64,000 nt of DNA from contig CM049322.1 in assembly GCA_026874595.1 (NCBI GenBank), forward strand, positions 32,692,340 through 32,756,339, in the 5' to 3' direction. Of this stretch, positions 1 to 64,000 are shown one piece after another. Positions within the stretch are counted from its first letter, which is position 1. The number at the start of each line of letters is the position of its first letter. The translations under genes were made by a program, and so were the position numbers. The DNA comes from Sipunculus nudus (Eukaryota; Annelida; Sipuncula; Golfingiida; Sipunculidae). Below the pieces are notes generated by a model, which saw only the letters and a list, made by a program, of their open reading frames with translations, made no database searches and had not been told where the DNA came from.

Positions 1-277
1 ATGTTGTATAACAGGACTGAATACAGCTACGCCAACACTTAAAAAAGTCAGATTTAATATTATTCTCGCCTCATTTATACACTGATTTGAACTCCTTTCT
101 TAAACTCAACTTTTCTTTATTTTAATTACCAAGTTTATTTATTCCCTTTCTTGTTGCGTAGAATCTTGTTTCGTGAAAATCCAACCGTAATTTGCAAATA
201 CAAACCTCTAAATTACAACCATAAACAACCATGGGATGTGATATATACGGTGGTCGCATGTTCGAGGCGGTCGTCTA

Positions 278-1024
278 AAGCCGCGGTCACACTAAATCGT
301 ACGACTGTTTAATCGTGCGATTGAGCCACGATCAGGAAGTCGCACGACCAGTCTCCACAAAGTTGTCCTGATTCTGAAATGGACGCGAGTACTTGATACT
401 GGTGGTAGGTAATCGTACGACTGGTGGCCCACTCGGTTGCACGATGAACCAGAACTAGTGACGATCAGTCGCAAGATCAGTCGTCCGATAAGTCGTTGCG
501 ATTGATATTGATTAGCCAACAAACATAAACTCGAGTCTACAGGGTTGCATCAGCTGATCCATACTGACAATTGGAGGTAAATACGGTTGAATGAGCTTAG
601 CCCTGGATCCCAATAATTTTATAACGTTTTCCGAGCTGACAGCGCGACCAGTCGTGATCGTACAATTTGGGAGAGATCTTGGCAAGTCGCAATTCTGATC
701 ACAAGGTCGTACGACCAGTGGTGCCACCAATCACAAGGTGGCACGAGCAGTGGCACGACCAATCGTGCAACAAGTTGTCGCACGATGATGCACGACTGGT
801 CGTGCGATGACCTAAGACTGGTGGTACAACCTTCTTGCGAGCTCCTACGACCCCAACATTTTTTAACATGTCCAAAAACCATATGTGACCGATTTTTCGC
901 CGAGTGATCAGCTACGACCTCCGCGATCGGTCGTATGTCCTTGTCACGATTGTCCGGCGATTCCTCAAATTTTCAGTCGTGTACAGGTCGTAACCTTGTC
1001 ATATCTCTAGTGTGACCGTGGCTT
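278..1024. mobile_element. MITE-like element with inverted ends and a CGTACGAC-rich interior
   Basis: The left end reads AAGCCGCGGTCACACTA and the right end is its near-perfect inverse, TAGTGTGACCGTGGCTT, giving terminal inverted repeats of about 17 bp around a 0.75-kb body. The body is dense in variants of TCGTACGAC and CGACCAGTCGT on both strands. No transposase-like reading frame is present. A clear target-site duplication was not found; the flanks share only a TA-like dinucleotide. Probably a non-autonomous DNA transposon; superfamily not assigned. Confidence 0.6.
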
Positions 1025-1300
1025 ACAGCGGCGTTTATCGGGCGCGCAGTATGCGGATTGAGGCAGCAGAACGTGGTATACGCGTTGGCTTTTATCGGGC
1101 GGGCTGTAAAACATTGCTTTATACATCAACCCGGACGATTTACCATTTACTTCTGTGGGCTATGCTGACATAATTAAGGTCACGTTTAAGCCTGATCAGG
1201 TGCTATACCGCTCGCGGTATGCGGATCCAATTCTCCCCTGAGAATTCCATATTACCGCGTGTCTCATGCCGCATATCGCCCGGAAAACGCAGCTTAAGCG
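1025..1300. repeat. Possible short inverted-repeat element abutting the previous one
   Basis: GCGTTTATCGGGCGCGCAG followed by TATGCGG near 1030-1056 is imperfectly inverted at about 1269-1290 (CCGCATATCGCCCGG then AAAACGC). A further CGCGGTATGCGGATCC copy lies at about 1212-1228. The sequence is CpG-richer than its surroundings. Read as a second small non-autonomous element; a chance cluster of degenerate palindromes is possible. Confidence 0.35.
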
Positions 1301-2730
1301 GGGTCTTATATAAAGACTAAAAAGGAGTAGAAACCGTGAACAATTGGTCGTTTATATTGGGTGAGTCACTGAAGAGTGTCGTTGAAAAGAGGTGGCTGTC
1401 AAGCGTGGTTTTACTGTTATTGTGTTATGAGGTAGATATGTGTTATTCAACTATAGGTAACTGTACGCCGGAAACCCGTCTTTATTTTGACGACTGCATT
1501 CCAAGCTTTATAAAATCAATCTTTTGCAAAAATGATTTTTCATAGATCATACATTTCACCGTATAGACGTAAAGAAAAAAACTTATTTCCATCAATTTGG
1601 GAAAGAGGTGTATTTTTTCGATAACAACTAGCTCCATTCATGCCAGACACAAACCACATAGCTGCATTTGAATTAACAAAAGTTAAGAAAATATGCAAAT
1701 AAATGGCAACATAATCGAACTTAAAGACATTCGTATGCAACTGCATCGGGACATGCGAACAATTCCAGAAAAGAATATAGCTGTGCAGATACACTCAATC
1801 ATAAATGCTACATCTATTTTTCAAAATATTGACGTTACTGTGAGCAGAGAAGCAGATACGAAAGCGGATACAAAGGCGAAAGGGTTGGTTCTGGCTTAGT
1901 GACTACCCTCTTAACACAGCGCTTTACCTATAACCCTATTACCTATATCGTAAGCGCTGTTTGTTTTGACTTCGTACCCTAGATCGCTACACCAGAGGGG
2001 AGCACTGTATTTTGGTCAAATCAGATGAAACCCCGTGCTGGAAGACAAAACGGTTTACCACCCAAGCGAGGAATACACGGAGCTAATATTGTTCATTTCG
2101 TTTTGAGTGACAGCTCAACGGCCCGGCAACCGTTTGAACAGGCCACAGGCTCAAAGAGAATGGCCCCTCACGTGGTTTTCACAGGACCTTGTGTACATAG
2201 GATGCCCGGCCGGTGAGCTGTAATTCAAACGAAATGAAACAACATAGGTTCCGTGCACACCTTGCTTGCTGGGTTCAGTTTTGCTGGCTAACGGATACAT
2301 GGATACGCAAACATTTTCGTAATGTCATAATCGAATCGGTAGATGATGCGTGAACGTAGAGGGGGCAATTTTTTTACTAAGAGTAACCACTTGAGTGCAC
2401 TTGAAGCGCATTTGAGCGCAGCCATGATGCCTGTAGAGTGTTTTTTAACTGGCATTGGTTGGCTGCCAGACTACGACCCACCACATAGTGTCTAAATGTA
2501 TCATAAACGTTCAAACCAGGCAGCGGGAAAATCAGTAGCTTCTTTAGAAGCGCAAGATTTCCCCTGCCTCAGGAGCATACGTTGTGGCTGAATCCCACTC
2601 TGTTAGTGTCACTGTGTTTCTGCGTTAAGGATATACTTGATCATACTCAACCAGCAGGTGAGTCAGAGGGAGAAGTTAAATAGTACGATCACCGTTTTAA
2701 CTATACGTTTATCTATTTGTGTGGCATCAG
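1301..2730. other. Upstream region of AprA-like copy 1; no exon identified
   Basis: This stretch should hold the promoter, 5'UTR and signal-peptide exon of copy 1, because the first recognised exon starts mid-protein in phase 0. All + strand ATGs here were read, and none is followed by a convincing hydrophobic leader and a phase-0 donor. A hydrophobic run (WLSSVVLLLLCYEVDM) occurs at about 1393-1440 but has no in-frame upstream ATG before a stop. The missing exon may lie before position 1, or the run may be part of a non-standard leader. Confidence 0.4.
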
Positions 2731-5700
2731 AACACCAGGACTCCTTTGGATGATTACGTCAACCGTCCTGATGACACGTACAAGTGGGAGTACCTGGCCG
2801 AGTACGACAACGAGGGCTGTACCGTGTACGTCGTCAACATGACGTCACAGACATGGAAAGACGGTGGGCAGCTGTCTTGCATTTTATATACGTGTATTAA
2901 TAATTCCTCTTTTGTACTGCATTTTTGTGAAACCGGGAAGCATGCCACATAGAATAACTAATGTTTATAGGATTTATTTGAAAATACGCATGATAAGGAT
3001 TCGAAAAGCCTACATTGTCCTTGGGCCTACGTTAGCTAGAGTATGTATTCTAACTTGACCATGGTTAGCCGCCTGGAGCGACGAAACGTCTTGCACCGTT
3101 AACGAACGACTGTTTCGTCGCCTCCTCATATATATATAGATAAGTGGTGTTTAACCACGATACGATCGTATTTACCGGAAAAGGCAGTTTTATCATCAGT
3201 TTTACGGATGGGGTGACATTAAAAATTTTTCATCATGACAAAAGTATCTTCTTTTCAATACAGTGCAACATATTGGCAACTGTAAGTGCATTTTACTTTG
3301 GTTATTGTGTATTTTGGTCTAAGACGCCACGGGTCGTACTGCTCATAACCTTAATGACAGAAGCAGTAAGAATGTATTCGTATCGGCGACAATGCTTTGT
3401 GTACTGGTCCCGTTTTATAATAGTTGTAGACATATTAAAACTGAGAGTTTATGTAGTTAGCTTATCATAACTGAATTTTGTCTTTAAAAAATGAGATACC
3501 CGAGATACGGATGGGTTTTCCCCTTTTTGTAGACCCGGATCATACTGAGCTTAGAATCCCACCCAAGTGCATATATTGGATGATAACTGAAATGTACCCA
3601 CAGATATATTAAACATTTTAGTCACCTTTGGTGGCTAGACGATGGTTGGCATGGCTAGCGCAACAAGACACTCCATTGAAAGTTTACGGAACGGATCATT
3701 TGACAGATCTTTCCAAAAACCTTTGCGCACATATTCCTTGTGTCGCATGAATCACTATAAATTATCATTAGTACCGATGTTTAGACTCCATTGGGACCAA
3801 AATTACTGCTGAATGATCAGTAGATTTTATCAGAGATTTTACTTCTCCGCTGGGCTCTTCGGTTGTACAACATAAATTGAACTCCGGGTGCATAAAGGAT
3901 GAAAACACTTTCACTGACAAACATTTGTACGCGATATATTGATGCAGCTTGATACATAACTTATTTTATATACGAATAATGAAATGACTTTTTATTCCAC
4001 AACAAGTGCTTGAATTGAATGCCAATGCTCCATGCCGATCCGTAGGGTAAACTATCACCCTATCACCCTGAATTGGTCTGTAGCGATATCCATGTCACCG
4101 ATGGACAAGCGGTCCATATACTATAGCTATCCCTATTAAGGCCCAATCTGCTTTATGTTGTTTAAACTTTTATTCTAGTCAGTATGTAAATTGACGTCAT
4201 AAAAGCTATATGTTCAAACTTAAGCTTCACAATTCTATAAACAGTGGGTCAGTATAATGATATATAACGCGAGCTGCTTTTTAACAAAATGACAGTAAGC
4301 TAGCAGGTATCCTACACGGTATGAGTACGACATATACTTTTGTTTCAGACACAGTATCTACCCAGCCAGTCTGGTGGCATCACATTGCCATCTCCATTCC
4401 GAAGGTCTTCCGGTTCAAGGACGCCGGCTTCGTGTACATCGGGGGAGGAAGTATGAATAACGAGTGAGTGTTTCGTCTGACAGCAGACACACCAACATGT
4501 ACACATTTTCTAGCAAGAGGGGATGGTTAGTATAATCGTTCCTCCTGTTATTCAAAGAATAATATTTATTTAGAGAAAATGAAATATATTAATAATCAGA
4601 ATTATAGACTATGGTCCCATTTCTGAGTTAACTATGGAATATGATATTTCTAAACCTGGTTTTGAATTAACCTATATTGGAAACATAACAAATTCAGTTG
4701 GTCGGAACAGAAAAGCTGCCGGACGCCCATCAAAATGCTCAAGATTACATTGTTTATCTGCTTTTAACACAAGTAAAATACATAAAGTAAGGCCAAAAAA
4801 ATTAAACGGTATGGTTCTCAGGCATCGCTTGCGTCAATTTTAACCAACCCCCCTCCCCCCCCCCCCCCCCGGCATAAATTTTTTTTTTTTATTTTCATCT
4901 TTCAAGAAGATAAAATAATACAATTATGTTAAGATTTCCTTTGTTATGTAGTGCTTCTACCTGTTTAGCAGAATAATCTGTTATTTTCATGCTTTTCCCT
5001 GATCATATGACATGTTTATCAAAACATACAAAAATGTAAAAAATCAAATATCGTCCGCCCGCGCTGATTTCTGAAAAAAAGTGCCTGAGAACCAAACCTT
5101 TTTATTTTTTTGGCCTGAACTCCCCGCCTTTCTTCTACAGGCCACCAAATCTGGAGAATGACATTTTCGTGAACGCTACCTGTGATTTGGCCGAGGACCT
5201 TGGAGTGGCTGTAGCCTACCTTAAACATATCCCCAACCAGCCATTTGAATTCAAGGTATACATAATATATAATCTTGAAAAATTCATTAGTTTCTTGGTT
5301 TTGAGATTTTCTTTTTCTGGAATAGTGGCATAAAGAACCACACTTACATAGCAGCATTTGCATATATAAAAACATGCATTTAATTAAATAAGGTTTCTTA
5401 ACTGCTAAAACTGTAGCAGATATATGTTTCACATTTGTTAAACATTAATTATAGTAATGAATTAATGCTAAATACAAACATAAGCAGTATGTTTTCAACT
5501 TCAAAGTATGTTTAGAAATGAATATTTCCTAAATCCATTTTCATGGTTCAGTAATCTCGCACATCTTCTACAGGCCGATTTAGAAAGTTTCTCTTACTGC
5601 AGACTTCATAGACTTTACTTTAACAGTGCATATAATAATTAGCATGTTTTATGTCATATGTTTCCGTTTAAGGACGACGGAAAAAGACGGTCTGAGGACT

Positions 5701-8700
5701 CAATCATTGCTAAAACATGGCGTATGTACCTTGAAAATACAAACGACCCAGAAATCCTACTGCGCATGCCTATGACGAAGGTAGGCATACTCTTCCGGAC
5801 ACAAGGTCCTTTATAATAATTATTAATACATTTTGAACATTGCCCCAAAATTAATTCGGATGTGTAGTTAAAAATAAAAAGACTGAAAATACAACATTCG
5901 TGGTACATATATAGTATTTCTTGTTATTAGTTATTATCAATAACATAGTATCATTAATTTACTATAAGATAATATCAGGTAAATTATAGAATTGCGTTAT
6001 GTATATTCATTCGCATATTAAATACTCATAACATATATACTGTTGATAGCTTATTATTGGTACACATATTACGGAAATGATGCGTAACGTTAAGTTCATT
6101 TAGTATTTATTGTTTTTCAATTCTTATTCCTCATGCAGTGTTGAATATTAAGATGCACAAATTTATATATTTTTCAACCCCGTGCAGGGGCGTCAATACA
6201 GGTGGGCCAGAGTATATATATTCTCCTCATTTTGGCATGGAGGATGGTAAATGTAAACATTCTCCCTGCTATTCAAGTATTAAGATCTATACACTTTAAA
6301 TTTAAATTAGGTACATGTATATACATAATGTAATATAATTATAATGAGAGACTTTCGTTACATTTATACCTTTCTGCTTGACTATATAAGTATGGTGAGT
6401 TCATGATGCATATTACTACATCACGTTTGCATTTCTGTAGGCTGTCATCAAAGCCATGGATACTGTGAACGCTGTTGCTAAGGACAAGGTGCCGGATTCT
6501 GACGTCAACAGGTTCATGATTGCCGGAGCTTCAAAGGTAAGTCTTTGTGTGAGATGTATAACACATTTAATTTCTTTTGCAAGTGGATATAAAGAATGAA
6601 TTGTCATTTCTGCATATTTTACCGTTTTGAAGAATTCATTATCATTGACTAATTTACATAATTTTGGTGCAACGGAATGGAAGTGAAAATAATTATTTAA
6701 TATGTTGTAAAGATCATACAAAAATAAAATAAATAATTACATTAGAACCTGTCTAAAAGACCACCTGTACAATAAGATCACCTGTATATATTAAGACCAC
6801 TTTTGGCCAGTGTAATGGGTGGTCTGATTACACAGGTTTTACTGTACATGGTTTATGTAATTTATGAAATTGTTCAACCTGCACTATCTTAGTATTGTGT
6901 GTGAATATGCGTGCTTCTTTGTTTATATACCTATATCAATATTTTATAGCGCGGCTGGACGGCGTGGACGACTGCTGCCACAGACAGACGAGTGATCGCT
7001 GTGGCTCCGATTGTTCTTGACGTTCTCAACATGGTGCCAGTACGTCAGTCATTTTGTTAACCACTTCTATCCTATGAAATACTGCGGTTGGCTTCATATC
7101 GGGATGTTAATTTCGCGCTTCTCGATTTAACTTTGTTTCGCGAGGGTTCCATTTTCCTGATTTCACCGAAAAGTAACATACATGGAGAATACTCATATGC
7201 AGTAGAGCGTCGTTTATACGAAAAGGTCGGGAATGGGGTTTTGTCCATAAAGACGATTTCTCGGATAAACAGTCTTCGGATAAACGACGCTCCACTGTAT
7301 TTATTTGATATGCTCAAAAATTCTAATTAATTTGAACCCGTTACTGGTTGCTAAAAATTGTGTACCATTAAAAAAAGTTTGTTTCAAAAATTATTAGAAT
7401 TTCATATGAAAATTCATGTAAACCTCATAAATACATATACCATTAGATACAGCACTGCGTTGGCTTTAAAATTACAAATACATTATGTTGTCTTATATGC
7501 GTTTAAAACAACATTTGGATGGATTTTAAATTTAGTTTTTTTATGGGGACCCGGCTTATTCACCAATTCTAAAAACGAAGAGGTGGTGTATTGAGTGCTG
7601 TAGTAAACTTGCCTATCGTTACACCCTGTAATAAAATTAAATACAAAATATCTGTTATTTGTATGGAACCAGATTTGTATAATTTAAAATATACAATAAT
7701 CCATGTGAAGTTCCGAATATAACTTTCTTTGGACTGGTTAAATTAATGGCGAGGAAAATATCCAAAGTCTGCAATATATTTCTGTTACCTTAAAAACTGA
7801 TACTTTTGTGTAAATTCCGAAAAGAAGGAACGTTTTCAGTATTAATCCAGATTTTGCGTATAGAATATAACTGAAAATGTTGGAAAGCCCAAAGCTAATT
7901 TTCTTTAAAAAATAAACTTCATAAAATGAAATGGCCATTACTTCCACTTAAAAAAAAGTAATATGTAAAAAAGCGCATTTTATAATTTTCCAAACCTTGA
8001 TAGTAAATAATATAATGCATATGTAATAATAAATCAAGTATTCCCATTCCTGAAAAAAAAAGAAAATTAAGTTAAACTGTCATCCAGGTTACAGAATTTT
8101 CTTTAGTAATCTGTAATTCAATTTAAAATAAATTTCCTTAATGTAGTGTTACCTTGAATTTTCTTGAAACTCACGGTTGTATTTTAAGTCTGTACTGTGA
8201 TTTCAGAACCTTCAGCACCACTTCCGGGCGTACGGGGGCTGGTCGTTCGCTTTTGGAGATTACTACAATGAGAACATCACACAGTACCTGACGGACCCCA
8301 GAACACAGCAGATGGCGGACATCATCGACCCTTACGGTAATACCGTATTTCCTTGATCAGCCGCCGAGCCTTAAATAGTTGCCTGCCATGTTTAGTAGTC
8401 TGGTCAAAACAAGTCTTAGAAAAATCAACGCCAGCCTTTAATTGATGCCAGTCTCATTCAGGAGCCGGTTTCCAGAGTAGTTTCCATGTTTGTCGCCAGA
8501 TATCTCTTCTCGTCACTTAAATGTGGGCACTTACGAGTCAAATTGACCGGGGGAGATTGTTGTATGAATTGCACCTTTTGGAAATATCGTATAAATTTCT
8601 GCTTTTGCAAATATTTTCCTGATGATTAAAGCCGATAACCAATCATAGCACACGTGCTACAGATACAATGTCATCATCGCTAAGTTTACCATTCGTAAAC

Positions 8701-9710
8701 GCGCTATCACCGCTGTCACTCCAAAGCGCGCCCCTTGCTTTCATTTTTGAAGAGCTTTTTTCTCGTTTAGCTTTCGATTAAAGATGAAATTCCTGGTGTT
8801 CTGTTAACAAAGATATCAATGCCTACGTCAAAATGACATTCATTAGATTTACAGTAAGACTGTTTAAGTTTGTCCATTAAATAATGTGATATTGAAATGT
8901 ATGCAAATCATCTGGAAGACTAAATACGCTGATGTTGTACTATTTGGGAATGTTACACAGGATGTTTTCACCAAAAGAGTATAAGTTGTACATTGAGGGT
9001 TTTACCGAAGTAGGTTTACAGTAACTGTACTACAGTTAGCTGTGTTCACATATATGCAAGAAAACTCGATTGCGTGGTTTTAGCTTAATTTAAACATTTA
9101 AAGTATCCAAGGTATGTAACGAATACCGGATTAATTTGTCGGTCTTGTCCATTGTCATGGTTTTTAATTACTATTCTTTTTACATTCATCTTTAAAATCA
9201 AATTTCCTCATCTATGTTACCTATTTGTAGCCTATAATGTATAAGCATCTGTCTCTGTTCCTTACCTCAGTAGTATTTGTTATGTTTTACTCTATAAGAA
9301 AGAATGGTTTTGGGTAGATTCAAAAAGGTTCTTCACTGTGGACTGCTGCTAAGTGGGGAAACCTTTGAGGTACCAACTGGACCTCCCGAGGGTTCTTTTA
9401 TGGAACCTTACAGGTCCAATCTTGAACCTTTCACAGGTTCTGAGATGATTACTTCAAGGTTCTTCTCGGTGGACGAAGTGGGGAACCTTGACAAAGTTTT
9501 TTGTGGAACCCTTGGCAGAGGGGTCATTATAGACCCTTCAACGAAGGTTTATTTAAAAGAAAGTCTGGGATGTCATATATCCTGTATATATGATAAATCC
9601 TTCCAGATGAAATGAATTCACGGTTGTAAAGAAAATAATTTTTATATTCATTGGTAAAGATCAATTGGTAAGAACTGTACAACAGCGAAAAAGCATTAAC
9701 ACGCTAAATA

Positions 9711-9775
<65 letters not shown>

Positions 9776-11001
9776 ACTAATATTTTGGCATTTGTTATAC
9801 AGAGTATTGAACATTTCTGAGCCGTTTCCTTGAAATTAATACTTTGATAACTTAATATGGATTATTTCCAGCTTACTTACAGTAATATTTGCTATATTTA
9901 TTTAATATTTTCAGCTTACAAGGAGCGTCTGACTATGCCCAAGGTCATTATCAGCGCCTGCGGTGACGAGTTTTTCCTGCCGGACGATTCTCATTATTTC
10001 TTTGACGACATGCAGGGCCCAACGTATATGATGTAAGAATCGAGTTATCTGTAACACAAAAGTATATACGGAAATACGTGTTTATACATGATACACAAAA
10101 GTGATGTAATGAACACAGTCCATGAGAAAGGTATAACAAACATTTAACAAGGGATACTATGCTCAAACCATACATGAAGAAATTTTCATCCAGTGATCAT
10201 AATAATAATGCGGACATTACCATTATAAAACATCTTCCGATGACAGGACATATAATTTACAATCAAGAATTAGAGTGTATATTCAGGAAATAGCCCAGCA
10301 TTATCAGTCAGTGATTTCTTCTAGCGTTTACATCTATTTTTTTCTATATGATACAGGTTGCTAGAAAATACTCATCACGGCGTGACCTTGTCTGAAGCCA
10401 GGGTGTACGACGCTATTGTTGGATTCTACAAATCTGTATTAACGGTGGGTTTAACTGTGCTCCTTCATATGTGGTCTGTTATTTATTTTTTAGATAAACA
10501 TTGACAAAGCTGTAATATTCCAGGAACGTAAATTAGTTCGCACATACTATATTTGGAAGTAAAACAACACGATATCAAAGAAAATAATGAGTTTTTGCGC
10601 TCGCAGACGTACGGAAGCGTATTGCTGCCACCTAGTAAAAGAAAAATAAATTATTTATCTCGTACGTACGACATAGTATCTCGTACGTACGACATAGTAT
10701 CTCGTACGTACGACATACTATCTCGTACGTACGACATAGTATCTCGTACGTACGACATACTATCTCGTACGTACGACTTGTTATCTCGTACGTACGACAT
10801 ATTATCTCGTACGTACGACATACTATCTCGTACGTACGACATAATATCTCGTACGTACGACATAATATCTCGTACGTACGACATACTATCTCGTACGTAC
10901 GACATAATAAATCTTACGTGTGTGTGTGTGTGTGTGTGTATGTTAGATAATGTATGTTCTCCACCTCCTTGCAAACAGTTTGAACACCGTTGAAACGAAC
11001 G

Positions 11002-11062
<61 letters not shown>

Positions 11063-12376
11063 CTTTATTTATTTATATACACTATATATTTAAATGCTAT
11101 TCGATTATATCATTTTTCTGTGTCTGGGTTTCTGAAATATTTTAAGGAAGCGAAATGTATCAAGTCGTTGCCTGCAGGTCATATACAGAACTTTCATTTT
11201 TAGATAGGTGATTAATTCTGTTGGTAGCGTATGATGTTAAAAAGGATGAGCCTGTCATAGTATTAATAAAAAAATATTTCCTTTGCCAAATTGAAAACAA
11301 GAGGACAGCTACCAAATAGCCTAATTTTTAGTGTTTGAGTATTGTGCAGTTTTCTAATATTCATTATTGATCTAAAAATTAGATTTATGATATAACGCAC
11401 GGTGTAGTGGATCGTTAAAAATATTTAATGTATATACAACCATTTATATAATATGTGGGTAGCGGAACAGTCCACAACCCATTTTATGCGGTACATATAA
11501 TTTAATTTTTTATTTTAATAAAATAAAAAAAATATTATAGACTTTAGCTCATAGACATTTGATTAATCTGTGAAAGAAGAATACAAAATATAATACATTT
11601 CTTTTTGTTAATATGTCAGGCTGAAGTGGTGGTAAAGCCTGCACCTCAGATCGGTTTGATTTGCGGATAAGTATAAAATCTTATATGTGGTACATGTACG
11701 TGTAACTTGTCCTACTACTGTAGACACCATGAAGTTAAACTTATGGGATCAAGCACTCCGTTTCATAATTAATATAGGAATCATTAACCTCTCCTTATTG
11801 GCATCTCTGTATTACAGACACCTCTATAAGTGACACTTATGGTTCATATTCATTTGCAATAATATGTGTATTGTCTCACGTTATTAACTCATTTTGGGTG
11901 AAAACGAAAGTTGTCCAGCAAATCCATGCCGACACACGAGCTTAGTAACTCCTGGTTTTATACGTTGTCATGGTTCTGTCTGTGAGTTAACACAGTCCTC
12001 GTGTGTCTGTTTACAATTACAAGACCGCTTGACTAGCGGCAACATCTTAGTTGAGCACACGCGAAAATTATAAAAAAGAGAACAAACATGAAAAAAAGAA
12101 ACACCGGGAGAAGCTAGAAAACCTTGATTTGTGAAGTTGGGTTGTACATCCAACAAGTGGCGTGATCGCTGTTTGTTTTTCATCATCCATCGCACCCGTG
12201 GCAAGCCTTTTTCTACTTGCGTAACGGATTTAGCAAACGGTTTTAGAACGAAATATTGAAAGATACCGTAATATTTAAGGAGACTACACTGTATTTCATA
12301 TAAACGTAATATACCTGGTATGTGAAAGGTAAATAGGTTCACTCTTCACGGATTTTAATCTCCACTACAATCCTCT

Positions 12377-12409
<33 letters not shown>

Positions 12410-12410
12410 A

Positions 12411-12492
<82 letters not shown>

Positions 12493-13075
12493 TGTATGTA
12501 TTTGTGTGTGTGTGTGAAAAGACTGAAAACCTCGGGAGATATTGCCAGCGCTGTGTTAGAATGGTCGAGCTGGTGGATACTATTAATGTCATTAGTAATA
12601 CGTATAATGTCTATCAGTTCTTGTTCTTGTTTGACAAGATAAAAATATCCCACATGTGCAAGGAACACAGCTATGTTGTTGTCACTTGCGAGGGACTCCT
12701 ATGCTTATATAGCAAATTGAATATGGAAATAGAATTTAGAAATGGAACCATGCACAAGTGCCAATGTTCATCTGTTTCAAATGTGATGAAACAACTGTCC
12801 TTGGTCTGATAGTAACATCAAACATGAATACCTCTAGAAATAAAAACACTTTTATTAAAACACACATATATGTATATAGCCTTATTTTTAGCAATAGTCT
12901 GATTTATATACAATATGTATTGGTAGTATGGCAATTAATCTGTTTAACCAATGATTGTTCGCTACCTTTATAATCGATTAAATTCGTTACATATTTGTGT
13001 TCTTGTATATTTCCAACGGGATTAGATTCTTTACATGTACACGCATAATCGTTTTTAATCGATTATGTATGTATG

Positions 13076-13142
<67 letters not shown>

Positions 13143-15088
13143 GGAAATCTTTCTAAAGATGTTGTCCGGAGCGAGTGATCAGTGTCTGCCGGAGATGGCT
13201 TATCGTGTCCGTTTTTGTCAGGTTCATTTACTCTTAGAATGTTCGTGTGAGTTGCAATCTGCTGTCCGTTGTTCGCAGAAGCGATCGAGGTGTCCGCCTT
13301 GTAGAGGTTCTGCTTATACACAACATATACGGAATTTCGAAGGGACTAAATTCTCTTGTCCGTTATAGCCAGTCGTCCGCCTAAGTGAGGTGTCCGATTG
13401 ACCAGTTTTCACTGTATATATGAAAGAGAGAGAGCCGATTGTAGTAGAGAGTTTAAAATCCACGAAAAGTGGCTTCTAACGGGAACTATTTTACATTTCA
13501 CATACATGGTATATTAAGTATACATGAAATACAGTGTAGTCTCCTTAAAGTATTACGGTATCTGTCAATATTTCGTTCTAAAACCGATTGCTAAATTTGT
13601 TACACAAGTTGAAAAGAGCTTGCCCCGGGCGCGATCAACGACGAAAAACAAACACAGCGCTCACGCCACCTGGTGGTGGTACAGCCCAACTTCACAAATC
13701 AAGGGTTTTCAAGTTTCTCGCGGTGTTTATACATTCATGTTTGTTCTCTTTTTCATAATTGACGCGACCAAGATCTTTCCTCTGGTCACGAGGTCTTGTA
13801 ATGGTAAAGAGACACACCTGGACTGTATTTACTCACACACAAAACCATGACAACGTATAAAACTGGTTAACAGGAGATATTAAACCCGAAATATTTTTCT
13901 GTCACAAATTGATCGCACGTCCATGCATCATTATTTATTTCAAAATGATTATTATTATAAAATGGGTTGTTTACTGTTCAGCTACCCACTAATCATATAT
14001 TAATGGCTGTATATGCATTCAATATTTTAAACGATCCACTACACTGTGCGTTATATTATAGTTCCTAGACAGATCAATTTAGAATATTAGAAACCTGCCC
14101 CACAAATATCCTTTCTCAAACACTTACAGTAAGGCTGTTTGGTAACTGTAACTCTTGTCCGAACCTTTCTTCTCCAAAAAATAGTTTCAATTTGGCAAAG
14201 GCAATATTTTTTCTTATCATCATTATGACAGGTTCCCTATTATAGCACCATACGCAACAGAATTTAATCACCTATCTAAAAATGAGAGTTCTGTGTATGA
14301 CTGGTAGCCAATGTAGATTATATGTCGTACGTACGAGATAGTATGTCGTACGTACGAGATAATATGTCGTACGTACGAGATAATATGTCGTACGTACGAG
14401 ATAGTATGTCGTACGTACAAGATAGTATGTCGTACGTACGAGATAATATGTCGTACGTACGAGATAATATGTCGTACGTACGAGATAGTATGGCGTACGT
14501 ACGAGATACTATGTCGTACGTACGAGATACTATGTCGTACGTACGAGATAAATAATTTATTTTTCTTTTACTAGGTGGCAGCAATACGCTTCCGTACAGA
14601 CGTACCCAGCATTTGTTTTTATCAGCTGCCTGGGGCGGGCAATGTCCAGCAACCGGGTTGTTTCCTTATAACACCTAAATATGTTTAACTGTACAAAATG
14701 TCTTGATGTATCTTGAATAATGAAAACGGAAATGTTTTGGTTCTTTGGCGCGTGGCCAGTAGCTTCACGGTACACAAGGAAGTAATCATACTGCCCTCTA
14801 TAGCCAACTCTAATCGGATAATAACTGGCCGCTTTTGTAAAATTAAAATATGAAATTTATTATATTATTATTTGCCGATTAGAACTTGTCTCTGCTGAAG
14901 AAAACAGGACCTTTGTTTTATCATATGTTAATTCTGACGGTATCGATATCCGTGCCCCTCTCTGTACCGTAACATAAGCTGCCTATCTTTTAGTCCGCTC
15001 AGCGCTCTCCGCTTCGCGTATAAATTTATCGTATTATATCTTATTCTGCCCTTTTTATATTTTCGTCTCCTTTTTCGATTCTTGTTGC

Positions 15089-15133
<45 letters not shown>

Positions 15134-17673
15134 ACATTTTATCGTATCATCTGAAATTAGTATACACATATTAAGTCCTAAATCATCCAGTTTTGTTTTT
15201 TGTTTTTTTTTTTGTCCCTCAGGGTTTTGAGATGCCTAAGCTCCAGTGGATGCGGAACGAGACGGCGGACTTCGGGTCGGTGACCGTCACAATGGACCGT
15301 GAGCCCAAAGAGGTAACCGCGCTGTGGGCGGACACGTACGAGGACACGGGCAGGTCAGTTAAAGTTTACTATAAAAAGGTATTCAATGCTTTGTTTGAAG
15401 AAAGTTTCTGTATGTTTTTACTCGTTCAAAAGATAACTAAGGCAACTATTTTAGTTGCATTGACGGATCTTGGCAATTGTTAAAAAAACTATAGCCTATG
15501 GTCTCGCAGTCCACAAAGGCCTGCAAAAATAAAACATTCATTTCAGGTACAGTATGTAATTATAAATGATTATTTGAAATAAAAGTTTTCTTTTTTTCAT
15601 ATCCCTTTTAAAGCATATTACTTCTTCTTTGAGGGAATCCTGTTTCCAGCCCTGGGGTAGAAGGGTTTCTTAAGATTTCTGTGTATCGATATTGCTTTAG
15701 TCGAATACTATATACGTGTGTCTGCACAGTCTAGGGGAAGTTAATTCATTACCTCCACGGGGAGGGTATGCGTTCATTCTCGTTCATATGTGTGTTCGTG
15801 TGTGTGTTTGTTACCAACATAACCAACGCAATCACGAACGGAATCTCATGACATTTTCAGAGCATTTAGGGAATGGGCTAAATGAAGAAGCGTTTACATT
15901 TTGGTGTGGATCCTGCACGTGATCCGGATTCAGGAACGCCTTCAAAGGCTTCACACGCACGGGAATATGAGCCGAATAAGTGAATGCAGACATGGTTTTT
16001 GGAGCATCGACGAAGCTTACATTCTTCAGAATTCCGAATTCTAGTTACTATTTGTGTCAAACCTCGGATGTCTCGAAGTTGTCTGTTGGTAATTTCGACT
16101 TCAACACTGGTTCATTTTCTGTGAGATGAATGAGAGCGATTAAACCGGTGGAAGAGTATATATCTTAGTCAGTCATTGGAACTATGTTTGTATTTTCACT
16201 TTATTTAGTTTGATGTTAAATCTTTTTCTCTCTCTATTATAGGAGGGACTTCCGGTGGTTCACAGATGACGACGCTGCTCTTATACTGTGGGAAGAAGAC
16301 GAAGTAGAACAGCTGGTGACTATACAAACTTTATACAGTAAAACCTCGATATTACGAACATCAGGACCTGCGAGGTCTTATATAAAGAGCAAAAAGGATC
16401 GGGTCCCGTGAAAAGTGGTCGTTGTTTTTAAGGTGGTCGCTAAACCGAAGTGGTCATTATGCGACGTTTTACTGTATAATTATACACAGTAATTGTTCGT
16501 TTAAAAATTTTGTAAACTAGTTGGTACTGTAGAAAAAAATTGTGATGGCAACTAACGGGTGTAAACCATCTAGGACATATATATTTGTGTAAGCTTTGAA
16601 ACAATCTCTGGTTGTCTAGTTGTCCTCATGTGCCAAGCTTTAAGGTACACAGAATTAGAAACAAATATTGTTTCTGGGACGTAAAAATATAGACCCTTTT
16701 TCTGCAAAAGTATTCCTCATCAGTAGATATTCCGGAATATACCAGAGTTTTATTTTCCACATACCTCCCTTTTACATAATCTTTCACTGTGATTCCCGTT
16801 AATTCTTATTTTGGTGTTTTTTAGTTTGTCTTTTGAGCCTGATAATTTATTTTTTATTAAACGCCTGCCTTAAATAGAAGCCGGCCTTGTTTAGACGCCT
16901 GGTCAAAGCAGGTTATGAAAAAAATAAACGCCCGGGCGTCTGTTCAAGGAAATACGGTAAGTATTTTGGTTAAGCTACATAAGGACACAATTTCTTATCT
17001 ATAACGCAAGAATCTGTTGCAACTCTGCTAACAGATATTTGTAAATGATTACATATGTCGTAAACATTCTTGTTATAGGACCAGTTCACGTACCGTGTAG
17101 AGTACCAGAAAAGACTTGTAGGATGGCGAGGATTTTTCATCAATGTAAGTCATATTCAATAAAATATAGACCTGTTCGTCTAAACTAACGACACCTATCG
17201 GCGCCAGCTGGGACTAAGTGTCCGGTCTGGCACATCGAGACAGAAACCTCACCTCCAGTTATATTTCATATGATATTGTTAACGGTTACTTAGAATTGGA
17301 GTCACCTTTGTAACATGACAAACAAGCCAAACTATCAATAGTTCATTTAACCCAAACATTGCTTGTCAAATGTGTCAAAATATCCTACAAGACCACTAAT
17401 TTTATACATTATTGTCCATTTTAAATATTATTTAAAAACAATCTTCCCATATATCTCTGGATATATTTGTGCAACGTAGATACCATATTCTATTTTAATA
17501 GTAAAGATCAATGGGAAAAAAACAGAACTAATCATGCATTAGACAGATTATTAATAACTTATATAAATAAAGGAAGGGTACTGTTTTTAATCTGTAAATT
17601 TAGTACAGCTGTCTTTATTATGCAAAACATACGTTGAACCAAGCTGCTGATGTTAATGATGGTGGTTATTATA

Positions 17674-17715
<42 letters not shown>

Positions 17716-17871
17716 GCTATTCTTATATTATTATTATTATTATTATAGTTATTATTATTATTATGATTATAGTTATTCTTATATTATTATTATAGTTATT
17801 CTTATATTATTATTATTATTTTTATAGTTATTATTATATTATTATTATTAATTTTATTATTTTTTTTATTA

Positions 17872-17938
<67 letters not shown>

Positions 17939-17967
17939 GTCATTATTATTATAGTCATTCTTATATA

Positions 17968-17998
<31 letters not shown>

Positions 17999-18130
17999 TA
18001 ATTTCAGGCACTGTTTGATGGACCTGAAAATTCTACTCTCGACTTCACCACAGAGATAAACATAATCCCGGATAACTTCCCTTACCCAGCATGCACCGGA
18101 CCGGAAGACTGCTGGGGAACGATAGTCTAA
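2731..18130 (+). CDS. AprA-like / PhoPQ-activated pathogenicity-related family protein, copy 1 (13 exons, 5' exon missing)
   Basis: Exons: 2731-2863, 4349-4463, 5141-5255, 5673-5780, 6441-6536, 6950-7039, 8207-8336, 9915-10032, 10357-10444, 15223-15353, 16243-16315, 17079-17144, 18008-18130 (stop TAA). All introns are GT-AG and the phases join without a stop, giving 461 residues without the leader. Family marks, numbered from the first visible residue: TPLDDYV at 4-10, a VWWHH motif near 52-56, and the nucleophile-elbow AGASKRGW with Ser188. The acid-loop SACGDEFF holds Asp280, and ENTHHGV holds His309. The C-terminal domain has a YRVEY strand and ends [17 protein letters not shown]. Sequons NMT, NAT, NIT, NET and NST point to a secreted glycoprotein. 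The family includes Dictyostelium AprA, a secreted proliferation repressor, and bacterial PqaA; function here is inferred from family only. It lies head-to-tail with a second copy at 22925-41933. Confidence 0.88.
4847..4890. repeat. Poly-C/poly-T tract
   Basis: A run of about 24 nearly pure cytosines (one T) is followed, after GGCATAAA, by a run of T. It lies in the intron between exons 2 and 3 of AprA-like copy 1. Confidence 0.9.
6745..6848. mobile_element. Small Tc1/mariner-type MITE relic
   Basis: It starts near TTAGAACCTGTCTAAAAGACC and ends GGTCTGATTACACAGG followed by TTTTACTGTA. The ends are imperfect inverse repeats, and the right end is the common CAGTAAAAC-type terminus flanked by TA. 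It lies in the intron between exons 5 and 6 of copy 1. About 100 bp and non-coding. Confidence 0.5.
7200..7297. mobile_element. 98-bp MITE with near-perfect inverted termini
   Basis: The left end CAGTAGAGCGTCGTTTATAC and right end GGATAAACGACGCTCCACTG are inverse complements over about 22 of 24 positions, with TA following on the right. The element carries the CAGT(A/G) termini of Tc1/mariner-derived miniature elements. It sits in the intron between exons 6 and 7 of copy 1. Open frames crossing it on both strands are by-products of the palindrome. Confidence 0.65.
9320..9560. repeat. AAGGTTC/GAACCTT-rich dispersed segment
   Basis: About ten occurrences of AAGGTTC, GGTTCTT, GGAACCTT or GAACCTT fall on both strands within 240 bp, in the intron between exons 7 and 8 of copy 1. 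The pattern is that of a degenerate internally palindromic repeat. The 103-codon open frame crossing it is not gene-like. Family not recognised. Confidence 0.45.
9712..9771. repeat. (TA)n microsatellite
   Basis: About 60 bp of uninterrupted TA repeat, intronic in AprA-like copy 1. Confidence 0.95.
10604..10609. repeat. Putative target-site duplication (left), CAGACG
   Basis: CAGACG sits directly outside the left TACGGAAGCG terminus and recurs at 14597-14602 outside the right terminus, consistent with a 6-bp target-site duplication. The sequence after the right copy also continues with TAC, so an alternative 9-bp repeat with asymmetric ends cannot be excluded. Confidence 0.55.
10657..10910 (+). 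repeat. 21-bp tandem array, left arm (about 12 units)
   Basis: The unit is TCTCGTACGTACGACATAGTA with variation mainly in the last six bases (TAGTA, TACTA, TAATA, TTGTT). Each unit contains the 12-bp palindrome TCGTACGTACGA. Because the period is a multiple of three without stops, several frames stay open across it; these frames are not taken as genes. Confidence 0.95.
11002..11060. repeat. (TA)n microsatellite
   Basis: About 60 bp of TA repeat with one TT interruption, inside the left arm of the inverted-repeat element. The right arm lacks a counterpart at this point, so it expanded after the arms formed. Confidence 0.9.
12377..12489. repeat. Compound microsatellite (TGTC)n (TC)n (TA)n
   Basis: About 55 bp of TGTC units (one TGTA), then TC repeats, then TA repeats to 12489. 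It marks the inner end of the left arm of the inverted-repeat element. Confidence 0.95.
13079..13139. repeat. (TA)n microsatellite
   Basis: About 60 bp of TA repeat in the centre of the inverted-repeat element, directly beside a MITE-like segment. Confidence 0.95.
13138..13420. mobile_element. MITE-like segment in the loop of the inverted-repeat element
   Basis: It begins TACAGGGAAATC and ends with GACCAGTTTTCACTGTA. These are imperfect inverse repeats of the CAGTGAAAAC type, flanked by TA-rich DNA. The interior contains several GTCCG motifs. It probably inserted into the centre of the larger element. Confidence 0.45.
14321..14550 (-). repeat. 21-bp tandem array, right arm (about 11 units)
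   Basis: This is the reverse complement of the array at 10657-10910, with unit ATGTCGTACGTACGAGATAGT. One unit reads GTACAAGATAG instead of GTACGAGATAG and one has GGCGTACG. The flank (ATAAATAATTTATTTTTC) is also the inverse of the left array's outer flank. Confidence 0.95.
15093..15130. repeat. (TC)n microsatellite
   Basis: About 38 bp of TC repeat roughly 90 bp upstream of the exon 10 acceptor of copy 1. Confidence 0.9.
16336..16474. mobile_element. 139-bp Tc1/mariner-type MITE with TA flanks
   Basis: It starts CAGTAAAACCTCGATATTAC and ends GCGACGTTTTACTG, with TA immediately outside on both sides. These are inverse termini with the TA target typical of Tc1/mariner-derived elements. It lies 20 bp downstream of exon 11 of AprA-like copy 1, in the intron. 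Confidence 0.7.
17667..17998. repeat. (ATT)n trinucleotide repeat, about 330 bp
   Basis: A long imperfect ATT/TTA array with TATAGTTATTCTTA interruptions. It ends only about 10 bp before exon 13 of AprA-like copy 1, so it replaces the usual polypyrimidine-tract environment of that acceptor. The orthologous intron of copy 2 lacks it. Confidence 0.95.
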
Positions 18131-18185
18131 TGAAGACGCGGTGACAATCTTTAATGGGGAAAAATAAATTTACTTAATATCACTT
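18131..18185 (+). terminator. 3'UTR and poly(A) signal of AprA-like copy 1
   Basis: AATAAA at 18163-18168, 33 bp after the stop codon, followed by T/A-rich sequence. A short 3'UTR is implied. Copy 2 has the same arrangement. Confidence 0.6.
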
Positions 18186-20094
18186 GAAAGCGTTATGATT
18201 ATAAACAATACAAATATTTATTACGGCCACACAAACAATAATTTTTCACAGAATCTCCGATACTCCGATACAATTTTTTTATTGTGAATTAAAACCCAAA
18301 ATTGATGCATATATTAACTGTTACGTTCGCCTCTATCCCTTCAAATATACCATCACGTGTCTTTAGAAGAATGCGACATTAATATTCACAGAAGTATTAT
18401 TAAAATGAATTGACTTTTTGTTCTGAATATACACTATTTCGAGAACTGTAACATATTTTTGTACATTTTTTCCCCTTTTTGACCTTGATATTTCCCCGAA
18501 CAATTAAAGACTTCTGTCAAATAGTTCGAAAGAGGCTTTTTGAGATCAACGTTTGTGTGTGGGGGAGGGGGGTTGTCAGAGCAATGTTTCCTTTCTCGAT
18601 GAATTTCAATTAAATGTTGTATATAGACATGACATAAGTATAAAAAGATAAAAGGTAAAATTGTAATCTGGATCTGAATCTAACCAGATTGGCCAACTTC
18701 TGTCTGCTGTCCGTTTTATACTTCCGTCTATGACGGGACATATAATGGTACACCTCCGTTTGTCTAGCCGTCCGTCCGTTAACTGTTAGTGTTGCCGCCA
18801 TAACTTGCTAGGGCTTCGATGAACTTTCACGAAACTCACCATTACTACTTACCAATAGATTATCTCGCCCAAGTTCGATCGTAAGCAAAATCCACGCATA
18901 TTTAATGTGGTCAGAGGCTACTTTGTGATGACGCCGCGATAATTCATAAGGAATATGATGGATTTTTAATGAAACTCAACAGAAATATTAACCAAAAAAA
19001 TATCCCAACTATGTATGAGTTATGCAAAATTCATGCATATTTAATAAGGTCAGAGGTCACCAGACTCAGATGCCGCCCTGATGATGATGGAAGAGTAGTG
19101 CATCGATGACGTCACTTTATTTTAAACGTCAAAGGTCACCTGACCGCGAATGAGAAACAAATAGATTACTGGCGATGATGCAAGTTCCTGCAGTCCGCAA
19201 TTTGATCTTCCCATTTTGGCTCCAAACTTAGTTTGTCGTCAATATCTGCAAATGTCTTCTGTTAGCATTTATGTAATTTTGTGGAACAAAGGGCAGTGGA
19301 TTAAGAAAAGGTTGACTTACTTTTCTAGCGGGTCAATAAAATTCTGGAACAAACTTTGATGAGAATAAATTATGTCATTTGCGAAAGCGGTTAATTTTGT
19401 GTTGTTTCCATTTGGCCTGAACTTTTACCCATCTGGTCCTACATTAGAGCCATTTCTGACTCCGTCAGTAGAAGCAAAAATTATCTGTTAAACATTATTG
19501 GAAAATATATGATCGGTTTCAGAAACACTGGAATTTTTTATTCACTTTTTTTCATTTTTTGTGGAGATATACCCGCCTCAATTTTGTTTCTGTCTTATAT
19601 AATAGTTAATCTTAGTATGTACATCTGCAGAGTTCCGTTTTGAGACTACGTGACAGGGTGGTAGCATTCGCTTCCTATCATGTTATATTTGTTTCCTTGT
19701 GTTACCCACATTCGGTGTCTACCGCACCTGCGGGTCCTGGGTGGCGTGTGTTATTATCCCCATGTTAGACGTAAAGGGCAAAAAATATTTAGAACCTTTA
19801 CATTATTTAAGCTAAGAACAGAATAGTATTTAAATATGATTCCTTAAGGTCATTCAAAATAAATCATTAGGGGCGTCGCGGAAGATATACACAACCCAGA
19901 GGTCTTAAACCCCATCGTCTTCCAAATGTGTCGGTTTTTAAGTCTAAAGACCAAAGAAACAATTTGTCAGATTTGTAATGAGAATGGATTGGAAGATAAT
20001 AACAACTTGCATATAAAGGTCCATTTTATAAGGTGATATTTCCATAACCGTATACCAATCTGACGCATATTAATTAGAGATAATTACTTGAACC

Positions 20095-20240
20095 ATTTAT
20101 AAAAGGTGGCCCGCCAAAACAATCCAAACACATTCAACAAAGACACCTGGCGACAAGTCAGATGAACTAGAGTTTTGCAAAGGGCATTTTTCAACTAGAG
20201 CCTTTCAACTTCCGCACATATGCAACTTTAGGTTTAGGTT
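20095..20240 (+). repeat. Dispersed repeat family Y, partial copy
   Basis: CCAAACACATTCAACAAAGA, CACCTGGCGACAAGTCAG, GAGTTTTGCAAAGGGCATTT and CCGCACATATGCAAC align in order with the segments at 28096-28235 and, in reverse, 36045-36240. Non-coding. Confidence 0.7.
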
Positions 20241-21009
20241 ACGTTAAAGTTAGTTTCTGTATTCAGCATTGGCGCATGTGCTTTTTATATATATGTATAT
20301 TTATATATATATATATATATAAACTTTTAATCATTTATGATGTCTTTTCCGAATCAAGAAAGTAAGTTTGTGAATCGCCGCTAATCAGTCACAGTAAACA
20401 TCTCAATTTCTATACAGGATTCTAAATATTCGATCCTGTTTAATGTAATATATAGAAATCTGCATTCTAAGCAATGCAAGCCCTCGCCATCTCAGAGGTC
20501 CCGATTGTGGGACTTTCCAAACCCGTGTTTGCTTTCACTTATGCGGCCCATATTCCCTGCAGGTTCATTCGTGCATGAGTGACTGTACATTTGTAGATTC
20601 CTTGATAAAATTTCTGAATCAGGATCACCTGTGCCGGATTCACACTAAAATCTAATCGATTCTTCATTGAACCATTCACGAATATGCCCTGAATATTTTA
20701 TGAAATTCCATTCATGATTGCGTGTGTTATATTGTGAACAAATTCACACACAAACAAACCGTGTGGGCAGAGGTATCCATTTGGATGTTAAAAGTAAATT
20801 TTACATAGTCTCTGTGGTATCAGCTTTTTGCTCACAATGTCCTGTACATCTTTTGCTCTATAGGGTTAGGCGATGGAAATGTGAAATTCTTAATTGCCCA
20901 CAAACGTGTAAGATAATTTTCCATTCGAGGGGAAGGAGGATCGATCGTTTGATGAAAATATGGATATATTCCAATATCTGGCTTTTATTATCTTAAGATT
21001 ATCCATTGA

Positions 21010-21560
21010 ACCTTTTATAAAAATAAAATAGGCCCGTTAACGAATATCCCAACGAATACAGGCGATTCGTGTTGTTTACATTCGCGTGTTTATACTTTTG
21101 GGGCCCCGAAATATGGGACAAAAACATCTGGCGATTGGTCTGACGAATCAAGACGTTTTTCAACTACATGTAGTGACCTGTCAACGTCAGCGCATATGCA
21201 ACCAACCACCTCAGGTATCATAGTTTTTTTCCGTTTATCAACATTGCTCTGTTTACTTTAAGTTTGTAGATACACAAGCTCCTATATCAGTTCCAGAGGC
21301 GTTATAAAAACTTTTCTCAACAGGAAATACCCAGAGTTCATCTATATGTAAGCCAGGAATCACATAAATTCTATAGGAAAGGTAGTTTTATGATTGACTT
21401 TAATGTTTGGAAAATTTGTGTCGTGAAATATTTGATAACGATACCAACCTTGCCATAAGGTGTAAATATTGTTCGCATTAGACGTAGTGATAAGACAGGT
21501 CAAGGTCAGTCACAGGTCAAGGTCATTAACACCAGCAATAGTACTAGCAATCGGATGACC
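21010..21560 (+). repeat. Dispersed repeat family Y, longer uninterrupted copy
   Basis: ACATCTGGCGATTGG, TTTTTCAACTACATG and GCGCATATGCAACC match the family. They run straight into CCGTTTATCAACATTGCTCT, GTAGATACACAAGCT and CTTTTCTCAACAGG, which match 34189-34290. This copy therefore shows the junction that is split by an insertion at 28236/34189. Confidence 0.65.
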
Positions 21561-22924
21561 TCTTGTCCGCCTTTTAGCCATATGGAATTTCCCATAAGAT
21601 TTATTGATATGTTTGGCCTTGAACCGACCGATATCATATCGAATAGATCATTCGACAAACTTTTAGTGTCAACACTATAAAGTTACCAGCTACACAAGAG
21701 AGTTGGCATTGTCCTTGGGGTTTCTGCTGGTGGCGTTCATAGACTGGCACTCTGCTAAATATGATGTGGACTTGTCTCTCTTTCACAGTCCTGTTCGGCA
21801 TTACCTTTGCTGTAGACTGGGTAGGTTTCACTTAGATGACTTTTTCTCCGTGAACTCCCTTTTTAATCAATCTGTTATTTCACCAAAGAGCGCAAATTAA
21901 CTTTATTCAGTGGTATAGCGCATACAATGTTCCAGAAGCGGTCATAAAGTCATCGTTATTACATTAAACTAGATATCATAGATTGTTTTTAACAACTGCT
22001 TATGGTGTGCTGGAACTAAACGAAACAAAATCCAGTAGACGCAAAAATTAAATTATTCACCTTCGACTTATCCGTTTCAAAATACAACTCACGTCCGCAG
22101 GCCTGCTATACAGATATCAGGTTTTTCGTCGCTTACGTCTTTTTTTCGTGCTTTTTCTTATTTAAAATTTCAAGAACCATTAAAGCAGTTAATGCAAAAA
22201 TGTTACTGAAGATTGATTGTCGTGAGAGGATGGAGGGGTCCGAATTTCGGACCCATCAGAAATCCAATATTGCCGACAAGCAGCGATCTTTTAATTCTTA
22301 TCGCCAGGGTATATTTTAAAGAAACTTTATAACTGCAGAAACTTTTAATCAAGTGTTTCCCGTCAGCATAAAATAAGGCCTGTAGATATATGAGGCCCAT
22401 TTATAAAACTGTCAAGAGCTAAGGGACCAGGATTATCAGTGAAAGGCCTATAAATTTCAAGGTTGAAGTATTACTGGTTGATTTCATAATATATAGTTTA
22501 TTTATATAGAAAATTGTATATGAATTATGAATAGAACTATGTAAAAAATACACTTAATAATGTTACAGAAATATAATATAATGTTTGGAAACTTTAACAT
22601 GAGCCATTTATATGATGTATGGCATTTAAATGAGTCATAGATGAAATCGACGTGTTAACACATTGGCACAAAGATATTTTTTTCAGTCTGTGATAAGAAC
22701 AAATTTTGAGAAGAAAATTAGATCTGCACATATCTAAAATTACGATTGCACAAATAAGGGTCAACTTCACGTTAAAGTATACCCTGCCTTAGCGCACATC
22801 ATCTCAAAAAACTTACTGGTCAGAATTTGCCGTGAAAATTCAATGTGGTGTCCATACGTCACAGCGGCCGGGGGCCCTAACTTAATACCTTTATGGTCCA
22901 AATGATCTCTGTTTATTTCTATAG

Positions 22925-25900
22925 AACACCAGGACTCCTTTGGATGATTACGTCAACCGTCCTGATGACACGTACAAGTGGGAGTACCTGGCCGAGTACG
23001 ATAATGAGGGCTGTACCGTGTACGTCGTCAACATGACGTCACAGACATGGAAAGATGGTATGTATACTGTCCCATCAGCCAGCCAAACTCCTTAAATATA
23101 CTTTAGGTGGCATTTTAGTTACAAACTTTTAACCATTATAGGAACCCTCACCATGGTCCAATTTGACCTTTAAAGATTCTCGACCAAATGCTGTTTCTGA
23201 AATCTTATTACATTTAGGTACTAATGAAGTCATGTAACCTAGTTCTTTTTTCCCCCTTTTTTATACTGTCTTGCGTGCTTCATGACACATTTGACTCGGA
23301 TTGACAGTCGACTAACGTGTACTGCTGTAATTAAGTGAACGTTAGTTATAGCTAATTATTTCGTCTGAGCTATGTCATCTGAGTTTTGATCCTTAATACC
23401 TTAACAAGATAACCACCGTTATTATTTTGTTCATATTAAGCATTAATATTCACCTACACATGCCCTAGGTAAAAGAAAGAAATTAGGTCAATATTACGAA
23501 ATTTGTAAATTTAGATATATTTGCCTTTAACGTCAACTTCAGCGCTGTGACTCATTGCCCCTTTTTATGTATATTGTACCAAAAATGTGACGACATAAAA
23601 CAAAACGTTATCGGCATTTCTTTTCATATTATGACTTTCATTTTCCTCTTTTCAGCGGGTATTAAGCCTATCTACATTTTGTTTATAAGACTACAACTTG
23701 AGCTGAGGTCAGAAGAATAGCGTACATCTGCTATATTACAGAGTGTGTTACGTTTTATGTGCCATTGGAAAGAAAAAAAAGTCCCGATCTCTCATTTATC
23801 CAAACGAATGTACTTTTCCTTGATGTGTTCGGATAAACAGGTGTCTACAGTATTCTAAAGTGTGATGCAATAAACATGCCTCTTGAATGATATGTTATTA
23901 CAGAAACGGTCTCTACAAGACCGGTCTGGTGGCATCACATGGCGATCTCAATCCCTAAGAATTTTCGATTCAAGGACGCAGGCTTCGTATACATCGCTGG
24001 CGGCAGCATGGGAAACTCGTAAGTTTGCTTAATGATTCCGGAAATACACCCTTTTCCACGGGCATGCGCATTTTGTAAAAAGTTAGTTTGTCGTGGGCGG
24101 GTCCTGTTTAAGTATCTGTCAGCATTGCAAGTTCAGTCAAATGAAATTCGATATGAGATAGAGGTCCTAACAGGCGGCTCAGTTTTAAGGATAAAGTAAA
24201 AATTTTACGTTGATTATTCGAAATATATCAAAATATGATTTTTTTCATCAAGTTAATACACCCCGAACACTCAGTACCATTCATTGCCGGGAGGTGGCGC
24301 AAGCGAGGTGGGAAATGTCTAAGCTTGGTGACAGCAGAATAGACACGCAAAACAAAATATGAAAGGGTCATCTGCTGTTTTTTATCTTAATCACTTATGT
24401 GCCGGTGTAGCGATTTCAGATCACCCCCTGTTCAGACTACCCCCGCGGGCAACTTTAAATTGAATTCAGATACCCCCTACGATTTCAGACTCCCCCTTCA
24501 AAACAGTTCAATTACTTTAAGTTACTTAAAATTTCTATGATTTCCTTTTTCTTGATGTCCCGAATAAGGTTGAATCTTTGTATATATTATGCTTGCATGT
24601 TATGTGCAAAGCGCATTAGTAAAGTCACGAGTAAATATAATTAAAACAATTGTATTTTCGTGGATTGATACAATCTTTAACATATCTTTCACATATCTTT
24701 CACGTTGTTTATTGAAATAATATATAAAAATAACAAATTATCATTTAATTAAATCAGCGGGGGGTATCTGAATAGTGCGGGTGTAACCTGACATTAGGTT
24801 CAGACAACCCCCGGGGGGTTAATAGGAAGTCAATACAACAGGACCAAATAAAAATATTTCATGAAAAAGTCGGCGAATTTCTTACTACGCTGCTACTAAA
24901 AATGTCATAGCTGCTATATGGGTGCCTTTTCTTATTCTCTGTTTCAGCCCTCCAACCCCGGAGAGTGACATTTTCGTTAACGCTACCTGTGACCTGTCCG
25001 AGGATGTGGGCGTGGCTGTGGCATACCTCAGACATATCCCTAACCAGCCGTTTGAGTTCAAGGTATTCAGTCTTCCGGGAAATGAGTTTTCATTTTGTAG
25101 GTCTGTAACCTACAAATTCTAGTGGCGGGTGCAATAAGAGTTGCATATCGTGAAGATTTTAAAGATTTTTTTTTAAAGTTTAAGAAGACAAAATCAAATT
25201 TTATTTTATGACTCAGATATTTGTTTTTCTGAAGAAGTATATCAACAATGATAAAACCCGGTAGAAATATGCAATTTGAATTAAAATTAAATTTTGAAAA
25301 TTATTATATTACATTAATACTATGTATTCTCTTAGACTTCGCAGAAACTCTCAAGTACAATCCAAAATGGATAGAAACACTTTTATAATAAAAATGTAAT
25401 ACTTCAGTCAGAAACTGCTCAGAAAGCATTTACTTTGCTATCCTTATGAACTGGTTCTTGTGCTGTCTGATTTTCTTAAATATAAATGATAAAAATAATG
25501 TTTTTGCCTCCACCGATTTGTGTACTTATAATCTTGTAAGTTAATCTAATGTTAATCTGTTTGCTTGTTTCTACCTGTTTTGCCTTTGATCTGTGTCGCC
25601 TATATACAATATCCATTTTCCATTTGTAATTCCCACATGGGCGTCTTCATATGTGTTATTTTTGTGTGTAACAAGGATATTTACGTCAGGTAGTTTGGGG
25701 GCACAATCAAGAAACAGCTTTATTGTCGATTTAATCCCAGATGTAATCCCTTTTCACCTAATTGCATTGTAACGGGTAGATATAGGCACGTGCCAGTCCG
25801 CAATTACCCGCAGCGATTAACAGGCAGCGATCCGGACTCATCAGCTCGGTTCGTATCATGTGGACCGACCTGTTTGTATCCGGTTGATAGTATGAGTGGT

Positions 25901-26118
25901 CGTTCAATTATACAAAAGTATTTTTTTGTTATGAGGGCATCATATGTAATATACATTTGTAAATGCTACAGGATGATGGAAAGAGACGGAGTGAAGATTC
26001 ACTCATCGCAAAAACATGGCGAATGTATATTGAAAACCAGAGCGATCCAGAAATCCTTCTGCGCATGCCCATGACCAAGGTACAGTGTCTCACTGTGATG
26101 ATCGGTAAGGCATATAGT

Positions 26119-26191
<73 letters not shown>

Positions 26192-29100
26192 CCGGTCAAA
26201 TTTTGATCGGATAACATGTACCAGTGCACTGGGGTTAAATAATACCAAGAAAATTAGAATTAGAATGAAAATTTGACTTTTGAAATAATCTAATTTTCAA
26301 TATTTATTGTCCATATCGATGTTTATATTTTCAAAACGCCCAGCTGTTGTTGAAAATGTCAAATGTGTAATTATTTTAGTATCGATATCGTATTAAATAA
26401 CAAATGACCTAAGAAATTTGTGTAGATCTGCAAATACGATTTTTCTTTAAGTCAAGCTCTGGGACCCCTACCGACTATAGTATATTCTAAATAAGATAGC
26501 ATTGTATATTCTGATCTTATTATCTTAGTTAAATATTTCATCTGTGTATCTTCTTATTCCTTTATATTCTTATTTCTCCTCAGGCTGTCATTAGAGCCAT
26601 GGATACCGTGAACGCTGTTGCTAAGGAAAAGGTGCCGGATTCTGACGTCAACAGGTTTATGGTGGCAGGCGGGTCAAAGGTCAGTCACATTCTTTTGTTT
26701 AAACAATGTAATATTGTAATACTGTAATAACTATAAATTTTTTTTTTATGTTTATTATATCTGTAATACTTCACATGGTTGTTTTAATCTGTGCACCGCA
26801 TAACCAATTAACCAAAAAGTGTATTTGTAGTTGTGTTACTGTACAATGTATCAGGTTTAAAATTATACATATTATGAAGGTTTAATATCAGTTTTAAAAG
26901 ACTTCTGGGTTGATTTCCATGAGGGATTTTGCGAGGGTTGTTACCTTAACATGATCTCTTGTCATCAAGAGTTTAACATTAATTGATAACTCGTCATCTA
27001 AACACAGTCTTAATATACTGATTATGGTTTTATATATTATATGAATAAACCAAAGGTATATCTGTGATGTACCATTGATAACTACATGAAAAACTTTTTC
27101 CACAGCGCGGCTGGACGGCGTGGACGACGGCTGCCACAGACAGACGAGTAATCGCCGTGGCTCCTATAGTTCTGGACATTCTGAATATGGTGCCGGTAGG
27201 CTACGTCAAAATTAAGGATATCTAATCCTCCTCAACTTGAGATTTGACAGAGACATACCGAATTTTTCGTCTGTAGATATAGAAATTGTACAGATAGGCA
27301 TGTAACTGAATTTTTAAGAAATGTTGTCATATTAATATTCCAATAATCATGTCCTTTTGCAGAAATTTGAGTTACTCTTTAAAAAAAATTGCCGTTCAGG
27401 AATGACTGCTGAATGGATGTTGTGATTTCGAGAGCCTGATGAATCTTTTAGGAGTGGTCAACCAGCTGACAAATTCATATAAAGTCATATTAGAGTATTT
27501 TTCCCCAGAAAACGTAAAGTTATTTCTTATGTGTTTTTTAATTTGCAATGTGAACTTGAAAGTGTATTCTTTTGGAGAAGGGAATAGGACATATTATTAG
27601 GTCAATACTTCCAAGCAGGTTTGCTAAGTTTGAACATATAGGTACGGTCTAGCAAATTATTTTTTTAAAAAGTGTCATAGAAGTTTTGGTTTTAACTTGT
27701 CCTAAGTAAAGCAACTCTCGCAACATAGAAGGGTTTTTTACTGGATTTTCCTTCATAATTTACCATTATTAAACATGTTTTCTCTTGTAACACCTTGTTA
27801 TGTGTGTTGTCAATTCTAGAACCTTCAGCACCACTTCAGGGCCTACGGGGGCTGGTCGTTTGCGTTTGAACCTTATTACAATGAGAACATCACACAGTAT
27901 CTGACAGACCCCAGGACACAGCAGCTAGCGGACATCGTCGATCCTTACGGTAAAACATGTTTGGCTCATTGTCTTCAATGTCTGACTTCTACTAGCTAAA
28001 GTTTATTCTTGAATTTTTTTTTTTAAATAGGCCAGGTAACTCCGATCCTTCCGCACACAGACTGTCTGTTTTATTTATTAAAATGTGTTTATAACATATG
28101 GAGGCCCACAAAAATAACCCAAACACACTCAACAAAGACATCTGGTGGCAAGTTTATGCAAGAGTTTTGCAAATGGCATTTTGCGACTATTGGCCATTCA
28201 ACGTCCACATATATGCAATCTATATGTATACCGCCTTTTTAGCTCAGCTGACTATAAGTCATCTGAGCTATAGTCGTGGTCCATTGTCCGTCGTCCGTCC
28301 TTCCGTCCGTCCGTAGATGTGACACGTTTTAAAACCGTAAAATCTAGGAACCCAAAATTTGGCATAATGTTAGATGTCCCCAAGATCTCCTACCAAGCCG
28401 AAAACTGGGTCTTTGCGACTTCCTTTCTTTGAGAAATTAAGGAAAAACCTCAATTTTTTATTAAAAACCTATTTTCACACTTCAGGACCGCCTAATATCA
28501 AAACCACTCATCTGTTTTTAAAAAAGTTATGGGCTCAAACATAATGCATTTTGTAAAAAATCAGGAAAGATATTTGATCACTTAACACAAAACATGTTAG
28601 AACTGGGATTGTTATGGTTGATGATCTGTGCAAGGAAATATATGAATTATATAACAGAGTAAAAAACAATCCAAGGGTTCAAGAAGCTTGGACGTGGGAT
28701 GGGAAAGTCTTTCTCAAAGACTTGAATGGAGATGTGCGCACTGTGAGGTATGGGGAATCTCTAGAACAGTTACCAGTTTTAACTTGAATGATGTAATCAG
28801 ACAGATACTGCCAGGCCTAAAAAATGACCTGAAACCATTTATCATGTTCATGTTATTTGTACTGTTTTATGTTTTTGTGTTTATTACATTTTTGCTCCCA
28901 CCAAATACACATATATTCACTGAGCAAGAGAAGGATTATTTTAATTATACGTTACATAAAGAATTGAAAAATATATAAAAACAGTGTTGAGTGATACTAA
29001 GTTTCAAATCCTCTCTTTAAATGTAAGAGGAATAAGGAATTATATGAAAAGAAGACAGGTGTTTAATTGGATGGTTAAACATAATTCATATAATGGAATT

Positions 29101-32100
29101 TGTTTTCTACAAGAATGTCATAGTAAACAACATGATGAAATATCCTGGTCTAAGCAATGGCGAGGTTCAATGTATTTGTCCCACGGGACTAACAATTCAC
29201 GTGGTGTATGTATACTTGTTGGGAAAAATATTGATTTTAAAGAATATGATAAGTTGATAGACACTGAGGGTAGATACATAATTATTAAATGTGAAATCGA
29301 GGGTTTACAGTGTATTCTTGTAAACATTTATGCACCAAATACCGAAAGCCAACAGGTCAAATTTTATGATATTATTTTTGAAAACATTTTAAAATTGATA
29401 AATGATTCTGATGTCGAAGTTATATGGGGTGGAGATTTCAATGTACATTTAACTGAACAGGATGCTGATGGTGGAAGATTGGTTATTAAGCATAATTCTG
29501 TTAAGAAAATATTAAGTATAACAGTTGTTTTAAATTTGTGTGATATATGGCGTATTAAGCATGATGACTCTAAGGAATATACTTGGCGTTCAGTAACACC
29601 TCTTATTCAGAGACGACTAGATTATTTTTTTATATCGAATGAAATACAGTCATATGTTACAAGTTGTGAAATTATACCTGCTGTGAATACTGACCACTCA
29701 GCTGTGTTATTAAAAATAAATACAATTAAGGATGGAAGGAGAGGACCTTCCCATTGGTGTATGAACAATGATCTGCTTAATGATAATACCTATGTAAATA
29801 ACATAAAAGATAAAATTGCTGAATGGAAGCAGATCATGAATAATGAAACTGCTCAATGTAAATGGGAATACATAAAATTTAAAATCAGAGAGTATACTAT
29901 TACATACAGTAAAAATAAAGCGAAGAAAAACAGAGAATATGGTGAAAATCTTGAAAAGAGAGTGGCTCAGTTTGAAAAAATAATTAATTCTAAAAGCGAC
30001 ACTGAAACTCAGGTAATGTACTGCAATTTGAAACAAAAATCGCAGAACTATTATGATAATATTTCTAAAGGTGTGATTGTTAGATCTAGAGCCCAGTGGC
30101 TGGAACATGGTGAAAGAGGAACAAAATACTTCTTGAATCTTGAAAAACAAAATGGAAAGAGGTCTGTTATACGTGTACTGTGTCATGATGGACAGGATGT
30201 TACTAATCAGACTGATATTATGGAATGCCTTAAGACATTTTTCATTTCAAAATATCAAAAGAAAAGTAGCCATCATGAATATGAACTGAAGAGTTATTTT
30301 GAGAGTTTACCATTATGTGATAGTAAGTTAGATGAGTCAGAAGCAGAATTGTGTGGAAAACCTATAACATTGAATGAGGTTCATGCATGTTTGAAATCAA
30401 TGAAAAATAAATAAAACACCTGGAAATGATGGACTTACTAAAGAATTTTACTTAGCATTGTTTAGTGATCTTGGAGAGTGCCTCATGGACTGTTTAAATG
30501 AAAATTATACTTATGGTTCTCTCACAACAACACAAAAACAAGCACTTATAAAGTTAATACCAAAGCCTGGAAAAGATTTAAAGTATATCAAATCATGGAG
30601 ACCTATAAGTTTACTTAATGTTGATGTTAAAGTGATAAGTAAAATTCTTGTTCATAGAATAGGGAGGCATCTCCCTAAATTGATAAAGCCTGATCAATAT
30701 GCCTTTATACAAGGAAGATACATCTGGGATCCTATTAGAATTATATGGGATGTGCTTCATTATACTGATGTTGAAAATATACCTGGTATAATGTTTGCAG
30801 CGGATTTAGAAGCTGCATTTGACAGTTTAGACCATGAATTTATGTTTGCAGTTTTGAGATATTTTTGATTTGGTGATTCTTTTATTAAATGGGTTTTGAT
30901 ATTGCATAATAATATTCAAAGCGCTGTTTTGAATAATGGGTATACAACAGGGTATTTTACGTTAGAAAGGGGAACTCGCCAAGGAGATCCACTTGCAGCG
31001 TACTTATTTATCATGGAAATAGAAATATTAGCAATAAAGGTCAGGAATGATGAAAATATACGTGGAATAGTAATCGGAAATACTGCAGTTAAGATGTGTA
31101 TGTTTGCTGATGACACTACCATATTTGTTCAAAACGCAGAATCACTAGGCCAAGCCCTCTCTGTCATGCAGACATTTGAATATTATTCTTCATTAAAATT
31201 AAATGTAACAAAATCTGAAGCTACTTATATCGGATCTATGAAAAGTAACAGTGTCATGATTTTATACAATTTGAAGTGGATCGATTTAACAAAGGCAGCC
31301 ATACAAATTCTTGGGATATGGTTTTCTTATAATAAAGATATTATATTCAAGGAGAACTTTCAGAGAGTTGAGAATAATCTCAGAACTACATTAACAATTT
31401 GGAAAACCAGGAATCTTACAATTTATGGCAGGGCAGAAGTTGCCCGTTCACTTGGGCTTTCAAAGGTTTTGTATGTGACTAAGATGCTAATACCCCCGAC
31501 AAAGACTTTGCAAACCTTAAAGAGACTTCTATGTGATTTTATTTGGAATGCCAGAAAACCAAAAGTTAAATACACCACAATAATCGGAAAATATGAGCAG
31601 GGGGGGTTAAATGTGCCAGATATAGAGAGCAAAATAAGAACCCAGATGATAATGTGGGCCAAGAGATGTCTTGAGCCACAAGAATCTGTTGTGAAGCAGA
31701 TGCTTAATTTTAGACTTAGGAGTATCGGAGGTTTAAGATGTATCCGAGGCAACTTTGATATTAATGTGCTACCAAAAATATTGCCAAAATTTTATGTGAA
31801 AATGTTAAAAACCTGGGCTGACTATGTATCCGTGGAACCACAAACAGAAGATGAAATAATGTATCAATATGTATGGAATAACAAATATGTAAAAGTGAAT
31901 GGTATGTCATTATATAATAAATCTTTAGAAAATCTGGGAATAAATTATGTGAAAGATTTATTAAATACAGATGGATCATGGAAAAGTTGGAGTACTTTTC
32001 TACAAAACAATAACAGATGTACATTATTGAGCCATATGTACTGGTTACAACTGAAACATTCAATTCCACAAAGATGGAAAAATAATATATTGAATAAAGA

Positions 32101-35100
32101 GATAACAAATGAAAATGTGGAAAAATATATCATTGTGTCTGTGAATGGGATTGAAATACTTGATAATCTGAAGTCAAGGCATGTTTACCTTACCTACATA
32201 AGTAATAAGTGGAAAGTACCTACGACGCAGAAGAGCTGGAATGACATGAATGAAAAGAATAATATTGAAGTTGAATGGGAATATGTGTATAAGGGAATCT
32301 ATATGGTAACACTAGATACCTATCTGAGGGAATTCCAATACAAAATTCTAAACAAGTACATACCTCTTAATGAACAGTTATATAAATGGAAGATAAGTGA
32401 AACAGACAAATGTTCATATTGTTTCAACTACCAGGAAAGTATAATTCATTTATTTTTTGAATGTATAGTGAGTAAGAACTTATATTATTAAATTCAGGCA
32501 TGGCTACTCGAGTATGAATTGGACCTGCCTAATATATCACTTTCCATTGTATTGTATGGGATTCTACCTGTTAATGAAAATAATATCCTTTTTAATCAAA
32601 TTTTATTGTTGTACAAATGTATACTTTACAAACAAAGAGAGGAGAAGGAATCTTCATTATTTTCAGTGTTTAAATCAAAATTGAAGTATACAGAGAGAAT
32701 TGAAAGATATATAGCAAATGGCAGAGGATTACTGAGCAAGCATTATGATAAGTGGAGCAAACTAAGAAGTTTTTTCGATGAATTTAATTAAAGACAATGT
32801 GTTTGTTATGTCCTGTGATCAGTCCTGTATCATTGTATTGTGATAATGTTGCTAGTACATTGTATACCTATGTTGATGATGTTTGACAAAAAAAAATCGC
32901 CTGTGATGAAACAAAACTGTATCACATGAAAAAATTCTGAGGCGAAAGAGAGAAAAAAAAAAAAAAAAAAAAATGTTAAAACTAAGTTTTTTTTCCAGTA
33001 ATATAACTTTAATTAATCAAAATTAAATTGTATACCCAAAATTAGATCAAAATCTTTTAAATTTTTTTAAAATATTAGCAAAAATAAAAAATTGCTACCT
33101 TAAATTTTGCCCAACTTTGGCCATGGCACGTTTTTTTCCTGTAAGAACTGTGGATTTAATTTTCACAGCATGTGCACATAAGGATTAAATCTGTTAAAAT
33201 CTGAAATTTGAAAATAAAAGCTGCAAAATTAGGCTGGTTATTAATTTTTTTTTTTGGGGGGGGGGGCTCTTGTTGTATTCCCTTACATTGTCAAGCAGTC
33301 CACTTTGGTCACTGTAGGTCATTCAGTGCAGCTCTCTATGCTCCCCAGGCTGTTGGCATAATGTTATGCAATCCCATCACTAGGGCAAGCCCTCTCTCCA
33401 CTGAGTTGAGTTTGATCAGGCTGTCTGCAGTTAATACCATACCACAAGGAGCCTCCCCCCCCCCCCCCACCCCACCCCATTCTGTTGACAGTATTGTACT
33501 ATGAACTAGATGAATCTTAAAATTAACATTTTTTTCAGCAACGAGCAGTAACAACGGAGACCCCTCCCCCCACCCACCCCTTCAATACACAGGACTAATA
33601 AACAAGATGAATCTTATAATTTTAATGTTAAATAAATTCTTTTTGATGAGACTTGGACAATTTTGATTTTTTAAAGAAAAAAAATCATGAATTTAATCCT
33701 AATATTCAAATGTGATAAAATATAAGGATCCAATGTTAGTTCTAACTGACAAGATTAAAGAAGATATAAATGCTTTGTAGCATTTCATTCATATCTCTTA
33801 AAGTCGGCGGGGCCTAGGTGTGAATAACACTGTTAACTTAGTATTAAAATTAGGAAAATTGGTCAAACTTTTCTGGGATTAATTTTTACCTCATATGGCC
33901 ATATATTTAACTTTTGAAAACTTAAATACCTTCACACATTATTTGTTTATGAAATGTTACTTTTATATAACACTTACCTTAGGCCTATTTGTTCCCTTGT
34001 GCGTCACTAAATGGTTTAGGTCATGTCCATTATTCTATAATTTACAGAGTTTCATTTTAGCAGGGCCATTTTCTCATAGCTTTTCTTATGATAATATACA
34101 TGAAAAACCAAAAGAAATGAAAATATTTTGCAGTTATTAATATTTTCCAAAATTAAGCTGAGCGATGTGACCCATGGGTCCCTTGTTTCCCGTTTGTCAA
34201 CATTGCTTTGTTTACAAACAGTCTGTAGATAAACAAGCTTACAAATACGTCACAGTGGCGTTTTATGAACTTTTCTTAACAGTCATTGCCTGGGGAGTCT
34301 TGATATATACACACAGTTTGCCAGCAATCACATTTATTCAGTAGAAGTGGCAGGTTAATAGGTGGCTTTAAGGGGTAGTTTCGTAAATTGCCGCTTTAAC
34401 CTTTTACCTGGATTTATTTTCTCAAGTACCTCGCTCCTCACGCATCGGTTATTTGAATACACTGCAGTCGTCCCAGATCTCCTTTGTTATAACCGCTGCT
34501 TTGTATTGCAAGATTCTGTTGGTTTCACCAAAGAACTTTAATCAGACCAATGAGAGCGTGGTATCACATTGTGCATCCAGCTCCTAATTTTAAATATGCG
34601 ACACTCACCCTAATTGGTCTGATTACACCGGTTCTGGCACATTCTATTTTTTTATAAAACAAATAAAACTAACCTGAACTTTAGAAACCGATACAAAATG
34701 TGTGTCCTGCTACGTCAAGGTATCAACTAACCACCAAGGGTGATTAACACGTTAGATGTATCTGATTGTACATTTAATCATCACCCCACGTGCACTTTGG
34801 TGGGAGTGTACGCTTGGTGCAATTTCTAGGGCGGATCCAGGATTTAGGAAGGGGGTTCCATTCCAGGAGGACTAATGATAAAAAAAAACATAAAAAGGTC
34901 CCCAGGTCTGGAAAAAGGGAGTTTTATAGGCTATCGCGAAAATGAAACCCTCAAGAAATCGTAAAATGTCAGCCTCACGAATATAAAGCCAAATACATTA
35001 TATGCACACGCGCGTTTACTCTAGAATTTAGCAATAATATTTGCTATTTTTAACTATTTTCAGCTTACAAAGAGCGTCTGACTATGCCCAAGGTCATTAT

Positions 35101-38100
35101 CAGCGCCTGCGGTGACGAGTTTTTCCTGCCGGACGATTCTCATTATTTCTTTGATGACATGCAGGGCCCAACGTATATGATGTAAGAATCGAGTTCTGTG
35201 TAATACGAGAATAATTGGAGCGTTTTTACTTTAAACACAAAGATATGGAACTGTTCACTTCTTTTAATTCACAGTGTGAAAATTAGCAGTTTCTAAAATT
35301 AAGAGTACATAATTATTATTATTTTTTATTAAACATTCACCATTTAAGGCAAGAACTCCATATTTACCGGTCTTCAGCTATCCAGTAATGATGTACCATT
35401 GCCAATAATCTATAATACATGATTATGTAATTCAATTATTTTTATTTTATCATTTTTGTAAAATATCCATACACTAATGATAAATCATAATATGAACAAG
35501 TGTGCACTGTGATATCCTGTCTGACAACCATGCACCCGCTAACAGAAATTCTGGTTGATTTAGCCTGCATGTTAATACTGTTATTCCGCATCAATATCTA
35601 TATTGTTCCTTTTTTAAGGTTGCTAGAGAACACGAATCACGGAGTAACGTTATCAGAGGGCAGAGTGTACGATGCTATTGTCGGCTTCTACAAGTCCGTC
35701 CTACTGGTAAGCTAACTTCTCTTAGAGGTGTGGACGAGACCGCTTGGACCGGTCCGGTCCACAATTTTCGGCTGGACTAGACCGGACGGCTGACACAAAA
35801 TACCGGACCGCTATCCCAATAATACCGGACGGGTCCAAACGGTCCGGACTACCCCTTCTAAAATAATTTTTTGGCTTGTGCAATTGATTTCACCTGATAA
35901 CCTAACCCTTATTCAAGGTGCCCGTTCACCTTACTTTTGAAAATGGTTTTATATGGTTTCTGGCTTCCTCTATGTATCTATTAATGATCTAAGGGTAATT
36001 TTGGTTGTGTAAAATTCTTATAAGGCCTTCGTGAAGGATGTATGAACTTGTTTATCAACAAACCTGTTTGTAAACACAGTAATGTTGACAAATGGGAAAA
36101 ACATGTAACCTAAGGTGGTAGGTTGCATATATGCGGAGGTAGAAAGGTCACTTGTTGCAAAACGCCATTTGCAAAGCTCTGGCTTATTTGACTTGCTGCC
36201 AGATGCCATAGTTGAAATTGGTTTGGTCATTTTGGCCCCCTCCGTTCCGGTCCGGACCTCTGACTGTTTATCTCTTACCCGTGGCACAATAATAGTTTAT
36301 ACACTAATAGTTTCAAAACTAATGTTCACTTATACAAGGGAAAAGGCTAAGATCACAAAAACATATCCTCAGATAGAGCCATACTTGTATACGCCTCCAT
36401 GAGTACGGTCGCAAGCACATTTTAAAAGACACAATATAACCAGGGTTGTGTAACCGTGTGTATTTCGCAAATAAATGCAAATCCTGAGAACTGAATAAAC
36501 TTTAAAAAAAATAACGAACAGTATAGACAGCTTTAAAAATTGAACGACTTTTTAGTTGCTTCACAACAACTTATGTATCAATAAACCTGGGAATATGGAC
36601 AGAATAATTGAATGCAAACACGGGTTGCAGCCCCCCCCCCCCCAACACACACATACACACACATGGCGGAGGCTTGCATTCATGAGAATGCAGATTTCTA
36701 GTTCATATATACAATCACACGTTTATTCTATTCACATACGTTGAAGTCATTTAAACTGGTAATATCTCTGACACACACAAACACAATCAGGTATGCTTCT
36801 CATAACTCAGTATATTCTGATAATTTTAATATGCAATTTTACCTCAGGGCTTTGATATGCCCAAGCTGCAGTGGGTCCGTAACGAGACCACGGACTTCGG
36901 GTCCGTGACCGTGCAGATGGACAGAGAACCTAGAGAGATCAACGCAGTGTGGGCGGACACAGAGGTGGACAGCGGCAGGTCAGACATTTCACCCGGTTTA
37001 ATAATCATTCATATACAGTATAACCTCTATAATGTGGACACATTTGGGACTGGGTAAAAACTTCTCACTTTATAGAGTTGCCAATTATATGAAGGTCAGG
37101 ACCACAACACAATTGGACAGTCGAGAGGTAAAACGCTCGGCTCTCTCCGATGAAGAGCCGGGTTTGATCCCCGTCATGGCTTTGAGAGTGGGTTTTAGTT
37201 CCCCGTCCAAGGCCGGTGGTTTTCTCCGGGTTAATTCTCTGGTTTTCTTCACCCCTACAGACTACCGAATGCCAGCATCTGAGCCACAGAGTGACCGCGT
37301 TAAGATTAAATGACTATTTGTACGATCCATGTAAAATTTATAAGTTAATATTAAAGATGGGGAAACAAAAACAAGACTGGGAACGAGTGTCCACGATATG
37401 GAGATGTCCACAAGGAGAGGTTCCACTATATCTGTTACAAAAATATTCAAAATGACGGTCAGAAGCCATTTCAGATTTCGGGCTCTCGCGGACATTACCC
37501 ACACATTCTCCAGGGATTAACCTTAATATAACCAGGGATTAACCTTAATATAAGACAAATCCACTGAGAAAAAAAATGAAAAAAAAAACCTGAACTTTCG
37601 TGCTTCACGGTCAAGGAAGTGTTCCAAATGACCGAACTATAAACCGTTACTGCCTGTGCAAGTCTGAGAAAAAGCAATCTTTTGAGCTAGCAATTGGCGA
37701 TTCAATTTTATTTTAAGTTCGAATTATGTCAAATTACATTTAAAATATTATATATGAACACTTCGTCTTTGATCGGAAGTCCAAAATGCATATACATGTA
37801 CTGAATATTATAGCAGGTAAACACATAAATATAATAATTTAAAATAACTAAATTATTAAATATTTTTAATGTCTCAGTCAGTGATTACCATATTTTTATT
37901 TTCCCTAACTGTTATCATCAACGACATCATAAAATTATTTTAATTGAATGTTTAATCACAATATGGTGATTAGTAATAAGCAAATAACCATCACTGCGTG
38001 CTAGAACAATGTAAAGAAAATACATTCAATTTAAACAGAATCTGTATATGTTGATACCTCTCTAATTGTATTTGATAATATATAGATTCTACTATATATA

Positions 38101-39282
38101 GAGAGTGAAACCTCTATAATACGAACACCCTTCGGACTGGTCAAAATTGGTCACTTCATAGAGGTGTTCACTATATGGAGGTCATGACCACAACATAAAT
38201 AATAAGGAGGAGAAAAAACGGCACACCTTCAAAAACTGCCCACTATATGGAGGTTCCCAATTATGGAGGTGTCCACTAAGAGAAAATCTACTGTATATTT
38301 TAATGCCTTAATTTTATAAAATAAATATCCATTGCGTGTTGTTTATTTCCAGGCGAGACTTCCGATGGGTGACGAACGATGACGCTCCGCTCATTGCGTG
38401 GGAGGAAGATCTGGTGGAGCAACTGGTAAGTACATCGCATGTATATTGAAGTATTTAAATGGAATTACAGTAAAGCTTTGATTATCCGAACGGTATAAGC
38501 ATACAAAATCATGTCAGCCTCCGAATATATGAATATCAGGAACACATAAAACTAAATGAATGCAATCGCCTAGCGATCATTGGAAGCACCCCTGCCCCAA
38601 GTCCGAGTCCGACACAAATACCCTAGGAAATTAAAATGGAACTTGAAAGTTCACCATGTACATTTTTATGTTAGTACACACATGCTTTTGCCATAATGAT
38701 TAAATACATTTAGCTCCAGATGCTTGTTAAATGTTTGGTAAATATATGGTGTTATTTTTTGTAATGTTCTGTTTGTAGCTTGCACTTTCTTAAGTCTTTA
38801 TAATATGTGACAGAGCATTTGTTCTGTTGGACTCGAGTTGGACTTGGCTTGATATCTTAACCCCGAGTCCGAGTACAAGTAAGAGACCAAAACCCCCGAG
38901 TCTAAATCAGAGTCCAAGTTCCCAAAAAAATTGGACTCGAGTCCTGCATCATTGTCTTCAGATAATCCTAAGATTATCCCTGTTTGGTTAATTAATTGCG
39001 GTTCAGATTATTAATGATCGGATTTTGATATTCATATAATCAATGTATGGCCAATCTAGTTTAGGAAACCGATGTTCAAACAGCTACTGTCCATAAATTC
39101 AATATTTCGGTGTTTGGATTAATGATGCTCAAACTGTTGATACTGAACGTAAACACGTGATGTCTGTTAGATACAATATTATAGCAAAATGGTTATTTTG
39201 CATTTAATTTGTATTAAACTTACTGAACTAGATTTATTAACTAAGTCATTAACAATTTGAAAAACGAAGATAGTAAACTTTA

Positions 39283-39351
<69 letters not shown>

Positions 39352-41933
39352 GAGAGAGAGAGAGTGAGAGAGATCACTGGAGGAATAAAGGTGCAGTAAT
39401 TTAATAAAGCCCCCATGTGCTATGTATAGACTCTAACATTTCTTCCCTTCCAGGACGATTTCACTTACCGTGTCGAATACGAGAAGACACCAGTCGGATG
39501 GCGCGGATTCTTTATAAACGTAGGTAAACCACATTGGTTAAATGTGTTGGCCTGATTCACAACTTAATGGTGTTAATATATATATATTAGCTAGAGCTGC
39601 ATCATTATTTCATAACAAGTGACCAAAGGGTCATGACGCTCAGCTGACAAGCGTCCACAATTTTTTATGTATGTTAAAAAGCTGCCCAAGGGCTTCATTT
39701 GTGCATCTTTTTTTCCTGAATGGGTAAACGGTTCCCGAGATATGTGGAATTATGTGTGGAAACAGACGCACAAATGTACGCTGGGCAGAGAGGAAAGTTC
39801 AGAGGTCAACCAAAAATGAGACTGCAGCAGTTCACATGTGACCCGATCATAATTCCAAATTTTAAAAAATTCTGCCCAGTGGTTACAGAGTAGTTCTCCG
39901 GAAACCTATGCGACGGCGGCCGCGGCGGCCGCGGCAGCTTGCATCTTAAAGCATAGTATCCGCAAAAATCTGTTTTGGCAGATACAATTAACTTCATATA
40001 TGTTATCTTGACCTTTGACCTTCTGACAATTTAAGACAGTCGACAGGGTTCTCCCCTGAAATGATCACACCTGCTGACGAAATCCAGTCATGACTGGTTT
40101 ATACGCATTGTACAAGAGATGAATTAGATCAAGGGCACCAGTTTTGAAACGCATCTAAGAACTTCATTGAAACATTTAAACATTTTTTTATCAAGTTTCG
40201 GGACAAAAGTTAAGTTATTACTTTCACCAAAAATCTAAAGATGATGATTTCTATTTTACCTTTGACCTGTTTTTTGAAGACTTTTGAGAACATGGCGGAA
40301 ACAACTGGTGTGTCCATTTTAAACGATATATGCTGTGCTTCAAAAGTTATAAAAACCAGGGCTGAGAAACTGGCACCTTTATTGCCATATGGTAATCTTA
40401 AAATGATAGCGGAAAATGAAAAAAAAAATACAGCTGGCACCAACAGTCTTCAGTAAAGAAAAAAATATCCAAGATCTTCTGGCAACATGATTTTAGGAAC
40501 AATTCGTTCAGATTGCCGTGACATATTTGGCGATTTGTATGCATTTAACCTTATTTCTGCGGTGCAATATAATGCCCGATAACTCGGAGGGTAGATCACA
40601 GTGACATAATTTCAGTTTTCCAAAGAGATCTCTTTATAACATCTGTGAATCCCAAGGGTCATGATCCTATCCCTTATGGTTACGAGTCGTGCCTCCTAAA
40701 CGGACAACTGGAGTTGAAAGGCATCTTTTTTTAAATTATAGGTGGCGCCATCAATCCTTGGTACAAGAAAAAATATCAAAAATCTTCAAGCAACCTGATT
40801 TTTAGAAAAATACATCATGTCTGTCTTTAGATATGGGACCATTTGGATGTAGGTTACTTTATTTCTGGGGTACTGTATCAGTATCACGCCATTAACTCGG
40901 AGAATACAGGACACATTGGCCTAATTTCAGGTCTGCACGGATATCTTTATATAACCGCTGAGAATGCACAATTTCATGATCCTAGCCTTTAAATATACGG
41001 TTACGATTTGTGCCCCCCTAACGGACGGAGGGACTACGGACACAGGCTGATTGCTATAGCTCAGCATGACTGATGATTGCTGAACTAAAGAATCAATTCA
41101 ATTTTCGGTTAAATGATAATAAAAATAGTAATCGAATTGCAATTTGCTTTACCATAAATATTCTGCCGAACTTATGGTAAGTCCAAATCACACTAACGCG
41201 TCAGGCATGGAAACCCTTTCTAAATTTTTGTCATTTTCAGGAATTCCAACGCGGCAAGCACGCGTCAAAAATCCTCCCAGGACCGGTTTCTGACACGTGA
41301 CGCTTAAATGCCCGTTCACACCGAACGCTGCGCTGCGGAAAATGTTAAGTAAATACAAATATACTGGGGTGTATACACCAAACGTAGCGCTGCGCTGCAC
41401 TGAAAAACAAAGCTGAAAAAAGGTTCAACTTTCTCCGGTTTGCGCCGTGCAACGCTGCAGAGCGCTGCAAAGACAAAGTGCGCAGCATTCAAATTTGACG
41501 CGCGCTGAATTGACGCGTGACGCTTGACGTGCGCCTTAATATATGTTTTGGACTTAAATCATGTGGCATGAGCATGTTTTTTACATGTTAAAGCCCAAAA
41601 CACACTAACACACATGCGCTTCAATCTATTTATCTTATATATGCAAACACACTAACGCGCGCTGACGCGCTTCAAGCGGCTTCCACGTCAAAAGTATCAT
41701 TGCAGGTGCGAAAACCAGTTAGATATATTATTCAAATGTAAATTTAAAAAGAAACGATTAGTTGTTTATTTAATTTTAATGATTGCGCATAATAACTATT
41801 CTCATTTTAGGCACTGTTTGATGGACCTGAAAACACGACACTTGATTTCACCACGGAAATCAACATCATCCCGGACAACTTCCCATACCCGGCATGCAAC
41901 GGGCCGGAAGAGTGCTGGGGTACGATTGTTTAG
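22925..41933 (+). CDS. AprA-like / PhoPQ-activated pathogenicity-related family protein, copy 2 (13 exons, 5' exon missing)
   Basis: Exons: 22925-23057, 23904-24018, 24948-25062, 25972-26079, 26584-26679, 27106-27195, 27820-27949, 35064-35181, 35619-35706, 36848-36978, 38353-38425, 39454-39519, 41811-41933 (stop TAG). Every exon has the length and phase of its counterpart in copy 1, so the 461-codon frame is intact despite about 5.6 kb of extra mobile DNA in the intron between exons 7 and 8. The elbow reads AGGSKRGW (Ser188), the acid loop SACGDEFF (Asp280) and the His motif ENTNHGV (His309). By hand about 52 of 461 residues differ from copy 1, concentrated in exons 2, 3, 10 and 11; exons 1 and 8 encode identical protein. 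Secretion is inferred from the sequons and family; the leader exon was not found. Both copies look functional. Confidence 0.88.
26121..26188. repeat. (TA)n microsatellite
   Basis: About 68 bp of TA repeat, starting roughly 40 bp downstream of exon 4 of AprA-like copy 2, in the intron. Confidence 0.95.
28096..28236 (+). repeat. Dispersed repeat family Y, left part (split copy)
   Basis: AACCCAAACACACTCAACAA, GAGTTTTGCAAATGGCATTT and CCACATATATGCAATC match 20110-20225. The continuation of the family lies at 34189, on the other side of a 5.95-kb insertion. Confidence 0.7.
28602..28787 (+). pseudogene. ORF1 C-terminal fragment of the LINE
   Basis: The open frame reads from the 5' truncation point to TGA at 28785-28787 (61 residues). 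It contains [14 protein letters not shown] and [15 protein letters not shown], resembling the C-terminal 'W-DG-(I/V)F' segment of Tx1-like ORF1 nucleic-acid-binding proteins. It has no start codon of its own, so it is a remnant. Confidence 0.65.
28984..32791 (+). pseudogene. LINE ORF2 (AP endonuclease plus reverse transcriptase), disrupted
   Basis: The APE-type endonuclease occupies about 28999-29720, with [27 protein letters not shown] and TDHSAV. The linker holds [20 protein letters not shown]. The RT lies at about 30500-31350, with [27 protein letters not shown] and the catalytic FADDTT at about 31103. A C-terminal CCHC motif (C-x2-C-x8-H-x4-C) is at 32409-32462. Lesions are four: the expected ATG at the start is GTG (28984), a net +1 shift occurs near 30405-30415 within AATAAATAAAA, TGA at 30866-30868 replaces an expected glycine codon, and TAA falls at 32489-32491. 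The frame otherwise continues to 32791. It cannot make active protein. Confidence 0.9.
33250..33580. repeat. Homopolymer-rich segment (G and C runs)
   Basis: A T-run/G-run at 33248-33266, a long C-run at about 33456-33469 and further CCCACCC motifs at 33560-33580 lie within the family X repeat. No gene-like frame is present. Confidence 0.7.
34189..34400 (+). repeat. Dispersed repeat family Y, right part (split copy)
   Basis: CCGTTTGTCAACATTGCTTT, GTAGATAAACAAGCTT and AACTTTTCTTAACAG correspond to 21230-21340, continuing the copy that starts at 28096. Confidence 0.65.
34829..34930 (+). repeat. GGCGGATCCAGG-type element, partial copy
   Basis: GGGCGGATCCAGGATTTAGG, CCAGGAGGACTAATG and TCCCCAGGTC recur at 45876-45960. 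Only the left part is kept here. It lies about 130 bp before exon 8 of AprA-like copy 2, in the intron. Confidence 0.6.
35727..36260 (-). repeat. Dispersed repeat family Y, reversed copy with GGTCCGG-rich flank
   Basis: Read on the minus strand, 36240-36040 gives GAGCTTTGCAAATGGC, CCGCATATATGCAACC and CCATTTGTCAACATTACTG in uninterrupted order, a second empty site for family X. The adjacent 35740-35860 is dense in ACCGGTCCGG-type palindromes, echoed at 36245-36258. Whether both parts form one element is uncertain. Confidence 0.55.
36629..36665. repeat. C-run and CA repeat
   Basis: A run of about 13 C is followed by ACACAC/ACATACAC sequence, in the intron between exons 9 and 10 of AprA-like copy 2. 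Confidence 0.8.
37014..37440 (+). mobile_element. CAGTAAAACCTC-type element interrupted by a SINE-like insert
   Basis: TACAGTATAACCTCTATAAT opens the segment. Its sequence matches the uninterrupted relative at 38103-38293 as far as GACCACAAC (about 37108). After about 260 bp of insert, matching sequence resumes with GTGTCCAC and ATGGAGATGTCCAC (37385-37410). It lies in the intron between exons 10 and 11 of copy 2. Confidence 0.5.
37112..37320 (+). mobile_element. Candidate tRNA-derived SINE
   Basis: A tRNA-like head with GAGAGGTAAAACGCTCGGC and a B-box-like GGGTTTGATCCCCGTC (about 37150-37175) is followed by GTGGTTTTCTCCGGGTTA, a central-domain-like sequence often seen in animal SINEs. The A-box is weak and no simple tail was pinned down. 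It appears to have inserted into the CAGTAAAACCTC-type element. Confidence 0.5.
38103..38293 (+). repeat. CAGTAAAACCTC-type MITE relic, uninterrupted
   Basis: AAACCTCTATAATACGAACA opens it and GGAGGTGTCCACTAAG lies near the end. The internal copy CACTATATGGAGGT is repeated. It is related to 37014-37440 and 16336-16474. Confidence 0.55.
39284..39372. repeat. (TA)n (GA)n microsatellite
   Basis: About 62 bp of TA repeat followed by GAGAGAGAG with one GTG interruption, roughly 85 bp before exon 12 of AprA-like copy 2. Confidence 0.95.
39612..41089 (-). repeat. Dispersed repeat family X, reversed copy (1.5 kb)
   Basis: Read on the minus strand it starts TTTAGTTCAGCAATC...GAGCTATAGCAATC and then CCGTCCG, matching the family X 5' end. 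It ends GAGCGTCATGACCCTTTGG then TCACTTGTT, matching the 3' end. Two internal GTCATGATCCTA-type segments (about 40655 and 40975) suggest an internal duplication. It lies in the intron between exons 12 and 13 of AprA-like copy 2. Confidence 0.65.
41165..41680. repeat. CpG-rich cluster of inverted GACGCG/CGCGTC motifs
   Basis: CACACTAACGCGTCAGG at 41190, GACGCGTGACGC at 41511 and CACACTAACGCGCGCTGACG at 41648 face each other. AACGCTGCGCTGCGG and GTAGCGCTGCGCTGC lie inside. It is read as one or more nested MITE-like elements directly before the last exon of AprA-like copy 2. Confidence 0.45.
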
Positions 41934-42015
41934 TGCAGACGACAGCTCGAAAACGGTCACGTGACAGAAATGCCAATAACAAATTATCAGGGAGTAAATA
42001 AAAATAAATTCAAGT
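41934..42015 (+). terminator. 3'UTR and poly(A) signals of AprA-like copy 2
   Basis: Overlapping AATAAA hexamers at 41997-42002 and 42003-42008, about 65 bp after the stop codon. Confidence 0.6.
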
Positions 42016-42529
42016 TATTTTTTATTTATTTTGAACAATATTTTATAATGTGATTGATCGGTTGGTATGCGCACGTGTGTATTTGCACAAATATCGACAT
42101 AACTAGACCTGTCACAGGTCGAGAAATAAATTTGTTTTGAAAATTAAACAATATCAGTTAAACCCGGCCATCCTTTACATTTATTTTTTGTGATATTTCA
42201 TGCTTATTTCATGTGTGGAATACAATTAGTTCGCTTTACTTCTCGGTGGTGTGGGGGGGGGGCTATCTTTAAACGTATATAATCATTTACATTAATATGT
42301 GTACTCTCTGATTCTATCTCACACCCTCACACTATTATTTAAGTCTGGCTTAATGCAAAGATTTCAAATTAAAACCATCTCTGGTCGTGGACTTACTCTA
42401 TCAAATTCATCTGCTTTATATGTGCCAATATGGTTATGTGTGTGAGTAACAAGACTGTATGACCAGATGCCGAAAATCTAACTAAAACGCGATATCGCAC
42501 AAACAAAGGGGAAAAGAAATGAAAGTAGA

Positions 42530-42785
42530 AGAACAGAAGCTTGAAAAGTCATGATCTGTGAAGTTGCACTGTACGGCTACCTGGCGTTGTGCGGGCTACG
42601 TGTTTATGTTTAGCGCTAATGATCGCGCATGATGCAAGCTTATTGACACTCCAATACAGGGGTAAGCAAACGGTTTCAGAACGAAATATTGGCAGATACA
42701 AAAATATGTAAGAAGAAAACACTATGTTTCATGAGTATTCAATATACCTGGTATGCATGTGAATAGGTCCCTTTAATGTGTAAAG
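42530..42785 (+). repeat. Isolated fragment of the long-inverted-repeat element's arm
   Basis: GAACGAAATATTG, AATATACCTGGTATG, GATCTGTGAAGTTG and GGTAAGCAAACGGTTTCA match 12115-12350 in order and orientation, with many substitutions. This shows that the arm sequence belongs to a dispersed family. Confidence 0.65.
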
Positions 42786-43490
42786 ACTGCGGGAGAATCC
42801 CGTCACTGAGCACACTGCTGCCACCTGTTGTAATCATTGTGAACTGACTTCCCAAGAGATCATATACATGTACCAGTCGATCCATTTGCTAATATATCTC
42901 GCATAAATAGGCCTATAAATTCATATACCAGTGAAATACTATAATAATTACATATGTATATACACATGTATTTACGTTTTGGCCCAATAATGTCCCTTTT
43001 GGTGAATGAGCTAACTAGTACAAATGCCTGTCTTATGTGAAGGAGGTGATTTTGACTGGGTGTCAATTGGGTTGTGGAAAATGTGGAATGGGCGTAGTTT
43101 AAAAATGCCAGGGAAAATGCCAGATTCTCTATGTCATCTGTTTATTGGGTTTTAACAACTTTTTAAATTAACTTTGTAAATGATTAACATATATGAAATG
43201 AAACATACATGTCACTTTGATTGTTCAGCATTAAATGACCAAGCGATCAGGGAAAATTAGGGCTCTTTTGTCTAGATTAGTGGGTTGTGTCAATAAATTA
43301 AAACATTTAACTTGTTCTTTTTATTCTGTGTTTTACTGCCAATCCCATACAAAACACTTTCTATAATGCATGTTACACTGTACATTTCAAAGGTTTCTTT
43401 TGATATGCTTCGTTATATACTAGTATTTTATTTTTCATTAAGAATGTCATTATCAATAGATTTATGCGTAAATTTATTCTTTTCTTTTTG

Positions 43491-43494
<4 letters not shown>

Positions 43495-43537
<43 letters not shown>
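43495..43537. repeat. (TA)n microsatellite
   Basis: About 43 bp of TA repeat, intergenic. Confidence 0.95.
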
Positions 43538-43543
<6 letters not shown>

Positions 43544-44122
43544 TAATAAAAATAAAAATTTGTAACGCAGATAAATATATTTTCATCCGCTGTTCTAAAA
43601 CTTTAAAGAGTATCCTTTAAATACCTATAAACAACTGATAGCCATGCACTATATGGGATGCCAGATGCGCGACTTTCGTTTGTGGGACTGTCAGTTACGC
43701 GACTGTCATTTTAGAGACTGTTAGATGTCCGACATTCCAGTTGGGAGACATGCGCCGTATGAGCGACAGTCTATAATAGGGAATTAAATTTTGTTCTTGA
43801 TAACTATTAATTTATCCACGTGAAAGTTAATAGTTCGTGTTTCTGTTAAAAAAATGCATATAAACAAAAATGAAACAATTTTGATTATATTCTGTATTAA
43901 AACTTGAATTTAGTGTATCCTTTTTTTAAGTGTATTCAGTATGAATCTTTATGAGCGAAACTCCGTTTTGGTGAACAAGGTGGTGATGTAGTGATCCCCC
44001 CATGCCGCTCAGAATGTAAAGGGTTCCCTAGCTTGCTCCATATTTCATTTCACCATACCGTAGGCGTTTATATATGCGACACACACATTAAAAATATCTA
44101 TAACCAGAATGATATATGTCAA

Positions 44123-44128
<6 letters not shown>

Positions 44129-44195
<67 letters not shown>
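44129..44195. repeat. (TA)n (GA)n microsatellite
   Basis: TA repeat passing into GA repeat with one AAAG interruption, intergenic. Confidence 0.95.
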
Positions 44196-44508
44196 TTGTC
44201 GCACGTATACGGAATTCACCCAACTGGAATGCCGCTCAGATGTAAGTCACGAATCTGACGGAACACGGGTAGGCACTAAAAAGGCCAAGACCAAGGACAC
44301 ATTAGTCCAGATCAAACGGCTCTAATTCGACCTGGTCACCTGTGGTCACGTGTTGCTTAATAATCCAGTAGCATTGTCTGTTTGATTTCATATAATTTTG
44401 TTCATTCTGTACAGTATATCATTCATGGAATCATTACAAATAGGAGACCGAGTAAATCTGGCATTTTTTACCTTTGCCATTTTAATCCCTCACATTTTGC
44501 CTGGAACC

Positions 44509-44571
<63 letters not shown>
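44509..44571. repeat. (TA)n microsatellite
   Basis: About 62 bp of TA repeat with one AAA interruption, intergenic. Confidence 0.95.
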
Positions 44572-45875
44572 GCTGATCCAAGTTCGTACAAAATCAGCAT
44601 TTCCTAACTAAAAATCCTGTTCCGATAGCAAGTCATATGAAGTTATTGACACACTAAATATGAAATCCGAGCAAGGGTGATGGTTTAGGGACAAATCCTC
44701 CATTCGTTCATGATATATGGCCCAAGATATCACTCCTGCACACGTAATGCAACGAGAGCAGTGTGATTATGTAACATCCTCATGGCCACAGAGGAAGAGT
44801 GTCGCCCGGAAACCTGGAAATGGAGGAGTAATGGTACCAAATGAGCCTTTACATAATTAAAGCAATTTGCAAATGCACAGCCGCGACCCCTGGAGACATC
44901 AGACACGGTCGCAGTTGACCCTGGGACCAGCAGAATTAACGTCATTATAGCGCGCCTTTGGTCCGTGACGTATTATTTGTTGATTTCATTTTTCACGCAT
45001 ACTCTAGACACTCAGCCAAAATTACAAACTGATGTGCCATATATGAATTGTGTGCAATTAACCACTATTGATCAGTCATTTTGCTAATGAATCTTACGTG
45101 CGCAGTCACACGGTAACAAAGCGTCTTTGATAAGATATACATCTGTCTATACGCACAAAAAGCCTCGGAGACAGCTCATGTCAATTGCATGTGTGGCATG
45201 TTTGATAACACGTCCCCGTAAGTGTTGAAATAGGCAGTCACACTATAAATACACTCGCCAACATTAAACTTCCTCCTTATTTTCACTACGTAACCCAACC
45301 GGCTCCCTTTTATGTACAATGCTCAATTAATCTGATAGTGTTGACACTTGTATATGTGCTCTGTGTCGGCACCCAGTCGGAATCTGTATTGACAGTATTG
45401 TTTATAATAAGTACTATTGTGTCATCACAGTTGCTAGTGTGGCTATATTTATGGGATTATTATGCAAGAACACCGCATGCCGTTTCCACTTAATATACAG
45501 ATAAAATACCTGTGTATAGTAGAAACGACTTTATATTTTCTTTTCTTGCCTATAGTAACCCCACCGATTGCGACACGGACAACTGTGATGTCATACATTG
45601 TCTACGATCGCGTACCTTTTCAGCGATTATTTGGCCACACCACATATGCCTTTTTTTCTCTGCGTAAACTACTCTATACTGTGGGTATATATATATATAT
45701 ATATATTCGAGTTGTTATTCGTTTGATCATAATAGCTGACCTTAGTAGGTGCAGATGCAGGATTTGTAAATGGGTGGGTGATGGAGGGGGTTTCCCCTCA
45801 CATTGTATAGAAACACTTAAAAAAATGAGACTACAATTTCGAAAACTGAGGTTGTTTTTTATGCATCATCAAGGG

Positions 45876-45998
45876 CGGATCCAGGATTTAGGAAAGGGGG
45901 GGGGGGGGGTCCAACCCAGGAGGACTAATGTAAACCCTAAAAAAAAGATCCCCAGGTCCGGAAAAGCGGGGGACAAAGCCCCCCCGGATCCGCTTCTG
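45876..45998 (+). mobile_element. GGCGGATCCAGG-type short element, complete copy
   Basis: It starts GGGCGGATCCAGGATTTAGG and ends CCCCGGATCCGCTTCTG. These ends are inverse repeats around the GGATCCG core, enclosing about 125 bp with long G and C runs. A partial relative is at 34829. Confidence 0.6.
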
Positions 45999-46432
45999 AT
46001 CATGCATGATACCAAGTTCTGCTTTAAGTTATCGGTAATAAGTGCTTATTTTTCAATTTCCCAGATTTTTTGGACGAAGATGGGTGGCGCTCACTTACAG
46101 ACCCCCCCCCCCAAATATATTAAAATACATTATAATAAATTAAACACATTTTTTGGGTTTTTTTTCCTCTATTGTGTCTTACTTTTTGAAAAATTAAATT
46201 TAAATATTTTTGTAATTTGACATTTCACTTTTAGGGTTGATAGGAACATAAAAATTTGTTTTAAAATATTCATATCTATCTGTAAATATTGTAAACATGT
46301 AGACCATAAATATGAAAAGTGAATATGGGAACTAAAATATCCCGTATTGTAATAACATGTTTTTTATCAGTAATGGGTATAACCATCGATTTGTTTCAAT
46401 TTAAATGTTGCTGTTTTACATCCGTTTTTGTC

Positions 46433-46498
46433 TGTGACACGGTTCCCATCTTTATATACTATAAACTGTGACACGGTTCCCATCTTTTTATACTATAC
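46433..46498 (+). repeat. Tandem duplication of a roughly 32-bp segment
   Basis: GTGACACGGTTCCCATCTTT followed by ATACTATA occurs twice in direct succession, with a one-base difference in the T run. Confidence 0.85.
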
Positions 46499-47453
46499 AG
46501 CTTTTATGTCAAGTATGAAAAGTTGTTATTGTGTATTTATCTGCTAACTTCGCATTTCCCTGATAATAGATCGTATAATTGTGGGAGAAAATCACAATTT
46601 TCCACGACAGTCTTCTTAAACTTTGCTTGTCTCTCTCTCTCTCTCCAGCATGTGTCACCTGTCATACGTCCGTTTATCTGTAAGCACATAGATGACTATA
46701 TATAAGGTGTATTACACCTTTGGCCAAACGATGGAATGTAATGTGTTCGTTCTAGGAGCCCCACTTATAGAATGTTACCTTTCCATGACCGACCAAGGTC
46801 TAAAATAAAACTTGTTTAAGAAGTAGGCCTATTATTGTACTTATAAGGTCACAGAGTGTATAAATACGTGTAGAAAGATACCCTGCATGATATCACTGTG
46901 CTAGTGTTTAGAAATTTTTTTTGAGACAGACTTTATTGTTTTTTTATATAATTATTCACTTACCTGATTTACAATTTGATATATAATATACATTTGCAGT
47001 GAAGAAAAATACTTTGCATTAAAAAATGTTGAGACCGACTTGTTAAACAAAATGCATTCATTGGCATTCACATAACATATTAAGTTTGTTAATACAGAGT
47101 AGAAAAATACCTTAGCTTATGTCAATAACCAATAAAACATGAAACAAAAGGAGGAATTTATAATAGGCCTAACACTAAATATATGTATAATTTGTATTAT
47201 TTGTAATATTTTTTTTTAACTCCGGCTGCTTGGGTAACATTTTAATTCTTAAATCTTTGTTTAAGTCTTAAACATTTATAAACTCTTTCGGTCTGTGAAG
47301 ACATGACACCTTTCAACGCCATCAGACTGATAATTATATCCGGTACAGTTGAATGAATACAGATTTTCTGAGCGGGGTACCAGTCTATTATGTCATATGA
47401 AACGCGTCCAGGATTGTACATTCACCTCCAAATTTTAGAGTACGGCTTGATGT

Positions 47454-47533
47454 CACGTGGGTTCGGAAATTGGCGGAGACTGCCGAGATTTAATGAGCGG
47501 CGTTCACGCACCACGCCATTCGGCCTTTCTCTC
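47454..47533 (+). promoter_or_regulatory. Putative hnRNP promoter and TOP-like transcription start
   Basis: A CACGTG E-box lies at 47454-47459, about 100 bp upstream of the start codon. CCTTTCTCTC at 47524-47533 is an uninterrupted pyrimidine tract beginning with C, 20-29 bp before ATG. It would form a 5' terminal oligopyrimidine leader if transcription starts there. No TATA box was seen at the usual distance. The start site itself is inferred. Confidence 0.4.
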
Positions 47534-47552
47534 ACGGACTGCAGAAGCCATC

Positions 47553-62494
<14,942 letters not shown>

Positions 62495-63660
62495 AGACCC
62501 CACGCTTATTTTCCAACATCTGGCACTATATGGTGAGTAGGGGCATTTTCCCCTCCACACCGTCCCTGTATTCAAAGTCGTGTAGTAAAATATCTGAAAA
62601 AAAATTTATTTTTCCCTTCATATTGCTCAAAAGCACAGTTACTCAGTTGTAAGACCTTAGATTTATGAAGATATAAAGCCACTTCTGGTATTTATATAAG
62701 GGGTTTATTCAGAAATGATGTAAGGAATTCCCAGAAACCCAGGTGCCCCAAGACTCAATATAATATCAATAAATTAGTAATATGATATTTAAGATTTAGA
62801 AATAAATTATATAATTAGTGTTATATGATGACTTAGTATCTGTTTGGTAATGTTATTATTTTCATTTTGTACACAGGCAAATATGATATTTAGGCAGAGT
62901 TAGCCTAGCAACAGTCAGTGCAGTTAGACCCAGAGAATCGAGCGACAGTATTCCAGCAGAAAATCCAGAGTATTTAGTATCCACTGTATGCAAGCCACCA
63001 GGTTTATGGGAAGCATACTTAAGCCAAGACAACCTCAAGACATAGATATATGGCAGCTATTTGAAGACAAAAATAGAACAATGACAGTGTGTTACTACAA
63101 TCGCCAGGTCCTACAGCACCGCTCAAAAGGATGTATACATTTTTTTTAATATACGTGAAATACCTTTGAGAGTCGACCCGTGAATTATAAGTGAATTCTT
63201 TCGGAACTTGGAGGTTATGATTGTTTCCCATTCGTGCCATGCTTCATTTCTAAACCACATGCCGTATTCTGTTCTTACAGTCTACAGGCAAGCCCTTACA
63301 AATTACTTACTACAAGTTTGTGGACTATACACGCATATTTGTTTCATAGTGCCAGATGAACAAGCAAGACTGAATACTAATATAAAAAGATATATTATTT
63401 GAGTTCCCACTGTTAACATTTACCGATGAAGCTTGCCCGATCGCTGCAGGTCCGGGAACTTGCAGTGTTGCACAGGCTTACTACATGTTGTACACGTGTT
63501 GTACACGTCCTGTGTTGTCTGGCGTATGTCTGGACTTTTAGTGTTCATAATTTTATGTGTAGATGGACACCGTGTAGCTGTGTATGATATTACTATATGG
63601 AGAAGAAGAAAAAAGATGGTCAAATGTCTGGTCTATATTTTGTGAATAAATAATTGAGTT
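62495..63660 (+). other. hnRNP 3'UTR with a probable intron and poly(A) signal
   Basis: A strong donor (ATG|GTGAGTAG, GT at 62533-62534) lies 38 nt after the stop. A good acceptor (TTTTGTACACAG, ending 62876) would remove 344 bp. Vertebrate hnRNP A/B genes such as HNRNPA2B1 also carry a 3'UTR intron, which supports the prediction. The canonical AATAAA is at 63645-63650. Splicing here is inferred, not shown. Confidence 0.6.
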
Positions 63661-64000
63661 TATAATACTACAAAAACTTTGTTGGTTTAGTTATCTTGAT
63701 TTTGCTTTGTTATTTCAGTTCCTCTGCCACTTCTGTTTCCTTTTCACAATTAAAAAACTGTCCCTGTGTCCCCACGTTTATATGGTTTGCATATATTTTA
63801 TACATTTTACTTGGTAGAAACCAATTCAAGCAGAACATAGTCATGCATATTAATCCAGTGTCTTTTCAGTGTTCTACCTTGATAACAATTTGGCTGAGAA
63901 CAACTAAGAAAAACAAAATATTGAGAAATAAGTGTATGGGCATTTAAATATTTATCAAGCAAGATCTAGTATATATAAACTTAAAGATGCCAGTCTGGTT
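63661..64000. other. Sequence downstream of the hnRNP gene
   Basis: AT-rich; nothing recognised. A T/C-rich stretch at 63710-63760 and short open frames are not gene-like. Confidence 0.5.

Follow-up and report, generated by a model that had tools for sequence, protein, structure and literature searches.

The question raised by this locus is what kind of mobile element carries, in both of its arms and in opposite orientations, an array of short palindrome-bearing units, and what part such arrays might play in the life of the element. The window, by which is meant the whole 64-kb stretch of Sipunculus nudus DNA that was analysed, contains a foldback-type element at 10610-14596, 3987 bp in length. 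A first-pass annotation had described a four-kilobase foldback element with opposed 21-bp arrays that carry a 12-bp palindrome, with about 12 units in one arm versus 11 in the other, and that description proved accurate, the termini being exact and the palindrome TCGTACGTACGA occurring 12 times on the left and 11 times on the right. Beyond the earlier description, a 6-bp flanking duplication, CAGACG, was recognised and the family, which had not then been recognised, can now be named as IS3EU. The parts of the element are as follows.

10604..10609, no strand: left target-site duplication CAGACG, 6 bp, by direct reading (perfect duplications of 6 bp flank 28/31 two-ended copies)
10610..10629, forward strand: left terminus TACGGAAGCGTATTGCTGCC, by pattern search (exact matches in the genome: 194 on each strand, against 0 for the control)
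10630..10655, no strand: A/T-rich linker from terminus to array, by direct reading
10656..10906, forward strand: left array, 12 units of 21 bp, each a 20-bp near-palindrome TATCTCGTACGTACGACATA plus one free base, by TRF and palindrome search
10907..12386, forward strand: left inner arm, with two stretches homologous to the right arm and microsatellites inside, by self-alignment and TRF
12387..13421, no strand: central spacer of about 1 kb, microsatellite-rich, by self-alignment and TRF
13422..14314, reverse strand: right inner arm, by self-alignment
14315..14551, reverse strand: right array, 11 units of 21 bp in the opposite orientation, by TRF and palindrome search
14577..14596, reverse strand: right terminus, a perfect inverted copy of TACGGAAGCGTATTGCTGCC, by pattern search
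14597..14602, no strand: right target-site duplication CAGACG, 6 bp, by direct reading

The 20-bp terminus is exact at both ends, 10610-10629 on the forward strand and 14577-14596 on the reverse, and a third match is absent from the window at up to 3 mismatches, as are any matches in 100 shuffles. The palindrome recurs in a 21-bp step at 10660-10902 and again at 14325-14546, where 2 of the 11 occurrences have a single mismatch, against a mean of 0.04 matches in the shuffle control. The outer 283 bp of the two arms are 95% complementary, and the homology of the inner arms is more diverged, with 74% between 11178-11487 and 13957-14301 and 81% between 11955-12386 and 13422-13863. In most of the arms listed the first 20-bp near-palindrome, or box, starts 46 bases inside the terminus.

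The element is by no means alone, in keeping with what the first-pass annotation had supposed. The exact terminus was found at 194 forward and 194 reverse places in the 1.43-Gb genome, and the reversed terminus pattern, used as a control, at 0 places in that genome. Target duplications were scored in 31 two-ended copies, made up of 28 facing pairs among the matches listed (100 places, on contigs C1-C3), two more pairs and the copy in the window, with one-ended or complex copies and parts of giant copies (L039-L048) and short pieces (L001-L008) falling outside the count. A perfect 6-bp duplication was present immediately outside TACGG..CCGTA in 28 of the 31, of which 27 were read directly (L016 via the inner of two left termini) and one, L017, by allowing for a 16-bp terminal duplication, and it was not found in L009, L011 and L025. 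When the left flank of each copy was compared with the right flank of another, none of the 930 mismatched pairs agreed. In eight copies whose alignment to the window element exceeds 3,800 bases the identity is 89-95%, and divergence of the body from that of the window element was 4-17% among the 24 alignments listed. Since many copies elsewhere have different flanks and different duplications, it is very unlikely that the inverted arms are an artefact of assembly.

The window copy does not appear among the 108 matches listed in a search of the genome for transposases, some of which are exons of one gene, and it is non-autonomous. A partner of the kind that the first-pass annotation had proposed to look for was found in elements of about 22 kb with window-type termini and arrays and a transposase frame. 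One of these lies on C17 at 22613458-22635653, its ends 22,196 bp apart and AGTTCT on both sides, and a second on C10 runs from 16851256 to about 16873.4k with the duplication ATCAGC, as read from its ends. The ends of the two giants are about 99% identical (466/470 and 355/359 aligned bases), a gap of two array units aside, and their 298-codon transposase frame, which is 100% identical between them, matches the Pfam integrase core domain rva_4 (E 3.3e-25), with D, D and E conserved in a three-member alignment. An N-terminal helix-turn-helix match scored 20.7 bits, below the Pfam cut-off of 31.5. A search of solved structures with the transposase sequence gave five matches, of which the best had an E of 0.018, the top ones were interferon gamma and none was an integrase. 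A pattern taken from the transposase alignment had 24 matches in viral_contigs and 60 in genome_contigs, among which there were no confirmed relatives, and the terminus pattern had 0 matches in viral_contigs. In the middle of the C17 giant there is also a frame of 646 codons that contains a HECT domain (3.6e-8). An 8.4-kb copy, L016, was considered as the autonomous partner and rejected, its long frames being those of a LINE endonuclease/reverse transcriptase on the minus strand; this nested LINE is about 71% identical to a LINE in the window.

A number of superfamilies might have supplied an element of this shape. Members of the P superfamily, which includes Galileo, have a THAP transposase and make duplications of 7-8 bp, whereas those seen here are of 6 bp and there was no THAP match in the seven partner frames scanned. 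Foldback and Mutator-like elements (FB, Phantom, Rehavkus) have target duplications of 8-10 bp and a MULE transposase, in contrast to the 6-bp duplications and the rva_4 transposase of the partner. Helitrons and Helentrons, which include the satellite-like arrays of oysters, are not known to make a target duplication, whereas perfect inverted termini and 6-bp duplications are present here. According to the sections of PMC10045372 that were available, TA..TA ends are invariable in complete IS3EU families and 6-bp duplications are usual, and the IS3EU families of rust fungi have TAYGG..CCRTA ends, according to those of PMC12730594. The TACGG..CCGTA ends of the window element and its copies, the integrase-like DDE transposase of the 22-kb partner and the 6-bp duplications are three features on which the family fits the IS3EU/GingerRoot superfamily.

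An important consideration in attempting to establish what the arrays do is how far their sequence is free to vary. Each unit consists of the 20-bp box and one free base, giving a step of 21 bp, or two helical turns, and each contains three CpG. When 661 units in 80 arms were read in register (the L039 array, behind a doubled terminus, being counted twice), 20 of the 21 positions were conserved at 95-99%. Acceptance of a unit required no more than 4 mismatches in the 12-bp palindrome, a rule that biases this part towards conservation; the eight positions of the box outside it lay beyond that selection and were also 95-98% conserved. The composition of position 21 in the same 661 units was C 243, T 240, G 98 and A 80. 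The idea that this base is hypermutable was rejected, since some close copies share the entire series of spacer bases (the right arms of L020 and L036 are the same); it is thus regarded as free, with much of its variation inherited. In a count of 714 units read by another rule, the core hexamer had 72/4284 substitutions (1.7%) and the rest of the box 222/9996 (2.2%), Fisher p 0.04, and little weight is given to the slightly higher conservation of the core since the units are not independent. The arrays look constrained. The number of units per arm ranges from 0 to 17 and differs by two between the ends of the near-identical giants, so that the earlier remark that the arrays turn over while staying similar holds.

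Period-21 arrays are common at the IS3EU transposases of this genome. Upstream stretches were chosen by hand to represent many lineages, and TRF (score 40) found a period-21 array in 24 of 27, several of which are copies of one family and two of which (L058 and L059) are the two ends of one element, as compared with 1 of the 57 tiles of the window used as controls. At least 4 units were present in 16 of the 24 arrays, two of these strong arrays (L057 and L066) being A-rich, and 1.9-2.9 units in the other 8, the lone control array having 2.4. TRF gave no period-21 array in L060, where the period was 43 bp, or in L075 and L076, where it reported nothing. Among 11 regions in which a terminus could be placed, three of them from the window element's own family, a lag of 21 was the best in 8 and came second, after 42 or 43, in the other 3; it was the best lag in 6 of 130 control tiles, and one control tile had a lag-21 match of 0.60, exceeding L060 (0.54), L075 (0.47) and L080 (0.56). 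Where boxes are missing or damaged the next one lies mostly 41-42, 62-64 or 85 bp on, near multiples of 21, with odd spacings of 45 in L075 and of 43 for one recurring core in L060. A group comprising L056, L057, L066, L067 and L071 has about two palindromic boxes followed by an A-rich array of 21-23 bp. The period and the frame of the box persist across lineages with transposases about 31-52% identical to that of the own family.

These data bear on the suggestion that slippage has spread the arrays as neutral minisatellites, with a period and boxes inherited from one ancestor and without present function. The ready change in unit number would suit such an origin, as would a box frame partly common to the lineages and the few spacings that depart from 21, but it would leave a repeat in which one position in 21 is free and the other 20 are held at 95-99%, gaps between boxes that fall mostly near multiples of 21, and a period and frame that have outlasted so much divergence of the transposases. 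Neutral descent is accordingly regarded as highly improbable.

A second family in the same genome was identified by its terminus TACGGAGCCCCGTTAGGGACATGAG, with 47 + 54 matches at up to 2 mismatches and 0 for a control pattern. A pair of these ends on C14 is 33.1 kb apart with a 309-codon transposase frame at one end, and copies of 4.5-4.9 kb also occur. Boxes were found at both ends in all four pairs examined, with steps mostly of 21 bp but also of 18 (in one arm), 20, 41 and 42. Three of the four pairs have 6-bp duplications, GGCATC, GTAAAC and CATATC, the last of which sits outside a 9-bp terminal duplication, and in the C2 pair no such duplication was found. The position of the arrays in these copies matters to the proposal that they serve the transposase gene as promoter or operator and are of consequence for its expression and not for movement. 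The transposase frame of the giant does begin just within one array, and a period-21 array lies upstream of 24/27 transposase matches in relatives; however, the same arrays are found at the other end of the giant and at both ends of copies that lack a transposase, and in the three second-family copies of 4.5-4.9 kb that were examined they stand at both ends. A purely regulatory role would, on this distribution, be a considerable surprise.

The lineages differ most plainly in the centre of the box. Within a rough frame of TATCTCG-N6-CGAGATA the core, as read by eye, is TACGTA in the own family, CCCGGG in L054, TGCGCA in L055, L058, L069, L072, L074 and L080, TGGCCA/TTCCCA in L060, TTCCCT in L061 and L064, and AGATCT in L056, in which the first box, TATCTCGAGATCTCGAGATA, is perfectly palindromic; of the cores, TTCCCA and TTCCCT lack palindromic symmetry. 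The transposases L082 and L085 are both associated with TGCGCA at 50% identity and L081 and L083 with differing cores at 52%, and on these sequences the cores do not simply follow the relatedness of the transposases. The residue after the conserved R in the helix, read by eye in 11 rows, is T in the own family (TACGTA), N in L081 (CCCGGG), V in the degenerate L091 and H in 8 of the 11, where the cores are TGCGCA, AGATCT, TGGCCA/TTCCCA, TTCCCT or mixed. Since H pairs with several cores, no helix-core code is claimed from these rows.

The main rival to the view that the boxes are read by the transposase is that a protein of the host, such as a zinc-finger or CpG-reading factor, could bind them and either recruit or silence the element, whilst the transposase reads the outer terminus only. 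The three CpG of each unit would lend themselves to this, the outer terminus forms a conserved block of its own, and TGCGCA is common to several lineages, as a shared host factor would allow. A single factor would, however, be expected to favour one site, and the cores differ among IS3EU lineages of the same genome; the arrays are moreover kept at both ends of non-autonomous copies, though a host factor could need that too. A host protein as the principal reader of the arrays is considered unlikely.

The reading that is preferred here, with a probability of roughly 0.7, is that the window element belongs to the IS3EU DNA transposons as a non-autonomous copy of foldback type, and that its arrays are putative transposase binding sites, helically phased and multimerised. 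The palindrome often differs between related families whereas the spacing is retained, a pattern that suggests that the arrays are docking sites for the transposase, and the comparison strengthens the suggestion of the first-pass annotation that they may bind protein. Under this reading the transposase of the 22-kb partner would move the window element in trans. Each box would represent a pair of inverted half-sites (TATCTCG and CGAGATA) around the six-base core, and the 21-bp repeat, being two helical turns, would bring the boxes to the same face of the helix, so that a row of transposase dimers could load on them through the weakly matched N-terminal helix-turn-helix. Such rows may help the transposase to recognise the right ends and to pair them. 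As the related families have retained the spacing and much of the frame but other cores occur in several of them, it is possible that a transposase recognises its own elements by the core and ignores those of a sister family.

A more general proposal, offered tentatively and with rather less than even expectation, is that IS3EU ends carry a code, written in phased 20-bp boxes whose frame stays constant and whose hexamer, in most cases a palindrome, can be exchanged, and read by the N-terminal helix-turn-helix, in which hexamer and helix would co-evolve and thereby end the cross-mobilisation of non-autonomous copies belonging to sisters. One genome here provides a comparison set of several IS3EU lineages with the same spacing, a similar frame, several cores and arrays beside a transposase frame. 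Such a set bears on the means by which a eukaryotic transposase distinguishes its own ends from a sister family's, and on the question of why a dozen sites are kept at each end of some elements.

The superfamily, the foldback shape and the repetition of transposase sites are each already known. The TU elements of sea urchins have inverted arms with an outer part that is a tandem array of short units, but these are of about 15 bp and the duplications of 8 bp. Galileo and Foldback also differ from the present element in the length of the target duplication, and TnsB, the transposase component of Tn7-like elements, belongs to the integrase-like group. In the literature searched, mostly by title and the start of the abstract, no account was found of IS3EU elements with palindromic arrays that are phased and differ in core; the original GingerRoot paper and Repbase lie outside that scope, and a Repbase entry may mention such repeats. 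The likeness to IS3EU/GingerRoot lies in the TA..TA ends, 6-bp duplications and integrase-like DDE transposase, as given in the available sections of PMC10045372 and PMC12730594, which do not mention subterminal 21-bp palindromic arrays or a foldback derivative; in term searches 'tandem repeat' was absent from the former paper and 'subterminal' from the latter. Tandem repeats have been tied to IS3EU in an animal by the oyster satellites CgiSat35 (690 bp) and CgiSat47 (129 bp), which are annotated as DNA/IS3EU but have unit lengths other than 21 bp, and a 21-bp satellite, CgiSat43, stands unannotated in the same table (PMC8268682, in the part seen).

Galileo and Drosophila Foldback share with the window element long inverted arms with tandem repeats, and Galileo, a member of the P superfamily with several THAP-domain binding sites within its arms, is an earlier instance of foldback arms that contain transposase sites (PMC3688188). 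That 2013 paper described the idea that the arm repeats of Foldback and Phantom are transposase binding sites as then untested; the transposases concerned are of another superfamily, and neither a strict 21-bp phase nor a family-specific core is described in the sections of it that were available. Tn7-like elements resemble the present family in having arrays of transposase (TnsB) sites near both ends, with inverted repeats of 22 bp in Tn7, and differ in being bacterial and, according to the part of PMC8649781 covered, in the number of those sites, Tn7 having three at one end and four at the other as compared with up to 17 units per arm here.

The terminus of the IS3EU transposons is itself partly duplicated in some copies, by 16 bp at the right end of L017 and 16 bp at the left end of L025, both two-ended copies of the foldback element's family, and by 9 bp at the left end of L092, a copy in the second IS3EU family. 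The 6-bp target duplication lies external to the extra terminus piece in L017 and L092, an arrangement that would fit insertion of an incorrectly processed end.

Inside the 22-kb IS3EU element lies a frame of 646 codons (L050:1912-3849, L050 being a fetched locus) that encodes a HECT ubiquitin-ligase domain and may be a companion gene. Another IS3EU element, represented by its two ends L058 and L059 (C5:30156236-30167492), has inward-facing transposase-like frames near both ends, and comparison of the 6 bases outside each end gave no match.

Elsewhere in the window, about 270 bp at 42505-42775 are similar (69-79%) to the element's inner arms, and 39 alignments from fetched loci land within this stretch; a search of the window for the 20-bp terminus found none nearby. 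Other frames in the window are:

28960-32491, LINE-like frames that on reading resemble an endonuclease and a reverse transcriptase
58491-58856, frame that by eye resembles an RRM domain as encoded by hnRNP A/B-type genes

The LINE-like frames are about 71% identical to the LINE nested in family copy L016.

The satellite table of an oyster study (PMC8268682) includes CgiSat43, an unannotated satellite with a 21-bp unit, together with two IS3EU-annotated satellites. That CgiSat43 is related to the element's 21-bp arrays is only a guess.
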